Program-made: the position numbers and the translations under genes | Part shown: piece after piece, positions 1 through 64,000 of the stretch | Layout of the letters: each line of letters starts with the position of its first letter | How positions within the stretch are numbered: position 1 is the first letter of the stretch | Source: Halanaeroarchaeum sp. HSR-CO | Lineage (GTDB): Archaea > Halobacteriota > Halobacteria > Halobacteriales > Halobacteriaceae | Length of the DNA: 64,000 nt | Direction of reading: 5' to 3' | NCBI RefSeq assembly: GCF_024972755.1 | Contig: NZ_CP087724.1 | Location: 1,550,001 to 1,614,000 of the forward strand | The notes under the pieces: generated by a model | Told to the model about the DNA's origin: nothing | Seen by the model: only the letters and a program-made list of their open reading frames with translations | Database searches by the model: none

Positions 1-384
1 CTTGCCGCGTGGACCGAGGACGGTCCCGAGGTAACGACCGATGTCCTGCATCATGGACGCCTCCGCGACGAAGAAGTTCGTCGCGTCGGCAAGGTCCTTC
101 GCAGCATCGGAATCGTCCCCGAGGTCCTCGAGGTCATCCCCGTCGAGGACGTCGTCGGCGACGTCCTCGGCACGGACCGCGGTCTCGCCTTCGGCGAACA
201 CCACGATCGTCGTCTCCTGACCGGTACCCGACGGCAGTACGACGCTCTCGTCGATTCGATTCGACGGGTCGTTGAGGTCAATGTCGCGCAGATTAATAGC
301 GAGGTCCACCGTTTCGCGGAAATTCCGCTCAGGGGCATCCTCTAGGGCGCGAGTTACGGCCTCTTCGATATCAGTATCTGCCAT
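1..384 (-). CDS. rpl1: Ribosomal protein L1 (archaeal L1/L10a), partial
   Basis: This is the N-terminal 128 residues of large-subunit protein L1, which builds the mobile L1 stalk near the ribosomal E site and binds 23S rRNA. The reading frame starts [18 protein letters not shown], followed by the typical [19 protein letters not shown] segment, and runs off the left window edge at GTVLGPRGK, so the C-terminal part is missing. The ATG follows a strong GGAGGTG Shine-Dalgarno. L11 lies upstream on the same strand. In haloarchaea L1 is normally followed by L10 and L12, which would lie outside the window. The leader carries an L1-binding fold, annotated separately, so autoregulation is likely. The family assignment is very secure. 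Confidence 0.97.
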
Positions 385-393
385 TTTTCACCT

Positions 394-431
394 CCGTAGT
401 CTACGACCCAGATGGGTCGGATCTCCTACGG
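394..431 (-). promoter_or_regulatory. L1 autoregulatory site in the rpl1 mRNA leader
   Basis: Read on the minus strand the leader folds as CCGTAG, GAGATCC, GACCC, loop ATCT, GGGTC, GTAGA, CTACGG. The two stems (6 bp and 5 bp) flank an asymmetric purine-rich internal loop, the architecture of the L1-binding site on 23S rRNA and of the known L1 operator in methanogen and haloarchaeal L1 leaders. The lower stem overlaps the Shine-Dalgarno sequence of rpl1, so L1 binding would block translation. The pairing is seen directly; the repression is inferred from known L1 biology. Confidence 0.8.
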
Positions 432-481
432 GTCAGTGAAACAGGCTACGCCTGTCTCGTCTCAGGAAAGGCCGATGTCGA

Positions 482-490
482 CCTTAAACC
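482..490 (-). promoter_or_regulatory. TATA-like element for the L1 transcript
   Basis: The minus strand reads GGTTTAAGG here, about 100 nt before the rpl1 ATG. Transcription starting about 25 nt downstream would give a leader of roughly 75 nt, long enough to include the whole L1-binding fold. Placement only; no experimental start site. Confidence 0.5.
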
Positions 491-531
491 CGTCGAAAGA
501 AATGTTACACGGAACGACACACGCGACCGGT

Positions 532-1020
532 TCAGGCTTCGGCTTCCGCAGCGAACGTGTCGTCGTACTCGCCATCGTCGACCTTCTGCTTGAACTCCCG
601 AGCGTCTTCGCCCTCGATGGTGACGCCCAGAGAGGCACACGTGCCGACGACCTCTTTCGCGGCGTTCTTCAGATCGTACGCCAGCAGGTCGGGCAGTTTC
701 TGTTCGGCGATCTTCTTCACTTGCTCGACCGAGAGGTCGGCGACGAAGTCCTTCTGGGGTTCGCCACTACCGGTCTCGAAGCCAGCTTCGTCTTTGACGA
801 GTGCCGCCGTCGGCGGCACCCCGACCTCGATATCGAACGATCCATCTTCCTCGTACGTGACGGTCACGGGCACTTCGGTCCCGTCGAACGCGGCGGTCTG
901 GTCGTTGATCTCCTGAACGACCGCCTGTACGTCTACGGGGGTCGGACCGAGTTCGGGTCCGAGCGGCGGGCCCGGATTTGCCTTCCCGCCGGGTACGAGG
1001 ACTTCAATCGTCTCAGCCAT
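532..1020 (-). CDS. rpl11: Ribosomal protein L11
   Basis: This 162-residue protein is large-subunit L11, which binds the GTPase-associated region of 23S rRNA. The start MAETIEVLVPGGKANPGPPL carries the proline-rich N-terminal signature (PGPPLGPELGPTPVDV) that contacts elongation factors. The C-terminal RNA-binding domain is recognised by DLKNAAKEVVGTCASLGVTIEG, and a short acidic haloarchaeal tail follows. I chose the internal ATG because the alignable family sequence starts there and the upstream extension is low-complexity shadow. It is separated from rpl1 by about 147 bp containing the rpl1 promoter and leader, so the two are probably separate transcripts, as known for haloarchaea. Confidence 0.98.
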   Translation of the reverse strand: MAETIEVLVPGGKANPGPPLGPELGPTPVDVQAVVQEINDQTAAFDGTEVPVTVTYEEDGSFDIEVGVPPTAALVKDEAGFETGSGEPQKDFVADLSVEQVKKIAEQKLPDLLAYDLKNAAKEVVGTCASLGVTIEGEDAREFKQKVDDGEYDDTFAAEAEA

Positions 1021-1096
1021 ATCCACAGCAACTGGATACGCGGTTTTAACCCTTGTCTTTTCCCGGGAAGATGGAGCGGCGGCGGGAGCGGTGCGA

Positions 1097-1306
1097 TCAG
1101 GGGACGTTGATTCCCTGTCGACAGAGGAAGTCACTGACCTCGCGGATGACGACCGGACTGCCGACGATCTTGACCGATTGCCCCCGTTCGAAGACACTCA
1201 CGACGAACTCGTCTTCGACCTCGTCTCGGACGTCCGCCAGCACGTCTCGGGGGAGGACGATTTGCGTACTGTCCCGAAGACTGCGGGCGTCGACCATCAC
1301 TGTCAA
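1097..1306 (-). CDS. Small conserved haloarchaeal protein (VNG_1110C-like)
   Basis: A 69-residue protein starting MTVMVDARSLRDSTQIVLP, ending KIVGSPVVIREVSDFLCRQG. It has an alternating hydrophobic pattern compatible with a small alpha/beta fold, and a single Cys near the C-terminus. It lies directly upstream of rpl11 on the same strand with a 76-bp gap. I recall a small protein of this kind beside L11 in other haloarchaea, annotated as the VNG_1110C family, but the function is unknown. Its acidic, high-GC composition matches the neighbours. A start at the second Met would remove three residues. Confidence 0.7.
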   Translation of the reverse strand: MTVMVDARSLRDSTQIVLPRDVLADVRDEVEDEFVVSVFERGQSVKIVGSPVVIREVSDFLCRQGINVP

Positions 1307-1398
1307 TTCCTTGACTGGGCCGCATTAACGTGTCGGAATCGCCTGACCGGATGCGAATGGGACACCCTTTTTGGCACCACCGACATACCGGACAGTCA

Positions 1399-2511
1399 AT
1401 GGGACTCGAGGAGGAGATAGAGGCGCTCGAAACGGAGATCACCGAGACGCCCTACAACAAGTCCACGGAGGCCCACATCGGCCGTCTCAAGGCCAAACTG
1501 GCCGAGAAGAAAGAAGCCCTCGAGCGCCAGCAATCGGGGAGCGGTGGTGGCGGCGGGTACGCCGTCGAACAGACCGGCGACGCCACCGTCGCCCTGGTCG
1601 GATTCCCGAGCGTGGGGAAGTCCACGCTCATCAACGCACTCACGAACGCCGACAGCGAGGTGGGCGCCTACGAGTTCACCACCCTCGACGTGAACCCCGG
1701 GATGCTCCAGTACCGCGGGGCGGACATCCAGCTCCTCGACGTCCCCGGGCTCATCGAAGGCGCCGCCTCCGGGAAGGGCGGGGGACGAGAGGTCCTCTCG
1801 GTCGTGCGGACCGCCGACCTCGTCGTCTTCATGCTCTCGGCGTTCGAGATCGAACAGTACGACCGCCTTGCCGAGGAATTGTACGCGAACAAGATCCGCC
1901 TCGACACCGAACCCCCGAGCATCCGAGTGACCAAGAAGGGCAAAGACGGCCTCGACGTCAACGCTTCGGGTGATCTCTCCCTCGACGAGGAGACCATCAC
2001 GGACGTCGCCCGCGAACACGGTTACGTCAACGCCAACATCACGATCCGCGGCGACCCCGATATCGACGAACTCATCGACGGCATCCAGGACAACCGAGTC
2101 TATCTCCCCTCGCTCGTCACGGTCAACAAGGTCGACCTCATCGACCCGAGTTACGCCGACCAGATGAAAGCGTCCCTGCGCGAGCACGGCATCGATCCCG
2201 ACGACGCCGTGTTCATCAGCGCCGAGAAAGAACGGGGCCTCGAAACCCTCAAAGACCGCCTCTGGGATGAACTGGGGCTCATCCGCATCTACATGGACAA
2301 ACCAGGCCGAGGGGTCGACCGGGAGGAACCACTCGTCATCAGGGAGGGCGAGACTGTCGACGACGCCCTCCACAAACTGGGTGGCACACTCGACGAACGC
2401 TTCCGGTTCGCGCGTGTTACCGGCCCGAGTGCGAAACACGACGACCAGCAGGTCGGCCGGGACCACGTCCTCGAGGATGAGGACGTCCTTCGCGTCGTCG
2501 CACGACGGTGA
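1399..2511 (+). CDS. drg: Drg-type (Obg superfamily) GTP-binding protein
   Basis: This 370-residue GTPase of the developmentally regulated GTP-binding (Drg) family is thought to act with ribosomes. It begins MGLEEEIEALETEI with a coiled N-terminal helix region. The G1 P-loop GFPSVGKST is at about residues 68-76, the Drg-typical YEFTTLDVNPG switch follows near 91-101, and G3 DVPGLIEGAASGKGGG near 114-129. G4 is NKVD in the last third, and a C-terminal TGS domain occupies roughly the last 75 residues. The internal ATG fits the usual archaeal length; the upstream in-frame ATG would add about 23 non-conserved residues. It diverges from the small L11-adjacent gene. Confidence 0.96.
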   Translation: MGLEEEIEALETEITETPYNKSTEAHIGRLKAKLAEKKEALERQQSGSGGGGGYAVEQTGDATVALVGFPSVGKSTLINALTNADSEVGAYEFTTLDVNPGMLQYRGADIQLLDVPGLIEGAASGKGGGREVLSVVRTADLVVFMLSAFEIEQYDRLAEELYANKIRLDTEPPSIRVTKKGKDGLDVNASGDLSLDEETITDVAREHGYVNANITIRGDPDIDELIDGIQDNRVYLPSLVTVNKVDLIDPSYADQMKASLREHGIDPDDAVFISAEKERGLETLKDRLWDELGLIRIYMDKPGRGVDREEPLVIREGETVDDALHKLGGTLDERFRFARVTGPSAKHDDQQVGRDHVLEDEDVLRVVARR

Positions 2512-2537
2512 CCACCTCCGGCCGCCGGGGCGACCCG

Positions 2538-3311
2538 TTACTCCGACAGTACCTCGGCCGGCGCCCCGGCGAGTTCCCTGAGCGCGTCCGCCTCGATGTG
2601 ATGGAGATCACCGGGGATCACGAGGAGATGGAGTGGCTCACCGAAGTCGAACTCCGCCAGCGTCTCGAGACGATCCGCGCCAACGAACGGGTCGGGGCTG
2701 CCCGCTCTCGCGACCACGACCCCCAGTGGTGTTCCGTCCCAGTGTTCTGAAAGCAACTTTGCACCAGTCCCCGCACGCATATACTCGCCCGCTTCGGCTT
2801 TGATATCGAGATAGACGAGTGTGTGCAGTCCCCGATCTCGGTTATCCTCGATGGTGTCGACGACACTCTCTGGAACACCATCACCCCCGTGGGCCCACGG
2901 GAACGGAAGCGTCGTCGCCTTCCCGAATCGATAGTTCTGGAGGCCCGTCAGACTACTCGCCGCCGTCTCCGCCGTCGGTGCGTGGATCACCCGCGTCTCG
3001 ATATCCCGCTCGTGCGCGCGCAGGCGCAGATCCACGTGCGTGGTCGAGATCATGGTGTCACCCGCAGCGACAAAGACGGCGTCCCCCCGCTGGGCAGCGT
3101 CGAGGATTGGGGCTGGTTCCTGTTCGACGCCCGCGCGGTCGCGGACGGTTATCGAGACGTCGTGGTAGGACGCCAGGTCCTCGACGGAGGTGCCGATGAG
3201 CCGACTCGTGTAGAACTCGGCGAACACGTCGTCTGCTGATCGAAGGGCCTGTTGGCCCTCGACCGTGATGGAGTGTTCGTCGTAGAGTCCCAGACCGATG
3301 AACGTGAGCAT
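2538..3311 (-). CDS. dphB: Diphthine synthase
   Basis: This 257-residue SAM-dependent tetrapyrrole-methylase-fold enzyme methylates the modified histidine of EF2 during diphthamide synthesis (the Dph5 step). Key landmarks are the start MLTFIGLGLYDEHSITVEG, the segment VFVAAGDTMISTTHVDL and FGKATTLPFPWAHGG, all typical of DphB. The length is that of the family. It runs convergently towards drg and divergently from trm5. The other diphthamide gene, dph2, is also in this window about 54 kb downstream, so the pathway genes are not clustered. Confidence 0.97.
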   Translation of the reverse strand: MLTFIGLGLYDEHSITVEGQQALRSADDVFAEFYTSRLIGTSVEDLASYHDVSITVRDRAGVEQEPAPILDAAQRGDAVFVAAGDTMISTTHVDLRLRAHERDIETRVIHAPTAETAASSLTGLQNYRFGKATTLPFPWAHGGDGVPESVVDTIEDNRDRGLHTLVYLDIKAEAGEYMRAGTGAKLLSEHWDGTPLGVVVARAGSPDPFVGADRLETLAEFDFGEPLHLLVIPGDLHHIEADALRELAGAPAEVLSE

Positions 3312-3404
3312 GGCACCGTTCCGTGTGGAGGAGGCCTATGCGTTTCGACGCAACGTCGCCATCGAAGCGTCAATGGTAAGCCATCCGGCAGTCGATGCGT
3401 TCTC

Positions 3405-4388
3405 ATGACGGTGCCGTGCGTCCGCGTCCGGAGAGAAGACGGCGAGGCAACCCGCCAGCGCCTCGAAGCCGAGGGGTTGCTCTCGGAGACGCACGACATC
3501 GCCGTCGACGGCGAATGGCTCTACGTCCCGGTCGCCACCACGGACGAGGTGCCGACCGACCTCGCGGTCGTAGCGCACGATGCCCCGGTGCGCGAAACGC
3601 AGACGATGCCCCGGGACATCCTTGGCTTCGAACCGACGTACGAGCGACTCGGCGACGTGATCATCCTCGATGAAGACGACCCGGAACGAGCACGGGCCAT
3701 CGCCGACGCGGTCATGGAATCGGATATCCGCGCGGCGACCGTCGTCAACAAATTATCGAAGATCAAGGGCAAAGAGCGGGTCCGCGACTGGTCGGTCCTC
3801 GCCGGTGACGGGACGGAGACCGTCCATCGCGAGTACGGCGCCGAGTTCCTGCTGGACATCGCCACGGTGTACTTCTCGCCCCGACTCGCCACCGAACGCC
3901 ATCGCGTCGTCGAGCAGGTCGAGCCAGCGGAGAACGCCTTCGACATGTTCGCCGGTGTCGGTCCCTACGCGATTCCGATGGCCATGCAGGGTGCCGACGT
4001 CGTCGCCACGGACATCAACGAGGCTGCCATCGAGTATCTCCGCGAGAACGCACGACGGAACGGCGTCGAAGACCGCGTCGAAGCCGTCGCGGGCGACGTT
4101 CGCGAAGCGATACCGGACTACGCCGACTGGGCGGACCGGCTAGTGATGAACCTCCCGCACAGCGCCGACGCGTTCGTCGACACGGCCGTCGCCCTCGCCA
4201 GTACCGATGCGGTAATCCACTTTTACGACATCCAACACGAAGACGACCCGTACTCGCCCGGCGAGGCGGCCATCCGTGAGGCAGCAGAACCGGAATACGA
4301 AGTTACCGTCGAGACCCGCCACGAGGTTCGAACGTACGCCCCCCACGAGGTCAACGTCGTGCTCGACGTTCGCCTGACGCGACGCTGA
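3405..4388 (+). CDS. trm5: tRNA (guanine37-N1)-methyltransferase Trm5
   Basis: This 327-residue class I SAM methyltransferase makes m1G37 next to the anticodon, which prevents frameshifting. An N-terminal recognition region precedes the Trm5 signature YFSPRLATER (about 156-165), the SAM-binding MFAGVGPYAIPMA (181-193), the acidic ATDIN motif (201-205) and the catalytic NLPHSA motif (249-254). I chose the ATG beginning MTVPCVRVRR, because the N-terminus aligns there and it lies in the spacer from the divergent dphB. The gene ends 53 bp before tRNA-Thr, so it borders the integration site but is outside the element. Confidence 0.95.
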   Translation: MTVPCVRVRREDGEATRQRLEAEGLLSETHDIAVDGEWLYVPVATTDEVPTDLAVVAHDAPVRETQTMPRDILGFEPTYERLGDVIILDEDDPERARAIADAVMESDIRAATVVNKLSKIKGKERVRDWSVLAGDGTETVHREYGAEFLLDIATVYFSPRLATERHRVVEQVEPAENAFDMFAGVGPYAIPMAMQGADVVATDINEAAIEYLRENARRNGVEDRVEAVAGDVREAIPDYADWADRLVMNLPHSADAFVDTAVALASTDAVIHFYDIQHEDDPYSPGEAAIREAAEPEYEVTVETRHEVRTYAPHEVNVVLDVRLTRR

Positions 4389-4441
4389 GTCGGAAGTCTT
4401 ATTTCCGTAATACGGGTACAGGAGAGTGCAGGGAGACGCCT

Positions 4442-4516
4442 GCCGGAGTAGCTCAGACTGGCCAGAGCGATTCCTTCGTAAGGAATATGTCGGGGGTTCG
4501 AATCCCCCCTCCGGCT
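4442..4516 (+). tRNA. tRNA-Thr (anticodon CGT)
   Basis: A complete cloverleaf is visible: acceptor stem GCCGGAG/CTCCGGC with discriminator U, D-arm GCTC...GAGC, anticodon stem ATTCC/GGAAT around the loop TTCGTAA, and T-arm GGGGG TTCGAAT CCCCC. The anticodon at 4477-4479 is CGT, which reads ACG threonine codons. No CCA is encoded and no intron is seen. The 3' end, from within the T-arm, is the integration target of the downstream element; the insertion kept an intact tRNA at the left junction. A TATA-like CTTATTTCC lies about 40 bp upstream. Confidence 0.97.
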
Positions 4517-4518
4517 TC
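4504..4518 (+). repeat. attL core repeat
   Basis: The sequence CCCCCCTCCGGCTTC is the 3' strand of the T-arm and acceptor stem of tRNA-Thr plus two flanking bases. It recurs exactly at the right boundary. The base before it is T here and G at the other copy; the base after it is T here and G there, so the identity is exactly 15 bp. Confidence 0.93.
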
Positions 4519-4804
4519 TCTGATATGTTCAAAGCCCCATAGCCGATAGAACCGCTCTAACCCTTCTCTTTAAATGTAGATGGCTGATTTTGCTGTGTAA
4601 GAAATGTGGTAGGTCGGCATTTCGCGGATTTTCGCGAGATCGAGCCTGCCGAATTGTTGTAGTTTCCTCAAGGTGTGCAGAGGGTGTGCAGGGGTGGGGT
4701 GGACACCCCCGACCAACATACAGCCGCTTAATCGGCCGATATCGGCAGATAAAATGTAGGGCAGCCAAGGTGTGTGGGGTGTGCAGGGGTGGATCCGACT
4801 CCAT

Positions 4805-4846
4805 GCGTGGGGCGCGTAAGCGCGCACTCCCTCGCGCACCCCACGC
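4805..4846. repeat. Imperfect inverted repeat in the origin region
   Basis: GCGTGGGG at 4805-4812 pairs with CCCCACGC at 4839-4846, and inner CGCG tetramers extend the stem to 12 bp with a small bulge. It could form a cruciform or be a protein-binding site within the putative origin. Confidence 0.7.
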
Positions 4847-4946
4847 CTGCGTAAGATATCGAACCACCCTTACACACCCTGCACACCTTAGAAAACTTAG
4901 ATATAATCCGGCGTATATGGGCATCTCAGCCGCTCTAAGCAGGGTG

Positions 4947-4974
4947 GGGGTGTGCACGAATCTCTGCACACCCC
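4947..4974. repeat. Perfect 10-bp inverted repeat with iteron half-sites
   Basis: GGGGTGTGCA and its exact reverse complement are separated by 8 bp. Each arm contains the GGTGTGCA half-site found in the iterons nearby and in the palindrome before the 1052-residue protein gene, so this looks like the strongest binding site of one element-encoded protein. Confidence 0.75.
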
Positions 4975-4994
4975 TTGCACAGCAACGCCTTACT

Positions 4995-5025
4995 GCGGTT
5001 TTCGATTTTTAGAAAAAACCACCGC
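4995..5025 (-). terminator. Putative terminator of the primase-helicase operon
   Basis: GCGGTTTT at 4995-5002 faces AAAACC-A-CCGC at 5015-5025, with an A-rich/T-rich centre. On the minus strand, the direction of the operon that stops at 5064, this gives a stem and T-runs about 40 bp after the stop codon. T-runs are the main archaeal termination signal. It could also be an AT-rich unwinding element of the origin. Confidence 0.4.
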
Positions 5026-5063
5026 TATCGTGTAATACCGCTAAGGGTAGACTTCGATGGGAG

Positions 5064-7451
5064 TTAGAACCGCTGCTGGCCGCTCGTGCTGTCGTCGTCG
5101 TAGTTGTGACGCGGCATGTCCGCGCCCATCTCCTCGACGCCGGCTGCGTTCACACGAATCCCCTTGTAGACCTGAGGTGTGTCTTTGTCGCCGTCGACGC
5201 GGCGGGATCGGCCATCGGATATGCCCGGTTCGCTCTTTAACGTCTTGGTGAACGTCGATTGTGGTACGTCGTCGGGTTTGCCCAGGTAGTCGCCGTAGGC
5301 GTTGAACAGGTCGAAAAGGTCCGCCTTGTGGACGACGTCGTCCTGGTTGCCGGTTACCTCTATCAGGTTGTGTTTGAAGCGATCGACGAGGTTACCCCAG
5401 GCGTCGGCGATATCCCGCTTCCCGTCTGCGGACCGTTCGTCGGAGAACTGGCCGTTCTCAAGCAGGCGGTCGAGACCGTCGAGCATCCAGTTAAGGATAG
5501 CCGGCCCTTCGGCGAGTAGATCGTTCGAGAGATCAGGGTCCTGCTTACTCTCCGGCACCGTATCGGGAAACTTGACGAATAGCAGCCGGTTGAAGAACGG
5601 TTCACCCGCCTGCTCGACGCTCGGCACCTGATTGGTGCTGAAAAGGAATTTCTGTGTGACCTTGAACTTGAACGGGTCCTGACCCTTCCGCTCGGCGGAT
5701 ATCCGATCGCCCCCGCCGGTGAGCTCCTTAAACTTCTCGACGTTCTTGAGACCGCCAGCAGTAACCTCGTTGCGGATGTTAGCCATCTTGCCGAACAATT
5801 CGGCCACGCCCCACCGCGACTGCATCAACTCGAATAGCGACTGTGAGGCCACGTTGTCGTCGCCCAGTATCTCCTCAATTACGTCGAGAAAGACCCCCTT
5901 GCCCGCGTCGGCCGGACCGACGAGAAAGAGCGCTTTCCCGAACGGCTGGGCATGATGCCACAGCGTGTAACCGGCGTACTCTTGCAGCTTCTTGAGATCG
6001 CCGTCCCGAACGGACTCCTCGAGGAACTCCATCCACCGAGTGCCTTCGTAGTCAGCCGTCGGGTCGTAGTCGGTGTTGATACGGTTGAGCGCATAGTCCT
6101 CCGGCGTGAGGTCCCGAAGGGTGCGGTCCCGCAGGTCGAGAAGACCGTTCGTCGTCGCCAGGGTGCCCTCCGGTGCGCCCAGGTGGTCGCGTCCGATCTT
6201 CAGGGTCGGCCGGCTCTTGATGGCGTGGGCAGCCTCCGAGTGCATCCGTTGGCTGTTGCGGTGTCGAAGCGCCCGGTGCAGCACTTCCCGTAACTGGTCC
6301 TCGCCGTCGTTCGACCAGACGCCGTCGTCGTAGGCGAAAATGGTCGAATTGTCGTCGACCCACCGCATGTGAACGTCGTCGGACTTGTCTATCATTTCCG
6401 CCAGCGTGTAGGCGAGCTCGTCGTTCCGAAGCTCGGCCAGGTCAACCTCGTCGGGGTCGTAGCCGGCCCGCTCGATAACCCGCAGCGGGTTAAGGTCAAT
6501 CGCCTGGTCGGGTTGCCCCGGACCAAAATCCCGGTCCGGTGACGGGGACGCGGCAGCCGTCCCGCCGTCCGTTTCGGGTTCGGGCAGGTCGTATCCGGCT
6601 TCTCTGCCGGCGTCAAAAATGTCACGCCAGGTGTCTGAATCGAGGCCGCCGGTATCCCATTCGCCACATTCGATTACGCCTTGCTCGATACCAAGCAGGT
6701 GCGCACCGTTTCCGGTCACACCGTGTCGCCAGCATCGCCAGGTGTCACCACCGTCGTCGACGCGGAAGTTCGTGCCCGTCTCTGAGGGATGAAACGGGTG
6801 TGCTGCATTCTCCCCTTCGGGGTACGAACTACGGGCAATCACGTCGTAGACGCCCACGTCGACGTCCGAATCGGCCGAATCGTTTGCTCCGGGTAACTCC
6901 GGAGGGCCGCCGTTGATGGCTTCGTAGGCGTCGGACAAGAACGGGTCGACGTCGACCTGCGTAATCTCGTCGTCGGCAATCTCGATTTGATTGCCGGTCA
7001 TCACAAAGAACTTCTCTGCGTAGGCTTCGACGCCCTCGTGCTCGCCCTCCGAAAAGTGTGAATCCGTCCACCAATCAGGCAGGCGGTCGCCCCTGGTGAA
7101 CACGTGGATGCCCGTGCCGCTCGTCGAGTACTGCATCCAGGTGTCGGAGAACTGCGAGAGCGACGGCAGCCACTCCTTCGGCTTTGGAGCGTTCGGCTCC
7201 CGAAGGCAGCCGTCGAGGTCGAGACCGATGTACGGGTCCTTTTCTGTGACGACGAAACCCAGGCCGTCGAACTTGTCGTTGGTCTCGGCAAGTTCGTTCG
7301 CCTCCTCGAAGGATAGCCACTCTGCGGGGTCCGTCCAACTGGCTTTGTAGCCATCTTCGTTGAGCGGAACCTTCGGCGGGTCGCTATCGGCCGACCAAAG
7401 CAACCACTGCGACCGCTCGCGAAGCTCGGCTGGGATATCCTGGGCCCTCAT
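5064..7451 (-). CDS. Primase-polymerase / SF3 helicase replication protein
   Basis: This 795-residue protein is the element's likely replication initiator. The N-terminal third resembles phage and plasmid primase-polymerases: WLLWSADSDPPKVP, the acidic GLDLDGC motif (about 76-82) and SGTGIHVF (111-118). Then comes a CHC2-like segment, HPFHPS through WRCWRHGVTGN (about 218-248), usual in haloarchaeal primases of this type. The C-terminal half is a D5-type SF3 helicase with Walker A GPADAGKG (512-519), Walker B region KMANIRNE (555-562) and sensor KFLFSTNQVP (601-610). The chosen ATG forms an ATGA overlap with the upstream zinc-ribbon gene; a longer frame to 7571 lacks conservation. It is the last gene of a five-gene leftward operon. 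Confidence 0.9.
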   Translation of the reverse strand: MRAQDIPAELRERSQWLLWSADSDPPKVPLNEDGYKASWTDPAEWLSFEEANELAETNDKFDGLGFVVTEKDPYIGLDLDGCLREPNAPKPKEWLPSLSQFSDTWMQYSTSGTGIHVFTRGDRLPDWWTDSHFSEGEHEGVEAYAEKFFVMTGNQIEIADDEITQVDVDPFLSDAYEAINGGPPELPGANDSADSDVDVGVYDVIARSSYPEGENAAHPFHPSETGTNFRVDDGGDTWRCWRHGVTGNGAHLLGIEQGVIECGEWDTGGLDSDTWRDIFDAGREAGYDLPEPETDGGTAAASPSPDRDFGPGQPDQAIDLNPLRVIERAGYDPDEVDLAELRNDELAYTLAEMIDKSDDVHMRWVDDNSTIFAYDDGVWSNDGEDQLREVLHRALRHRNSQRMHSEAAHAIKSRPTLKIGRDHLGAPEGTLATTNGLLDLRDRTLRDLTPEDYALNRINTDYDPTADYEGTRWMEFLEESVRDGDLKKLQEYAGYTLWHHAQPFGKALFLVGPADAGKGVFLDVIEEILGDDNVASQSLFELMQSRWGVAELFGKMANIRNEVTAGGLKNVEKFKELTGGGDRISAERKGQDPFKFKVTQKFLFSTNQVPSVEQAGEPFFNRLLFVKFPDTVPESKQDPDLSNDLLAEGPAILNWMLDGLDRLLENGQFSDERSADGKRDIADAWGNLVDRFKHNLIEVTGNQDDVVHKADLFDLFNAYGDYLGKPDDVPQSTFTKTLKSEPGISDGRSRRVDGDKDTPQVYKGIRVNAAGVEEMGADMPRHNYDDDSTSGQQRF

Positions 7452-7648
7452 TCGTCGACCACCTTCGACGAGTAGGCCGGCGACCCACAGTCCGGGCACA
7501 CCGTCGCTGCGGTCGTTTCGTCGCTGCCCGGCCGATCTGCGACCGCGTGCTGGTCGCCACAGTCCGTGCACCGGGCGACGACCGTCCGCGTGTCCTGTGT
7601 CCTGTCTGCACCGCTATCCGCGCCGGCGAACTCCTCGAGGGTCGCCAT
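7448..7648 (-). CDS. Small zinc-ribbon protein
   Basis: A 66-residue protein starting MATLEEFAGADSGADRTQ. Two CxxC pairs, C27/C30 and C51/C54, can hold one zinc ion in a ribbon fold; no other domain is present. Its stop overlaps the primase ATG by four bases (ATGA) and its own ATG overlaps the previous stop by one base (TAATG), so it is translationally coupled on both sides. It may act as a replication accessory or transcription factor; that is inferred only from the operon. Confidence 0.8.
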   Translation of the reverse strand: MATLEEFAGADSGADRTQDTRTVVARCTDCGDQHAVADRPGSDETTAATVCPDCGSPAYSSKVVDE

Positions 7649-7773
7649 TACCCTTCAGCCTCCTCAATGGCACTGAGGTAAGCCCCAACTGCATCCGCCC
7701 AGGGATCGTCCGACTGAGCCAAATCCTCGAGTTCTGCTTTCTCGTCGTCGGTCAACTCGGCGTCGTCGCTCAT
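7648..7773 (-). CDS. Short acidic protein of the replication operon
   Basis: A 41-residue protein, MSDDAELTDDEKAELEDLA then QSDDPWADAVGAYLSAIEEA and a two-residue end. It is highly acidic and predicted helical. I accept it because both ends are coupled: its start overlaps the upstream stop (ATGA), and its stop overlaps the next ATG (TAATG). It fills an otherwise unexplained 120-bp gap in a tight operon. Function unknown. Confidence 0.7.
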   Translation of the reverse strand: MSDDAELTDDEKAELEDLAQSDDPWADAVGAYLSAIEEAEG

Positions 7774-8069
7774 TCGAAAATCCCCTCCGGGTTGGTTCCG
7801 GCAGTTCGGTTGCCGATTTGGTGAGCCCGTTTCGCCTCTTTCACCTTCACCATGAGGTCGACCGCGGTCTCAATATTCCCCGGATAAATCACGTCGATCG
7901 CCACGCCGTCGAGGATAGCGGTATAGGCTTCCTGCTCGCCGCGGTACAGCGTCACACCGAGCAATTCGATATGGCTATTAACGGGGACGGAATCGACCGC
8001 GACAGTGTGTGCAACTTGTAACTCGCTGGGGACGTCGATCTCCTCGAGGTCGGATCCGTCCTCATTCAT
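7770..8069 (-). CDS. Hypothetical protein of the replication operon (99 aa)
   Basis: I do not recognise a family. The protein begins MNEDGSDLEEIDVPSELQVA and has a beta-rich middle (VDSVPVNSHIELLGVTLYRG) and a helical end containing VDLMVKVKEAKRAH. The ATG is preceded by GGGTGAT about five bases away and overlaps the end of the upstream gene by eight bases, which is why I chose it over an in-frame start at 8159. The stop overlaps the next ATG (ATGA). Co-transcription with the primase suggests a role in replication or copy control, without sequence proof. Confidence 0.65.
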   Translation of the reverse strand: MNEDGSDLEEIDVPSELQVAHTVAVDSVPVNSHIELLGVTLYRGEQEAYTAILDGVAIDVIYPGNIETAVDLMVKVKEAKRAHQIGNRTAGTNPEGIFE

Positions 8070-8367
8070 GGGAATCACCCAGAAATTGAAGATTTGGATC
8101 GCCAGAGGCCTCCCATTGTTCGTACCGTTCTGGAATGGACTCAACCCAGTTCTCGCCAAGTGTCTCCGGGTCGATATCCCAAAGGAATTTGGCGGTCCCG
8201 TAGGTGGGAACGCCGTGGTTCGGCGGGTTATTTACCGTCTCGTCGCTTTGGTCATCTTGGGAGCCATTGCTGGCTTCCCACCCTGGACGCGTCGGGCGAT
8301 CTCTTGGCGGAGTGGCCGGCGCGTCCGGTGAGGTGTTTTCAACCATCATTGCTGGCTTCGTGCACAC
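8062..8367 (-). CDS. Hypothetical protein, first gene of the replication operon
   Basis: A proline- and acid-rich 101-residue protein with a probably disordered N-terminal half (MVENTSPDAPATPPRDRP) and a more ordered end (TAKFLWDIDPETLGENWVES). I do not recognise it. The start is uncertain: GTG at 8367 lies about 27 bp from a TATA-like element and would be leaderless, while two ATG codons at 8349 and 8346 would give 95 or 94 residues. It overlaps the next gene by eight bases. Composition matches the operon. Confidence 0.6.
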   Translation of the reverse strand: MCTKPAMMVENTSPDAPATPPRDRPTRPGWEASNGSQDDQSDETVNNPPNHGVPTYGTAKFLWDIDPETLGENWVESIPERYEQWEASGDPNLQFLGDSHE

Positions 8368-8390
8368 GAACGCGAAGCCTGGACGGGGGG

Positions 8391-8397
8391 AATTAAG
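8391..8397 (-). promoter_or_regulatory. TATA-like element for the replication operon
   Basis: The minus strand reads CTTAATT after a C-run. Its centre is about 27 bp upstream of the GTG at 8367, the spacing expected for a haloarchaeal leaderless transcript. Confidence 0.45.
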
Positions 8398-8445
8398 GAA
8401 ACCTGACCCGTAGAACCACTTGGTGATTGGTTCTGGGTCGGGTTC
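8398..8445. repeat. Imperfect inverted repeat between divergent operons
   Basis: AACCTGACCCGTAGAACC on the left faces GGTTCTGGGTCGGGTT on the right, around a short loop with GGTGAT. The arms match apart from a two-base bulge and one mismatch. It sits between the two divergent promoters of the element, so it may be a regulator site or a transcript hairpin. Confidence 0.45.
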
Positions 8446-8522
8446 CCACCCCGACCGCGACTCCGATGCCGCATAGCGCGGCGTGTCGTTCGTGTTAACT
8501 CTGTGTTGTGCCCGGGGGGACT

Positions 8523-8546
8523 TAAGTCTAGGTAAGACTTATAACC
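8523..8546 (+). promoter_or_regulatory. Promoter with overlapping operator-like inverted repeat
   Basis: The TATA box ACTTATAACC at 8537-8546 is 25-34 bp before the ATG at 8571, predicting a leaderless mRNA. TAAGTC at 8523-8528 and GACTTA at 8536-8541 form a perfect 6-bp inverted repeat that overlaps the position of the BRE and TATA box. Binding there would block TBP/TFB, so a repressor site is plausible. Confidence 0.55.
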
Positions 8547-8570
8547 ATGGGGTGATTGCAGGTCATTGTA

Positions 8571-9215
8571 ATGCCAGAGGAAGATGGCGATATATCGGAC
8601 AACAGGCGGGAATTTCAAGAGAATCGTCCAAAGGGTTTCCTCACACAGCAAGATCGTGAATTTCTCCATGGAGAGTTGGAAATGCCCTCTGACACTGAAA
8701 AAAGGAACTCGAAAATTGCACAACGAAGGTTTAGAATTCGCGAGCGTTTTCAAGGGGCGATTTATGACATGTTGCTCGTTGACGAACTTTTGGGACGGCA
8801 GGAGATTGTCAAGGCGATCAACCGTCGGGATTCAAACAATCCCGTTCAAGAAAACGTGTTTTGGGAATCAGTTGAAGCGATGGGACAGCTTGCGTGGTTT
8901 TTGATGTTGTATGGAGGTAACACTCGGCAGGCACTGGATAGACAGAAGAAGATCATTGAGATGGAAGAACGCCTTTTGGCAGCTTTCGAAGGCAAATACG
9001 TGTTTCCAGAAGTAGAAATTTCAATCGAGTATGGCGACGTTTTAGACCCGAATGAGATTATTGAAGAATACGAAGAAACCGGTGAACCGCCCATACCAAC
9101 GGGAGAATTCACAGTGATGCTATTTGATCTTGTGAGGGCAGGTAGATTAGAACAGGATGAATTTGAGGAACTGTTACCGTACCCAATAGGGGAAATTTTG
9201 GACGGGGATGTTTGA
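8571..9215 (+). CDS. Unknown element protein (214 aa), AT-rich gene
   Basis: The protein begins MPEEDGDISDNRREFQENRP and continues KGFLTQQDREFLHGE, a motif I recall in other haloarchaeal proteins with N-terminal regulatory or coiled-coil regions. It is rich in charged residues and mostly helical, with no transmembrane segment or catalytic motif. I picked the ATG because the TATA box is about 30 bp upstream; a TTG fifteen bases earlier is possible. Codon choice and GC content are visibly lower than in adjacent genes, which suggests a different origin. It heads the rightward arm of the element. Function unknown. Confidence 0.75.
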   Translation: MPEEDGDISDNRREFQENRPKGFLTQQDREFLHGELEMPSDTEKRNSKIAQRRFRIRERFQGAIYDMLLVDELLGRQEIVKAINRRDSNNPVQENVFWESVEAMGQLAWFLMLYGGNTRQALDRQKKIIEMEERLLAAFEGKYVFPEVEISIEYGDVLDPNEIIEEYEETGEPPIPTGEFTVMLFDLVRAGRLEQDEFEELLPYPIGEILDGDV

Positions 9216-9280
9216 ATCGGCCGATGAATATACCCCTGGACTCCTCGTTTTTTGCAGTTTTAGCGGCTAACATTCAGATA

Positions 9281-9294
9281 TGGTGTGCACACCA
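9281..9294. promoter_or_regulatory. Perfect 14-bp palindrome, putative operator
   Basis: TGGTGTGCACACCA lies 24 bp before the ATG of the 1052-residue protein. Its half-site GGTGTGCA is the same as in the iterons and inverted repeat near 4.7-4.97 kb, so one protein may bind both places. Confidence 0.65.
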
Positions 9295-9317
9295 CAACCA
9301 GCGGGAGGTGTCGGTTG

Positions 9318-12300
9318 ATGGCCCGAATGGGCCCCGGCAGAGACAATTCCGGCAGCCGGTATGACGATGACGACGAGGACGATTACAGCGAATACAGGGA
9401 CGATCCCCGCCGCGACGATGACACGGGGTACGTCCCGGATGAACAAGACCCGAGCGATAACGACGAGTCGGATTCGGAACAAACCAGTGGCGGCGGTTCG
9501 ACCGGAACCCGCGGCGGGACGGCAAACGATGACGACGATAGCGGAGACTCAGGCTCGAGCAGCTCGGACGGTTCAGACGACCACAGCGAATACGAGGACG
9601 ATCCCCGTGACGACCCGGACACGGGATACGTCCCAGACGAACAACAGACCGACGATACCGGGGAGCGACCGCCAGACGACGATTCGCAAAGTGAGTACGA
9701 GGAAGACCCGCGCAGCGACCCGGACACAGGCTACGTCCCCGAGGAGCAACAAACCCACGAGACGGGCGAGCGCCCACCGCGGGAGACGCGGCAGACCTAC
9801 GACGACGTAGTTAGCGAGGAGACCAGGAGGAACACAACTGGCGGTACTCCTGGAGATGCTCAAGGGACCGGCCAGGAGGACGTCGGTTCGGGGTTCGTCA
9901 CGGAACAGGGCCGTGTCGTCGATGAGGCCGAAGCCGAACAAGCAGCAGCCGAGCGGTTTGCCAGTGAGTCCGACCGGTACGACCGTGACCAAGTCAGGGC
10001 GGAGATCGATGCCTCCGGTGCTGTGACGTTTACGCTGGCTGAATCCCTGACGGTAGACGGGCAGCGGGTCGACGAAGGAACCGAGATCGGGTCGGGAATG
10101 ATGCCAACGACCCAGGAAGCGGCCCGGGAAATGGAGCAAATGGCCATCAACGAGACGGCAGCCACCGATCCGGGAGACGTGCGGATCGTCGAGGACGAGG
10201 GGAAACTAACCACGGAGTTCTCATACTCTGGCGAGGAGAAAGTCGCCGCTGAGCAGCTCGGCGTCTCCCGGGAGGACATTGACATCCGGGACGGGTCTAT
10301 TGTCCCGACGAGCGACGAGGGCCGCGCGGCCGTCGTCGAACACCGTGGATCCGGTCTCGCGGAGGAGGGAGACGGGTACGGTGGTGTGCGAGAGAACGCC
10401 AGCGATCTCGCCGAGAAGTCCGATGGCTACGGCGGTGAGATATCCGCCCAGGACCGTGCCCTGATTGAACTTCGCGAGGAGGTAGGTCGGCCGGTCGATC
10501 CTGACGATGTCGAGATAGTTGAAAAGGACGGTGCAACCGTCGCGAGATACGAACAGGGGGCTTCTCAGGAGCGTTTTGACGTCGATTGGTCCATGGGTCT
10601 CGGCGGTCCCGGTGACGAGGTCGAGCGAGGTTTGGACACTGCCATCGACACACTCACTCAAATCGGTCGTCAGGCCGGCGGTCTCGCTGGGGGTGGCGCC
10701 GGTCAGTTGTACATGCAGCCATTGAGGGGTGAGGAGATGGACATCGACGCGGCGATCGAGGAGAACCGCGAAGCCCAGTCCTGGGCCGCTCGTGATTTTG
10801 AGAACATCATTACTGGGGTCACCCTCCTTCCGGCGATGGCAGCCGAGACTGGAAAGGGCGTGCTCGAGGTGAATGAGTGGGGCATCGAAGCCGCGGAGAT
10901 GTACACCGACGCTGCGCTCGGTGACATGGACGCGGAGGCGTTATCGGAGTTCGAGGAGTTCCAACTTGATACCGAAGCGGCGGCCAGCGAAACGGCCACA
11001 CAGGCCGTCGAAGGCGTTCAGGATAACCCGCGACAGTTCGCCGGGATGGCCGTCGGGTCGCTTCTTGGAACCGGTGCGCTCTTTGCTGCGACGTCAGGGA
11101 CTCGTCTCGGCTCCGCCGCCCGGTGGTCCATCCAGCCAGGTGAGGAGCTCGCGACGGCCGGCGCCACACGCCTGGCCGCCCGATCGGCCCGCGGTCGCCG
11201 TGCCTTGGAGTCCCTTCCAGGCGAGCGGATCGACGTCGAGGAGATAACGATTGCCGGGGCGAGAAGCGTGGGTAAACGTGTGCGGAACGTCGATCTTGAC
11301 CCCGATTTCACTCCCTCACCGCGTCAACAGGACTTGATCGAGTTCGGGCGGCCCGTGGGAAGCGCAGAAGCGACGACCGGCGGGGAATCCCCGACCGGGT
11401 CGATCGAGGAGGGGTCGCTCGCCGGGCGGACCACTGGGCAGCGTGCACAGCCGAGTGAGGCGTCCGAGACCGGGACGACGGGCGCACAGTCCGAACCGCT
11501 CGGCAGCCCCACTGAGGACATCCTGGATGCAAGTCTCGGCCCGACGGAATCCGGTTTCGTCCCCGAGCAAGAAACCGGGTTAGGACCGACGGGGAGCCGC
11601 CCCGCAGATTCCGGCGGTGTGACCGAGGAGATGGAACGTATTGCTGGCGAGGTTACCGGTCGCGAGCAGCTCGGCCAGGCCATCGAGGAGTTCGGCGTCG
11701 ATGTTCGTGAGTTCGCAACGGCAGAACGGGGCCAGACCCAACTCACCGGGCCGTCAAAGTCTGAGGTCGGTCCCAGTATCGACGAGGATAGAGTGACGGC
11801 GAACCTGTACCAGCAGGCAGTAGCGTCTCGTACGCTTCGCGACTTTCGGAATCTCGAGGGTGGCGACTACGATGGGACTCGACCCGCCTTCGAGACCGAG
11901 AGCCAGGCAGAGACGGAAGCCGAGCGCCTGTCGCAGCGGGCGATGGACACGGAAGTTCGAACCGAGTCTACCGGTCTCCCGGAGGTCGGTCGAATGGAAT
12001 CCATCGGGGCGCAGATCGGTGTGGACATCGGCGTCGACGCGGCCGTGATCGAGCGCCAAGCCCCGGGGGTCGATGTCGGTGAGATGGCAATGGCGATGGC
12101 CGGCCCCGACATCCAGGCGGATACCCGCGTGGATACTCGGTCGCAACTCCAAGGCGCCAGCGCCGAATTCGGATTTGAATACGAATCTGAGTTCGGTATG
12201 GAAACTGAGTTCGAAATCGGCCGGTTGGAGATGGGATTCGATATGGATCCGCGCCCCGAGACGCGCTTGGATTCCAAGACTTTCGGTGACCGTCCAAACG

Positions 12301-12476
12301 ACGACATCGGCGGGCCGGTTATCGATCCCGATGAATTCGGAATTGATTACACCAACCCCGTCGCGACGTCGTTCGATGTCCTCGGGATCGGCCAGGCAGG
12401 TGGCGAATCCGATATCGGTGGCGACGTCGGGATCGACGCGGAGAAAATGGGAGTAACATTTGAACCAACAGGGTGA
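9318..12476 (+). CDS. Large acidic repeat-containing protein (1052 aa), unknown function
   Basis: The largest gene of the element. The ATG (MARMGPGRDNSG) is eight bases after GGGAGGTG. Residues about 15-150 are extremely acidic and hold three copies of a unit of the form SEYxDDPRxDxDTGYVPxEQ, the last two also followed by TGERPP. A fourth degenerate FVPEQ occurs later (SGFVPEQET). The middle is helical and has Gly/Ala-rich hydrophobic stretches (AGGLAGGGAG; GMAVGSLLGTGALFAA) that could be membrane-interacting. The C-terminal quarter has periodic IGVDIGVDAAV and EFGMETEFEIGRLEMGF patterns. There is no signal peptide and no enzyme motif. Size, repeats and position suggest a structural or surface-associated protein of a virus-like or vesicle-forming element, but no homologue is recognised. 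Confidence 0.85.
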   Translation: MARMGPGRDNSGSRYDDDDEDDYSEYRDDPRRDDDTGYVPDEQDPSDNDESDSEQTSGGGSTGTRGGTANDDDDSGDSGSSSSDGSDDHSEYEDDPRDDPDTGYVPDEQQTDDTGERPPDDDSQSEYEEDPRSDPDTGYVPEEQQTHETGERPPRETRQTYDDVVSEETRRNTTGGTPGDAQGTGQEDVGSGFVTEQGRVVDEAEAEQAAAERFASESDRYDRDQVRAEIDASGAVTFTLAESLTVDGQRVDEGTEIGSGMMPTTQEAAREMEQMAINETAATDPGDVRIVEDEGKLTTEFSYSGEEKVAAEQLGVSREDIDIRDGSIVPTSDEGRAAVVEHRGSGLAEEGDGYGGVRENASDLAEKSDGYGGEISAQDRALIELREEVGRPVDPDDVEIVEKDGATVARYEQGASQERFDVDWSMGLGGPGDEVERGLDTAIDTLTQIGRQAGGLAGGGAGQLYMQPLRGEEMDIDAAIEENREAQSWAARDFENIITGVTLLPAMAAETGKGVLEVNEWGIEAAEMYTDAALGDMDAEALSEFEEFQLDTEAAASETATQAVEGVQDNPRQFAGMAVGSLLGTGALFAATSGTRLGSAARWSIQPGEELATAGATRLAARSARGRRALESLPGERIDVEEITIAGARSVGKRVRNVDLDPDFTPSPRQQDLIEFGRPVGSAEATTGGESPTGSIEEGSLAGRTTGQRAQPSEASETGTTGAQSEPLGSPTEDILDASLGPTESGFVPEQETGLGPTGSRPADSGGVTEEMERIAGEVTGREQLGQAIEEFGVDVREFATAERGQTQLTGPSKSEVGPSIDEDRVTANLYQQAVASRTLRDFRNLEGGDYDGTRPAFETESQAETEAERLSQRAMDTEVRTESTGLPEVGRMESIGAQIGVDIGVDAAVIERQAPGVDVGEMAMAMAGPDIQADTRVDTRSQLQGASAEFGFEYESEFGMETEFEIGRLEMGFDMDPRPETRLDSKTFGDRPNDDIGGPVIDPDEFGIDYTNPVATSFDVLGIGQAGGESDIGGDVGIDAEKMGVTFEPTG

Positions 12477-12481
12477 CACCA

Positions 12482-12667
12482 ATGACAATATCGCAATATC
12501 AGAAGGGATACGCGGACGGAAAGCGAGAGACGCGGGACCGAATCATCAAGCGAATGCACGAGGATGGCCTGTCGCAATCGCAGATCGCGGGATACGTGTA
12601 CATCAGTCGGCAGCGAGTAAATCAGATCGTGAACGACGAACCGGAGACTCGGTTAGCTCAACACTGA
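12482..12667 (+). CDS. Mini helix-turn-helix DNA-binding protein
   Basis: A 61-residue protein, MTISQYQKGYADGKRETRD, followed by a clear HTH: RIIKRMHEDGLSQSQIAGYV then YISRQRVNQIVNDE. The second helix and recognition helix resemble sigma-70 region 4 or Hin-recombinase-like domains. GGGTGA precedes the ATG by six bases and overlaps the stop of the large upstream gene. A GTG nine bases earlier (GTGA overlap) is an alternative. It probably regulates the element, and is the best candidate binder of the GGTGTGCA sites or the modules just downstream; that link is inference. Confidence 0.75.
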   Translation: MTISQYQKGYADGKRETRDRIIKRMHEDGLSQSQIAGYVYISRQRVNQIVNDEPETRLAQH

Positions 12668-13346
12668 GTTCGGACGATTCCGACATTGTCGAAATCGCAT
12701 CCTTTGCTTGCACCCGTTGTCCTGAAATGCGGATGTCGTTACCTGTGAGAACTGTATAGCCCGAATTAAACTTCTCAATAGCAAATATAGGGTACGGTGT
12801 TCGATTTACCGGTTAGTTTGTTGGTTAGACGAGTTTCCTATATCTATAATACGTGTATAGACAGCTCAGGAATCTCCAATCTAAGAATACACCTTAAACC
12901 ATCGAGACCTGCCGAACGATCGAGGTCGCTTCCTCCGCTTTCACCCTTCCTCTCTAATTCCCGACGTCGGTGCTCGTACTGATTGAATGCGAGCGGTTTG
13001 GGTTCTCTCGCTGCAAATATGGACACCGGTGCCAGGACGAAGGAACAAACCACAGAAACAAACCAGATATCTATACTGTATAACGTGTATAGGAGCTTCT
13101 CGGGGGTGGATGTTTGGAATTAACGGGGATATCCATAACGCGGATCTCGATTCCTCCGCTTTCACCCCGGTTCGATAATCAGCGACGACAGCGCCTGTTA
13201 TGATTGTACTCGGCCGATGTTCGTTCTAAATTGCAAATGTGAACGGCGGCCCGACGAACGACCGGGTACACACGAACGAACATAGATTATCTGTACTGTA
13301 TAACGTGTATAGGGAAGTTCGATGCGTGGCCTGTTCGTAGTCGCGC
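12668..13346. other. Long intergenic region with three repeat modules
   Basis: No gene is supported in these 680 bp. The region is richer in A+T than its flanks and holds three spaced 80-nt modules (annotated separately) plus two copies of ttcctccgctttcaccc at 12930-12946 and 13151-13167. It lies between the end of the rightward arm and a leftward small gene. Confidence 0.8.
12781..13312 (+). repeat. Three 80-nt modules with conserved ends and fixed length
   Basis: Modules run 12781-12860, 13013-13092 and 13233-13312. Each begins GCAAATAT or GCAAATGT and ends in TATCTRTA...ACGTGTATAG, and all are exactly 80 nt although the interior has diverged. In modules two and three the final block, CTRTAC-TGTATAACGT-GTATAG, is an inverted or near-inverted repeat; the first has a shorter version. 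Start-to-start distances are 232 and 220 bp. After each of the first two modules the 17-nt pyrimidine-rich block recurs. These may be promoters of three small RNAs, partition sites or iterons. It is not a CRISPR array. Confidence 0.75.
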
Positions 13347-13652
13347 CTATTCGTTCACGTCCTCGAGGGCCTGGACAAGAGGAAGCACTCTTTCCTCAAG
13401 GATATAGGCGAGCTCTTTCGCATTCGCTATCTGTTCCTGAACGTCACTCTCGGTCGGCTTACCGGGATTGATGGAATCGTCTGGTTCAACAGTTCCATAC
13501 AACCCGGACGCGATCGCGGTTGCGTCCTGCACAGCCCTCAAACGCTGTGATAACAACTCGCTCGTCGATATAATCGCGAGTTCTTGCACCGTGTTTTCCT
13601 CACCGTTGAACTTATTCGTCGAGCCCACATTGGTTTCAATTGCGTCTGACAT
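13347..13652 (-). CDS. Hypothetical helical protein (101 aa)
   Basis: The protein starts MSDAIETNVGSTNKFNGEEN and appears mostly helical, with SELLSQRLRAVQDATAIASG and a C-terminal helix ELAYILEERVLPLVQALEDV. No family is recognised. It is transcribed towards the repeat region, alone, and diverges from the RHH-type gene; the 173-bp gap between them carries a palindrome and an inverted repeat. It could be a small regulatory or structural protein of the element. The acidic composition and full ATG-to-stop frame support a real gene. Confidence 0.6.
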   Translation of the reverse strand: MSDAIETNVGSTNKFNGEENTVQELAIISTSELLSQRLRAVQDATAIASGLYGTVEPDDSINPGKPTESDVQEQIANAKELAYILEERVLPLVQALEDVNE

Positions 13653-13741
13653 TGGTCAGGGGCACCGTCGGCGGGTGTCATACCACCCGGCGACTTTCTC
13701 GACGTCGCTCCGGTGCGTAGTTCTATGTCTATCATGGCATA

Positions 13742-13803
13742 CCATAAGCTTATGGGATATTTAATCCTATATGGGTTGGGCAATAACTACTATAACCCAA
13801 CCC
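13742..13803. promoter_or_regulatory. Palindrome and inverted repeat before the RHH-type gene
   Basis: CCATAAGCTTATGG (13742-13755) is a perfect 14-bp palindrome. GGGTTGGG (13773-13780) and CCCAACCC (13796-13803) form a perfect 8-bp inverted repeat around the AT-rich segment holding TATAAC, about 30 bp before the ATG at 13826. Antitoxin-type proteins usually repress their own promoters at such sites, so autoregulation is likely. Confidence 0.6.
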
Positions 13804-13825
13804 ACCTTATGATGAGTATAATACT

Positions 13826-13957
13826 ATGGGACGTACAACAATCCAAGTCGACGACGAAACCGCTGATGAGCTGCATGAATTGAAGGAGCGCGGTGACAGT
13901 TACGACGACGTAATCCAACGCCTTCTCGGAAATACAGATGTAGAGGCCCCCGAATAG
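13826..13957 (+). CDS. Mini antitoxin-like (RHH/DUF7557-type) protein
   Basis: A 43-residue protein, MGRTTIQVDDETADELHELK, continuing ERGDSYDDVIQRLLG. The short beta strand, then two helices, and the DSYDDVIQRLL motif are characteristic of haloarchaeal VapB-like or ribbon-helix-helix antitoxin proteins. A TATAAC box is about 30 bp upstream. Its stop is followed after three bases by the next gene's ATG, so the two form a cassette. No PIN or other standard toxin follows, unlike in the usual VapBC pair. DNA binding at the upstream palindromes is expected for the fold. Confidence 0.75.
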   Translation: MGRTTIQVDDETADELHELKERGDSYDDVIQRLLGNTDVEAPE

Positions 13958-13960
13958 AAC

Positions 13961-14566
13961 ATGAGTGAGGAGATCGCTTCAGTCAGGGGGCGTGTCCTCG
14001 AGCAGGATTATCGAAACATCGGCGAGGCGGTCCCTGAAACGGTCATGGTTACACCCGGAGGGGACAGGTTCCATTTGCCAGATCCGACGGCTGAGGATCA
14101 ACCGATGTGCAGCGCGAAAAATTACGATGTCGATTTTCTCGATGTTCACCGACAAAATGCCATCAACTCCGGCTTTTACGCTTGTACAACCTGCTTTCGC
14201 CCCATCCTTGTGTACCTAAGCATCTCCCCGGATAGCCCAGTCGAACGGTCTGAAGGGTTTCGAGATTTGTCCCCGGATGTCGACGTACCCATTAGAGAAA
14301 TCGGTAAAGACGAATCGGGCAAGAACCAATCTTCGGGGCCATTTACCGAAGCAAGCGTTTCCTCACTGACCCAGGAGGTGTTGGCGACGTCGAGCACCAT
14401 GCACGCACCCACGAAGGACGGACCGCTGTGTGGGACTTCCGGGAGTTTTCGCCGCGTCGAACCTGAGAAGGTAGAGGAATTTCGCGAGCCCTGTGGGCTG
14501 TGTTTTGACGTAGAGTACGATGAATCGGAGGTGGAGAGAGACGTATGGAAGAAATCTGAGGCCTAA
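13961..14566 (+). CDS. Protein with a duplicated His-Cys3 zinc motif
   Basis: This 201-residue protein follows the antitoxin-like gene by three bases. I do not recognise the family. Two similar potential zinc sites are visible: H38, C50, C75, C78 (H-x11-C-x24-CxxC) and H148, C157, C178, C181 (H-x8-C-x20-CxxC), each inside a similar context (HLP or HAP, then CSA or CGT, ending CTTCF or CGLCF). They are separated by a probable linker with many Ser and Asp residues. The duplication suggests an internal domain repeat. The location suggests either the effector partner of the preceding protein or an element regulator. Confidence 0.72.
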   Translation: MSEEIASVRGRVLEQDYRNIGEAVPETVMVTPGGDRFHLPDPTAEDQPMCSAKNYDVDFLDVHRQNAINSGFYACTTCFRPILVYLSISPDSPVERSEGFRDLSPDVDVPIREIGKDESGKNQSSGPFTEASVSSLTQEVLATSSTMHAPTKDGPLCGTSGSFRRVEPEKVEEFREPCGLCFDVEYDESEVERDVWKKSEA

Positions 14567-14727
14567 ATGGACCACCAATAAGGATCAGATCGGCATTCTT
14601 TATATATACGATTCTCTAAGAGCGTCACAGACGCGCCACAATCGATTTCTCCCCCAAGAGGATGAATGGGTCTCGATTCGAATTCAAACGGACGGGTTTC
14701 GGCGGGGTGTGCCCGTCGCGGAGGTGT

Positions 14728-14747
14728 GACGGGTTCGATACCCCGTC
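14728..14747 (+). other. T-arm-like hairpin at the integrase 3' end
   Basis: GACGGG (14728-14733) pairs with CCCGTC (14742-14747) around a loop containing TTCGATA, which resembles a tRNA T-arm with one extra base. No D-arm, anticodon arm or acceptor stem can be built around it. It overlaps the last bases of the integrase gene and may be a transcript terminator or a relic of another tRNA-derived att site. Confidence 0.4.
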
Positions 14748-16014
14748 AATCTCGACTGTCGGCGAATCGGGTCACCGCTTCCGCCAGTGCATCGGGGTCA
14801 TCTTTTACCCGATCGTATGCCTTTCGTAGCGCTTTCCGCGTCCCCGGGTCGTCAGATTCGGCCATGGCGTCGAGCATCCTGTCCTCCATTTCGCTCATCA
14901 TCCGTGAGACTCCGGGTTCGAGGGCCTGCCCACACCACACGCACATGTCCTTGTCTCGGGGCGTGTCTTGGCCGCAATTCGGACACTGGAGCGGGCTCCG
15001 ATCCTCCGGTTCATCCTCCTCGACGTCAAGACCGTGCAGCTTCGCATACTCCCGATCGGAGTCCTCCTTGAAGATAGAGACGTACCGACTGGCGACCGTC
15101 GACCCACGAACCCACCCATATCGGTCCTCGATGTGCGCCTGGTTCATCCCGCGACTGGCCGCCCAGGACGCACTTGATTTGCGGAAATTGGTCGGCGTGA
15201 CTGGTTTCGTAACACCGGCTTTCTTCGCTGCTCGTTTGAATATTCGCCCCTTGAGACTGCGGCTGATTTCTGTCGGTTCGTTCAGCTTCGTCCACAGGGG
15301 GGCGCCGGGATCGTCGCCGGCAGGGTGGGCGGCCAGCCACCGATTGACGTATGGCACCGACGGAATGAGCGTCACTGAGCGCTGACCCTGCTTCCCCTGG
15401 ACCGTCACTTGAAGGCCATGCTTGTGGTCGTTAATGTCGCCCACAGTAAGGCCGGCGTATTCCCCACCCCGGAGACCCGCGTCAAATTGTAGCGCTATGG
15501 CCGCCGCGTCTCTTTCGTTTGCAGCGGACTCAAGCATTGGCTTCACGTCCTCCTCCCATTTGAGCATCTTTCCCGGGTCCGGCGCCGGATCGTATGTGCT
15601 GCTTGTCGTCGCACTCACCCACGCGAGCGGACGCGGCAGTCCTTTGTCGCTCAACTCGACGTCGTCGGGGACGTGCTCCCCAGCATCGGCGAGCACCTTA
15701 CCGAACCGCCGAAATGCCACACGGTAGTCGCGGTTGGTCTCCTCGTTGTCGTACTCGTCGTGTATCCAGCCGACCACCTGCTTCGCCCGCCCTTTGTCAT
15801 CAAAGGCTTCGACGAGTGGCCCGGCGTTCTTGGCCATCATGTGCCCGTGAGTAAGCAGCTTCTTGTGCCGATGATCGGAGTATTGTGACTGCCGTAACTG
15901 AAGTTCGCGAGAAAACGCTAACAGTGCGTTACGGTCTGCTTCGGATATGTCACCACGTCGGTAGTCGCCCTCGATCCGCCACCGGGTGCGTTCAATGGCC
16001 CCGTCCATGCTCAC
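14746..16014 (-). CDS. int: Tyrosine recombinase (integrase) with C-terminal zinc ribbon
   Basis: This 422-residue phage-type integrase should catalyse integration and excision at tRNA-Thr. A SAM-like N-terminal DNA-binding region (about 1-130) precedes the catalytic domain. Catalytic residues are Arg182 (GLRGGEYAGL), Lys208 (VQGKQGQR), Arg278 (TNFRKSSASW), Trp301 and the nucleophile Tyr311 (VASRYVSIF). The usual box II histidine three residues before Arg278 is Thr275. A zinc ribbon follows, C344/C347 and C358/C361, then a helical tail. The gene starts 51 bp inside attR and reads into the element. The ATG begins MSMDGAIERTRW; a second ATG two codons later is possible. Confidence 0.93.
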   Translation of the reverse strand: MSMDGAIERTRWRIEGDYRRGDISEADRNALLAFSRELQLRQSQYSDHRHKKLLTHGHMMAKNAGPLVEAFDDKGRAKQVVGWIHDEYDNEETNRDYRVAFRRFGKVLADAGEHVPDDVELSDKGLPRPLAWVSATTSSTYDPAPDPGKMLKWEEDVKPMLESAANERDAAAIALQFDAGLRGGEYAGLTVGDINDHKHGLQVTVQGKQGQRSVTLIPSVPYVNRWLAAHPAGDDPGAPLWTKLNEPTEISRSLKGRIFKRAAKKAGVTKPVTPTNFRKSSASWAASRGMNQAHIEDRYGWVRGSTVASRYVSIFKEDSDREYAKLHGLDVEEDEPEDRSPLQCPNCGQDTPRDKDMCVWCGQALEPGVSRMMSEMEDRMLDAMAESDDPGTRKALRKAYDRVKDDPDALAEAVTRFADSRD

Positions 16015-16065
16015 CCGTTGTACCTACGGTCTATTATAACCCCGGCTTTGAACAAATCAGCCAAG

Positions 16066-16080
16066 CCCCCCTCCGGCTTC
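16066..16080 (+). repeat. attR core repeat
   Basis: An exact copy of the 15 bp CCCCCCTCCGGCTTC from the tRNA-Thr 3' end. It lies between the integrase start and the next chromosomal gene and marks the right edge of the element. Confidence 0.93.
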
Positions 16081-16123
16081 GTTGGTTTTCGGTACTACGA
16101 GCGGAGGAGTACGTCCGCACCGA

Positions 16124-16531
16124 TTAGCCGAGCTTCCGCCACGTCTGGGTGCGTTGACGATTGCCAAACCGGCCCCCGATTGCGCCTCCGATTGCACCGA
16201 CCAGTACCAATAATACGGCGCTCGCGACCAGGAACACGACGACGCTGTCCAGACCCAATCCGAATCCCCTGGCCCACGGCCCGAGGATCACCGCCGCGGG
16301 AAACGGGGGCAGCACCGACGAGAGTGCCTGTCCGAGCACGCCGATGACCGCCAGAACGACGCCCATAAGTCCGCCGGCGGTTGCGCCGTCGCGCCAGCCC
16401 GACCGCTGGAGATAGCCGGCGACAGCGCCACCCAGCAGCGGGGCGACGAACGATACGAACGGGAGAAAGCCAGCCACGATCGATACGAGCGCCCCGAGGA
16501 GCACCGCGATGCCAGTTCGTCGTGTGTCCAT
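16124..16531 (-). CDS. Small multi-pass membrane protein (DUF5518-like)
   Basis: A 135-residue protein with four hydrophobic segments: residues about 6-30 (GIAVLLGALVSIVAGFL), 28-40 (LLGGAVAGYLQ), 50-70 and 92-120, the last rich in Val, Leu and Gly. The pattern with a GWRDGA loop, and the Gly-rich segment ending in a basic tail (RFGNRQRTQTWRK), resembles the haloarchaeal DUF5518 membrane family. It is the first chromosomal gene outside attR and is transcribed towards it. No function is known. Its GC and codon use match the core genes, not the element. Confidence 0.7.
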   Translation of the reverse strand: MDTRRTGIAVLLGALVSIVAGFLPFVSFVAPLLGGAVAGYLQRSGWRDGATAGGLMGVVLAVIGVLGQALSSVLPPFPAAVILGPWARGFGLGLDSVVVFLVASAVLLVLVGAIGGAIGGRFGNRQRTQTWRKLG

Positions 16532-16645
16532 ACTGTTTATTGTTTTCCAATCGACATATAGATGGACGGTGAACGGGCAGCGTTCCCGGTCGGTTCGACC
16601 ACAGGATGGGGAGCATTTATTTCGGACTCGTCCGCGTACACATGC

Positions 16646-16891
16646 ATGGGAAGTACCGACGACTTCGCGGACCTCGACGAACTGGTCGGGTACCTCACCC
16701 CGAGAGAGGACAACGAGATGATCAAGAGCTACCAGAACACGACCTCAGTGGCCTGTCCCATCTGCGACGACCCGTTCGACGACCTGGTCGTCTGCAAGGC
16801 CGAGGAGACCCAACTGGAACTCTCGGAGGCCCTGGACCTCTGTGTCACGACCGACGACGCTGGCCGGCCCTTTCTGTTCACCCACAAGTAG
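16646..16891 (+). CDS. Small protein with one CxxC pair (flagella-cluster-protein-like)
   Basis: An 81-residue protein starting MGSTDDFADLDELVGYLTPR. It has the sequence VACPICDDPFDDLVVCKAEE, with a CxxC pair and one more Cys, and ends LCVTTDDAGRPFLFTHK. I recall similar small haloarchaeal proteins labelled flagella cluster protein (DUF7385), though no archaellum genes are nearby. A TATA-like ATTTATTTC lies about 28 bp upstream, making the ATG a leaderless start. Zinc binding would need a partner or dimer, as only three Cys residues are conserved-looking. Confidence 0.7.
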   Translation: MGSTDDFADLDELVGYLTPREDNEMIKSYQNTTSVACPICDDPFDDLVVCKAEETQLELSEALDLCVTTDDAGRPFLFTHK

Positions 16892-16942
16892 GGTAGCAGG
16901 CGTCGGGTAACCTCTTTACCGCGACAGTCAGAACGGACCGAC

Positions 16943-17866
16943 ATGCACTTCGCTATCTACGGTGCCGGCGGTATCGGCGCGTATATCGGCGCACGACTCG
17001 CCAATGCCGGACACGACGTGAATCTCGTCGCCCGGGGCGCCCACCTGGAGGCGCTCCAGTCCGACGGTCTCCGCGTCGAAAGCGTCGCCGGTGGGACGGA
17101 CGTGGACCTGCCAGCCACGGACGACCCTGCAGACATCGGCCCGGTGGATTTCGTCCTGTTCACGGTGAAAGCCTACGACACTCGCTCCGCCGCGGAGGAC
17201 CTCGAACCTCTCATCGGCCCGGAGACGGCCGTGGTCTCCTTCCAGAACGGCGTCGACAACGAACGCTGGATCGCCGAGGAAGTCGGCGAGTCGCACGTCG
17301 TCGGCGGCGTCGCGTACATCTTTTCGACCATCGAATCGCCGGGTGTCGTCGCACACACCGGCGGCCCAGCCCGGTTCGTGTTCGGGGAGATGGACGGCAC
17401 ACGGACCGAGCGAATCGAGGCGCTGGACGAGGCCCTCACCGAGAGCGACGGCGTCGAATCGGTCCTCGCCGACGACATCCAGGTGGAGCTCTGGAAGAAG
17501 TTCGCGTTCATCTGTGCACAGTCTGGAATGACGGCGGCGACCCGCAAACCGATCGGTCGCATCCGGGAGACGGCCGCCACGTGGGAGATGTACCGTCGTG
17601 TCATCGAAGAGGTCGTCACCCTCGCTCGGGCGAAGGGAATCGACGTCCCGGCTGGAACGGTCGAGGAGTGGCTGGCGTTCGCCGAATCCTTCGACAGTGA
17701 GATGTTCTCGTCGCTGCACTACGACCTGGTCAACGAGAACCGCCTCGAACTCGATGCGCTCAACGGGGCGGTTGTCCGTCACGCCGAGCAGGCGGGCGTG
17801 GAGACGCCGATGAACGAAGCGGTCCACGCCATCCTTCGCCCCTGGGCAGACGAGCGCGACGAGTGA
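16943..17866 (+). CDS. panE: 2-dehydropantoate 2-reductase
   Basis: This 307-residue NAD(P)-dependent enzyme reduces ketopantoate to pantoate in coenzyme A synthesis. The Rossmann nucleotide-binding loop GAGGIGAYIGARLANAG is at residues 7-23. FTVKAYDT, SFQNGVDNE and the C-terminal helical domain (VWKKFAF-type segment, here LWKKFAFICAQSGMTA, with the catalytic Lys region) follow the family plan. Length is normal. It stands apart from other pan genes here; the upstream small CxxC gene ends 51 bp before it. Start MHFAIYGAGG is unambiguous. Confidence 0.95.
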   Translation: MHFAIYGAGGIGAYIGARLANAGHDVNLVARGAHLEALQSDGLRVESVAGGTDVDLPATDDPADIGPVDFVLFTVKAYDTRSAAEDLEPLIGPETAVVSFQNGVDNERWIAEEVGESHVVGGVAYIFSTIESPGVVAHTGGPARFVFGEMDGTRTERIEALDEALTESDGVESVLADDIQVELWKKFAFICAQSGMTAATRKPIGRIRETAATWEMYRRVIEEVVTLARAKGIDVPAGTVEEWLAFAESFDSEMFSSLHYDLVNENRLELDALNGAVVRHAEQAGVETPMNEAVHAILRPWADERDE

Positions 17867-17906
17867 GTTCACGAGGACCGACGGGGTACGCGGGGACCGC
17901 GGACCG

Positions 17907-18425
17907 TCACTCGAAGAGCGCGTCGTGTCGCCGAGCGAGGTTCGTGTACTCGTCCGAGGAGTAGTGCTCGAAGAGCGAATCCGGGTCGACCGTCGTCTCC
18001 TCGAGTGGCGTCACCTTCGCGGGGACGCCACGAACGAACGATTCCGGGGGAATCTCCCGCCCCTCGGGAATCGTCGCCCCGGCTGCCACTACACTCGACT
18101 CGCCGACGGTCACGTCCGTGTTGACCGTCGCGTTGAAGCCGATCAGGGACCAGTCCTCGACGTGCGCTTCGTTGAGAACGGCTCCGTGACCGACCATCAC
18201 CCTGTCACCGAGCCACGAGGCGTGTATCGTCGCATTGTCGCCGATGTGTGATTGCGGTCCGACCCGGACCGGTCCCATATCACCACGGAGGACCACCCCG
18301 GGCCAGACGCTCGCGTCTGCACCGACCCGGACGGTGCCGACGAGCGTCGATTCACGGGCCACCCTGGCATCGGGATGGACGTCCGGACGGCTCCCCTCGA
18401 ACTCGTACTCCCGACTATCGACCAT
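17907..18425 (-). CDS. Gamma-carbonic-anhydrase-like hexapeptide-repeat protein
   Basis: A 172-residue left-handed beta-helix protein of the gamma-carbonic anhydrase/YrdA family. Hexapeptide turns run from VHPDARV through STLVGTVRVGADASVWPGVV, RGDMGPVRVGPQSHIGDNAT and AEMV-type coils (HVEDWSLIGFNATV). Candidate zinc ligands are the His in NATIHAS and those of GDRVMVGHGA and NEAHVED. The strand order is family-like, but actual carbonic anhydrase activity is not shown; many members bind metal without known reaction. It lies beside cysE, itself a hexapeptide protein, on the same strand with an 84-bp gap. Confidence 0.9.
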   Translation of the reverse strand: MVDSREYEFEGSRPDVHPDARVARESTLVGTVRVGADASVWPGVVLRGDMGPVRVGPQSHIGDNATIHASWLGDRVMVGHGAVLNEAHVEDWSLIGFNATVNTDVTVGESSVVAAGATIPEGREIPPESFVRGVPAKVTPLEETTVDPDSLFEHYSSDEYTNLARRHDALFE

Positions 18426-18509
18426 GTGTACCAGTACCAGCCGAACGGCGATAGTTCTAACTGCTGACGATTTCGACCAACGGGGGGGGTGGGACCGAAG
18501 CCCTTGGGA

Positions 18510-19166
18510 CTACTCCTCGTTCGCCTCGAGATGGGTCTCAAGTTCGGCGATGCGAGTACGAAGCGCCTCGACCTCCTCGTTCAACTCCTCGAACTCGCGA
18601 TGGATCGGGTCTGGCAGATCTCCATGTTCCAGGGCATCGAGGTCGGTTCCCGACGCCTCGTCTGTCGAGGAGGCCGGGACACCCACGATGGTGGAATTGG
18701 GGCCATAGTCCTCGAGAACGACTGAGCCAGCCCCTACCTGGGAGTGCTCGCCGATGGTTATGGGGCCGAGCAGGATGGCGCCCGCGCCGACGACGACGTG
18801 GTCCTCCAACGTCGGGTGCCGTTTGACGGGTTCGTTCGAGGTCCCACCGAGGGTACATCCCTGGAATAGCAGGACGTCGTCACCGATCTCCGCGGTCTCG
18901 CCGATGACGACGCCACCGCCGTGGTCGATGAAGAACCGTCGCCCGATGGTTGCTCCGGGATGGATCTCGATACCAGTCAGCAACCGCGAGAGGTGCGAGA
19001 GGAGTCGAGCAAACAGTTTCAACCCGTGTGTCCAGAGGTAGTGACTCACCCGGTGGAACCAGATGGCATGCAGCCCGGGATAGGTGAGCAATACCTCTGC
19101 GACGTTCCGCGCAGCCGGGTCGCGGTCGAGCACCGTCCGAACGTCCTCGGCGATTCGTGAGATCAT
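18510..19166 (-). CDS. cysE: Serine O-acetyltransferase
   Basis: This 218-residue enzyme acetylates serine to O-acetylserine, the first step of cysteine synthesis. It starts [21 protein letters not shown], continues with [16 protein letters not shown] and then shows the hexapeptide left-handed helix with [22 protein letters not shown], in which the His-Asp pair is catalytic. A helical C-terminal tail ([19 protein letters not shown]) replaces the bacterial CysK-binding end. Its ATG overlaps the cysK stop by four bases (ATGA), so the two consecutive pathway enzymes are translationally coupled. The longer upstream frame is a shadow of cysK. Confidence 0.95.
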
Positions 19167-20083
19167 GCCATGGCTCTGAACAGGTCTGTCGACAGATACC
19201 GTTCGCCTGTATCCGGTAAGACCACGACGATTGTTGAATCCTCGTATTCCGGCCGGGACCGTACCAACTTCGCGGCGTGGATCGCCGCACCAGCCGAGAT
19301 GCCCACGAGGACGCCCGCCTCGGCGGCCAGCGTTCGCGACGCGGTTTTGGCGTCGTCGTCGGCGACCTGGACGACCTCGTCGATCACGGCCTCGTCGAGA
19401 TTCTCGGGAACGAACCCCGCACCGATCCCCTGGATACCGTGGCTTCCGGCTTCCCCGCCGGAGAGGACCGCCGACGTCTCCGGTTCGACGGCGACCATCT
19501 CGACGTCCGCATCGACGTCGGTGGCGAAATACCGACCGATCCCGGTGATCGTTCCGCCAGTACCGACCCCTGCGACGACCACGTCGACCTGCCCGTCCGT
19601 ATCCGCCCATATCTCCGGCCCCGTCGTTTTCCGGTGGACGGACGGATTCGCCGGATTCTCGAACTGCTGGGGCATGTACCCATCATCGAGGTCGTCGACG
19701 AGTTCCCCCGCACGCGCTATCGCAGCCCCCATCCCGCCGTCCGCGGGCGTCAGTTCCAGGGTTGCACCCAGCGCCCGGAGCATCGACCGACGTTCCTCGC
19801 TCATCGACGCGGGCATCGTCAACACGAGATCGTACCCCTTTGCCGCACACACGGAGGCCAGGCCGATACCCGTGTTCCCGCTCGTCGGTTCGACGATGGT
19901 GGTCGCTTCGGTCACCTCGCCCCGTCGCTCGGCCCGCTCGATCATCGAGAGCGCGACCCGGTCTTTCACCGAGGAGAGGGGATTGAACGACTCGACCTTT
20001 CCATAGACGTCCGGGCCGACGGTCTCGAGGGCGACGAGGGGCGTGTCGCCGACGAGTTCCGTCACGTTCTGCGCAACGTTCAT
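19163..20083 (-). CDS. cysK: Cysteine synthase (O-acetylserine sulfhydrylase)
   Basis: This 306-residue PLP enzyme turns O-acetylserine and sulfide into cysteine. The PLP lysine lies in [12 protein letters not shown] (about 35-46), the substrate loop is PTSGNTGIG, and the phosphate-binding loop is [10 protein letters not shown]. The C-terminal SISAGAA-like segment ([12 protein letters not shown]) is standard. A TATA box about 30 bp upstream suggests a leaderless mRNA beginning at the ATG of [12 protein letters not shown]. cysE overlaps its end. The pair is complete here, so this organism can make cysteine from serine and sulfide. Confidence 0.96.
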
Positions 20084-20108
20084 CAGTGGGCCTCCATCGA
20101 CTCGGCAG

Positions 20109-20118
20109 GAATAAATAC
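20109..20118 (-). promoter_or_regulatory. TATA box of the cysK-cysE operon
   Basis: The minus strand reads GTATTTATTC, centred about 31 bp before the cysK ATG. The spacing fits a short-leader or leaderless haloarchaeal transcript. Confidence 0.55.
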
Positions 20119-20191
20119 ACGGTGGGAATCGACAGGTGCTGTCGGTAATGGCTGAGAAACTGGGCCGATTTCGACGGGCTGTCCCCGTCAG

Positions 20192-21103
20192 CTACACTCT
20201 GGCGGTCATCGTCTCCACGACGCTGTGTCGAGCAGTCCCCAGGTCGTCGGTCAGTCGCGTCGTCGTATGCAGGACGGGATACGTCATCGACAATGGTCCG
20301 TACAGGTACTCTTGCAGGGTCAAATCGCTCGTATCCCACCGTCCACAGCGCGTCTCGTTATGTATCTGGCGCTGGCGCCGTCGCGCGAGTCGGACGGTTC
20401 TGTCCTCGAGCGTTTCCAGGGCGGCATACGTCTCCATGAGCTCCTCGAACGACCGTTCGTCGAGCGACCCATCGTCCATCGACGAGAGCGACGTCTCTAT
20501 CTCGTCGAGGGTGGCCGTCGCATCCTCGACGGCCGCTTGCTCGGTCGAGAGCACCTGTATCAGTTCGTCGCGTCTCGACGCAGCGTCGAGGGCTCGCTGT
20601 TGGAGTGCCCGCTTCATGGGTCGATTGACGCCGCTCCCCTCGCGAAGCCCACCCAGGAAGTCGGCGTCGAATTCGTTCACCAGATGCGTCTCCCAGGTCT
20701 CGCCATAGGTGTCGTCGTAGTGGTCGACGGCCATGACGGTCTCTTCGAACGCCCGGCGGACGTGATCGACCGGCGCCGCTCTGGTCTCCATGGTCTGTAT
20801 CGACTGTGGCGTCGCGACCGCCCCTGCGGGTTGGACGACCGGAATCGAGTCGATGGCCTCGGCGAACGCACGATACGCGTTTCGCTCCGCGACGACCTCC
20901 CGCATCTCCGCTTCGACGCGGTCCTCGGCATCATACAGGTGAGAGAGGACGCTGGCGACCCCCACCAGCACGAGCCCGAGGAACGCAGCGATGAGCAGTA
21001 CTTCGTGGAGCGGTGACAGTCCGATCCCCGAAACCGCCTCGTTGACCGGGGACATAGACGAGCCGTCGATAGCGAATGGAACAGATCCCCCAGATGTGGC
21101 CAT
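20192..21103 (-). CDS. Membrane-anchored coiled-coil protein (DUF7260-like)
   Basis: A 303-residue protein with a single membrane segment near the N-terminus (PLHEVLLIAAFLGLVLVGVA, about 35-55), followed by a long helical region (YDAEDRVEAEMREVVAERNA...) and later helices with heptad-like spacing. The arrangement of an N-terminal anchor followed by EMREVVAERNAYRAFAEAI resembles the haloarchaeal DUF7260 family. No catalytic motif is seen. The ATG of MATSGGSVPFAIDG was chosen; an upstream ATG adds 13 residues. It diverges from nothing obvious and lies alone between cysK and the PurD-like gene. Confidence 0.75.
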   Translation of the reverse strand: MATSGGSVPFAIDGSSMSPVNEAVSGIGLSPLHEVLLIAAFLGLVLVGVASVLSHLYDAEDRVEAEMREVVAERNAYRAFAEAIDSIPVVQPAGAVATPQSIQTMETRAAPVDHVRRAFEETVMAVDHYDDTYGETWETHLVNEFDADFLGGLREGSGVNRPMKRALQQRALDAASRRDELIQVLSTEQAAVEDATATLDEIETSLSSMDDGSLDERSFEELMETYAALETLEDRTVRLARRRQRQIHNETRCGRWDTSDLTLQEYLYGPLSMTYPVLHTTTRLTDDLGTARHSVVETMTARV

Positions 21104-21196
21104 GCTAGAAATACACGTATCGATCACGATAATCATTTGCATTACTCCCGTTCTCGTGGGTTGCTACGACGGAGTTCCGGTCAGTGTGTAGGACCG

Positions 21197-22507
21197 TCAT
21201 GGACCCAGATACCCCCAGGCTTGCAGACGGTCACCCTCCCCATCGATCCACCGCTCGCCGATGTCGTCGCGGTAGTACATGTTCGGTATCACGATGTCGT
21301 CGATGCGTCCATACGCCTGCCGGCGGGCGTCCTGCATCGTCTCTCCCATTCCAGTGACGATGATCGGCATCCCACTCTCTCCCGCGGCACGCCACTGTCC
21401 GTCGACGTTCTTTGCGTCCTCGAGGTGGATACCATCCCGCGAATCCCTCTCGAAGACGACGGCGGCGTTCCGGGAGTTCTCGTCGTACGTCTTCGGGTCG
21501 TCGAAGGGAAACGGCGGCAACACGATCCGGACGGCCACCTGGTAGCCCTCGTGAACCCGGAGTGCCGGGTCGGTGCCGTGTGCGAGGTCGTAAAAGAAGG
21601 CTCCGGTCGGTGACTCGAACGATTCTTCCTGCAACGCGATGGTCGGATAGCCGAAGCGTGGTGTGAACTCGAGCGGATAGATGCCGTGATCGTTGACGAT
21701 GCAGTTCAGGTCGATGCTCCCCACGTACCCCTCGTCGGCGAGCCACGATTCGATCTGTCCGAGGGTCTCCCTGAACAGCCGATTCCGCCCGGCCCAGAAC
21801 ATCGACGTGCCCATCTCTCCCGTCGAGGGCCCGATGTTGCCGGGGAAGAGCTTCTTGTGCTCGAAGTTGAAGTTGATCGGTTCGACGAACTGGTCACCGT
21901 CGAAGAACCCACAGATGGCTACCTCGACGCCCTCCACGCGTCGCTGTAACTGAAACCCCTTCATCCGGTGGCCCCAGGCCTTCTTGTAGGCGCGAAGGAC
22001 CTCGACGACGTCGCTGCCGTCCACTTCACGACCGACGTACAGGAGCCGTTTGACGTTCTGAACCTCACCGAGGGGCTTGATGACGTACGGAGCAGGATGT
22101 TCCCGGACGTACTCGATGGCAGTGTCGAAGTCCGTGAATTCCCGGTGATCGAGGGTGTCTACGCCGTTGTCCTCGAGGACGGACATAGCGTACCCACGGT
22201 CCTCTTCGAGTCGATCGGTCGCTGGCGTGCCGCCCACGACCGCGTGGCCAGCATCGCGCAACTCCTGGGCCAGTTCGCCCGTGCCCACCTCGTCGCCTAC
22301 CCAGATGTCGTCGAAGATGATGACGTCCGCCCAGTCGACCGCCGCCCGCCAGTCGTCCGTCTTCGGGACGAAGCCATCGGTTATCTCCCGGTCGGACTCG
22401 GCTTCGATGTAGTACCGTACGTCGTGGCCCTCGCGTGCTACCTGCCACGCCAGATCACCGATAAGCGCCGAGTCGAGCGAGAGGAACAGAAATCGTTTCG
22501 GGTCCAT
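21197..22507 (-). CDS. ATP-grasp enzyme, PurD-like
   Basis: A 436-residue ATP-grasp ligase. The N-terminal Rossmann-like region (MDPKRFLFLSLDSALIGDLA) lacks the GGGGREHA start of true phosphoribosylamine-glycine ligase. The ATP-grasp part contains YVIKPLGEVQNVKRLLYVGR, the SFQLQRRVEGVEVAICGFF-type hinge and GSIDLNCIVNDHGIYPLEFTPRFGYP, in which the Glu/Asn metal ligands are kept. Haloarchaeal genomes often annotate such paralogues as PurD. The substrate is uncertain: glycine ligation to phosphoribosylamine or another carboxylate-amine ligation are both possible. No purine gene is adjacent. Confidence 0.75.
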   Translation of the reverse strand: MDPKRFLFLSLDSALIGDLAWQVAREGHDVRYYIEAESDREITDGFVPKTDDWRAAVDWADVIIFDDIWVGDEVGTGELAQELRDAGHAVVGGTPATDRLEEDRGYAMSVLEDNGVDTLDHREFTDFDTAIEYVREHPAPYVIKPLGEVQNVKRLLYVGREVDGSDVVEVLRAYKKAWGHRMKGFQLQRRVEGVEVAICGFFDGDQFVEPINFNFEHKKLFPGNIGPSTGEMGTSMFWAGRNRLFRETLGQIESWLADEGYVGSIDLNCIVNDHGIYPLEFTPRFGYPTIALQEESFESPTGAFFYDLAHGTDPALRVHEGYQVAVRIVLPPFPFDDPKTYDENSRNAAVVFERDSRDGIHLEDAKNVDGQWRAAGESGMPIIVTGMGETMQDARRQAYGRIDDIVIPNMYYRDDIGERWIDGEGDRLQAWGYLGP

Positions 22508-22599
22508 GGCCGAACATCGTCTTCAAGTGACAAATAGCTATGGCGAGGCCCGGTTCGAGTCTGTAGCAATTAAGGCCGCCCCGCCCCACACTCGACACG

Positions 22600-23049
22600 A
22601 TGACCGAGAGCCGACCCTCCCGAGAGACGATTCGAGACGTCGCGGGTCGCGTCGCGGCGACCGCCCATCCCGATCTAGACGAAGCGACAATCGACGAAGC
22701 GATAGCGATCGTCGCCGACATCGAGGAAAGACTCGAGGACGGACCGAGTCGGGACGCCGTCGAAGACCTGCTCTCGTTCTGGGAGGGATACATCACCGGC
22801 GGTCTGCTCGCGGTGACGGACGCCGAAACCATCGACACGTCGCTAGCACGAACGGAACTCGTCAAGCGAGGCAACGAAGCCGACCTCTACGGACTCGACC
22901 TCTACCAGGCGCTCCTCGAGTTGGCGGCGGCCCACGAGGAGTCCGACGCCGAGACCGGAGCGGCCGTCACGGATCGCACCGCGAACTGGGCCATGCGAGT
23001 CGCCGATCTGACCTCGGGGTTCGTCGGCCATCTTGTGGACCACAAGTAG
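22600..23049 (+). CDS. Conserved hypothetical helical protein (149 aa)
   Basis: The protein begins MTESRPSRETIRDVAGRVAA and is almost wholly helical: DLDEATIDEAIAIVADIEER, AVEDLLSFWEGYITGGLLA, then DLYGLDLYQALLELAAAHEE. There is no Cys and no catalytic motif. I do not recognise a characterised family, although its acidic composition and codon use are those of a core haloarchaeal gene. It diverges from the PurD-like gene across 92 bp and ends 25 bp before the convergent deacetylase-like gene. Confidence 0.7.
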   Translation: MTESRPSRETIRDVAGRVAATAHPDLDEATIDEAIAIVADIEERLEDGPSRDAVEDLLSFWEGYITGGLLAVTDAETIDTSLARTELVKRGNEADLYGLDLYQALLELAAAHEESDAETGAAVTDRTANWAMRVADLTSGFVGHLVDHK

Positions 23050-23074
23050 GACGCCCACCGTCCGATCGGTGGCC

Positions 23075-24139
23075 TTAGAACGTCCAGTACGCCGACTGGA
23101 TGCGTTGTACCCGCTCGACGACGTCGCTGATATCCGGTTCGTAGGACGGCGGTTCGTAGATGGCGGGTTCGCGAATCCCGGCGGTGTCGTACCCGAGCAT
23201 CGTCGCGATCACTGCCAGATTGGTGTACGGCAATCCTCCTTCGATGCCGTACCCGCCAGCGAGTGATGCCACGATGTCGCCGCCAGCGAGGTCGTTGGCC
23301 GCGTCCATCGCGTGTTCGACCAGATCGACGTACCCCTGCGCGGTGACGCCCAGGTCGGTGATGGGGTCGGTGAAGTGGTTGTCCTGGCCCGCCTCGATGA
23401 AGACGAAGTCCGGGTCGTACTGTTCGGCGATCGGTTCGAATATCTCCTCGACGACGGTGCGATAGCCGTCGTCGCTCGTCTTCGGTGGCACGGGCACGTT
23501 GACGTTGTATCCCTCACCGGCGAGCTCCCCGACGTCGCGGCTGTCCCCCGTGCCGGGAAACAGCGTCCGTCCGTCCTGGTGGGTCGACATCACGAGGACG
23601 CTCGGGTCGTCGTAGAAGATGGACTCCGTCCCATCGCCGTGATGGGCGTCCCAGTCCCAGAGCAGGATCCGCTCTACGTCGTATTCGGCCTGGAGGTGGC
23701 GGATCCCGATGGCGGTGTTGTTGAGATAACAGAAGCCGTGCCCGTCCCCGGCAAACGCGTGGTGGCCACCCGGACGGGCCAGTACGAACGCCGACTCGGT
23801 CTCACCGGTAGCGACCGCGTCCATCGCCCGGACGACGCCACCGGCGGCGAGTTTGGCGGTGTTCCACGTGTGCGCGGAGATGTGGGTATCGACGCTCAAC
23901 ATCCCCGCTCCACTGGCCGACATCGAACGGAGCCGTTCGAGGTAGTCGTCGGTGTGCACCCGGGAGAGTTGCTCGTTCGACGCCATCTCGGGTGCCAGCC
24001 GCGCGACCGACGGGTCGTCGAGTAGCCCCTCTTCCCGCAACTGGTCCATCGTGTACTGGAGACGCTCCTTTCGCTCGGGATGGGTCGGCGTGTGCTCGTG
24101 CAGCAGGTACTCCTCGTCGTAGACCAGTCCCAGCGTCAC
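23075..24139 (-). CDS. Histone-deacetylase-fold enzyme (AcuC/HDAC family)
   Basis: This 354-residue zinc hydrolase belongs to the arginase/deacetylase superfamily that removes acetyl groups from lysines or polyamines. The start GTG gives MTLGLVYDEEYLLHEHTPTH, with the family PERKERL motif. Catalytic landmarks are RPGGHHAFAGDGHGFCYLNN, WDWDAHHGDGTE (zinc Asp and His) and, later, EAGQDNHFTDPITDL in place of the usual GFDAHxxDPLG. The GTG overlaps the stop of the HyuA-like gene (GTGA). It could act on acetylated proteins such as Alba-like or core-histone substrates, or on small acetylated molecules; the fold alone cannot tell. Confidence 0.9.
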   Translation of the reverse strand: MTLGLVYDEEYLLHEHTPTHPERKERLQYTMDQLREEGLLDDPSVARLAPEMASNEQLSRVHTDDYLERLRSMSASGAGMLSVDTHISAHTWNTAKLAAGGVVRAMDAVATGETESAFVLARPGGHHAFAGDGHGFCYLNNTAIGIRHLQAEYDVERILLWDWDAHHGDGTESIFYDDPSVLVMSTHQDGRTLFPGTGDSRDVGELAGEGYNVNVPVPPKTSDDGYRTVVEEIFEPIAEQYDPDFVFIEAGQDNHFTDPITDLGVTAQGYVDLVEHAMDAANDLAGGDIVASLAGGYGIEGGLPYTNLAVIATMLGYDTAGIREPAIYEPPSYEPDISDVVERVQRIQSAYWTF

Positions 24140-25707
24140 GACGACCCCTCCGCGAAGGAGAACTCGATGCCAGGAGTTACCTGCGCCTCGGCGTCGAATA
24201 TCTGTCCGACGACCTCCGAGTCCTCCACGACGGTGAACCGAGAGAACGACCGGACATCGACCGCTGCGGTCGGGTCACCCCCGGCCGCTTTTGCGGCCGC
24301 CCGTGCCCGCTCGATGGCAATATCCTTCGCCTGTGTGTCGGTGAACCGCTGGCCGACCTCGAGGGATTCCACCGTTTCGGGGCCAATCGACGTGACCGTC
24401 ATGACCCCCCGGGCACTGTCGGCGTGCACCGCCGTCTCGACGCTCACCCGCGCGACCCCACAGCCGACGGCACCGGCCACGTCGGCGTGGTCGGGAACCA
24501 CCGCATCGAAGTGGGTACCGTCCGCGAGCGGGTCCGCGAGATACGGGGCGAGGACACCACCGACGACGAGCGACGCCGTCCGGTCGGTGGATATCGACGT
24601 GACGGTGGCGCGCACCCGTTGCAAGAACCGATCCAACACGGTCGTCGCGAGTTCCGACGCCGACCCGTCACCCACTGTGTCTATCGCGTCTCGGGCGGCG
24701 GAACGGTCGCCGGCGGTGAACCGGCCGAGTACGTGGAGCGCGTCCGTGACCGTCGGTTCGTCGCCGCCGAAGGCCACCGCGTCGCCCACCCGTTCGTCGG
24801 CGAGTGCAGGACCATCGTCCCCCGGAATCACGCGCGTGTCGCCCCCGACCGGCAGACTCTCGGCGACGACTCCATCGTAGCCGGGTTCGATCTTTCCTTC
24901 CGGAATGCCGCCCTCGATCGCTGGAAAGCCGTCGACGACCCGAGTCACGTCGGTGGTCGTCCCGCCGATATCCACGGTCACGGCGTCGGACGCCCCCGAG
25001 AGTGCACACAACCCGAGCGAACTCGCCGCCGAGCCACCTCGGAGCGTGTGGGCGGGGGTTTCGGCCATCGAATCGGCGGCGAGCATCGCACCGTCACCTT
25101 TGAGATAGTAGACGGGCGCATCGATAGCCGCCCTCTCGACGGCGGCTTCGATGTCCCGCAGGAATTCGTCGAAGACGGGTTTCGCCTTCGCATTCGCGAC
25201 GGTCGTCGCGGCCCGTTCGGGGAACGTGAGACCGGCTCCGGATTCACTACCGAGTGCCACGTGGTCCGCATCGATAGAATCCCGGAGCGTCCGTTCGAGG
25301 TCCGGGTTCCGGGCAGAGAACTTCGCCGTCACAGCGACGACCGGATAGGCGACGCTGTCCGCGAGCGAGACTGGCTCGGTGACGCGACCGCGGGGGTCGA
25401 TACCCCCGGCCGTGACGAGGTTCTCTTCGCCGTAGAACGCCCGCTCCGGGCTCAACCCCGGCCCCGGAACGAGGACGTTCGAGCAGTCTGGGAGTCGATC
25501 CTGGACGGCCGCGTTGACGACGAGCGTCGTGGCGACGACCACACGATCGATCTGGGTAGCCCCACGACCGGCGAGCAGCTCCTCGAGGACCGCTTCGATG
25601 CTCTCTCGGCGGGCGGTATTCGGTACCTTCGCCGCGTTCGCGATGCCGTGCTCGTCGACGAGCACTGCGTCGACGTTGGTTCCCCCGGTGTCGATTCCGA
25701 TGATCAC
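24136..25707 (-). CDS. HyuA-like hydantoinase/oxoprolinase family protein
   Basis: A 523-residue protein with two actin-fold ATPase-like motifs: GIDTGGTNVDAVLVDE near the N-terminus and VTVDIGGTTTDVTRV around 240-255. It matches the hydantoinase A/oxoprolinase subunit A family, which couple ATP hydrolysis to ring opening of hydantoins or 5-oxoproline. No HyuB partner is present nearby, unlike in the two-subunit enzymes. Length is shorter than typical HyuA (about 650-700). It is translationally coupled to the HDAC-fold gene and diverges from the TctA-like permease, so the three may form one functional neighbourhood for an amide- or acyl-containing compound. Confidence 0.85.
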   Translation of the reverse strand: MIIGIDTGGTNVDAVLVDEHGIANAAKVPNTARRESIEAVLEELLAGRGATQIDRVVVATTLVVNAAVQDRLPDCSNVLVPGPGLSPERAFYGEENLVTAGGIDPRGRVTEPVSLADSVAYPVVAVTAKFSARNPDLERTLRDSIDADHVALGSESGAGLTFPERAATTVANAKAKPVFDEFLRDIEAAVERAAIDAPVYYLKGDGAMLAADSMAETPAHTLRGGSAASSLGLCALSGASDAVTVDIGGTTTDVTRVVDGFPAIEGGIPEGKIEPGYDGVVAESLPVGGDTRVIPGDDGPALADERVGDAVAFGGDEPTVTDALHVLGRFTAGDRSAARDAIDTVGDGSASELATTVLDRFLQRVRATVTSISTDRTASLVVGGVLAPYLADPLADGTHFDAVVPDHADVAGAVGCGVARVSVETAVHADSARGVMTVTSIGPETVESLEVGQRFTDTQAKDIAIERARAAAKAAGGDPTAAVDVRSFSRFTVVEDSEVVGQIFDAEAQVTPGIEFSFAEGSS

Positions 25708-25824
25708 GCTGTCTCGGCTTACGGGTCCACCGGTTTAGTGATTGCGCGTAGCCGCCTCGTGGCGCATCGGTATCCGTTGACGCCGGTGAGGGTTCAAATA
25801 CGGTGACACGCCCACCTCGCAGCG

Positions 25825-27075
25825 ATGGAGGTCATCGGCGTCAGAATCCTCGCCGATCCCGAATCGGCAGCGCTCGCGCTCGCGTTCGTCGGCGGCGGTA
25901 TCGCCCTGGGGACGGTGAGCGGGTTGACGCCCGGGCTTCACGTCAACACCGTCGCCGTCATCATGGCGTCTCTGGCCCCCACCATCCCCGCACCGCCACA
26001 TCTCCTCGGCGCGAGCATGCTCTCCGCGGGCGTGACCCACTCGTTCCTCGACGTCGTCCCGACCCTGGCGATCGGTGTCCCGGATGCAGCCATGGCAGTC
26101 AGCGCGCTCCCTGGACACCGACTCGTGATGGGCGGTCGCGGTCGGGAGGCACTCCGCATCTCGGCCGTGGGAAGTGCCAGTGCCATCGCGACAGCGGCGG
26201 TGCTCGGAATACCGGTGACCTACGTGATGCGCTCGGTCGTCACGACCCTGGATAGCTGGATCCCCGCCGCCATCGGCGCCATCGCACTGTTCCTCGTCGT
26301 CACCGAACACGGATATCGGGCGACGGTCGGTGGGGCCCTCTCACTCGGCGCGAGCGGACTGCTCGGAATCGCGTTTCTCGACGTGACGACCGGCGGCCTC
26401 GTTCCGGGCGGCGACACGCTGTTACCGTTGCTGTCGGGACTGTTCGGTATCCCGATCCTCGTCCACGCGTACGGTGGTGCCGGTGTGCCGCCACAGGGCG
26501 GCCCGACGGTGGCCGCGTCCTCCGAGGAGACGCTTGGCTGGGGGATGGTCGGTGCCCTCTCGGGGTCGCTGGTCGCCTATCTACCGGGCGTCTCCGCCGC
26601 GGTCGCGGCGGCCATGGCCTTCTCCGTCCTGCCGACGACGTCCGGTGACAGGGCGTTCGTCGCGACGGTGAGCGGTGTGAACACCTCGAATACGATATTC
26701 GCCCTGTTCGCCCTCGTCGCCCTTGGAACGCCGAGAACCGGCGTGCTGGTCGCGATCGAGCGCGCAGAACTCCCGGTGAACCTGCCCCTGGTCCTCGCGT
26801 CTATCGTCATCGCGGCCGCGGTCTCGTTCGTCCTGGTCCCCGTCCTGGGAGACCGGTATCTCTCTCTGGTCGGATCGGTCGATCCGCGGCGGCTATCGGT
26901 CGCCGTCGCACTCCTGCTCGCCGTCCTCGTCGGGTTGTTCACCGGAGTCCCGGGCATCGGGATACTTGGGATCGCGAGTGCCGTCGGCCTGTTCCCCGTA
27001 CATTTCGGGGCCAGACGAGTCCACCTGATGGGGGTGTTGCTCGTTCCGATCGCGCTGCGGGGAATCGTCGGGTAA
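25825..27075 (+). CDS. TctA-like membrane permease
   Basis: A 416-residue integral membrane protein with about ten hydrophobic segments. The GTVSGLTPGLHVNTVAVIMA motif near residue 32 and the related YLPGVSAAVAAAMAFS segment in the second half form the inverted duplication of the tripartite tricarboxylate transporter large subunit TctA; archaeal members of the DUF112 group lack companion TctB and TctC, and none is seen here. Substrate is unknown. It is divergent from the HyuA-like gene, with a 117-bp shared upstream region, and converges on cysS. Confidence 0.85.
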   Translation: MEVIGVRILADPESAALALAFVGGGIALGTVSGLTPGLHVNTVAVIMASLAPTIPAPPHLLGASMLSAGVTHSFLDVVPTLAIGVPDAAMAVSALPGHRLVMGGRGREALRISAVGSASAIATAAVLGIPVTYVMRSVVTTLDSWIPAAIGAIALFLVVTEHGYRATVGGALSLGASGLLGIAFLDVTTGGLVPGGDTLLPLLSGLFGIPILVHAYGGAGVPPQGGPTVAASSEETLGWGMVGALSGSLVAYLPGVSAAVAAAMAFSVLPTTSGDRAFVATVSGVNTSNTIFALFALVALGTPRTGVLVAIERAELPVNLPLVLASIVIAAAVSFVLVPVLGDRYLSLVGSVDPRRLSVAVALLLAVLVGLFTGVPGIGILGIASAVGLFPVHFGARRVHLMGVLLVPIALRGIVG

Positions 27076-27091
27076 GAACAGTTCCTCGGGG

Positions 27092-28579
27092 TTAGAACCG
27101 AGCTTTCGGACCGTCGTCGGTGTCCTGGACCTCGATCCCGAGGGCTTCGAGTTCGTCGCGGAGTTCGTCGGCCCGCTCGTAGTTACCACGTTCGCGTTCG
27201 GCCTCGCGCACGTCGAGCACGAGTTGAACGACCTCCTGGGCGAGCCCCGCCTCTCCAGTCGGCTCGCTATCGCCGAAGACGAACCCGAGAACGGCACCAC
27301 CGAGGTCCTCGAACGCCTCGATGGTCTCGTTCACTGCACGGTAGTCGTACCGTTCGTGCTCGTCGACGTGGGTATTGAGCGCGCTGGCGAGTTCCAGCAA
27401 GGCCGTGACCGCGCGCCGGGTGTTGAAGTCGTCGTTCATCGCCTCGCGGAACGAGGTCCGGGCCTCGTCGATGGCATCGCGAAGGGCCCCGTCCGTCTCG
27501 GTGGCATACGCGTCGGGGCTATCACAGGCCCCCACCGCTCGATCGTACGCTCGCTCCAGTGTTTCCCACCGTTCGACCGCCTCGGCGAGCGTCTCCTCGG
27601 AGTACGTTTGCCGACGGTTGTACGCCGTCGAGACGAGGAACATCCGGATGGCGTTGACACCGAACTCCTCGATGGCAGTCGAGACCGTGAAGAAGTTCTG
27701 GAGGCTCGTGCTCATCTTCTCCCCACCGGTCTCGAGCAGTCTGACGTGCATCCAGTACTTCGCGAACTGTTTGCCGGTCGCTGCCTCGCTCTGCGCGATC
27801 TCGTTCTCGTGGTGGGGGAACACGAGGTCCTGACCGCCCACGTGGACGTCGATGGAATCGTCGAGATGAGCCATACTCATCGCCGAACACTCGATGTGCC
27901 ACCCCGGGCGTCCCTCACCCCATGGGGACTCCCAGGTCTGTCCCTCCGGAGCCACCGCGGGGTCCGGCAGACCACCGTCGCGGTGTTCGGCGATGGCGTC
28001 TGGCGACACGCCGTCGGCCTTCCAGAGGGCGAAATCCTGGGGATGGCGTTTCTCGGCGAGTTCGTCTTCGGATCCCTGGGCCTCCATCGCCTCGATCTGC
28101 TGGTTCGAGAGTTTGCCGTAGTCCTCGAAGGCCGTGACGTCGAAGTAGACCGATCCGTTCGCCTCGTAGGCGTAGCCACGTTCGAGCAACGTCTCGATGA
28201 GCGACTGGATCTCCGGCACATGTTCGGAGACCCGAGGGTAGACGTCGGCCCGGAGGAGATTGAGACTCCGCATGTCCTCGATCACCGAGGTGATGAAGTG
28301 GGTCGCGACCGCGGTCTCGGTCTCACCGAACTCGTCCTGGCCGATCCGCGCGACGATCTTCTCGTTCACGTCGGTGAAGTTCTCGACGTGTCGGACGTCG
28401 TATCCCAGGTGATCCAGCCAGCGATGCATCACGTCGACGTGGACCCAGGCGCGAGCGTGACCGAGGTGAGCGTCGTCCGAGACCGTCAGTCCACAGAAGT
28501 AGAGGAGGACCGAATCGGGATCCTGGGGCTCGAACGGTTCGCGCTCCCCCGTCAAGGTGTTCGTCACGGTGAGCGTCAT
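27092..28579 (-). CDS. cysS: Cysteinyl-tRNA synthetase
   Basis: A 495-residue class I synthetase charging tRNA-Cys. It starts MTLTVTNTLTGEREPFEPQD. The zinc and substrate Cys lies in YFCGLTV, the HIGH-like motif is DDAHLGHARAWVH, and WHIECSAMSM and HHENEIAQSEA follow. The KMSKS loop is GEKMSTSLQN. The C-terminal helical domain is normal. I used the internal ATG because upstream residues do not align with the family. It is convergent with the TctA-like gene, 17 bp apart, and the following DUF7523-like gene lies upstream on the same strand. Confidence 0.97.
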   Translation of the reverse strand: MTLTVTNTLTGEREPFEPQDPDSVLLYFCGLTVSDDAHLGHARAWVHVDVMHRWLDHLGYDVRHVENFTDVNEKIVARIGQDEFGETETAVATHFITSVIEDMRSLNLLRADVYPRVSEHVPEIQSLIETLLERGYAYEANGSVYFDVTAFEDYGKLSNQQIEAMEAQGSEDELAEKRHPQDFALWKADGVSPDAIAEHRDGGLPDPAVAPEGQTWESPWGEGRPGWHIECSAMSMAHLDDSIDVHVGGQDLVFPHHENEIAQSEAATGKQFAKYWMHVRLLETGGEKMSTSLQNFFTVSTAIEEFGVNAIRMFLVSTAYNRRQTYSEETLAEAVERWETLERAYDRAVGACDSPDAYATETDGALRDAIDEARTSFREAMNDDFNTRRAVTALLELASALNTHVDEHERYDYRAVNETIEAFEDLGGAVLGFVFGDSEPTGEAGLAQEVVQLVLDVREAERERGNYERADELRDELEALGIEVQDTDDGPKARF

Positions 28580-28637
28580 CGGGTAGCCGTACACGAGCCA
28601 CCGTTTTATAATGCGTCGAAACGCACGGAATCCGTCG

Positions 28638-29114
28638 TTATCGGAAACCGTCCGCAGCGTCTTCCACAATGGTGAGCGCGGTGGTCCCATCCCGTCGCTC
28701 GACCACGACCACCAGCGAACTGCCCGTCAACCCGACACCCTCGACCCCGACCGACGCATCCGCGAGTCTGGTCGCCACCGTCGCGAGAAGGCGGGCATCG
28801 ACGTCACCGTGAGCCTGTATCGCCGTCAAGGAACCAGCGTCCGCCGCGAAGGAGATCCCCCCGACGGCGAGTACCGATCCATCGCCGCTCCCGATGCCGC
28901 TCTGCATCGTCACACGCACGCTACCGTCCCGGGATTCGATCTCGGGCAACTCCTCGGCGTACCGACGCAGCGCCGTGGCGATGGCCTCGTCCCCACCCTC
29001 GACGTCGAGGAATCGGGCCGCAGCAGAGAAATTCACGACACCCGCCCGCAGGCCATCTCGGACGAAGGGATGGGCATCGACCGCTTCCCGCGTCGCCGCT
29101 GCCAGCGATGACAT
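28638..29114 (-). CDS. Conserved haloarchaeal protein (DUF7523-like, ACT-like)
   Basis: A 158-residue protein beginning MSSLAAATREAVDAHPFVRD. The first half (GLRAGVVNFSAAARFLDVEG, ATALRRYAEELPE) recalls an HTH-like or DNA-interacting region used by ACT-linked haloarchaeal proteins, and the second half has the alternating strands of an ACT domain (LTAIQAHGDVDARLLATVAT and SLVVVVERRDGTTALTIVED). It probably binds a small ligand and regulates, but no target is known. It precedes cysS on the same strand with a 58-bp gap. Confidence 0.7.
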   Translation of the reverse strand: MSSLAAATREAVDAHPFVRDGLRAGVVNFSAAARFLDVEGGDEAIATALRRYAEELPEIESRDGSVRVTMQSGIGSGDGSVLAVGGISFAADAGSLTAIQAHGDVDARLLATVATRLADASVGVEGVGLTGSSLVVVVERRDGTTALTIVEDAADGFR

Positions 29115-29158
29115 ACGAGCGATTCGGGCCGGCGACGAGAAAAACGGTTCGAGACGAC

Positions 29159-29713
29159 TCAGCTGGCGAGCAACAGGTAGAGCGAAATGGCGACGGCGAC
29201 GGTAACGGTGAGGAGGCCGAAGGCAACGGCCGCGAGTTCGTCGAGCAAGAGCGTGATTCCGATCGCGACGACGATGCCGATGAGGACGAACGCGGCGGCG
29301 ATGGCGTACGTACTGGTCGTCGTCGACTCGGGTTCGGTATCGGGCTGGATCTTGCCCAACTCGTCGTCGACCTCGACGCCACCGCTGCCAGCGGCGACGT
29401 GAACCTCGACACCCGACCGCTCCGCGCCATACCCCGTGGCCACTTCGAGCAACCCATCGACGGGGTCGATCGATTCGACCCCGACCGGGATGGTCTCGGC
29501 GGCATCTTGATCGACGAACCAGTTCGCGTCGCCAATATCGGTGACGCCGGCGAGTGCGTCGTCGAGGTGGACGTGGACGTGTGTCGGTTGGCCGTGATTG
29601 TCGAGGACGAGGTCGAACGGCCCGTCGACGTCGAAGGAGTGGTCCTCCGGTTCCACGCTTCTCGGACCGGCTCTGTTCACGTGGACGCGAAGGGTCGGTC
29701 GCATACGTGTCAT
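29159..29713 (-). CDS. Membrane-anchored haloarchaeal protein (DUF7524-like)
   Basis: This 184-residue protein has a soluble, beta-rich N-terminal part (LRVHVNRAGPRSVEPEDHSF, FDLVLDNHGQPTHVHVHLDD) and two membrane segments at the C-terminus, about 138-160 (AIAAAFVLIGIVVAIGITLL) and 162-183. The start at MTRMRPTLRVH has an alternative ATG four codons later. No signal peptide is seen. The pattern resembles a haloarchaeal family numbered DUF7524. Function unknown; possibly an extracytoplasmic-free domain facing the cytoplasm. Confidence 0.7.
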   Translation of the reverse strand: MTRMRPTLRVHVNRAGPRSVEPEDHSFDVDGPFDLVLDNHGQPTHVHVHLDDALAGVTDIGDANWFVDQDAAETIPVGVESIDPVDGLLEVATGYGAERSGVEVHVAAGSGGVEVDDELGKIQPDTEPESTTTSTYAIAAAFVLIGIVVAIGITLLLDELAAVAFGLLTVTVAVAISLYLLLAS

Positions 29714-29737
29714 TTCGAAGAGCCGTGAGAAAAAGGT

Positions 29738-29932
29738 TCAGGCCGCGACGTCGTCACGCATGTCCGGCGGAAGGAGGTTCGGAATACCGTCCTCGATCGG
29801 ATAGACCTCCCCACAGTCCGTGCAGGTGAGCGTTCCCGAGACGATGTCCCCGTCGGTCTCCTCTTCGACGGTCAACTCCAGTTCGTGTTTGTCGAGCGGG
29901 CAGCAGATGATATCCATCAGGTCTTCTTTCAC
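29738..29932 (-). CDS. Trm112-like methyltransferase activator
   Basis: A 64-residue zinc-ribbon protein of the Trm112 family, which stabilises and activates tRNA, rRNA and release-factor methyltransferases. MDIICCPLDKHELEL and LTCTDCGEVYPIEDGIPNLL show the four zinc Cys-like positions (CC and CTDC) and the conserved IPNLLP ending. I start at GTG (KEDLMDIICC), the frame used by homologues I recall; starting at the ATG gives 59 residues. A METTL5-type methyltransferase, a known Trm112 partner in eukaryotes, occurs elsewhere in this window. Confidence 0.88.
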   Translation of the reverse strand: MKEDLMDIICCPLDKHELELTVEEETDGDIVSGTLTCTDCGEVYPIEDGIPNLLPPDMRDDVAA

Positions 29933-30024
29933 GTGTTCGTCACCTGTGTGGATTCTCGTGGCCGGTGCCAAAAAAGGTGCTGGGTCGTGGTCGGTCTGGA
30001 AACCCGGTCCGGGTCAGCGAACGA

Positions 30025-31338
30025 TCAGGCGAACGGATTCGTTCGGACGATCGACTGTTCGCGACCGGGACCGATGCTGAGTGCGTATGCCGGTACACCG
30101 ACCTCCGTCTCGACGTACTCGACGTATTCCTGTGCGGCCGCCGGAAGGGCGTCGTACCCTTCCGCGGCGATCTCGTCCCAGTCGACCTCGGGCCAGCCGT
30201 CGAAAGTCCGATAGACCGGATCGCAGTCGCCCCAGCGTTCGGTCGTGGCCGGCATCGTTTCGATGGTGTCGCCGTCGAGTTCGTAGGCGTGTCCGACCTT
30301 CACTTCGTCGAGGCCGGCGATGACGTCGAGGTGGTTGATCGCGATACCGGTGAACCCACTCGCACGGGCCGCGTGGCGAAGCATCGGTAGGTCGAGCCAG
30401 CCGACACGGCGCGGCCGCCCCGTAACCGTCCCGTATTCGCCACCTTCCTCGCGGATGTACTCCGCGAGTTCACCGTCGAGTTCGGTTGGAAGCGGGCCCG
30501 TCCCGACCCGTGAGAGATAGGCTTTCACGATCCCGATGACCTCCCCCCGTCCGACGTCAGTTACCCCGAGACCGGTGCCGGTCGCAGCGTAGCCAGCGGT
30601 CGGATTCGACGACGTCACGAACGGATAGATGCCGTGGTCGATATCGAGTGACGTTCCCTGTGCACCCTCGAGCATCACGTTGTCCCCGTCGTGTAGGTGC
30701 TCGGCCAGGAACTCCCCTGCGTTCACGTCCATCTCCGCTGAGCGGATGCGGTCACCGATGGCGCTGTACTCCTCGAACAGTGCCTCGACGTCGAACTCCT
30801 CCCCGGCGGTCTTTCCGTAGACGTCCTCGTAGATGGCACGCTTCTGGGGAACCACGTACTCCAGGCGCTCGCGGAGAACCTCGTGGTCGAGGAGGTCGCC
30901 GATCCGGATCCCTCGACGACCGACCTTGTCCTCGTAGGTGGGGCCGATGCCCCGGCCCGTAGTGCCAGCATCGAGGTCGGAGTCGCTCTTTGCCTCCTCC
31001 TCGATACCGTCGAGCAGGCGATGATACGGCATAATGACGTGCGCACGGCGAGCAACCCGGACGTCGGGGTCCAGGCCTCGTTCTTTGAGAGCGTCGATCT
31101 CGTCGAAGAGCGTCCGGGGGTTGATGACGACGCCGTTGCCGAGGACGCCGGTCTTTCCCCGCACGGCTCCGCTCGGAACGAGCGAGAGTTTGTATTCGTC
31201 GCCGTCCAGAACGACGGTATGTCCGGCGTTGTCCCCGCCCTGGTATCGAGCGACGACGTCGGCGTGATCGCCGTAGAGGTCGACGATTCCCCCCTTGCCT
31301 TCGTCGCCTAGCTGCGCACCCACGATGGTGACGGTCAT
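30025..31338 (-). CDS. purA: Adenylosuccinate synthetase
   Basis: A 437-residue enzyme joining aspartate to IMP with GTP in AMP synthesis. The start MTVTIVGAQLGDEGKGGIVD contains the P-loop-like GDEGKG and catalytic Asp/His (GDNAGHTVVLDG). GTTGRGIGPTYEDKVGRRGIR and GAQGTSLDIDHGIYPFVTSS are family signatures, as is the C-terminal SIGPGREQSI. Length is normal for archaea. I used the internal ATG where the alignment starts. It is followed at a distance by the Trm112 gene and is divergent from a winged-helix gene across 305 bp. Confidence 0.98.
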   Translation of the reverse strand: MTVTIVGAQLGDEGKGGIVDLYGDHADVVARYQGGDNAGHTVVLDGDEYKLSLVPSGAVRGKTGVLGNGVVINPRTLFDEIDALKERGLDPDVRVARRAHVIMPYHRLLDGIEEEAKSDSDLDAGTTGRGIGPTYEDKVGRRGIRIGDLLDHEVLRERLEYVVPQKRAIYEDVYGKTAGEEFDVEALFEEYSAIGDRIRSAEMDVNAGEFLAEHLHDGDNVMLEGAQGTSLDIDHGIYPFVTSSNPTAGYAATGTGLGVTDVGRGEVIGIVKAYLSRVGTGPLPTELDGELAEYIREEGGEYGTVTGRPRRVGWLDLPMLRHAARASGFTGIAINHLDVIAGLDEVKVGHAYELDGDTIETMPATTERWGDCDPVYRTFDGWPEVDWDEIAAEGYDALPAAAQEYVEYVETEVGVPAYALSIGPGREQSIVRTNPFA

Positions 31339-31643
31339 GTGTGAGCGTTCCCTCGCCCAGGCTAAACAGATTACGATACGCGCAACGCGACCAGCGATCC
31401 TGGCATCGAGACAGGGTGGCCGCACGCCGAGCCTGCCGATGGTGGCAATACGAACCCGGCCGATTGCGGGATCGGTACGACCCGGGCTCGAGATCGGTTC
31501 CGTTCGGGCGTCCCGAATGGGAGACGGGGCCGCCCGACGCCACAAAGATTATAGGGCTGCTCGAAGAACCATCATATCTGTATCTCTCGTCCCGTCTGCC
31601 GAGGACAACCTTTAAAGCGTGGAATGACAAGTTAACAAATGCC
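31339..31643. other. Intergenic region between purA and the winged-helix gene
   Basis: About 305 bp without a supported gene. It contains the divergent promoters: a TTTAGCC-like element on the minus strand near 31363 for purA, and CCTTTAAAGC for the rightward gene. I see no repeat, RNA structure or small coding frame. Confidence 0.6.
31608..31617 (+). promoter_or_regulatory. TATA box of the winged-helix gene
   Basis: CCTTTAAAGC lies 27-36 bp before the ATG at 31644, so the mRNA is probably leaderless or nearly so. Confidence 0.55.
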
Positions 31644-31949
31644 ATGATAGATAGGCTTGAGAAGGAAGTGGATATGTTGGAGCGACATCTGCAGGTCCTA
31701 AAGATGGTCATCGAGAACGAACCCATCGGGATCGTCAAGATGTCCAACGAGACGGGCTACCCCCATCACAAGGTCCGCTACTCCCTCCGCGTCCTCGAAG
31801 AAGAAAATCTCATCGAGCCCTCCAGCCAGGGAGCGATCACCACCGACAGAACCTCCGAGTTCGTCGACGACCTCGGTGGTAAGATCAACGAGATCATCGA
31901 CAAACTCGACGAGATGAAGATCGATTCGGTACCGACCGAAGCCGAGTGA
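31644..31949 (+). CDS. Winged-helix domain protein (101 aa)
   Basis: The protein starts MIDRLEKEVDMLERHLQVLK, a coiled-coil helix, then a winged helix: VIENEPIGIVKMSNETGYPH and HKVRYSLRVLEEENLIEPSS. The C-terminal helix (LGGKINEIIDKLDEMKI) could dimerise. It looks like a small archaeal transcription regulator conserved in haloarchaea. Its stop is immediately followed by the convergent stop of the 766-residue gene (no spacer), so no separate terminator fits between them. Confidence 0.85.
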   Translation: MIDRLEKEVDMLERHLQVLKMVIENEPIGIVKMSNETGYPHHKVRYSLRVLEEENLIEPSSQGAITTDRTSEFVDDLGGKINEIIDKLDEMKIDSVPTEAE

Positions 31950-34250
31950 TTACAGTTCGGGAACGGTCAGGTGGAACGCGTCTCGGCGGTCCTCGACCAG
32001 ACAGAGATGATACCCGTTCTTTCTCGACACCTTCACGTAGCTCTGTCTGTCACTCCGACTGAAGAACCCGCCCGCACTGGCGGCGGCCTGGGCGCGTTCG
32101 AGGGCCCCTGGTTCGAAGTAACTCGCCGTCACGTAGAACGCACCGGCGAGTGATTCGACGGTCTCACCCAGGTCCGTCGCTCCCGTGACCAGACGGTCCA
32201 TCGAATCCTCCGGGACCGGATCGCGCGAATCGTTCATATCGGCGACGACGAGTGGTTCGCCCATCCGGTCGCGAATGACGACGTCGAACGCGTGCGTCGC
32301 GGTCTCACCGGACTCCGATTCGACGTCCACGGTTCCACCGAACTCGACGCGGTCGAACGCCGGAACGGCGTCGTAGACGTCTTGCAGACCGGAGGTGGCC
32401 CCCGAATCCACCAGTTCGTAGGGTAGTTCCCTGACCAGCCAATCGACGAACCGGTATCGACTCGAATCGTGGAGGAACCGCTGGAAGGGCGTCCCCTCGA
32501 CGGTCGTTTCTTCCGCGTCGAACTGCGTGTGATGGTCGAGTCGGAGGTTCTCGTTCACCGCCTCGGGGTCGACGGACGAATCCGCCAGCGAATCGAGGGT
32601 CGCCTTGCCTTTGGAATCGTATCTGATGAAGAGATTCGTTCCAGCCAGTGCATCTTCCGGGGTGATATCGGTGTCACTTGGCACAGTTGCCGCCGAACCC
32701 CCCTGCTCGGCAGACTCGAGTTTCGACTCGAGGGTCTCGAGACGATTTTGGAGTTCGGCGCGTTCTTCGCGAAGTTCGGCGACCGACGCGTCGAGTTCCT
32801 CCCGTTCCGACTCCGCCGCTGATAGCTCGGATTCCAGCGTCTCGATACGACGGTCACGCTTCTCGACGGCAGCTTCGAGTTGCTCGAGTTGGGCCGGATT
32901 CGCTTCGTTCGATGGCGTCGACTCGGCGGCGGTTGCGGATGAATCCGGTGCGCGGGTCTGTGTCGAGTCGGCACCTTTCGTCCTGGACCGCCCGCTCTCT
33001 TTAGCGCGAGTCGTCGACGACCCCGTCTTTGCCGCTCGACGACCACCCGTCTCCCCGCCGGGCGGTTGGGCTGTGGCGCTCTCTTCGGGGTCGAGGGCCG
33101 GAATCGATTTCGTCTTCCGCCATTGCGCCTCCTCTCGGAAGAGGTTCTGGTTCGTTTCTTCCTCGCGCTCCGATCGATCCTTTGCGGCCCACTCCCGCAC
33201 TGCGCGTTCGTGGTCCGTCATCGGTTCGGAGTCCGCCGATTCGACACCGTCCACCTGCGATTCCTGTACTCCTGGCGCCGACGGTTCGGAATCGGCAGTC
33301 GTGGATTCGATCTGCTCGGTCCCTGACGACCGCTCCTCCGTCCGTGTGGTCTCCGCAGAGGGCTCGTCTGAGTCCACGGAATCGATGTCTGCGGTCGGTT
33401 GTTCTGCGGTCGCCGTCTCAGCGTCCGCGGTCGATTCATGGGAAGTCGGCGGTCCGGCCGGATCCTCGTCTGACTCCGCCGCCTCTGCAGCGGCGTCGTC
33501 GGCTGGTTCCGCTTCCTCGACTGTCACCGGGCTCCCCGACGAGTCTGCCTGTTCGGGCTGTGTGGGTGCGTGGTCCGCTTTCTCGGTATCGTCGTCCGCA
33601 GTTCTGTGCTCGTCTTCCGGTTCGTCAGACGGCGTGGACGCGGTGGCAGTGCCAGCACGTCCGACCTCGGCGACGCCGCTCCCGGTCGAGGAGGACTCGT
33701 CCGTGTCCGGGAGGGGTGGGAGTTCGGTGATAGTCATCGAAACCTTCCGCACCTCGAAGACCCCGACTTCGTCGTTCGCCATCTCGAACGCCTCGTCTCC
33801 GACCTCAAGACGTTCGTTCTGCCCGATGAACGCGGTGCTCATCGACTTCCCTCCGTAATAGGTGACGTAGTAATCCCCGCTCAAAACGTTCTCGGAGAGT
33901 TCGAGATAGCCGGTGAAGTTCGCGTCACGTAGCGTCGCGTCTGCAGATTCGATCGACGTGTCGTTGGTGAAGTACTTCGCCTGTGTCTTCCCGCCGCGCT
34001 CCTGCATGGTGAACAGGAGCGGCAATGACGGATCCGGTGCCGTGTAGACGGTCCCATTCGTCTCTCGAAGGTCCTCGATATCGCCCTGGAAGACGCCGAT
34101 GACCCGACCGTTCAAGAAGAACGCCCAGGTGTCGTCGCCGATGACCGTTCCGGAGAAGTCGTCGTCCGCGAGTTCGTGGAGCTCGCGAACCCCCCCAGAG
34201 AACGGTCGAGCGTCCCAGGACTCGACCTGCTCGACCGTGCGTGATTGCAT
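31950..34250 (-). CDS. Large acidic coiled-coil protein (766 aa, DUF7527-like)
   Basis: N-terminal about 150 residues form a beta-rich domain (MQSRTVEQVESWDARPFSGG, FSGTVIGDDTWAFFLNGRVI) reminiscent of small sensor or GTPase-associated domains. Then comes a very long disordered Ser/Asp/Glu/Thr-rich linker (about 170-470), a coiled coil (LEQLEAAVEKRDRRIETLES...RAELQNRLETLE, about 480-550), and a C-terminal globular part with TNLFIRYDSKGKATLDSLAD and FFSRSDRQSYVKVSRKNGYH. There is no signal peptide or membrane segment. I recall a haloarchaeal family of this build (DUF7527), of unknown function. Possibly a cytoskeletal or signalling scaffold. Confidence 0.75.
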   Translation of the reverse strand: MQSRTVEQVESWDARPFSGGVRELHELADDDFSGTVIGDDTWAFFLNGRVIGVFQGDIEDLRETNGTVYTAPDPSLPLLFTMQERGGKTQAKYFTNDTSIESADATLRDANFTGYLELSENVLSGDYYVTYYGGKSMSTAFIGQNERLEVGDEAFEMANDEVGVFEVRKVSMTITELPPLPDTDESSSTGSGVAEVGRAGTATASTPSDEPEDEHRTADDDTEKADHAPTQPEQADSSGSPVTVEEAEPADDAAAEAAESDEDPAGPPTSHESTADAETATAEQPTADIDSVDSDEPSAETTRTEERSSGTEQIESTTADSEPSAPGVQESQVDGVESADSEPMTDHERAVREWAAKDRSEREEETNQNLFREEAQWRKTKSIPALDPEESATAQPPGGETGGRRAAKTGSSTTRAKESGRSRTKGADSTQTRAPDSSATAAESTPSNEANPAQLEQLEAAVEKRDRRIETLESELSAAESEREELDASVAELREERAELQNRLETLESKLESAEQGGSAATVPSDTDITPEDALAGTNLFIRYDSKGKATLDSLADSSVDPEAVNENLRLDHHTQFDAEETTVEGTPFQRFLHDSSRYRFVDWLVRELPYELVDSGATSGLQDVYDAVPAFDRVEFGGTVDVESESGETATHAFDVVIRDRMGEPLVVADMNDSRDPVPEDSMDRLVTGATDLGETVESLAGAFYVTASYFEPGALERAQAAASAGGFFSRSDRQSYVKVSRKNGYHLCLVEDRRDAFHLTVPEL

Positions 34251-34358
34251 ACGCGACCGAACGTCAGTTGGCCGTAAAAGACTTTCCGGGTGCTGTCTGA
34301 CAGGCGACCGTCGAGCGGCGTCTCGGCATCGCGACGTTGTCTGATCTCGAGGTGGACC

Positions 34359-34637
34359 TTACAGCTTCTGTGACGCGTCGTCGGCGAGTTCCGACATGCG
34401 CTTGCTGATGCGACCCGCACTCGAGAACTCGTCTTCGCTCATCGCCGCCGCGATGGCGTTGCCGAGCACGAAGACGGCGTGTTTGTGTTCGCTCTTCGAT
34501 TTGTGGACGTGACTCGGGTCGACATCGAGCTGTTCGTACGAATCGAAATCCGACGCCGAGATGTGGTCGAACTCGAGGAACTGGTCTTTGATTGAAACCA
34601 TCTCCTCGTGCAGGTCGAGGAGTTCGTCCTTGTGCAT
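34359..34637 (-). CDS. UPF0058 family protein
   Basis: A 92-residue archaeal protein starting MHKDELLDLHEEMVSIKDQF. The motif VHKSKSEHKHAVFVLGNAIA is the family hallmark; its His residues could bind metal. The C-terminal part (ISKRMSELADDA) is helical. The ATG used is where the family starts; a TATA-like CACTTAAACC on the minus strand lies about 30 bp upstream. Function is unknown across archaea. It is separated by 108 bp from the large coiled-coil gene. Confidence 0.9.
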   Translation of the reverse strand: MHKDELLDLHEEMVSIKDQFLEFDHISASDFDSYEQLDVDPSHVHKSKSEHKHAVFVLGNAIAAAMSEDEFSSAGRISKRMSELADDASQKL

Positions 34638-34883
34638 GTTGGGTATTCGTAGGGAACATCGAGGTTTAAGTGTTGTCCGCCAGTACCTCGCACGCAACAG
34701 CCCTGCACCGCTGTAGAACTGTGTAGTGCCGACCTGGCCACGCGATAGCTGCCTCGAATTGGGCCAGAAATGCAGCCGCGACTGGGACACGTCACCGTGA
34801 CGGCCTGCATCGCGATCCGGAGAAGGGGCGGTGTGACGGACCGCGAGTGAAGGGGATCGGGTCACATACGGCGGACGAACGCC
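34638..34883. other. Intergenic region between UPF0058 and RHH genes
   Basis: About 246 bp with no supported gene. Only the promoter of the UPF0058 gene (CACTTAAACC on the minus strand, around 34662) is recognisable. Confidence 0.5.
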
Positions 34884-35093
34884 TCAGAAGACGTATTCGT
34901 CGTCGTGTCCCATCATCCCCTCGTCCTCGAGGGAACCGTCCTCGTCGACGGGGCCACTCGTCTTGTAGGCACGGATGCCGGCCGACAGCAACTGTTCGAC
35001 GGCCTCCTCCTGGCTGACGAACTCTCCTTGTTCGACGAACTGGGCAATCTGCATCTCGATGTGGTCGGGGATGTTGACTTCCACCGTGGGCAT
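34884..35093 (-). CDS. Ribbon-helix-helix DNA-binding protein (DUF7120-like)
   Basis: A 69-residue protein starting MPTVEVNIPDHIEMQIAQFV. The beta strand TVEVNIP, helix HIEMQIAQFVEQG and helix SQEEAVEQLLSAGIRAY make a CopG-type RHH fold, with an acidic C-terminal tail ending DDEYVF. This is a typical haloarchaeal small transcription regulator. No toxin gene is adjacent. The upstream 167 bp separate it from the divergent sulfite-oxidase-like gene, which it might control. Confidence 0.85.
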   Translation of the reverse strand: MPTVEVNIPDHIEMQIAQFVEQGEFVSQEEAVEQLLSAGIRAYKTSGPVDEDGSLEDEGMMGHDDEYVF

Positions 35094-35260
35094 TTAACGG
35101 TCGGGGGTTGGCCCCCTCCCGTCTTAAGCCTGACGGGGTGAAATATCGACTTCGAGAACCACAGTCGACCTGTGGGGAGAATTTGTTCGTTCGAGAACAG
35201 CGGATGATTAACGCACGTGAGAATCGGCAGTCGGAAGTGACTCGCGACGTACCCGTGAAC

Positions 35261-35857
35261 ATGACCGTTCGGGACGTAACGGACCTCTACACGGAGTTCG
35301 GCGACGAACGGCTGCCGCCGGGACAACGGCGCACCGACGATTTCCTCATCTTCTCCATGGATGGGACGCCGTCGGTCGACGAGCGGTCCTGGCAGTTCGA
35401 GGTGTGGGGTGCCGTCGACGACGAACTGACACTCTCCCTAAAGGAATTCAAGGCGCTCCCCAGCGAGTCCCAGCGCCAGGATTTTCACTGCGTCACCGGC
35501 TGGAGCAAACTCGACTGTGTCTTCACCGGCATCCCCTTCACCGAGCTCGCGAACAGCGTCGGTGTCCACGACGATGCGGTCCACGTCCTGTTCCACGCAC
35601 GAGACGGGTACACGACGGATCTCCCGCTTGCGGACTGCCTTCGGGACGAGGTGCTGTTCGCCTGGAACGAGGACGGCGAGCCACTGGAACCGGCCCACGG
35701 CGGGCCGCTTCGAGTCGTCACCCCACACAAGTACGCCTACAAGGGTGCGAAGTGGATCACCGGGGTCGAATTTCTAACCGAACCCCGTCGTGGGTACTGG
35801 GAGAAGCGGGGCTACTCGGTGACCGCCGACCCCTGGGCCGAAGACCGATACAGTTAG
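35261..35857 (+). CDS. Sulfite-oxidase-like molybdopterin protein
   Basis: A 198-residue protein with the molybdopterin-binding fold of the sulfite oxidase/MsrP (YedY) family. LPPGQRRTDDFLIFSMDG leads into the domain; the Mo-ligand Cys is in DFHCVTGWSKLDC, and DGYTTDLPLADC and GGPLRVVTPHKYAYKGAKWI are typical. No Tat signal is present, so it probably acts in the cytoplasm. The heme or dimerisation domain of full sulfite oxidase is absent. The ATG MTVRDVTDLY was chosen; an earlier start would add a basic non-conserved stretch. It precedes the men operon by 32 bp. Confidence 0.9.
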   Translation: MTVRDVTDLYTEFGDERLPPGQRRTDDFLIFSMDGTPSVDERSWQFEVWGAVDDELTLSLKEFKALPSESQRQDFHCVTGWSKLDCVFTGIPFTELANSVGVHDDAVHVLFHARDGYTTDLPLADCLRDEVLFAWNEDGEPLEPAHGGPLRVVTPHKYAYKGAKWITGVEFLTEPRRGYWEKRGYSVTADPWAEDRYS

Positions 35858-35889
35858 CGTAAAGGCGCCGCTCCCCTTCCGGTGAACTA

Positions 35890-37257
35890 ATGGCATCGCG
35901 CGACGGGCAGGAAACGACGCAGACGGCGGCTCGACTCGTCAGTCGGTCGGTGTCCATCCCGCCGACGCCGCTCCGTGACGTCCTTCGAATGGACCGACCG
36001 ATACACGCAGCCTGGACCGCCCCGGGTGAACGGACCCTGGTCGCCAGCGGCGCAGCGACGACGGTCGCGACGGACGGGTCGGACCGATTCGCGACGATAC
36101 GAGACCGAGGAGCGAATGCGTTCGACACACTCGACACGACAGACGTCGCACGGGAGGCCCGGCCGCGGTTCATCGGTGGATTCGCCTTCCACGATAGACA
36201 CGACCGGGTCACACCCTGGCAGGAGTTCCCCGGCGCGTGGTTCGTCCTCCCGAAGGTCCAGGTCGTCCTTGGAGACGACGGTGGGTGGATCACGGTGACG
36301 GCGGATGCGAGCGATCGGACGACGACGGAGTTGGATACGCTAGCTGACTCCATTCGCGATGGTGTCCTCACGGCAGGACCGGTCGGGACTGCACCCGGGG
36401 TCGAATCCACCACGAGAGCCACGACCTACGACCAGTGGACCGACCAGCTCGACGGCGCCCTGGCACGGATCGAGAACGGCGAAATCGAGAAGGTGACGCT
36501 GGCACAGACGCTCCGTGCCGAACTCGGCGCTCCGTTCGCACTCGCAGGAACGCTCGAACGCCTCGGCGAGACCTATCCCGACTGCTTTCGCTTCTCGTTC
36601 AGGCCGGACGCCGACGAGTATCCCACCACGCCACCTGGCGAGGAACCGGCCGCTGCACCCACGTTCTTCGGCGCGTCTCCAGAGCGTCTCGTGACGAAAC
36701 AAGGGGAGTCACTCCTCACGGGCGCACTCGCGAGTACCGTGGGCCGCGGGGAGACGCCGGCAGAAGACGACAGACTGACCGCGACACTCGAGTCCGACGA
36801 GAAGTTCGAGCGCGAACACGAGGTGGTCGTCCAGAGTATCCACGATCAGTTGGCGCCGGTCGCCCGAAACGTCCGTCCCGGCGAGCGGTCGGTTCGGAAA
36901 CTCGACTCGGTCCAGCACCTCTACACGCCGGTCGAAGCCACGCCGATAGCCGAGCACGTCCTCGACCTCGTCGAGGCACTCCACCCGACCCCGGCGGTCG
37001 GCGGCCTTCCACCGTCGGTGGCTCTGGAGACGATCCGTCGTACCGAGGCGTTCGATCGCGGCTGGTACGCTGCTCCCGTCGGGTGGTTCGACGAGTCGGG
37101 CGATGGGACGTTCGCGGTCGGCATCCGGTCTGCGGTCGCCGCGGCGACGACGGCGACGCTGTTCGCCGGAAACGGTATCGTGGCCGACTCGAACCCACAC
37201 GCGGAGTGGGACGAAGTACAACTGAAATACGAACCCATCCTGGACGCCTTGCGATGA
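35890..37257 (+). CDS. menF: Isochorismate synthase
   Basis: This 455-residue enzyme converts chorismate to isochorismate, the first step of menaquinone synthesis. The chorismate-binding C-terminal half shows EIEKVTLAQTLRAEL, SFRFSFRPDADEY-like core, FFGASPERLV (active-site Glu), LTGALASTVGRGET, EREHEVVVQSIHDQL and AVGGLPPSVALETIRR, ending GWFDESGDGTFAVGIRSA. First gene of the men operon; its stop overlaps the menD ATG (ATGA). A short gap to the sulfite-oxidase-like gene leaves open whether the operon starts there. Confidence 0.96.
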   Translation: MASRDGQETTQTAARLVSRSVSIPPTPLRDVLRMDRPIHAAWTAPGERTLVASGAATTVATDGSDRFATIRDRGANAFDTLDTTDVAREARPRFIGGFAFHDRHDRVTPWQEFPGAWFVLPKVQVVLGDDGGWITVTADASDRTTTELDTLADSIRDGVLTAGPVGTAPGVESTTRATTYDQWTDQLDGALARIENGEIEKVTLAQTLRAELGAPFALAGTLERLGETYPDCFRFSFRPDADEYPTTPPGEEPAAAPTFFGASPERLVTKQGESLLTGALASTVGRGETPAEDDRLTATLESDEKFEREHEVVVQSIHDQLAPVARNVRPGERSVRKLDSVQHLYTPVEATPIAEHVLDLVEALHPTPAVGGLPPSVALETIRRTEAFDRGWYAAPVGWFDESGDGTFAVGIRSAVAAATTATLFAGNGIVADSNPHAEWDEVQLKYEPILDALR

Positions 37258-39011
37258 CGGCGCCGAATCGGAACACGCTGTGGGCACGGGCAATCGTCGA
37301 CGAACTCGCGAAGGGCGGTGTCGACGCGGTCGTGGTCGCACCGGGCAGCCGGTCGACACCCCTGACCGTGGCGGCCGCCAGAGACGACCGAATCACGGTC
37401 TACAACCACCCCGACGAGCGATCAGCGGCCTACTTCGCGCTCGGTCGGGCCAAGCGCACCGGCGACCCGACGCCATTGATCTGTACGTCCGGGACGGCCG
37501 CGGCGAACTTCCATCCCGCCGTGGTGGAGGGCGACCAATCTCGGACACCGATGATCCTGCTGACTGCAGACCGACCGCCGGAGCTCCGTGACTCCGGCGC
37601 CAATCAGACCATCGACCAGGTGGGGTTGTACGGGTCGGCAGTCAGAGACCAGACCGACCTCCCAGAACCCGAACCCGACGATAGAAAACTTCGCTCGTTG
37701 CGGACCACAATGAGTCGCGCACTCGCGACCTCGAAGGGGGCGCCTGCCGGTCCCGTCCACCTGAACGTTCCGTTCCGAAAGCCCCTCGAACCGGTCGCGG
37801 TTCCAGGAGACGTTCCAGACTCGTTTGCCAAAGAGCATCGACTCGCTGCCCGAGGCCGCGACGGCCCGTTCATCGCTCCCACCGTGGGTCGTCCCACCGT
37901 GACGGACGATGAACTGTCCGACCTCGAAGCGGCGATCGAGGGTGCCGACCGGGGTCTCATCGTCGCCGGTCCGGACGACACGCGCGGTGTGTCGGCGACG
38001 GCGATCGCCGATCTCGCTGCGGCGAGCGGATTCCCCGTGTTCGCCGACCCGCTCTCCGGGGTCAGATACGGTCCCCATCGACACCGGGCAACGATTCTGG
38101 GCTCGTACGATGGATTTCTGGACCAGTCCGCGTACGCGAACTGGTCGCTGCCCGACGTCGTCTTTCGATTCGGAGCCTCGCCGACCTCGAAGCCGCTTCG
38201 CTCCTTCCTCGCAGACACGGGGGGCCGTCAGTTCGTCGTGGACCCTGCGGCAGGGTGGCGAGAGGCGACGTTCACGGCGTCGGATCTCGTCGTCGCCGAT
38301 CCGAACCGCCTGGCCACCCAGTTGGCCGAGAGCGTCTCCAGGCCCGCGGCCCGTGAGTGGCACGAGTCGCTCCTCGCGGCCGCAGAACGGCACTGGGAGG
38401 CCGTCGAGGAGCGGGCCGATGATGCGCTGGAAGGTCGGTATCTCCAGCAGGTGGTCGCCGACGCCCCCGACCCCGCCACGCTCGTCGTCGGGAACAGTAT
38501 GCCAGTCCGCGACCTCGACCGGTTCGGCCGTCCACGGGACGCGGACCTCACCGTCGTCGGCAATCGAGGAGCGAGCGGTATCGACGGGACGACGAGTACG
38601 GCGCTGGGGGCGGGCAGTGCGACCGAGGACCCACTCGTGTACGTGACGGGCGATCTGAGCTATTTCCACGACATGAACGGCCTGCTCGCACTCGACAGAT
38701 TCGACTGCTCCGCGACCATCGTCGTGATCGACAACGACGGCGGCGGCATCTTCCACATGCTGCCCATCGAGGACCACGACCCACCGTTCACCGACCAATT
38801 CAAGACGCCCCACGGGATCGACCTCTCGGCGACCGAGGACCTCTACGGCCTGACCTTCGACGCGGTCGAGGACCTGGCGTCGTTCGCGTCGAGCTACCGC
38901 GAATCGCTCGATTCGCCGGGGACCGACGTCATCGCCGTGCGTACCGATGCCGAACGGAGTCACCGCCAGCGGGAGGCCATCAAGCGGGACGTCGTTCGGT
39001 CCCTCGCCTGA
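37254..39011 (+). CDS. menD: SEPHCHC synthase (MenD)
   Basis: A 585-residue thiamine-diphosphate enzyme that joins 2-oxoglutarate-derived succinyl semialdehyde to isochorismate. MTAPNRNTLWARAIVDELAK is followed by VVVAPGSRSTPLTVAA and the catalytic Glu region HPDERSAAYFALG. CTSGTAAANFHPAVVEG and LLTADRPPELRDSGANQTID are MenD signatures; the ThDP motif is GDLSYFHDMNGLLAL through IDNDGGGIFHMLPI. I used the ATG overlapping the menF stop rather than a much longer frame. Length is standard. Confidence 0.97.
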   Translation: MTAPNRNTLWARAIVDELAKGGVDAVVVAPGSRSTPLTVAAARDDRITVYNHPDERSAAYFALGRAKRTGDPTPLICTSGTAAANFHPAVVEGDQSRTPMILLTADRPPELRDSGANQTIDQVGLYGSAVRDQTDLPEPEPDDRKLRSLRTTMSRALATSKGAPAGPVHLNVPFRKPLEPVAVPGDVPDSFAKEHRLAARGRDGPFIAPTVGRPTVTDDELSDLEAAIEGADRGLIVAGPDDTRGVSATAIADLAAASGFPVFADPLSGVRYGPHRHRATILGSYDGFLDQSAYANWSLPDVVFRFGASPTSKPLRSFLADTGGRQFVVDPAAGWREATFTASDLVVADPNRLATQLAESVSRPAAREWHESLLAAAERHWEAVEERADDALEGRYLQQVVADAPDPATLVVGNSMPVRDLDRFGRPRDADLTVVGNRGASGIDGTTSTALGAGSATEDPLVYVTGDLSYFHDMNGLLALDRFDCSATIVVIDNDGGGIFHMLPIEDHDPPFTDQFKTPHGIDLSATEDLYGLTFDAVEDLASFASSYRESLDSPGTDVIAVRTDAERSHRQREAIKRDVVRSLA

Positions 39012-39060
39012 CCGGGCCCGAAAGGAACATATTTGGGGCCGCCGGAACCCATGTTCAGCA

Positions 39061-39957
39061 ATGGTTTCTGCACTCTTCGACCCGGAACGCTGGGAGACTG
39101 TCGACGCGTTCGATTTCCGGGATCTCACCTACCACCGGGCGACGGACGTCGGAGCCGTCCGGATCGCCTTCGACCGCCCGGCGGTCCGCAACGCCTTTCG
39201 TCCGGGGACCGTGGACGAACTCTACACCGCCCTCGACCACGCCAAACGCCAGACGGACGTCGGCGCCGTCATCCTGACCGGGAACGGGCCGTCGTCCAAG
39301 GACGGCGGCTGGGCCTTCTGCTCGGGAGGCGACCAGACCGTCAGGGGCGATTCCGGCTACGAATACGGTGACGGCGAAGACGGAGGGGCTGACCCGGGCA
39401 AGACCGGCCGCCTTCACATCCTCGAGGTCCAGCGACTCATCCGTCACATCCCGAAACCGGTCATCGCAGCGGTGCCCGGATGGGCGGTTGGCGGCGGACA
39501 CAGCCTCCACGTCGTGACCGATCTCACCGTCGCGAGCGAGGAGCACGCGAAGTTCCTCCAGACCGACCCCGACGTCGCGAGTTTCGACGCTGGCTTCGGG
39601 TCGGCCTACCTCGCGAAACAGATCGGCCAGAAGAAGGCTCGTGAGGTGTTCTTCCTCGGGAAAACCTACGACGCCGAGGAGGCAGCGGACATGGGAATGG
39701 TCAACGAGGCCGTCCCGCACGAACAAGTAGAGGACGTCGCCCTCGACTGGGCCGCGGAGATCACGTCGAAGAGCCCGACGGCCATCCGCATGCTCAAGTA
39801 CGGCTTCAACCTGACCGACGACGGGATGGTCGGCCAGCAGGTGTTCGCTGGCGAGGCGACTCGCCTCGCGTACATGACCGACGAGGCGAAGGAGGGACGC
39901 GAGGCGTTCGTCGAGAAGCGGGACCCGGAATTCGACGAGTTCCCCTGGCACTACTGA
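39061..39957 (+). CDS. menB: 1,4-dihydroxy-2-naphthoyl-CoA synthase
   Basis: This 298-residue crotonase-fold enzyme closes the naphthoquinone ring from o-succinylbenzoyl-CoA. The start MVSALFDPERWETVDAFDF fits the MenB N-terminus. RPAVRNAFRPGTVDELY and GGWAFCSGGDQTVRG are the active-site loops; IAAVPGWAVGGGHSLHVV is the oxyanion region, and the conserved DVASFDAGFGSAYLAKQIG follows. The C-terminal end FDEFPWHY is typical. 49 bp separate it from menD, the largest gap in the operon, and its stop overlaps the menA ATG by one base (TGATG). Confidence 0.97.
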   Translation: MVSALFDPERWETVDAFDFRDLTYHRATDVGAVRIAFDRPAVRNAFRPGTVDELYTALDHAKRQTDVGAVILTGNGPSSKDGGWAFCSGGDQTVRGDSGYEYGDGEDGGADPGKTGRLHILEVQRLIRHIPKPVIAAVPGWAVGGGHSLHVVTDLTVASEEHAKFLQTDPDVASFDAGFGSAYLAKQIGQKKAREVFFLGKTYDAEEAADMGMVNEAVPHEQVEDVALDWAAEITSKSPTAIRMLKYGFNLTDDGMVGQQVFAGEATRLAYMTDEAKEGREAFVEKRDPEFDEFPWHY

Positions 39958-40886
39958 TGACCGACGTTCAGCACCGCACGAAGGCCTGGCTCATGGCAGC
40001 CCGGCCACAGACGCTCCCCGCGGCCGCATCCCCGGTGATCGTCGGGACGGCAATGGCGTACAGCGCGGAGGTCTTCGCGCTTCTTCCCGCCCTCGCGGCG
40101 CTGGTCGGTGCCGAGTTGCTCCAGATCGCGACCAACTTCGCGAACGACTATTTCGATGCGGTGAAGGGCGCCGACACTGACGACAGGCAGGGATTCACCC
40201 GCGTGACGCAATCGGGATTGATCCCACCGGAACAGGTGAAGGTGGCCACCGCAGCGACGTTCGGACTCGCCTTCCTCGTGGGCATCTACCTGGTCGTCGT
40301 CGGCGGGCTTCCGATCGTCGTCATCGGGCTCGCGAGCATCCTCGCCGGCATCACCTACACCGGCGGCCCGTACCCCTTCGGGTACCACGGTCTCGGAGAC
40401 CTGTTCGTGTTCGTCTTCTTCGGACTGATCGCCGTCACCGGCACCTACTACGTACAGGCCGCGTCCTTCGTCGCCGGCGCGTTCCCGCTCTGGATGCCCC
40501 CTGGGACCATCACCGTCGACGTCCTCGTCGCCAGCCTCCCGATGGCCGCGCTCTCGACGGCCATCCTCGTCGTCAACAACGTCCGCGACCTGGAGACCGA
40601 CCGAGCGACGGGGAAGATCACGCTCGCCGTCCGACTCGGCTACCGCGGGAGTCGACTCGAGTTCCTCTGGCTGCTGGCACTGGCGTACCTCGTCCCCGGG
40701 TTCTTCGTCCTCGCGGGGTATGGGGTCACGTCGCTCCTTCCACTGCTGAGCCTCCCGTTCGCCGCCAGGGTCTGGCGGACGGTCAGCACCGAGACGTCGG
40801 GTGAGGCGCTGAACCCGGCACTCGAGGACACGGGGAAACTGCTCGCCATCTACGCCGTGCTCTTCGCCATCGGGGTCGTGATATGA
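39957..40886 (+). CDS. menA: 1,4-dihydroxy-2-naphthoate polyprenyltransferase
   Basis: A 309-residue membrane UbiA-family enzyme that attaches the polyprenyl tail, the membrane step of menaquinone synthesis. About eight to nine hydrophobic helices are visible. Asp-rich motifs include NFANDYFDAVKGADTDDRQG and NNVRDLETDRATGKITLAVR, which bind the Mg-diphosphate. The start MTDVQHRTKAWLMAARPQTL is family-like. It overlaps menC (ATGA). Product would be a long-chain methylmenaquinone precursor; the methylating MenG is not in the window. Confidence 0.95.
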   Translation: MTDVQHRTKAWLMAARPQTLPAAASPVIVGTAMAYSAEVFALLPALAALVGAELLQIATNFANDYFDAVKGADTDDRQGFTRVTQSGLIPPEQVKVATAATFGLAFLVGIYLVVVGGLPIVVIGLASILAGITYTGGPYPFGYHGLGDLFVFVFFGLIAVTGTYYVQAASFVAGAFPLWMPPGTITVDVLVASLPMAALSTAILVVNNVRDLETDRATGKITLAVRLGYRGSRLEFLWLLALAYLVPGFFVLAGYGVTSLLPLLSLPFAARVWRTVSTETSGEALNPALEDTGKLLAIYAVLFAIGVVI

Positions 40887-41917
40887 AGACGTCACTCACC
40901 CCGTTCGAACTGTCGCTCTCGACGCCACTCCGGACGAGTGCCGGGCGGATCGACGGCCGACGGGGGTGGGTCCTCCGTGCCGGCTCGGACCCGATGGGTT
41001 TCGGTGAAGCGACCCCGCTGGCTGGGTTCACCGAGGACCGATCGTCCTGTGAAAGGGCGCTCCACCGGGCCATCGACCACGTCGAGGACGGCGACATTCC
41101 AGCAGCCTACGAATCCGTCACCGGCACTCCGGCTGCCCGTAACGCACTCTCGACGGCCCTGCTCGACCGTGACGCTCGGCACGCCGGCCGGCCGCTCTAC
41201 CGCGAATTGGGTGCCGAACGTGCCGTCGAGAGACTCCCCGTTCAGGCGACCATCGGCGATGGCGACCCGACGGCCACAGCAGAGACGGCCCGGACAGCCG
41301 TCGACGAGGGGTTCCAGACGCTCAAGATCAAGGTCGGTGCTGGGAGTCTCGACCGAGACGTCAGCCGGCTGGAATCGGTCAGGATGACAGTCGGGACGAC
41401 CGTCACCATCCGCGTCGACGCGAACGGAAGCTGGGGCCGCGCGACGGCCACGGACGCCATCGACCGCTTCCGCGAGTACGACGTCGCGCTCGTCGAGCAA
41501 CCGTTGCCACCGGCCGACCTCGTCGGCCATCGGAATCTGCGGGGCCGACTCCCGATCGCACTCGACGAATCACTCCTCGAGGCCTCCCCCGAGTCGATCT
41601 TCGAGACTGCGGCCGCAGACGCGCTCGTCCTCAAGCCGATGGCGCTCGGGGGACCGGACGTCGCCCGCGCGATCGCGGTGCGAGCCCTCGAGAACGACAT
41701 CGACGTGATCGTCTCGAACACCATCGACGGCACGATAGGGAGAACGGCCGCCGTCCATCTGGCCGCGAGTCTCCCGGAACGAACCGCCTCGGGGCTGGCC
41801 ACTGCGTCGATGCTCGAAACCGATCTGGCCCCTGACCCGGCGCCCGTGAGTGCTGGCCGGATAGCCGTCCCGCAAGCACCCGGTATCGGCATCACCGAGG
41901 TGACCATCGATGCGTGA
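40883..41917 (+). CDS. menC: o-Succinylbenzoate synthase
   Basis: A 344-residue enolase-superfamily enzyme that dehydrates SHCHC to o-succinylbenzoate. The start MKTSLTPFELSLSTPLRTS leads into the substrate-capping domain (GFGEATPLAGFTEDR). The catalytic Lys pair lies in LKIKVGAG, and metal ligands in IRVDANGSWGR, EQPLPPADLVGH and PIALDESLLEA, then LKPMALGGPD. The organisation is that of menC rather than dipeptide epimerase, supported by the operon. It overlaps menA (ATGA) and menE (8 bp). Confidence 0.95.
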   Translation: MKTSLTPFELSLSTPLRTSAGRIDGRRGWVLRAGSDPMGFGEATPLAGFTEDRSSCERALHRAIDHVEDGDIPAAYESVTGTPAARNALSTALLDRDARHAGRPLYRELGAERAVERLPVQATIGDGDPTATAETARTAVDEGFQTLKIKVGAGSLDRDVSRLESVRMTVGTTVTIRVDANGSWGRATATDAIDRFREYDVALVEQPLPPADLVGHRNLRGRLPIALDESLLEASPESIFETAAADALVLKPMALGGPDVARAIAVRALENDIDVIVSNTIDGTIGRTAAVHLAASLPERTASGLATASMLETDLAPDPAPVSAGRIAVPQAPGIGITEVTIDA

Positions 41918-43403
41918 CTGGCTCACGATCCGGCGTGAGGCGACCCCTCGTGACCTCGCACTCGTCGATGCCGAGACCGCCGAGCGCTGGACGTACGCAG
42001 CACTGGATGCTGACGTGGATGTCCTGGCCGGGCGACTGCAGACGCTGGGCGTGGGTCCTGGCGATATGGTCGGCGTGGTCATGGAGACACGGCCCACATT
42101 CGTCAGGCTTCTGTGGGCGGTCCAGCGACTCGGAGCGACGCTGGTCACGTTCAACGCCCGGTTGACGCCAGCCGAAATCGCCGACCAGCGGGCAACGATC
42201 GAACCGGTGCTTTTCGTCACCGACCGAGAGAACGAACGCACCGTGGTCACTGCGGCCGAGCGAGACGCGTCGATGTCCTCGCGTCGAACGCCCGTCGTCA
42301 GCGTCAACGAGCCAACGGTCGTATCGACGCAGTCCCTCGAGGACACGACGAGTGGGACGGTCGCCCGACGAGCGGTGTCGCTCGAAGACACGGTCGCCAT
42401 CCTGTTCACCTCCGGAACCACCGGCGAGCCCAAGCCAGTGCGAATTACGGCACAGAACGTCCTGGCCAGTGCAATTGCCTCGGCGTTCCGTCTCGGTGTC
42501 GTTCCGGACGACCGCTGGCTCCTCTGTCTTCCGATGTACCACATGGGTGGGCTCTCGATACCGATTCGGACGATGGTCTACGGGACGACGACGGTAGTGC
42601 GCCGAGGGTTCGATCCTGGGGCGGTCATCCGGACGCTCGAGGACCACTCCATCACCGGCGTCTCGCTCGTGCCGACGATGCTCAGGCGGTTGCTGGACGA
42701 GGACGACCTGCCCGATTCGCTGAGGTTTGCGCTCGTCGGTGGCGGGCCGACGACCGTCGAACTGGCGGAGCGAGCCCTCGAACGTGGCGTACCGATCCAC
42801 CCGACGTACGGAATGACGGAGACGGCCTCCCAGATAACGACGGCGACCCCGTCGGACCTCGAAGCCGCCCCCGATAGCGTCGGTCGACCACTCGTCGGCA
42901 CCGACCTCGCCATCCTCGACCCCGACGGTGAACCGACGGCCATCGGCGAGCAGGGAGAAATAGCCGTCGCAGGGTGGACGGTCTCGCCAGGCTACTGGGG
43001 AGAGGACCCCCGGCCCGCGGACGACTGGTTCCGAACCGGCGACGTGGGCTATCGGGACGAGGCCGGTCGACTCTACGTCACTGGCCGGGCGAGCGAACTG
43101 ATAGTGACTGGTGGCGAGAACGTCGTTCCGGGCGAGGTTCGCGAGACGATTCTGGCTCATCGGGCGGTCGAGGACGCGGTCGTGGTCGGGTTGCCAGACG
43201 AGGAGTGGGGCGAACGGGTCGCGGCGCTCGTCGTGACGACGTCGACGCTTACCGGGACCGACCTACGTTCGTTCCTCGAAGCACGCCTCGCTGGGTTCAA
43301 ACTGCCCCGTGACATCCGATTCGTCGATTCGCTGCCGCGGACGCCGTCGGGGACGGTCGACCGGGAAGCGGCCCGATCCGTTCTCCGGGACGCGGACGCT
43401 TAA
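41910..43403 (+). CDS. menE: o-Succinylbenzoate-CoA ligase
   Basis: This 497-residue AMP-forming acyl-CoA synthetase activates o-succinylbenzoate. The ATP motif is LFTSGTTGEPKPVRITAQN, then the adenylate region PTYGMTETASQI and DWFRTGDVGYRDEAGRLYV; the hinge ITGGENV-like (IVTGGENVVPGEVRE) and C-terminal LPRTPSGTVDR with catalytic Lys context are present, though the last Lys appears as Arg. The start overlaps menC by eight bases. It completes menF-D-B-A-C-E; thioesterase and MenG genes are not seen. Confidence 0.95.
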   Translation: MRDWLTIRREATPRDLALVDAETAERWTYAALDADVDVLAGRLQTLGVGPGDMVGVVMETRPTFVRLLWAVQRLGATLVTFNARLTPAEIADQRATIEPVLFVTDRENERTVVTAAERDASMSSRRTPVVSVNEPTVVSTQSLEDTTSGTVARRAVSLEDTVAILFTSGTTGEPKPVRITAQNVLASAIASAFRLGVVPDDRWLLCLPMYHMGGLSIPIRTMVYGTTTVVRRGFDPGAVIRTLEDHSITGVSLVPTMLRRLLDEDDLPDSLRFALVGGGPTTVELAERALERGVPIHPTYGMTETASQITTATPSDLEAAPDSVGRPLVGTDLAILDPDGEPTAIGEQGEIAVAGWTVSPGYWGEDPRPADDWFRTGDVGYRDEAGRLYVTGRASELIVTGGENVVPGEVRETILAHRAVEDAVVVGLPDEEWGERVAALVVTTSTLTGTDLRSFLEARLAGFKLPRDIRFVDSLPRTPSGTVDREAARSVLRDADA

Positions 43404-43428
43404 GGCGTGGCGGTGGGAATCAAGTCCC

Positions 43429-44187
43429 GTGTGCACCATCCTCTTCGCCCTGGAGCAGTTCGAGGATGTACCGCTGGCCGTCGCGGCGAACCGTGACGAA
43501 TCGCCGGACCGACCCGCGAGTCCTCCACGAGTGGTGGCGGGCGGCCCGAGAATCCTCATGCCACTCGACGAACGAGCCGGCGGGACCTGGATGGGCGTCA
43601 ACGAACACGGTCTGTTCGCCATCGTTGCCAATCGATGGACGAACGACGAACTGGCGGGGGAGCGGTCACGGGGGCTGCTCGTACGGGATGTCCTCGGCGC
43701 GGAATCCGTCGACGAGGCGGCCACCACGGTCCGGGAGAAGACCGCCGAGGCCGAGTACGATGGGTTCGCTTTGCTCGTCGCATCGGGCGATGACGCGACG
43801 GTCTTCGGGTGGGACGGCGTCCTCAGAGAGGAGTCGATGGAGCCGGGGGTTCACGTCCTCGTCAACACCGGGATGGACGGTTCGTACAGCATTCCGGAAG
43901 AGCGCCAGACCGTCGGTCAGCGACAGGCCGATGCAGCAGATTCCCTTCGCGACGCCCTGGAACCCAGGTCCGGCGAGACTGGCGAGGAGTGGGTACACCG
44001 GGCCGGCGCGGCGCTTGGCGATCACGAATACGGGGCGTGCGTCCACCACGACCGGTATCAGACCGTGTCGTCGTCGCTCGTCGAACTGGGTGCCGACGGG
44101 CACGTCGACTGGTGGTATGCGGACGGTCAACCGTGTCGGACCGAGTTCAGACGGGTGGACGTTCCAGGGTTTCGCCGAAGGAAGTGA
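43429..44187 (+). CDS. NRDE family protein (TANGO2-like)
   Basis: A 252-residue protein with the N-terminal nucleophile-type start MCTILFALEQFEDVPLAVAA followed by the diagnostic NRDE motif at about residues 21-24. PASPPRVVAGGPRILMPLDE and GGTWMGVNEHGLFAIVANRW are family signatures. The GTG start places Cys2 for a possible Ntn-hydrolase-like maturation. The function of archaeal members is unknown; the human homologue TANGO2 is linked to metabolism. It follows menE by 25 bp and could be cotranscribed with the operon. Confidence 0.9.
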   Translation: MCTILFALEQFEDVPLAVAANRDESPDRPASPPRVVAGGPRILMPLDERAGGTWMGVNEHGLFAIVANRWTNDELAGERSRGLLVRDVLGAESVDEAATTVREKTAEAEYDGFALLVASGDDATVFGWDGVLREESMEPGVHVLVNTGMDGSYSIPEERQTVGQRQADAADSLRDALEPRSGETGEEWVHRAGAALGDHEYGACVHHDRYQTVSSSLVELGADGHVDWWYADGQPCRTEFRRVDVPGFRRRK

Positions 44188-44233
44188 AGAAGTGGGAGCG
44201 CGAGACATCGAGAACCGATGTCTGGACGGTCAG

Positions 44234-44240
44234 ATTTAAA
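44234..44240 (+). promoter_or_regulatory. TATA box of the winged-helix regulator
   Basis: ATTTAAA lies 25-31 bp before the ATG at 44265, the spacing of leaderless haloarchaeal genes. Confidence 0.55.
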
Positions 44241-44264
44241 CTGACCGCGCACGCTGTTGGTGAT

Positions 44265-44621
44265 ATGAGCGCCGAAGTCATCGAGGAACTCTCCGAAGAC
44301 GAACGTCGCGGACTGGAGCTAGTGCGCGAGGCCGGGTCGATGTATCAGTCGGAATTCTGGAAGGCCCTCGATGTCTCGTCGCGCAAGGGGAGCCGTATCG
44401 CCACCTCGCTCGAAGAGGCGGGCCTCGTCGAACGCGAAAAGGCGGTCTACGAGGGGAACACCACCTACGAACTCAAACCGGTCATCCGCGACCGGGACCT
44501 CGATTATATGCTACTGATGGCCGGCGAGATGCTCTCACCGTTCGTCGGAGAAGAGGAGATGGATCCACAATCCGACGCCTTCTCCCAGTGGATCATGAAC
44601 CTCGTCTACGAGGAGCACTAG
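44265..44621 (+). CDS. Winged-helix transcription regulator (118 aa)
   Basis: The protein starts MSAEVIEELSEDERRGLELV and has a MarR/Lrp-like winged helix: EAGSMYQSEFWKALDVSSRK, then RIATSLEEAGLVEREKAVYE and a wing GNTTYELK. A C-terminal part with MLLMAGEMLSPFVGEEEMDP is helical and could dimerise. It resembles haloarchaeal helix-turn-helix proteins of the DUF7343-like or TrmB-linker type; the ligand is unknown. The stop TAG overlaps the convergent gatA stop by two bases. Confidence 0.85.
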   Translation: MSAEVIEELSEDERRGLELVREAGSMYQSEFWKALDVSSRKGSRIATSLEEAGLVEREKAVYEGNTTYELKPVIRDRDLDYMLLMAGEMLSPFVGEEEMDPQSDAFSQWIMNLVYEEH

Positions 44622-45886
44622 GCCAGCGCGCTACCGAGGCGGACGATCGTCTCCTCGCCGAACGCCGGACCGATGAACTGGACGCCGACGGGGAGACCGT
44701 CGGATTTGCCGGCGGGAACCGAGATGGCGGGCAGGTTCGCCAGGTTCACCGGCACCGTGTTCACGTCGATGAGGTACATCTTGAGCGGGTCGTCGAGGCT
44801 CTCCCCGAGTTTCGGTGGGAGGACCGGCATCGTCGGGGTCACGAGCGCGTCGACGTCCGCCAGCGCATCGTCGAAGTCCTGTTTGATCCAGGCTCTGGCG
44901 TCCTGAGCCTGCTTGTAGTACTTGTCGTGATAGCCGGCCGAGAGTGCGTACGTTCCGAGCAGTATCCGGCGTTTCACCTCGTCGCCGAACGCCTCGGACC
45001 GTGACTGCGAGAACGCCTCGTTCCAGTTCCCCTCGAATCCACCGGAATGCCCGTACCGAACCCCATCGAAACGAGCAAGATTCGAGGACGCTTCGGACAT
45101 CGCGATGACGTAGTACGCGGCGACGGCGTACTCGACCGACGGGAGGCTCACCTCGGTCGTCTCGACGCCCCGGTCGCGGAGGTCGTCGAGTGCTGCCTCG
45201 AACCGGTTCTCGACGGCGTCCTCGAGACCGTCGGTCAGTTGTTTGGGGATACCGACGCGCATCCCGTCGACAGCCCCGTCGGCAGCCGCTGCGAAATCGG
45301 TATCCTCGCCCGCCTCGCGCGTCGTCGCGTCGCGTTCGTCGGGCCCGGCGATGACGTCGAGCAGTGCCGCCGCGGCCTCGACGGTCGGGGCGATGGGACC
45401 GATCTGTTCGAGGCTGTTCGCGTAGGCGACGAGGCCGTACCGAGAGACGAGGCCGTAGGTCGGTTTGATACCGACCGTTCCGGTGAACGCGGCTGGACAG
45501 CGAATGGAGCCACCGGTGTCGGTGCCGAGCGCGAGGTCCGCCTCACCGGCAGCCACCGCCGCGGCGCTCCCGCCGGAGGAACCACCGGGCACCCGTTCCT
45601 CGTCGACCGGGTTCGTCGTCGGACCGAAGGCCGACGTCTCGGTGGTCGTCCCCATTCCGAACTCGTCCATGTTGGCCTTCCCGACGATGGTCGCCCCCGC
45701 ATCCTTCAGCCGCTCGACGACCGTCGCGTCGTACGGCGGCACGTAGTCGGCGAGCATGTCGGACCCGCAGGTCGTCCTGACGCCCTCGGTGGAGATGTTG
45801 TCCTTGACGGCGATGGTCGTTCCATCGAGGGGGCCGCCGTCCTCGCCTTCGATCCGCTCCTCGGTGATGAACGCGTTGACGCTCAT
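44618..45886 (-). CDS. gatA: Glu-tRNA(Gln)/Asp-tRNA(Asn) amidotransferase subunit A
   Basis: A 422-residue amidase that supplies ammonia for transamidation of mischarged tRNA. The Ser-cisSer-Lys triad lies in TTIAVKDNI (Lys) and PGGSSGGSAAAVAAG (Ser). GTDTGGSIRCPAAFTGTVGI and the C-terminal LPAISVPAGKSDGLPVGVQF are typical. The start MSVNAFITEERIEG overlaps the gatC stop by four bases (ATGA). The longer upstream frame is a shadow of gatC and is not used. Length is slightly short for GatA but complete. Confidence 0.97.
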   Translation of the reverse strand: MSVNAFITEERIEGEDGGPLDGTTIAVKDNISTEGVRTTCGSDMLADYVPPYDATVVERLKDAGATIVGKANMDEFGMGTTTETSAFGPTTNPVDEERVPGGSSGGSAAAVAAGEADLALGTDTGGSIRCPAAFTGTVGIKPTYGLVSRYGLVAYANSLEQIGPIAPTVEAAAALLDVIAGPDERDATTREAGEDTDFAAAADGAVDGMRVGIPKQLTDGLEDAVENRFEAALDDLRDRGVETTEVSLPSVEYAVAAYYVIAMSEASSNLARFDGVRYGHSGGFEGNWNEAFSQSRSEAFGDEVKRRILLGTYALSAGYHDKYYKQAQDARAWIKQDFDDALADVDALVTPTMPVLPPKLGESLDDPLKMYLIDVNTVPVNLANLPAISVPAGKSDGLPVGVQFIGPAFGEETIVRLGSALA

Positions 45887-46161
45887 GAGACGCGTGGTCC
45901 CTTGAAGCGCCCGTCCTCGGTCTCTTCGGCGTTCTCGAGTGCCGCCTCCTGTGAGAGTGACTCCCGGATCTCGTCGTCGCGCATCACATTCACCAGGTCC
46001 GGTTCGGCCTCGACCGCGGGAACCTCGTCCAGGGCATCGAAATATGCCAGGATGTCCTGGAACTGCGAGGTGAACGTGGCGACCTCGTCGTCGTCCAGGT
46101 CCACTCGCGCGAGGCTCGCCACGTGACGGACCTCCTCGGCGTCTACGGGCGAATCGCTCAT
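45883..46161 (-). CDS. gatC: Amidotransferase subunit C
   Basis: A 92-residue small subunit that stabilises GatA in the GatCAB complex. MSDSPVDAEEVRHVASLARV is the usual start, followed by LARVDLDDDEVATFTSQFQD and VEAEPDLVNVMRDDEIRESL, and an end FKGPRVS matching the family. Directly coupled to gatA by ATGA overlap. The B subunit gene is not in the window, so GatB must lie elsewhere. Divergent from tfb across 174 bp. Confidence 0.96.
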   Translation of the reverse strand: MSDSPVDAEEVRHVASLARVDLDDDEVATFTSQFQDILAYFDALDEVPAVEAEPDLVNVMRDDEIRESLSQEAALENAEETEDGRFKGPRVS

Positions 46162-46335
46162 GTCCGCCGGAAAGCGCGTATCGTCGGTAAGCGTTTCGAT
46201 GCACCGATTCGCCGACCCGTACTGGGAGACGTCTCGAGAACGGTCCCGATACCGCGCCCATACTTATCAGTCTCCGGAACCGATTATCAGGTGGTTCACC
46301 AGCGAGTGCTCGAGGCGGCCACCATAAACGCCAAA

Positions 46336-47355
46336 ATGACCGATCAGGACGAGGGGAATGATCGCACGCGGGTCCGAGAGCGAGCGACTGCCGAAACGGA
46401 CGAGGAGGAACGGACAGAGCGGGAACGTGACGAGCGCGAACAGATTTGCCCGGAGTGTGGCGGCCGTCTCGTAACCGACGAGGAGCGGGGCGAAGTCGTC
46501 TGTTCGGAGTGTGGACTCGTCGTCGAGGAGGACGAGATCGACCGGGGGCCGGAGTGGCGAGCCTTCGACGCCGCCGAACGCGACGAGAAATCCCGCGTCG
46601 GCGCACCGACGACCAAGATGATGCACGACGAGGGGCTCTCGACGACCATCGGCTGGCAAGACCGTGACGCCGCCGGTCGAATGCTCTCCTCGCGCCAGCG
46701 CCAGAAGATGCAGCGGCTGCGAACGTGGAACGAGCGCTTCCGAACGCGCGATTCGAAAGAACGCAACCTCAAACAGGCCCTCGGCGAGATCGACCGGATG
46801 GCATCGGCCCTCGGCCTCTCCCACAACGTCCGGGAGATGGCATCGGTCATCTACCGACGGGCGCTCGACGAAGACCTCCTCCCGGGCCGGTCTATCGAGG
46901 GTGTCGCGACCGCATCGCTGTACGCCGCCGCTCGGCAGACGGGAACGCCACGCAGTCTGGACGAAGTTGCGACGGTCGCCCGCGTCGATCGGGACGAGAT
47001 CGCCAGGACCTATCGGTACGTCGCCCGCGAACTCTCACTCGAGGTAGAACCCGCCGATCCCGCCCAGTACGTCCCGCGATTCGCGTCTGCCCTTGGAGTC
47101 TCAGACGCCGTCGAACGGGAGGCGAAACGACTGCTGGCGACGGCCAGGGAGACGGGTCAGACCAGCGGGAAGAGTCCGGTCGGCCTGGCCGCAGCCGCCG
47201 TTTACGCGGGGGCTATCCTCGCGAACGAGCGGGTGACCCAGAGCGAAGTGAGCGAGGTGTCCAACGTCTCGGAGGTCACCATCCGGAACCGCTACCACGA
47301 ACTGCTCGAGATACAGGCAGAGCGATCGGACGAGCAGTCGTCCAGGAGTGAGTGA
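46336..47355 (+). CDS. tfb: Transcription initiation factor TFB
   Basis: A 339-residue archaeal TFIIB homologue. After a highly charged N-terminus, the zinc ribbon uses C38, C41, C56 and C59 (ICPECGG and VVCSECGLVV). The B-finger/linker region contains EWRAFDAAERDEKSRVGAPT and the two cyclin folds (LKQALGEIDRMASALGLSHN; SPVGLAAAAVYAGAILANER), followed by the BRE-recognition HTH VSEVSNVSEVTIRNRYHELL. Haloarchaea usually have several TFB paralogues with different promoter preferences; which one this is cannot be decided. The ATG MTDQDEGNDR was chosen over an upstream frame without homology. Confidence 0.96.
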   Translation: MTDQDEGNDRTRVRERATAETDEEERTERERDEREQICPECGGRLVTDEERGEVVCSECGLVVEEDEIDRGPEWRAFDAAERDEKSRVGAPTTKMMHDEGLSTTIGWQDRDAAGRMLSSRQRQKMQRLRTWNERFRTRDSKERNLKQALGEIDRMASALGLSHNVREMASVIYRRALDEDLLPGRSIEGVATASLYAAARQTGTPRSLDEVATVARVDRDEIARTYRYVARELSLEVEPADPAQYVPRFASALGVSDAVEREAKRLLATARETGQTSGKSPVGLAAAAVYAGAILANERVTQSEVSEVSNVSEVTIRNRYHELLEIQAERSDEQSSRSE

Positions 47356-47366
47356 GCCGATGGCGT

Positions 47367-48137
47367 TCAGGCGTAGGTCATCCCGCCGTCGATGACCAGA
47401 CTTTCACCGTTCACGTACGAGGACAGGTCGCTGGCGAGGAAGAGGGCCCCGTCCGCGACGTCCGCAGGCTCACCCCACCGTCCGAGTGGGATACTCTGCT
47501 TGTACTGATCGCCGCCCTCCGTCCCGATGATCGGCACGTCCTCGGTGGTCATCTCCGTCTCGATGAGCCCCGGATGGATGGCGTTCACACGGATTCCTTC
47601 GGGCCCGAGTTCCGACGCCAGCGAGTACGAGAGGAGACGAACGGCCCCTTTCGACGCGCAGTAGGTCGTATACTGGGCCGACCCGGTCAGTCCCGCGACG
47701 CTGGACATATTGATGATCGAACCCTCGCGACCGTCTTCGAGCAGCTTCTTCGCGGCCGCCTGGGCGCCGAAGAACACGCCTTTGACGTTGACGTCCATCA
47801 TCTGGTCGAACTCCGACTCTTCGACCGCGGTGAACTCCTTCCCGCGGAAGATGCCGGCGTTGTTCACCATCACGTCGACGCCGCCGAACTCGTCCGCCGC
47901 GTCGACGGCGGCCTGCAACTGCGCCGTGTTCGTCACGTCGCACTCGACGTACGTCGCCGAGACGCCCATCGACTCCGCCTCCTCGACGAGGGGCGTGCCA
48001 CCCTCTCGTGGTTCGTTCTGGAGGTCGGCGACCACGAGATTCGCTCCCTCTTCGGCGTATCGGCGGCCGATCTGTCGACCGATACCGCTCGCGCCACCCG
48101 TTATCACTGCCGTCTTGCCATCGAGCATTCCAGACAT
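47367..48137 (-). CDS. SDR family oxidoreductase
   Basis: A 256-residue short-chain dehydrogenase. NAD(P)-binding TGGASGIGRQIG is near residues 14-25, NNAGIFRG near 90, the active-site triad Ser (MSSVAGLTGSA), Tyr and Lys in YCASKGA, and the C-terminal GESLVIDGGMTYA ending. It belongs to the classical 3-oxoacyl reductase/glucose dehydrogenase group; the substrate is not predictable. The start MSGMLDGKTAVITGG was chosen over a much longer frame lacking homology upstream. It converges with tfb (11 bp). Confidence 0.93.
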   Translation of the reverse strand: MSGMLDGKTAVITGGASGIGRQIGRRYAEEGANLVVADLQNEPREGGTPLVEEAESMGVSATYVECDVTNTAQLQAAVDAADEFGGVDVMVNNAGIFRGKEFTAVEESEFDQMMDVNVKGVFFGAQAAAKKLLEDGREGSIINMSSVAGLTGSAQYTTYCASKGAVRLLSYSLASELGPEGIRVNAIHPGLIETEMTTEDVPIIGTEGGDQYKQSIPLGRWGEPADVADGALFLASDLSSYVNGESLVIDGGMTYA

Positions 48138-48183
48138 ACCGGGTAGCGATACGGCTGGAGCGGACCTAAAACAGTAGGTTGAG

Positions 48184-49287
48184 TTACAGGTTCTGAGAAT
48201 GATCCCCGACGCGTGCGCGAACGTACTGGCTGACGTGATCGTCCATTCGCCGTTTGAATCCCGCCTGTCTGGCGAGGCGGTCGAGTTCTCGAGCGACGAG
48301 GCTTCCGTACTGCATCGCCTTCTTGTCCCGGTTTGCGACCGAACCGGGAAGATAATCGGTCGCAACCGCTCGAAGGGCTCGTTTTCGAACGCCGTCGTCG
48401 ACGATGAGCGACGACGGCAGTGCGAGTGCCGCCTCGACGACCGCATCGTCGAGGAATGGAAAGATCGGTTCGATGCCCGTCGCACGGACAGCCAGGGTGT
48501 CCCGAGCGAGTCCCGGCGACATCGCGGCCAGCACTTCCCAGCGGGCGCCCCGTATCGTCGTGGCCGCGACCCGATGGTCGACGGCTTCGATCTTCGCGTA
48601 CCCACCGAACAACTCGTCCGCTCCCTGTCCCAGGGCCAGGCGATCGAATCCATCGTCGGCGGCGGCCTCCCCGACGAAGGCGAGTGGGATCGCGATCTGG
48701 ACGTCCATCGCGTTCGTCCCGTCGATGGAGCGGGCGACGCGTGGTACGACCGATTCGAGTTCGTCGAGGGAGAGCGCTCGCACCGTGAGATCCAGTCCGA
48801 GTTTCTCGGCGACGGCACGAGCCGTTTCGAGGTCGTGGCTCTCCGGGAAGCCGACCGTGTACAGTGGGGCCTCGAGGATGCTCGCGAGCAACGCGGAATC
48901 GACGCCACCCGAGAACGCTATCGCGAGTCCCTCGGTATCGACGCGCACGAGAGCGGATTCCAGTGCGGCTCGAAGTCCCGCCAGCGCCTCGTCCGGTGGG
49001 ATCGGATCCGGATCGGGGAGGGTCCACTGGTCTGCGATACCGTCGTCATCGACGACCGAACCGGCAGCAACCAGGTGGGCATCTTCGAGCGACATCGGAT
49101 CGAACGCCCAGTCGTCACCTGGCGACCAGGTCTCCGGCGGCCCCTCGGTGGAAAGTGGGACGCGGCCGAGGACGTCCCTGACGAGCGGCCCATCCGGTAG
49201 TTGACCGGCGAAACCACGACCACCTGGAAAGGGATTCGAGGAAGCGAGTGCCCGCAGGACGGTAGATGGCTCCGCCCCACGGATCAT
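48184..49287 (-). CDS. Asparagine-synthase-like protein without glutaminase domain
   Basis: This 367-residue protein contains only the PP-loop ATP pyrophosphatase domain of asparagine synthase: IAFSGGVDSALLASILEAP, LGQGADELFGGYAKIEA, and RATGIEPIFPFLDDAVVEA, followed by RKRALRAVATDYLPGSVANRD. The N-terminal Ntn glutaminase half with its catalytic Cys2 is absent; instead about 120 residues of a non-standard N-terminus (MIRGAEPSTVLRALASSNP) precede it. It could use free ammonia or act on another acyl-adenylate, as bacterial BtrM or tRNA-modifying PP-loop enzymes do. Its ATG overlaps the PHP gene stop (ATGA). Confidence 0.85.
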   Translation of the reverse strand: MIRGAEPSTVLRALASSNPFPGGRGFAGQLPDGPLVRDVLGRVPLSTEGPPETWSPGDDWAFDPMSLEDAHLVAAGSVVDDDGIADQWTLPDPDPIPPDEALAGLRAALESALVRVDTEGLAIAFSGGVDSALLASILEAPLYTVGFPESHDLETARAVAEKLGLDLTVRALSLDELESVVPRVARSIDGTNAMDVQIAIPLAFVGEAAADDGFDRLALGQGADELFGGYAKIEAVDHRVAATTIRGARWEVLAAMSPGLARDTLAVRATGIEPIFPFLDDAVVEAALALPSSLIVDDGVRKRALRAVATDYLPGSVANRDKKAMQYGSLVARELDRLARQAGFKRRMDDHVSQYVRARVGDHSQNL

Positions 49288-49970
49288 ACGAACGCGTCGG
49301 CGATCCGGTTCTTGATGCGGCGTTTCACGCCGCCCGCCATCTGCCGGAAGCTGATCCGCCAGGGGGTCCGCTTGCCCTCGACGGTGGTCTGTCCGGTACG
49401 AATGGCCTCCAGAACAGATTCGACCGTCGTCTCCGGGGCGTCGACGAGAGTGACCGCCTGGCCCACCATCTCCGCGATGTGGGCGTCGCTGCCGGCCGTC
49501 ATCGGCAGTCCATATTTCCTTGCGAACCGCTCTGCACGCCGGTTCGACCGACCCGTCAAGAGTCGCGAGTTGTAGACCTCGATGGCATCCGCGCTCCGGA
49601 GCACTTCGGTGGAGACGTTCGGTGCGACGCCACTTCGTGACTTCTGGAACGGATGGGGAACGATCGCGATACCCCCGCGGTCGTGAATGGCGTCGATGGT
49701 CTCCTCGAAGGGGAGTTCGGAGGGGACCTGTTCGTCGATTCCGATGGCGAGAACGTGACCGGCCTCGGAGGTCACCTCCATCCCGGCGATACCGAGGAGG
49801 CCGTATTCGGGCGCGAGTTCTGCAGCCTCCCGACTCGCTGCGAATTCGTCGTGGTCGGTGACGACGAGCGCGTCCAGCCCGACGGCCGCCGCTTGCTCTA
49901 ACAACATCTCGACGGGGTCCCGACCGTCGTAGGACAACGCGGAGTGGGAGTGGAGCTCGACCGTCAGCAC
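49284..49970 (-). CDS. PHP domain phosphoesterase
   Basis: A 228-residue member of the polymerase-and-histidinol-phosphatase family with metal-dependent phosphoesterase motifs: LHSHSALSYDGRDPVEMLLEQ, TDHDE (about 42-46), GMEVTSEAGHVLAI, PHPFQ and GSDAHIAEMVG, the last supplying metal ligands. A start at GTG (LTVELHSHS) matches most homologues. A helical basic tail (RRIKNRIADAF) follows. The gene is coupled to the asparagine-synthase-like gene. Substrate unknown; many PHP proteins cleave phosphodiesters such as 5'-phosphorylated or cyclic nucleotides. Confidence 0.88.
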   Translation of the reverse strand: MLTVELHSHSALSYDGRDPVEMLLEQAAAVGLDALVVTDHDEFAASREAAELAPEYGLLGIAGMEVTSEAGHVLAIGIDEQVPSELPFEETIDAIHDRGGIAIVPHPFQKSRSGVAPNVSTEVLRSADAIEVYNSRLLTGRSNRRAERFARKYGLPMTAGSDAHIAEMVGQAVTLVDAPETTVESVLEAIRTGQTTVEGKRTPWRISFRQMAGGVKRRIKNRIADAFV

Positions 49971-50075
49971 GGGTACCGGTTGGCGGGGGCCGACAAAAAG
50001 CCCCCCGATTGCGGCCCGCCCCACGAACGTGCACAACGAAACGAATAAATTCGTACCCTTTGACCAACAACATGG

Positions 50076-52190
50076 ATGAGTCTTCCCGATTCGGATCGCG
50101 ACCTCGTCGTCGACGCCCTCGAGCGTGAGCCCACCACCGCCGAGGCGGCGCTCTTCGAGAACCTCTGGAGCGAACACTGCGCGTACCGCTCCTCACGACC
50201 ATTACTCTCAGGGTTCGACTCCGCGGGCGAACAGGTGATCGTCGGCCCCGGCGACGACGCCGCCATCGTCGCCATCGACGAGGACACGTACGTCGCCTTC
50301 GGCATCGAGAGTCACAACCACCCCTCCTACGTCGACCCCTACGACGGTGCGGCGACCGGCGTCGGTGGCATCGTCCGTGACATCCTCTCGATGGGCGCCT
50401 ACCCCATCGCACTCACGGACTCGATCTATTTCGGTGATTTCGACCGGGAACACTCGCGGTACCTGCTGGAGGGTGTCGTCGAGGGTATCGGCGATTACGG
50501 CAACTCGATCGGCGTCCCGACCGTCCGTGGGAGCACGCAGTTTCACGAGAAATACGAGGGAAATCCGCTCGTCAACGTCTCCTGTGTGGGACTACTAGAC
50601 GAAGACCGACTGGTTACCGCGGACGCGAAAGAACCGGGCAACAAACTCGTTCTCGTCGGCAACGCCACCGGGCGGGACGGTCTCGGCGGTGCCAGCTTCG
50701 CCAGCGAGGATCTAAGCGAGGACGCGGAGACCGAAGACCGGCCAGCCGTCCAGGTCGGCGACCCGTACACTGAGAAACTCCTCATCGAGGCCAACGAGGA
50801 ACTCGTCACCGAGGGGCTGGTCGAAGCTGCACGGGACCTGGGGGCGGCGGGTCTCGGCGGTGCGACCTCCGAGATGGCCGCGAAAGGAGAGCTGGGCTGC
50901 GATATCGACCTGAATTCGGTTCACCTCCGGGAGACGGGGATGAACGCGACCGAGATACTCCTCGCGGAGTCTCAGGAGCGGATGGCCTACGAGGTCCGAC
51001 CCGAGAACGTCGAGGCCGTCGAATCGGTCGCGGACCGCTTCGATCTCGGGTTCTCCGTCATCGGCGAGATGACCGACACCGGTCGGTACGTCTGTCACTT
51101 CGACGGGGAGACGGTCGTCGACGTCCCGGCGACCTTCGTCGCCGATGGAGCACCGATGAACGACCTGCCGTCGATCGAACCGACCCAGCCCGAGCGTGAC
51201 CTGCCCGACGCCGACCTCGAGACCGCCTTCGAGACGGTCGTCTCGAGTCCCAACACGGCCAGCAAACGCTGGGTCTATCGCCAGTACGATCACGAGGTCG
51301 GCACACGCACGGCTCTGCTCCCGGGCGACGATGCCGCGATCATGGCGATCCGTGAGGCCGAAACGGGGCTGGCCATCTCCGCCGGCGCGAACCCAGGGTG
51401 GACGGAGACGGCTCCCTACGATGGCGCACGAGCAGTCGCCATCGAGAACGCGACCAACATCGCGGCCAAGGGAGCGACGCCCCTCGCCGCCGTCGACTGC
51501 CTCAACGGCGGCAACCCCGAGAAACCGGACGTGTACGGGGATTTCTCCGCCATGGTCGACGGGTTGGCTGACGGGTGTTCGACCCTGGATATCCCGGTCG
51601 TCGGTGGGAACGTCTCGCTGTACAACGACTCCGTCGAGGGCCCGATCCCGCCGACACCCACGCTCTCGATGATCGGCGTCAAGGACGGCTACGACGCACC
51701 GCCACTCTCGCTCTCGGGCGAGGCCGCGCTCCTCCTGGTCGGGGGGCACGTCGACCAGGTCGGTGGCTCAGAGTACCTCGCGCAGCTGGGCGGCACGGAC
51801 GAGTTCCCCACGCTCCCGGAGGACCCGGGCGACGTCATCTCGACGCTCGCGAACGTCGCGAACGAATCGACGACACTCGCTATCCACGACGTGAGCGACG
51901 GTGGACTGGCCGTCACGGTCGCCGAGATGGTGACCGAAGATGCGGGTGCCGACGTCAGCGTGCCGGACCGATTGGCCCTCTTCGCCGAGGCACCCGGCCG
52001 TGCGGTCGTGGAGACGACCGACCCGGAGGCGGTGAAAGCGGCGTTCGACGTAATCGCACCCGTCGTCGACCTCGGCAGGTCGACGTCGGACGGTCGCCTC
52101 TCCATCGCGGTGGACGACGATGGCGACCTCGAATACGACGCGACCCGCATCGCGGCGTTCCGCTCGACCCTCGAATCGGCCCTCGACTGA
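50076..52190 (+). CDS. purL: Phosphoribosylformylglycinamidine synthase subunit PurL
   Basis: A 704-residue enzyme of purine synthesis that converts FGAR to FGAM, working with PurQ and PurS. Start [20 protein letters not shown]. Signatures: [59 protein letters not shown] and the second-half [20 protein letters not shown]-type and [19 protein letters not shown] blocks. The C-terminal ends [17 protein letters not shown]. Standalone small-type PurL, so separate PurQ and PurS genes must lie elsewhere. PurA and the PurD-like protein are also in this window but not linked. Confidence 0.98.
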
Positions 52191-52231
52191 TCGGCCGGAA
52201 GGTTTTTTGCCGGTCTCGGGAAGGGACGTCC

Positions 52232-53434
52232 ATGCGACGGGCGACCCTCGGCGTCTTGCTACTCGTGGTGCTGGCGGGGTGTTCGAGTGCCATCGCCCCG
52301 CCAGGAGGGAGTCCCGCCGACGGTCCGTCGAACGAGGCGAACGAGTCCCGGGAGGGCATAACGGTCACGAACGGGACCATTCCCTTCGACCACGAGGGAC
52401 TGTTCGCCGAGGTGACGGCGATGCTGGCCGTCGACGCCGAACCACCCGAGACGATTCGGCTCGAACCCGACGAGAACATGGGTATCCAGCGTGAGCCGAT
52501 GCCCACCTTCTTCCAGTTAGTCGGTATCGAACGGCCGGCCGGAACCGCACGGATCGCGACGGCGCTCGGGTACGTCGCCGACCCGAGCACCGTCCACCTC
52601 AACGAGAAACTGGTCGATGACGAGACGCAGCTCCGTCAGAGTCTCGTCCACGAGTACGTCCATATCGTGCAGGGACGCACTGGAACGTTCGAACGCCTCC
52701 GTACGGAGATACCGGCGTCGAACACCACCGACGCCACGATCGTCCGCCGGTCGGTACTCGAAGGGGGCGCAATGTTGGTCGAGACGCGCTACTGGGAACG
52801 ACACGTCGACGACGGGAGGAGTCCAGCCGAGCGCATGGAGCGGTCCTACCGGGCGACCTCGGGTGCCCGACAGTGGGTGTTCGCCCCGTATCACTTCGGA
52901 TACGTGTACGTCGACACGCGGACCGAGTCGCCGGCCGAGGTCCAGGAGCTGTACGCGTCTCCACCCCACACCTCCGAGGAGTTGCTCCACGGATTGCCCG
53001 GGGGCTCGGAGCCCCTCCCCCGACTGGACGTCGCGGTCGATGCCGAGGACTGGACCGTCGAAAGTACGGACCGGACCGGCGAACTCTTCGTTCGCGTCGC
53101 CCTCGATACGGAACTGTCGACCGCAGCGGCGAAAGACGCGGCCGCCGGCTGGGGCACAGACTCGCGTGTGGCGCTATCGAGCGATGACGGCCGCGCGTAC
53201 GTGTGGGCGCTGCGGTGGGACGACCCGGCAAACGCGACCGAGTTCGAGGACGCGTTCGAGGTGTATCTGGACGCACGTGCGAGTCGTGTAGACGGTGTCT
53301 GGGTCGACGAGGGGGCCGCGTTCGATGCAACGCGCGTCGACGACGAGACTGTCGTCATCCTTCTCGGGAACGAGACGTTCGTCCGCGGAACGACGGTCGA
53401 TGGGACGAACGGGGCGGTCGACGTGAGCGCCTAG
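52232..53434 (+). CDS. Secreted lipoprotein with HExxH metalloprotease motif
   Basis: A 400-residue protein with a lipoprotein signal: basic start MRRATLGVLLLVVLAGCSS, lipobox LAGC with Cys17. The mature part has LVHEYVHIVQG (about 138-148), the HExxH zinc motif, followed by VLEGGAMLVETRYWERH (178-191), where Glu residues could be the third ligand, and ends in an area of WTVESTDRTGELFVRVALDT. It resembles zinc peptidases of the minigluzincin or Peptidase MA-like sort, anchored outside the membrane. No pro-domain or second membrane segment is seen. Substrate unknown. It follows purL by 41 bp. Confidence 0.85.
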   Translation: MRRATLGVLLLVVLAGCSSAIAPPGGSPADGPSNEANESREGITVTNGTIPFDHEGLFAEVTAMLAVDAEPPETIRLEPDENMGIQREPMPTFFQLVGIERPAGTARIATALGYVADPSTVHLNEKLVDDETQLRQSLVHEYVHIVQGRTGTFERLRTEIPASNTTDATIVRRSVLEGGAMLVETRYWERHVDDGRSPAERMERSYRATSGARQWVFAPYHFGYVYVDTRTESPAEVQELYASPPHTSEELLHGLPGGSEPLPRLDVAVDAEDWTVESTDRTGELFVRVALDTELSTAAAKDAAAGWGTDSRVALSSDDGRAYVWALRWDDPANATEFEDAFEVYLDARASRVDGVWVDEGAAFDATRVDDETVVILLGNETFVRGTTVDGTNGAVDVSA

Positions 53435-53574
53435 AAGACGTAAGGAAGTGCGGCGACCATGAACAGCCCGATCGACAGGACCACGAATCCGACGATGACG
53501 TCGGTTCCGGTGTACTCTTGCATCGGTGCCGTCACCCGGGCGTCGACTGGTTCCTCGTGGGTTTCCTCGGACAT
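53431..53574 (-). CDS. Small single-pass membrane protein (DUF7550-like)
   Basis: A 47-residue protein, MSEETHEEPVDARVTAPMQE, followed by one hydrophobic helix (VIVGFVVLSIGLFMVAALPY) and the end VF. Too short for many gene finders. The acidic head followed by APMQEYTGTDV and a hydrophobic helix matches a haloarchaeal mini membrane protein family (DUF7550-like). It overlaps the convergent lipoprotein stop by four bases. Its role is unknown; many such micro-proteins bind membrane complexes. Confidence 0.7.
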   Translation of the reverse strand: MSEETHEEPVDARVTAPMQEYTGTDVIVGFVVLSIGLFMVAALPYVF

Positions 53575-53618
53575 ACGTGTCGGTTACAGCCGCCGGTACT
53601 TTGTAGTATCGAAGCGAC

Positions 53619-54065
53619 TCACTCGGACAGCGATGGCACCGATCGGACGACGTGGAGGTCGTAGGTGCCGTTCGCGACGCTCTGCGTGACCGTCGTGAGC
53701 GTGGCGAAGACGCGACCGGCGTTCTCCGTGCCGATGACGAGGACGTCGACGTCCGCTGTCTCTGCTGTAGTCCGTATGACGCGGCCGATCTTCCCGCGAG
53801 GCGCATATCTGTCGACCATTTTGAAAACGAACGTCGCATTCGTCGCGACCGAATCGACCGAACGCCGGAGGCCATCGAGTATCGAATCCCTTTCCCACGG
53901 GTCGTCGTCCCCGATCCATCCTCGTTCGCGGGCGTACTCAGTGTTTCCCTGGGGAAGAATGGTCACTGCGGTCACCGCACCGTCGACGCCGTCGGCGAGG
54001 GTCCCCGCCCGAGCGAGAGCCGTATCTGTAATCGGCGTGCCGTCGTAGGCCACGACGAAGTGCAT
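53619..54065 (-). CDS. Universal stress protein family (UspA)
   Basis: A 148-residue single-domain Usp. It starts MHFVVAYDGTPITDTALARA, with the usual (V/I)A(Y)DG.....A signature. The ATP-loop-like end (GTENAGRVFATLTTVTQSVA) resembles the GxxGxx(9)GS motif but is degenerate: the terminal GSV is TQSVANGTYDLHVV. It may bind nucleotide weakly or not at all. The closest neighbours are the mini membrane gene and hisF, both unrelated. Confidence 0.9.
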   Translation of the reverse strand: MHFVVAYDGTPITDTALARAGTLADGVDGAVTAVTILPQGNTEYARERGWIGDDDPWERDSILDGLRRSVDSVATNATFVFKMVDRYAPRGKIGRVIRTTAETADVDVLVIGTENAGRVFATLTTVTQSVANGTYDLHVVRSVPSLSE

Positions 54066-54258
54066 AGCAGACCCGTCAGCGTCGATTGGCAAAGAACTAC
54101 TGGCGTCCCCGGACAGCGAACGGACAGCCGTCGTTCCGCTCTACGCCTGCCGTTACCAGAAGCAGTTAGTGGCATCGTCGCTTGCAGGTAACTATGGACA
54201 CCACCGCTGCCCTCACCCGCATGCGACCCACTGGACGGCCATCGTCGGGAGGGAGTCG

Positions 54259-55071
54259 ATGACGCTCACGAAACGCGTCATCCCGTGTATCGACGTCGAC
54301 ATCGACGACAACGGTGATGCGGCCGTCTACACGGGCGTCCAGTTCGAGGACCTCAAATACACCGGCGACCCCGTCGAGATGGCCAAACGATACAACGAGG
54401 CCGGCGCCGACGAGTTCGTCTTCCTCGATATCACCGCGAGTGCCGAGGGGCGCGAGACCATGCTCGACGTCGTCGAACGAGTCGCCGACGAGGTATTCAT
54501 CCCCCTGACCGTCGGTGGCGGAATTCGGACCGTAGCGGACATCAAGGAGACCCTCCGGGCGGGTGCCGACAAGGTCTCCATCAACACCGGTGCCATCGAG
54601 CGGCCGGAACTCATCACGGAGGGCGCGAAGGCATTCGGGAGTCAGTGTATCGTCGTCTCGGTCGACGCCCGTCGTCGAACCGACGACGAAGGCGAGAACT
54701 ACGTAGACGTCGACGGTGAGCGTGTCTGGTTCGAGGCGACGGTGAAAGGTGGTCGAGAGGGGACTGGCATCGACGTTCTGGAGTGGGTCGAGGAGGCCGA
54801 GCGACGGGGAGCCGGTGAGATATTCGTCAACTCCATCGATCGCGACGGGACGAAAGACGGGTACGACCTGGCACTCATGGAGGCCGTCTCGGACCGCGTC
54901 TCGCTGCCGGTCATCGCCTCCTCAGGATGTGGGTCGCCGGAACACATGCGCGAGGTGTACGACGTCGGTGCTGATGCGGCACTTGCCGCGTCCATCTTCC
55001 ACTTCGACGAATACTCGATCGAAGAGACGAAACGGTACCTCGACGAGAACGACGTCCCGGTCAGAAAGTAA
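54259..55071 (+). CDS. hisF: Imidazole glycerol phosphate synthase subunit HisF
   Basis: A 270-residue TIM-barrel cyclase of histidine synthesis. [20 protein letters not shown] carries the catalytic Asp (CIDVD) near the N-terminus; the second catalytic Asp is in [47 protein letters not shown] and [17 protein letters not shown] are the phosphate-binding repeats. The ATG in MTLTKRV matches other HisF; an earlier in-frame ATG gives an extension without homology. HisH and other his genes are not adjacent. Confidence 0.97.
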
Positions 55072-55089
55072 GCCAGTCCCGCAACCTGA

Positions 55090-55374
55090 TCAGACGGCCG
55101 CCTGGAACGCCTCGCGGAACGCATCCAGTTGCTCGGTCACGACGCCGGTCGCATCGGCCAGGGCGTCCAGCGGGTCCGTTCCCGCCTCAGTGGTGATCGT
55201 CAACACCGGTTCGGTCTGCCCGCCGGATTGCTCGGGGTTCATGTCGTAGGTCGCCGCGGCGACGCCCTCGGACTCCAGCAGTGCCCCCTTGAGGACGTTC
55301 ATGAACGTGTGGTCCTCGCCAGCGATCTCGATGGTGAGTTCTTCGTCACTCTTTTCGATGACCCGCAGATCCAT
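55090..55374 (-). CDS. rpoL: DNA-directed RNA polymerase subunit L
   Basis: A 94-residue small subunit that pairs with RpoD (alpha-like) in archaeal RNA polymerase assembly. [20 protein letters not shown] and [20 protein letters not shown] are the RpoL/Rpb11 signatures; the C-terminal helix [20 protein letters not shown] completes the fold. Convergent with hisF (18 bp). The longer frame upstream is a shadow. Confidence 0.97.
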
Positions 55375-55478
55375 GTCGGCAGATTGTGGTGAGAGGCGTT
55401 TGAACGTTTCGAAGCGACCGAACGGTGCCGGGTCGCGAGCCACGCAAGTTTTTGTGCCTGCGAATGGGTCCAGTGGGT

Positions 55479-57110
55479 ATGGACGCGCTGTCGGTCGGAC
55501 TGCGGATCGGCGTACCGATAGCGCTGCTCGTCTCGCTAGCCATCGTTCGCACCCTCGATGGACCACGTGGTCGCTGGGGTCGAGAGGTACGCTCCAGGCT
55601 CTTGCTCGGCGTCCCCTGGGGGACGCTGACGACTATCGCGATCATTCTCGTCGTGTATCTCGGCCTCCAGCACGGCCTCCAGACCCCGCGGTCGCCACTC
55701 CACATCCCGTTCACCTCCTGGTCGTACTTCTACCCGCTGGGTATGCTGACCGCCCCGTTCGCTCATCAGGGCCTCGGCCACGTGACTGGGAATCTCCTCG
55801 GAACGATAGCCCTCGCGCCGCTCGCCGAATACGCCGTCTCACATTTCCCCACTCAGCGAGGCCGAACCGCCTTCGAAACCTGGCGAACGAATCCGTACGT
55901 CCGTGCCTTCGTCCTCTTTCCGGCCGGTGCCATCGGGGTCGGACTCCTGACGAGCATCTTCTCCTGGGGCCCCATCATCGGGTTCTCGGGCGTCGTCTTC
56001 GCCTTCGCGGGCTTCGCACTCGTCAGGTATCCACTCGCGACCGTCGTCGCGCTGGTGGCCAGGGACATGCTGGGAACGCTGTACTACGTCCTGCGCGACC
56101 CGGTGATCACCAGTTCGGCGAGTCCGTCGTTCGGTCCCCCGTGGTGGGCGGGAATCGCCATCCAGGGTCACTTCCTCGGATTCCTGCTCGGCGTGACCCT
56201 CGGCGCGATCGTCGTCTCGAGACGGTCGCGTTCCAATCCCCCGAGTGCATTGAAGCTCTGGACCGGCGGTCTCCTGGTCGGTTCGAACATGACCCTGTGG
56301 GCCGTGTGGTGGTATCGAGATGGCGGGTTCGTCCTCTACCGAGGGGCTGGAATACTCCTCGTGGTCACCCTCGCCATCGTGGTCACCTCTGCCGTCCAGT
56401 CGCGTGACGAACCACTTGTCGGCAGCGTGACGAGTCGGCAGCTCGCAATCGCATTGTTGGCACTGCCGCTACTCACGATGGCGTTCGTGGCCGTCCCGCT
56501 GAACGCGACGGTGATCGAGGACGGTGAGCCACCCGGACCAACCGTCGACGTAGACGGGTACTCGGTCGGCTACGCCGAAGACGTCCCCCATCAGCGGGTA
56601 GGTGCCATCGATATCTCGGCGCTCGGGGAGACGACTCGGTTCAACGTCAGTGGGGTCATCGTCACGAACGACGACCGGTCCATCTGGACCGAGGCGATAC
56701 CCGCCGGTCGGTTATCGTTCGGTGGCCAACGGACGACGAAGGTCGGCGGCATCGGCTGGAGCCAATCGGTTACGGCTATCCGGCAAGGATGGTCGGTAAC
56801 CGGGAACACCACCGTCTATCAGATTGCCCTCAGACCGGCGGGCGAGAACGCAACCTGGGTGTACACGTCCGAAGAGGCTCGAGCAGAGCCGATGATAGCC
56901 GGGTCGAACGTGACGATCCGTCCGGAAGGAGGAGTCTTCTTCGTCACCGTGACCTCGGGGAGCGAAGAAAGCGAGGAATTCCGGCTGCCAGCACGGAACG
57001 AATCGGTGTCCGTCGGCGAACTGACGATCACGAGGAATTCGAACGATTACGTGTTCGCCGAAGCGGAGGGGACGAGAGTCCGAGTCGCGACGAAAGAAAC
57101 CTACCAGTGA
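55479..57110 (+). CDS. Rhomboid family intramembrane serine protease
   Basis: A 543-residue membrane protein. About seven hydrophobic helices fill the first 310 residues; [18 protein letters not shown] supplies the usual loop-1/His region, the catalytic Ser is in [13 protein letters not shown] and the catalytic His in [15 protein letters not shown]. The second part (about 330-543) is a C-terminal beta-rich domain anchored by another helix ([20 protein letters not shown]) and probably outside the cytoplasm. This C-terminal extension is larger than in ordinary rhomboids. The start at [11 protein letters not shown] is chosen; an ATG five codons earlier is possible. Confidence 0.88.
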
Positions 57111-57114
57111 GACG

Positions 57115-57732
57115 TCATCCAGACCACGTTACTCTGAACACTTCGGCGTCGACGGTCCGGCGTTCCTCTCGATGGAATTCGAATTGGTGGGGGATCTCCA
57201 ATTCGGCCTGGTATGCGTGCGTCACCGTTCCATCGTGGTCCGCCACGAACCGGTCGACGAATGACCGACTGCCCTCGTTGTGGATAGAGTACGACACCGC
57301 CCCGATCGTCGCGGCCGTCTCGAGGAACGCCCTGTCCGCGTGTCTGTTCCCGTACTGGGCGCCAAAGGGTGGGTTCATCACCACCGTCGCGTCATCGAGA
57401 CAAACCGGCAGGGTCGTCGCGTCACCCTCGATCCAGTCGATGGAAATCGGTGGATCGACTTGCCGCTCGTTCTCCCTCGCCCGTTCGAGCGCCTCCCCGT
57501 CCAGTTCGACGCCGACCACCGCTCTCGGTCCCCCAAAGGCTGCAGCGAGTGCCAGCATGCCGGTCCCCGAACCCAGATCGACGACCGTCCGACCGTCGAG
57601 GTCAGACTGCATCGCGGCGACGTGGACGACGTGCGCGGCGATGTCCGCCGGTGTGCGATACTGTTCGAGTGCCGGTGCCGGATCGTCGAAGGGCGAGACG
57701 GATTCGAGACGGCGGGCGAGGTCGCGTTTCAT
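57115..57732 (-). CDS. METTL5-type methyltransferase
   Basis: A 205-residue class I SAM methyltransferase. VVDLGSGTGMLALAAAFGG is the SAM loop and VMNPPFGAQYGNRH the NPPF catalytic motif for methylating an exocyclic amine of adenine. The start MKRDLARRLESVSPFDDPAP and YRTPADIAAHVV match the METTL5/PF05175-like group, which in eukaryotes makes m6A in 18S rRNA with Trm112. A Trm112 homologue is present in this window. It lies between the convergent rhomboid gene and dph2, in the same direction as dph2. Confidence 0.9.
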   Translation of the reverse strand: MKRDLARRLESVSPFDDPAPALEQYRTPADIAAHVVHVAAMQSDLDGRTVVDLGSGTGMLALAAAFGGPRAVVGVELDGEALERARENERQVDPPISIDWIEGDATTLPVCLDDATVVMNPPFGAQYGNRHADRAFLETAATIGAVSYSIHNEGSRSFVDRFVADHDGTVTHAYQAELEIPHQFEFHREERRTVDAEVFRVTWSG

Positions 57733-57752
57733 CGGTTACCGCGGCCGCATCA

Positions 57753-58787
57753 TTACCAGGTGCCGTGGAAGGTGTCGAAGGAAAGGGCGTCCATCGGTTC
57801 CTCGCCGATGGCGATACGATACTCCTGCGGGGTCAACAGTGGCTCGTGGAACTGGGGCCCGTCGTCGGTCGTGACCCGGGGACAGGCCGTGTTGACGTAT
57901 GCGTCGAACCCGAAGTTTCGCAATCGGTCGGGGGTCACCTCGTCGAGGCTGATGAGATAGGCGCTCTCGTGTTCGGCGACGAGATCTTCGGCGACGTCCC
58001 AGCGGCGTTGTCCGATCTTCGAGGAGACGATGATTCCCCACGTCTCGGCGTCCATCGCACGGTGGATGGCTCCGTAGCGCTGTTTGACGAACTCCTCGGT
58101 GGTCGCCTCGGTCAGGACGTTGTTGACGGGATCGGCGATGACCACGCGCTTGTCGGGATGTTCCATGCCGAGACCGACGGGGTGGAACTTCCCGCCGCCG
58201 ACGTAGAGGACCTGGTCGGCGTCCACGTCGGCACTCGCGTAGTTGCATCCGAGAACCTGTCCCTCGTGTGTCAGTCGTTCATCTCCTTTCCGAGTGAGGA
58301 CCGTGAAACCACGCTCTTCGAGGAATTCCTTCATCTCGTCGAAGTGACTCATATGCTGGGCGGTCGTCACCAGACCGACCTCACCGTCTTCGAGTTCTTC
58401 GACGGCCTCCTCCATGATGGGAAAGACGTCGACGTTCGAGAACAGCGGGACGTAGATGATGTTGCCCGACTCCTTCATCGGCGAGTGGCCGAAGTGGACG
58501 AAGACGTCGGTCCGGCGCATCATCTCGAGGTCCAGGTCACACGCACCGTAGCATGGTTGCCCGGAGATGAGGACGGTAACGCCCGCCGGCAAGAGGTCTC
58601 GGAGGTCGTCGGCGACCCCACCGGCCCGACGCTTCAATCCCTCGGGGAACTGCAGGCCGACGGACTCGGCCTCGCGGTCCGCTACGGCCTCGGCCACCCG
58701 TTCCAGTTCGTAATCCCACTCGCGGTCGTACTTGAGGGCCATCCCCGTGTTGCGGAGGTCCCCAACCGACCGTTCGTCGTTGCTCAT
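57753..58787 (-). CDS. dph2: Diphthamide biosynthesis enzyme Dph2
   Basis: A 344-residue radical iron-sulfur enzyme that transfers the aminocarboxypropyl group of SAM to the EF2 histidine. It has the three Cys that hold the 4Fe-4S cluster, in GQPCYGACDLD, the middle one in VLGCNYASADV, and the last in VNTACPRVTTDDGP. FHPVGLGMEHPDKRVV lies between. The start MSNDERSVGDLRNTG was chosen; longer frames lack support. With dphB, the pathway's first and methylating steps are both in this window. Confidence 0.97.
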   Translation of the reverse strand: MSNDERSVGDLRNTGMALKYDREWDYELERVAEAVADREAESVGLQFPEGLKRRAGGVADDLRDLLPAGVTVLISGQPCYGACDLDLEMMRRTDVFVHFGHSPMKESGNIIYVPLFSNVDVFPIMEEAVEELEDGEVGLVTTAQHMSHFDEMKEFLEERGFTVLTRKGDERLTHEGQVLGCNYASADVDADQVLYVGGGKFHPVGLGMEHPDKRVVIADPVNNVLTEATTEEFVKQRYGAIHRAMDAETWGIIVSSKIGQRRWDVAEDLVAEHESAYLISLDEVTPDRLRNFGFDAYVNTACPRVTTDDGPQFHEPLLTPQEYRIAIGEEPMDALSFDTFHGTW

Positions 58788-58908
58788 TGACCCTCGGTAC
58801 TCGGCAGGCGGGTAAAACGTCGGCGGTTTCCCCTCAAACCCCTCGATATGGTGGGTGGTTCTGCGCGACACCGCAAGCCATTAGCGCCCCGCGGATGAGC
58901 ACGATATC

Positions 58909-59751
58909 ATGTCCATCCACAGTGACTGGGGCGACTGGCTTCCCACGGCGGTGGCCGACGCCGACCCCGACGGCCTCGCCATCTGGTATCTCGGCTGTAA
59001 CGGATTCGTCCTCAAGGGATCGATGGGAACGACGCTGTTCATCGACCCGTATCTCGGGACCGGCGATCCACCCCGTACCGTTCGCATGATACCGGTACCG
59101 TTCGATCCCGAGGACGTCACCGCGACGGACGCGATACTGGCGACACACGAGCACACAGACCACGTCCACGGTCCGACGCAGGCCCCCATCCTCGCACGGA
59201 CAGACGCGAGGTTCTTCGGTCCCGACGCGAGCGTCACGAAGGCACTCGACGAGGAGACGTGGACCGACGCCTACGACGTCTCCGAGTCGCAGTACGAGAC
59301 GGTGAGCGAGGGCGAATCCTTCGACGTCGGCGAATTCGTCGTCCACGTCGAGGCCGCCAACGACCCCGACGCCGACCATCCCGTATCCTACGTGATCGAA
59401 CACGCTGCGGGAACGTTCTTCCACGGCGGTGACACCAAACCGACAGCGGCGTTCGACGACCTGGGCGAGCGTTACGACATCGACGTCGCGGCACTGGCGT
59501 TCGGATCGGTCGGAATGATCCGCGACAAACAGACCAGGATCCCGAAACGCACGCGCTGGTACAACGACGAGAATCAGGTCGTCGAGGCCGCCAGCGCATT
59601 ACGGACGGACAGGCTACTTCCCACACACTGGGACATGTGGAAGGGGCTCACGGCCGACCCCACTGCACTCTACGAGCACATCCGGACCTTCGAGTATCCA
59701 CGATCGCTGGCTATCGTCGAGATCGGTGATCGAATCGATCTGTCGACATAG
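58909..59751 (+). CDS. MBL-fold metallo-hydrolase (UlaG-like)
   Basis: A 280-residue metallo-beta-lactamase-fold enzyme. The metal motif is ATHEHTDHVHG, further ligands come from FHGGDTKPTAAFDDL and LLPTHWDMWKG. The compact single domain, with WYLGCNGFVLKGSMGTTLFI near the start, puts it in the UlaG/L-ascorbate-6-phosphate lactonase-like group, which also includes archaeal hydrolases of unknown substrate. The start MSIHSDWGDWLPTAVADADP lies after a 121-bp divergent gap from dph2. Confidence 0.9.
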   Translation: MSIHSDWGDWLPTAVADADPDGLAIWYLGCNGFVLKGSMGTTLFIDPYLGTGDPPRTVRMIPVPFDPEDVTATDAILATHEHTDHVHGPTQAPILARTDARFFGPDASVTKALDEETWTDAYDVSESQYETVSEGESFDVGEFVVHVEAANDPDADHPVSYVIEHAAGTFFHGGDTKPTAAFDDLGERYDIDVAALAFGSVGMIRDKQTRIPKRTRWYNDENQVVEAASALRTDRLLPTHWDMWKGLTADPTALYEHIRTFEYPRSLAIVEIGDRIDLST

Positions 59752-59810
59752 CGCCGGTTGTTTTAAGTGGATCTTCGATAACTACGGCGTATGTATCGTC
59801 TACCAACGGG

Positions 59811-61637
59811 GTGGTCCGTGTGAGCGACGAGACCATCGTCGAGGATAGGGGGATAACCGTCACGAAGGCATTCGACCGGGAGGGGTTCCCGGTCCCCGCG
59901 GTCACGTTCAGGATCGAGTCTGACCGCACCGACGAAGTGACGATCCGCATCGTCGATACGATCCCAGCGGACTTCGGCATCGAACAGATCGGGTTCCATC
60001 CGGACTACGAGAGCGAACACTGGACCGCCACCGGGGAAGGGGTGGTCAGATTCGAACGCTCCGTCGACGCCGGAGAAGCGTTTACAACGGTCTACGGTGT
60101 CAAGATGTCCGACGACGAACGCGCCGAACCCTTCCTGCAGGCCCCGACGATCGAGGTCGACCCAGGTGCGGCAGACGACTCGGCCATCGAGGACGTCGTC
60201 CCGAAGGAGAGCTCCGACGTCGTCAGAGAGCTCGCCGACGGCGAGCGGGAGTCGATCCCCGGCCTCGAAGCGGAGACCGAGGAGTCCGAACCCGCCACCA
60301 CCGCCGTCGCCGACGACGACGCAGAGATCATCGACACGAGTGAACCCGCTGCCGATGCGCCTCCCGAAGGCGAAGCGGCGTCCGAAGCAGAACCAACGGA
60401 GGGGGTCGCGGACGACGACTTCCAGACGGGGGTCGAGTCGACGACCGACGACGACATCGTCGAGGCTGGAACCGATGCGGTCGGAGCGGCCGATACGACG
60501 GCGTCCCAGGCCGACGACGTCGACGAGGAGCCCGCGACAGAAACGGACGAGAACCTGCTCACCGCAGGAACCGACGATTTCGGCCGGAAGACGGAGACCG
60601 ACGACGGCGGATTCGACGCAGAGCCCGAAAAAACGGGGTTCGAGGGCGACCCAGAAGCAGCGGCCGAGGCGGAGACGACAGCGGATACCACCGCAGCCGA
60701 ACCCGAAGACGAGGCCTTCGAGGTCGAACCCGAGGACGAGACGTTCGAGGACGAACCGGACGAAGAGACCAGCGAAGCAGAACCCGAGGCGGATCCGGAA
60801 TCTGCTTTCGATTCCGCCACCGCAGCCGAGATCGAGCGGGAGGACCACGGTACAGAACCCGACGAATCCGTGGAATCGACGGTCGAATCAACCGCCGACG
60901 AACCGTCCGAAGAAGAAGAACCGAAAGCTGTCGAAATCGAGAGCGACCCAGCCATGAGCGACGAACCCACTGACCCATCCCCGACCGAACCGCAACCAAC
61001 TCCCGAATCCGACGACGGGCAGATCGGATCGGACGAAACGATCGCCGAATCCACGGCTGCCGTCGAGGACGGCCTCGCTGCGACGCTCGCTGCGGAGATC
61101 CGCGACGGAACCGTCGACGACGAAGACCTCGAGGTGATCCGCGAAGCGGTCGGCGAACCAACAGCGAGCGAGACGGTTCGCGTCGAACACCTGCAGGCAC
61201 GCGTCTCCGACCTCGAGGCGTACACCGACGCACTCGAGGAGTTCCTCGACGAGAACGGTCGTGCGCGATACGTGCTCGCCAACGTGGAATCCGCAGTCGA
61301 CGATCTCGCGGGTGAAATCGAGGAGATCGGTTCACGAGTGGATTCGGCCCAGGGCGAACGGGAGGCACTGCGCGAGCGCATCAACAGTCTCGCCGACGAT
61401 CTGAACGCGATCGACGACGTCGCGAAGAGTGTCGACCGGTTGGCCGGCGACCTGGAGGCCATCGAAGAGCGGGTCGCCGACGGAGAGGAGGCCAGGATCG
61501 AGGTCGCCGAACTCGAAGAACAGCTCGCGAACGTCGAAGCAGACATGGCAGACGTCGAAGAAGACGTCGAGGACGTCGAAGCGGACGTCGAAGAGTTCCA
61601 GGAGTGGCGCAGTCAGCTCTCGGATCTCTTCAACTAA
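59811..61637 (+). CDS. Large acidic protein with coiled-coil C-terminus (608 aa)
   Basis: N-terminal about 110 residues form a beta-rich domain (ITVTKAFDREGFPVPAVTFR, VTIRIVDTIPADFGIEQIGF) resembling a haloarchaeal immunoglobulin-like or CheW-like adapter. Residues about 115-420 are a disordered Glu/Asp/Ala/Thr-rich linker, then a coiled coil follows (HLQARVSDLEAYTDALEEFL; DDLAGEIEEIGSRVDSAQGE, ... EVAELEEQLANVEADMADVE). No membrane segment. The GTG at 59811 gives MVRVSDET; a second GTG nine bases later is possible. It is arranged similarly to the 766-residue gene at 32-34 kb (beta domain, linker, coiled coil). Function unknown. Confidence 0.75.
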   Translation: MVRVSDETIVEDRGITVTKAFDREGFPVPAVTFRIESDRTDEVTIRIVDTIPADFGIEQIGFHPDYESEHWTATGEGVVRFERSVDAGEAFTTVYGVKMSDDERAEPFLQAPTIEVDPGAADDSAIEDVVPKESSDVVRELADGERESIPGLEAETEESEPATTAVADDDAEIIDTSEPAADAPPEGEAASEAEPTEGVADDDFQTGVESTTDDDIVEAGTDAVGAADTTASQADDVDEEPATETDENLLTAGTDDFGRKTETDDGGFDAEPEKTGFEGDPEAAAEAETTADTTAAEPEDEAFEVEPEDETFEDEPDEETSEAEPEADPESAFDSATAAEIEREDHGTEPDESVESTVESTADEPSEEEEPKAVEIESDPAMSDEPTDPSPTEPQPTPESDDGQIGSDETIAESTAAVEDGLAATLAAEIRDGTVDDEDLEVIREAVGEPTASETVRVEHLQARVSDLEAYTDALEEFLDENGRARYVLANVESAVDDLAGEIEEIGSRVDSAQGEREALRERINSLADDLNAIDDVAKSVDRLAGDLEAIEERVADGEEARIEVAELEEQLANVEADMADVEEDVEDVEADVEEFQEWRSQLSDLFN

Positions 61638-61679
61638 GCCGTCGGGCAAAACGCAAGGAGTAAAGCGGCGGCCCTGCTG

Positions 61680-62597
61680 ATGTCGACAATGACTGCGCCG
61701 GTTCGTATCGCCGTTCCCCGGAAAGGACGACCCCTCGAAGCCGTTCTGGATCGACTGGCTACGGTCTCCGGTGGCGAAACCGTCGCGGACGACGTCATCT
61801 CGACGCTCCGATACGAGAAGGCCGTGACCAAAGGCGAACAGTCTGTAGAGACCACCGTCTACGAGCGGCTCGCGAGGTACAGCAACCTTGAAGACCCCTC
61901 TCAGCCGGAGTACACGCTGCTCCGTGACGACCGAGACGGGAAACCGCGCCGTATCGTCTTCGATTCTGTGACGCTGGACATCGAGGGCGTCCCCGTCGAA
62001 CTCGTCGGTCGAGAAGAACCGTTCAGGGCACTCCGGACGCACTCGTTCGCCCTCGGATTCGATAGTGCAGACCTCGTTCTCGAGGAGGTGGTCTCGCTCG
62101 AACCCGAACCGCTCTCGGCGCTCGCGGACCTCAACGATCGTATCGATCCCCACGACACCGACGTCAGGGTGGTCACCGGTCTCGGTGATACCGTCCATCA
62201 CACGGTCCTCGCGAAGCCATCCGTCGTCCAGGAAGCGGGCCACGATGCGCCCGATCGGTCGTTCATCGCGGAGTACGAGGGACCGCTGGTCATCTCCCCA
62301 CGGTACGAACGGCTCGTCGAAGCGGTTCTCGGCACCGATGCGACACGTGGTCTCACCTTCGAGTATCCCGCCCCGGACGAGCAAGAGGAGCCAGCCATCG
62401 CCAGAACGGGTATCGGAATCTACCTCACCGTCACCGGTGGCACGGCTCGGGACACGGGGTTGCTCGTCGGAGAGGAACTATTCCCGAGCGAGACGGTCCT
62501 CCTCGAGAACGAGAACGAAGCCGACGATCCGGACATCGAGACGGTGAAATCGGCCATCCAACTCGACGAGACAGTGTCGACCGTGCCTGTTGTTTGA
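61680..62597 (+). CDS. HisG-like (ATP phosphoribosyltransferase-related) protein
   Basis: A 305-residue protein whose N-terminus, TAPVRIAVPRKGRPLEAVLD, resembles the IAxPKGR start of ATP phosphoribosyltransferase. The rest (YTLLRDDRDGKPRRIVFDSV, ALGFDSADLVLEEVVSLEPE) fits a two-lobed periplasmic-binding-like fold, but the HisG phosphate-binding loop and the ACT-like C-terminal domain are not obvious. I therefore call only resemblance. The 3' end is tandemly duplicated downstream, in frame (see repeat). It follows the 608-residue gene by 42 bp, same strand. Confidence 0.55.
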   Translation: MSTMTAPVRIAVPRKGRPLEAVLDRLATVSGGETVADDVISTLRYEKAVTKGEQSVETTVYERLARYSNLEDPSQPEYTLLRDDRDGKPRRIVFDSVTLDIEGVPVELVGREEPFRALRTHSFALGFDSADLVLEEVVSLEPEPLSALADLNDRIDPHDTDVRVVTGLGDTVHHTVLAKPSVVQEAGHDAPDRSFIAEYEGPLVISPRYERLVEAVLGTDATRGLTFEYPAPDEQEEPAIARTGIGIYLTVTGGTARDTGLLVGEELFPSETVLLENENEADDPDIETVKSAIQLDETVSTVPVV

Positions 62598-62636
62598 TTT
62601 CTCGACGAGACACTGTCGACGACCCCCGTCGCCTGA
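62562..62636 (+). repeat. Tandem duplication of a gene 3' end
   Basis: Copy one (62562-62597) encodes LDETVSTVPVV-stop, the end of the HisG-like gene. Copy two (62601-62636) encodes LDETLSTTPVA-stop. The offset is 39 bp, so the second copy remains in the same frame after the first TGA and a TTT codon. Readthrough or a past shorter duplication would give an extended tail. Copy two ends just before the convergent radical SAM gene stop. Confidence 0.8.
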
Positions 62637-63740
62637 TCACTCGACGACCTTCGACACGGTCTGGACGGGCCGACTGCCCTCGTAGTCCGGCGGCACGTAC
62701 GCGCACAGCGGGTCGGATTCGAGCGGGTCCCCGGTGTACGCGAAGGCTCGGGACCGACTGCCGCCGCAGACGTTCCTGAACGGACAGACCCCACACTTCC
62801 CCTTCAGGTCGTCCGGTTCGCGCAACGAGGTGAAAAGCGGGGAGTCTCGATAGATATCGACGACGGATTCCTCGCGAACGGACCCGGCGGCTTTCGGCAG
62901 GAATCCAGACGGGTAGACGAGTCCCGTGTGGCTAACGAACGCGAAACCGTTTCCGGCCGTGATCCCCATCCGCCGCCGGATCCCATCGTCGGACATGGCC
63001 TCCGGGCTGGACGCTCCCCTTCGTTTGGAGAGTACGCGGCGGTAGTGTGGCGCTTCGGTGGTCTTGATCTCGAACGGTGTCCCGCGATTCAGATCCGCCA
63101 ACCACTCCATCACGCGTTCGGCCTTCTCCGGCGATATCGGTGTCAACACCGTCCCACGTCCGACCGGGACGAGGAAGAAGACCGACCAGAGGACGGCACC
63201 GAGTTCTTCGACGAGTTCGGCCATCGCTGGCAGGTGGCGAACAGTCTCCTGCGAGACGGTCGTGTTCACCTGGAGGGGGAGGCCGACGTCTGCCGCTGCC
63301 TTCGCCGCCCGGAGCGTTTGCTCGAAACTCCCGTTCTCGCCCCGGAAATCGTCGTGACTCTCCGGTCCAGGTCCGTCGATACTGACGGCGATCCGCCGAA
63401 GACCCGCATCGCCGAGTCGGTGGACGGTCGGGGCGTCTAGCGATTCCGTGCCGGACGGCGTCATCGTCATGGTCAATCCCTGGTCGACCCCATAGTCGAT
63501 CAACTCGACGACGTCGTCGCGAACCAGTGGATCACCGCCAGAGAGGACGACGAGTTGCCCTTCACCGAACTCGCTCGCGTCGTCGAGCAGCCGTTTCCCC
63601 TCCCTGGTCGAGAGTTCCGCCGGGTGGCGTTCGGACTGGGCGTCTGCCCGACAGTGCTTACACGAGAGATCGCAGGCCTGGGTGAGCTCCCAGATGAGGA
63701 CGAGCGGTCGCCGGTCGGTGTCGAGGTCCTGTCCGAACAT
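62637..63740 (-). CDS. Radical SAM/SPASM enzyme (TIGR04053-like)
   Basis: A 367-residue radical SAM enzyme. The first 4Fe-4S Cys triplet is C23, C27, C30 (CDLSCKHC) near the start MFGQDLDTDRRPLVLIW. LSGGDPLVRDDVVELIDYGV and AVSIDGPGPESHDDFRGENG follow the superfamily. The C-terminal SPASM region has CGVCPFRNVCGGSRSRAFAY and DPLCAY. Family members occur in heme-like Ahb and peptide-modifying pathways; TIGR04053 is the best match I recall, but no substrate peptide gene is seen nearby. Confidence 0.9.
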   Translation of the reverse strand: MFGQDLDTDRRPLVLIWELTQACDLSCKHCRADAQSERHPAELSTREGKRLLDDASEFGEGQLVVLSGGDPLVRDDVVELIDYGVDQGLTMTMTPSGTESLDAPTVHRLGDAGLRRIAVSIDGPGPESHDDFRGENGSFEQTLRAAKAAADVGLPLQVNTTVSQETVRHLPAMAELVEELGAVLWSVFFLVPVGRGTVLTPISPEKAERVMEWLADLNRGTPFEIKTTEAPHYRRVLSKRRGASSPEAMSDDGIRRRMGITAGNGFAFVSHTGLVYPSGFLPKAAGSVREESVVDIYRDSPLFTSLREPDDLKGKCGVCPFRNVCGGSRSRAFAYTGDPLESDPLCAYVPPDYEGSRPVQTVSKVVE

Positions 63741-63862
63741 GATGAACGGTGACTGTTGTCGACTCCTGGGCCCCCACTGTCCTGTATTCGGTCCCGAACC
63801 TGTTCGCCATCCGGCCGACACCCGACCGGTGTCGTTGCCAACTTCCGGTAACCGGCCGCCCG

Positions 63863-63870
63863 CTATATAT
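63863..63870 (+). promoter_or_regulatory. TATA box of the rightmost gene
   Basis: CTATATAT lies about 32-39 bp before the ATG at 63902; it is a strong TATA element in a region otherwise of high GC. Confidence 0.55.
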
Positions 63871-63901
63871 CACCTGAACGAGAACTTCTGGACGAACAGC
63901 G

Positions 63902-64000
63902 ATGGAGATCCGAGGGGCCGTCATCCTGGTTACGATACTGACCGTGCTCGTCTTCGGCGGGGTGGTGACGTCGTTGAGCGTTCGTGCCGCTCGCCGGACC
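63902..64000 (+). CDS. Start of a membrane protein, partial
   Basis: The first 33 residues read MEIRGAVILVTILTVLVFGG, then VVTSLSVRAARRT, and run off the window edge. A single strong hydrophobic helix follows a short start and ends at an Arg-rich segment, so the N-terminus is a membrane anchor or signal-anchor. The strong TATA box upstream supports a real gene. The family cannot be determined from this fragment. Confidence 0.6.
   Translation, partial: MEIRGAVILVTILTVLVFGGVVTSLSVRAARRT

Follow-up and report, generated by a model that had tools for sequence, protein, structure and literature searches.

An integrative element in a haloarchaeal tRNA-Thr gene carries a single gene of lemon-shaped haloviruses and may spread as their satellite

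What kind of mobile element occupies the tRNA-Thr(CGT) gene of a haloarchaeon with a genome of 2.79 Mb, and by what means might it spread? The question is raised by an 11.6-kb segment inserted in this gene and delimited by its end repeats at 4504-16080 of the window, the stretch of 64,000 nucleotides that we analysed (G000:C1:1550001-1614000; genomes are referred to by G numbers). The 15-bp repeat CCCCCCTCCGGCTTC is exact and is found at the two ends of the element and nowhere else in the genome, while 0.28 matches to this 15-mer with up to two mismatches would be expected by chance in the window. Exact core repeats, one of which completes the tRNA 3' end, and an integrase gene inside one end identify the segment as a tRNA-targeting element. 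Furthermore, a 24-nt arm-like site lies on the inner side of each end. The two sites are 88% complementary, a match of a quality reached by 2 of 5000 random pairs, and after excision they would lie symmetrically on either side of the core in the circle, like arm-type integrase sites. A similar TTCAGAGCC site follows tRNA-Thr(CGT) in G001 and G030; the latter genome has an integrase of the element's integrase family directly after the tRNA gene and its TTCAGAGCC-like site. The GC content of the element is 58.2% versus 64.5% in the remainder of the window.

The integrase family was found in 111 of 292 haloarchaeal genomes, and it also resides at tRNA-Thr(CGT) in other genera. G110, which belongs with G108 to a single genus group (g40), bears an 18-kb element at tRNA-Thr(CGT) with a 13-bp core, CCCTCCACCGGCT, at both ends and an integrase of the same family (41-47% identity) inside the right end. 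The corresponding empty site is present to the base in G286, where the tRNA 3' end joins the sequence that borders the G110 element on its right, and the 13-bp core is common to both. In G264 and G142, an integrase of this family adjoins the right-flank sequence of the G110 site, and insertions of about 6.7 kb and 6.5 kb are located at tRNA-Thr(CGT) in G177 and G180, respectively. We did not find an empty site for the window element itself in its relatives: its left flank is conserved beside tRNA-Thr(CGT) in many of them, whereas its right flank does not lie next to this tRNA gene in relatives. In G001, the only congener found, the left flank, the tRNA gene and the right-flank homologue lie far apart, showing that the region is rearranged. 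Together, the repeats, the arm-like sites, the position of the integrase, whose gene starts about 50 bp from the right repeat, and a cousin element with its empty site elsewhere bear out the original prediction of an integrative element in tRNA-Thr(CGT) with these limits, with exact 15-bp direct repeats of which the left one lies in the tRNA 3' end, and with an integrase just inside the right end.

The replication genes form an operon on the minus strand that runs from 8349 down to 5064, in which the genes for 95-, 99-, 41- and 66-aa proteins precede that of the primase (Table 1). The primase has a full-length relative (38%) in a haloarchaeal tailed virus of Halorubrum, and a search of 291 other haloarchaeal genomes found more distant relatives in 21 of them; phages and plasmids both carry such primases. 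Two regions are candidate replication origins. The non-coding region at 4665-4990, beside the 3' end of the primase gene, folds far better than shuffled sequences (z = -6.5) and may be one; the iterons, which comprise two 26-bp copies (96% alike) and a weaker third, may be another. Domain and family searches confirmed the primase-SF3 helicase that had been called from the letters alone, and the other predicted cargo was recovered as well: origin-like iterons in units of about 220 bp, a huge acidic repeat protein (1063 aa, pI 4.05, with three repeats in its N-terminal part) and a protein with a duplicated zinc motif (201 aa, two CxxC pairs). As also predicted, no capsid, terminase or relaxase was recognisable among the element proteins at a convincing profile score. 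Family searches returned no matches for several ORFs, an IMG/VR pattern scan gave no relatives of the 201-aa and 219-aa proteins, and PADLOC produced no convincing match to a defence function. Two further element types were set aside: an integrative conjugative element, as no profile match to a relaxase, coupling protein or VirB4-type ATPase was obtained, and a pleolipovirus, as no annotated element protein exceeded the membrane-segment threshold (spike, small membrane protein) and there were no PHROGs structural matches.

Table 1. Features of the element and of its integration site (window coordinates)
Feature	Coordinates	Strand	Remarks
tRNA-Thr(CGT)	4442-4516	+	Integration target; 3' 13 nt shared with the att core
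attL core CCCCCCTCCGGCTTC	4504-4518		Covers the 3' end of tRNA-Thr(CGT)
Left arm-like inverted site GGCTTCTCTGATATGTTCAAAGCC / TGTTCAAAGCC	4513-4536		Partner of 16044-16067
Non-coding region with GGTGTGCAGGGGTG repeats, direct and inverted	4665-4990		Large predicted hairpins
795-aa primase	5064-7451	-	D5_N and SF3 helicase domains, P4-family primase C-terminus
66-aa zinc-ribbon-like protein	7448-7648	-	Overlaps primase start; below curated cut-offs
41-aa acidic ORF	7648-7773	-	Primase operon
99-aa protein	7770-8069	-	No match in family searches
95-aa protein	8062-8349	-	First in primase operon; relatives near large-protein genes of G194 and G350
214-aa protein (219 aa from a TTG start)	8571-9215	+	Possible regulator; weak relative in G072
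1063-aa acidic protein, pI 4.05	9285-12476 (first ATG 9318)	+	Homologue of LSV-48N CDS0015
64-aa helix-turn-helix (HTH) protein	12473-12667	+	Directly after the large protein
Iteron-like repeats near 12844, 13068 and 13288	12844-13313		Spacing about 220 bp; 26-bp copies at 13068 and 13288, weaker copy near 12844
101-aa protein	13347-13652	-	No convincing match in family searches
43-aa protein	13826-13957	+	Ribbon-helix-helix-like from sequence; relatives in other elements
201-aa protein, two CxxC pairs	13961-14566	+	Relatives in 4 of 241 other haloarchaeal genomes searched
422-aa tyrosine integrase	14746-16014	-	C-terminal zinc ribbon; Phage_integrase E 1e-14
Right arm-like inverted site GGCTTTGAACAAATCAGCCAAGCC / GGCTTTGAACA	16044-16067		Partner of 4513-4536
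attR core CCCCCCTCCGGCTTC	16066-16080		

The original prediction also held that the cargo matches no halovirus group. This claim fails because the primase has a tailed-virus relative and because, as profile comparisons indicate, the large acidic protein belongs to a family encoded in the virion-gene cluster of lemon-shaped haloviruses. The reference for this group is LSV-48N (PP151251.1), a lemon-shaped Haloferax virus published in 2025, for which 13 proteins were detected in supernatants (PMC12714723). Using a profile of four sequences covering the core (residues 430-650), we found the large-protein family in 14 of 391 haloarchaeal genomes, including the window's own. At nine virus-type loci (G108, G183, G348, G130a, G197, G181, G054, G306a and G024), the large-protein gene has genes for an ATPase, small membrane proteins and an adhesin as neighbours. 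All nine encode a P-loop ATPase and a large adhesin-type protein of the LSV12 family near the large protein. The adhesin-type protein has a signal-like stretch at its N-terminus and a membrane-like one at its C-terminus. LSV11- and LSV19-type proteins are encoded at most of these loci as well. Most LSV-48N cluster proteins are matched by G108 and G183; the G183 ATPase is 74% identical to that of LSV-48N, which is annotated as DnaA-like, and the G108 large-protein homologue aligns with LSV-48N CDS0015 at 31% over 268 aa (E 2e-17). This gene order suggests that the large protein has a role in the virion.

Direct BLASTP of the window large protein against the LSV-48N proteins was not significant, and its homology thus rests on profiles and intermediate sequences. 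A profile of five virus-type members, built without the window, G110, G350, G194 and LSV-48N sequences, recovered the window protein with 75.5 bits (E 5e-24; 0.2 for the reversed control) and the LSV-48N protein with 53.8 bits (0.8 for the reversed control). Plain tblastn of the large protein against phages and plasmids and an IMG/VR pattern scan gave no match. The core contains a hydrophobic stretch and is predicted, at low confidence, to be helical; its AlphaFold model, computed from two sequences, reached a pLDDT of 36, too poor for a fold search. The core-domain tree of the family showed no resolution, and therefore we do not claim independent captures of the gene.

Is the element itself a lemon-shaped virus? 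Like LSV-48N and related proviruses, it is an integrase-bearing temperate element with a homologue of the virion-cluster protein CDS0015. In contrast to LSV-48N, it is half the size, has a different replicase with no match to the Rep-Arvir initiator (LSV26), and lacks the ATPase LSV23, the adhesin LSV12 and the tested membrane-protein families LSV11, 14, 16, 17, 19 and 20: iterated profiles of LSV11, 12, 14, 16, 17, 19, 20, 22 and 23 found no match in its stop-to-stop frames. The absence of these families places it outside the lemon-shaped viruses. A decaying lemon-shaped provirus, stripped of most virion genes, would account for the one cluster gene left and for the 64-aa HTH protein, which is weakly similar to the HTH at the C-terminal end of the G350 ATPase, but we consider such an origin improbable. 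Nine other lemon-virus families leave no remnant in these frames, and the listed ORFs, which account for 83% of the element, show no interruptions. The replicases also differ: LSV-48N and several virus-type loci use a Rep-Arvir initiator, whereas the primase of the element is of a type known from a tailed virus.

Integrase-bearing elements in G110, G194 and G350 each encode the large protein together with a virus-type ATPase, and none has an adhesin, LSV11- or LSV19-type gene in the sequence examined (about 50 kb around the large-protein gene in G194 and G350). The G110 element resembles that of the window in its target tRNA, core position, integrase family and large protein, and differs from it by its 18-kb size, its Rep-Arvir initiator (73% to LSV-48N), its AAA ATPase and its lemon-virus-type ATPase. 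The G177 element has genes for a Rep-Arvir-type initiator and an LSV11-type protein but none for the large protein or an adhesin. Furthermore, genomes of the Haloferax group contain small elements with the same integrase family at the same tRNA gene, without the large-protein gene. These small elements, the commonness of the integrase family and the occurrence of such primases on phages and plasmids would suit an ordinary integrative plasmid that excises, is transferred by host-mediated means and captured the large-protein gene by chance. We regard this explanation as unlikely, although it deserves more weight than a decaying provirus: the large-protein gene is intact and, at 3.2 kb, fills about one quarter of the element, and genes of this kind are present in three other integrase-bearing elements without adhesin, one of which (G110) has a different replication gene.

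An autonomous virus or vesicle element of a new type, with a particle made of the large protein and host membrane, appears very improbable. The several ORFs without matches and the hydrophobic stretch in the putatively helical core would be compatible with it, but neither a predicted membrane protein nor an adhesin was found. The plasmid vesicle elements of the pR1SE type (apHPV) have a core of ten genes that includes the subtilisin-like S8 protease ORF7 and the HerA-like ATPase ORF25 (PMC10818511). The window element is likewise a haloarchaeal mobile element without a recognisable capsid gene, but ORF7 and ORF25, the hallmarks of this type, had no Pfam match in it, and it measures 11.6 kb compared to 18-44 kb for their core region.

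P4-type phage satellites are small and integrate at tRNA genes, and the window element is like them in these respects and in its P4-family primase domain (TIGR01613); it differs in that its virus gene is of the lemon-shaped group and that P4 morphogenesis genes had no family match. By analogy, the closest working precedent is pSSVx, a satellite of the fusellovirus SSV2 in Sulfolobus, whose prim-pol replicase is accompanied by homologues of B251 and A154, two SSV genes with suggested roles in replication and packaging (PMC9608457, PMC4158269). Both elements, pSSVx by description, have a plasmid-type prim-pol/SF3 replicase, very few spindle-virus genes and no virion set (PMC9608457, PMC4158269). 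However, the window element is integrated in a tRNA gene and keeps the large protein rather than homologues of B251 and A154, the absence of which was judged by the missing LSV23-type (DnaA-like) ATPase, and its dependence on a helper is a proposal. The element thus fits only part of the pSSVx pattern.

The integration site, the integrase, the replicase, the one lemon-virus gene and the absence of the other tested families are established at the sequence level. Since the element has its own replication and integration genes and one lemon-virus gene, and lacks the other virion genes tested, it may borrow the particles of such a virus. We tentatively favour, at slightly less than an even chance, the reading that the element is an integrative replicon, equipped with a phage-type primase-SF3 helicase, and spreads as a satellite of lemon-shaped haloviruses. 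Recombination by the tyrosine integrase would take place between the 15-bp core and the tRNA-Thr(CGT) 3' end, an integration that leaves a complete tRNA sequence on the left side, as seen in the window. After excision, the primase-SF3 helicase would copy the putative circle, starting at the structured region next to the primase gene or at the iterons. The large protein would give the element's DNA access to particles of a superinfecting helper virus, much as pSSVx uses those of SSV2. A profile search found no second large-protein gene in the host genome, and the LSV-48N adhesin used as a query against this genome found nothing, a negative without a control; any helper would thus come from outside. 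Counting against the satellite reading are the lack, in the window element, of the ATPase kept by G110, G350 and G194, the lack of a second large-protein gene in the host and the unresolved core-domain tree. The original prediction had left the choice between an integrative plasmid, a vesicle element and a satellite: the evidence favours the satellite without proving it, and the pR1SE vesicle type is not supported.

With more reserve, we suggest that lemon-shaped haloviruses have a class of such satellites, which sit beside chromosomal genes such as tRNA-Thr, keep one or two virus genes and use the large protein to direct their DNA into helper particles; this broader proposal is rather less likely than not. 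The genes kept in the proposed class would be the large protein with or without the ATPase; G177 would instead keep an LSV11-type membrane protein alongside a Rep-Arvir-type initiator.

Both virus satellites and elements integrated in tRNA genes are already known. As far as our searches show, an element that keeps only the large-protein gene of a lemon-shaped halovirus has not been described, and a non-exhaustive search of the open-access literature yielded no account of a haloarchaeal virus satellite. If the satellite reading is true, the lone gene kept would mark a protein that lemon-shaped virions need for DNA recognition or loading, and the tRNA-Thr(CGT) hotspot would offer a ready set of elements that could be tested against LSV-48N in the genetically tractable Haloferax.

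In G001, the only congener found, the tRNA and the counterparts of the left and right flanks of the element are widely separated (G001:C1 962650, 1077315 and 1242964), and the neighbourhood has therefore been rearranged there. The element of G177, another haloarchaeal genome, has an integrase of the same family; its initiator is of the Rep-Arvir type, and it also encodes a membrane protein of the LSV11 type.

Loci carrying integrase or lemon-virus-type genes
Locus	Location	Feature
L160:6046-12761	G177, within tRNA-Thr(CGT)	6.7-kb element
L085	G306:C1 ~460 kb	lemon-virus gene cluster copy
L086	G306:C1 ~502 kb	lemon-virus gene cluster copy
L170	Halomicrobium urmianum plasmid unnamed3	tandem segments
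L097	Natronomonas pharaonis plasmid PL23	
L168	Natrinema sp. DC36	
L169	Halobaculum pCBA1158-3	

The lemon-virus gene cluster is present twice on the chromosome of the haloarchaeon G306, the copies lying ~41 kb apart. We also observed that every one of the segments repeated in the H. urmianum plasmid contains a gene of the adhesin family along with one for an integrase.

The remaining three loci (L097, L168 and L169) are plasmids annotated for the most part as coding for hypothetical proteins. None of them matched the large-protein profiles. All three encode both an ATPase and an adhesin of the lemon-virus type, and they look like genomes of lemon-shaped viruses that were deposited under a plasmid label.
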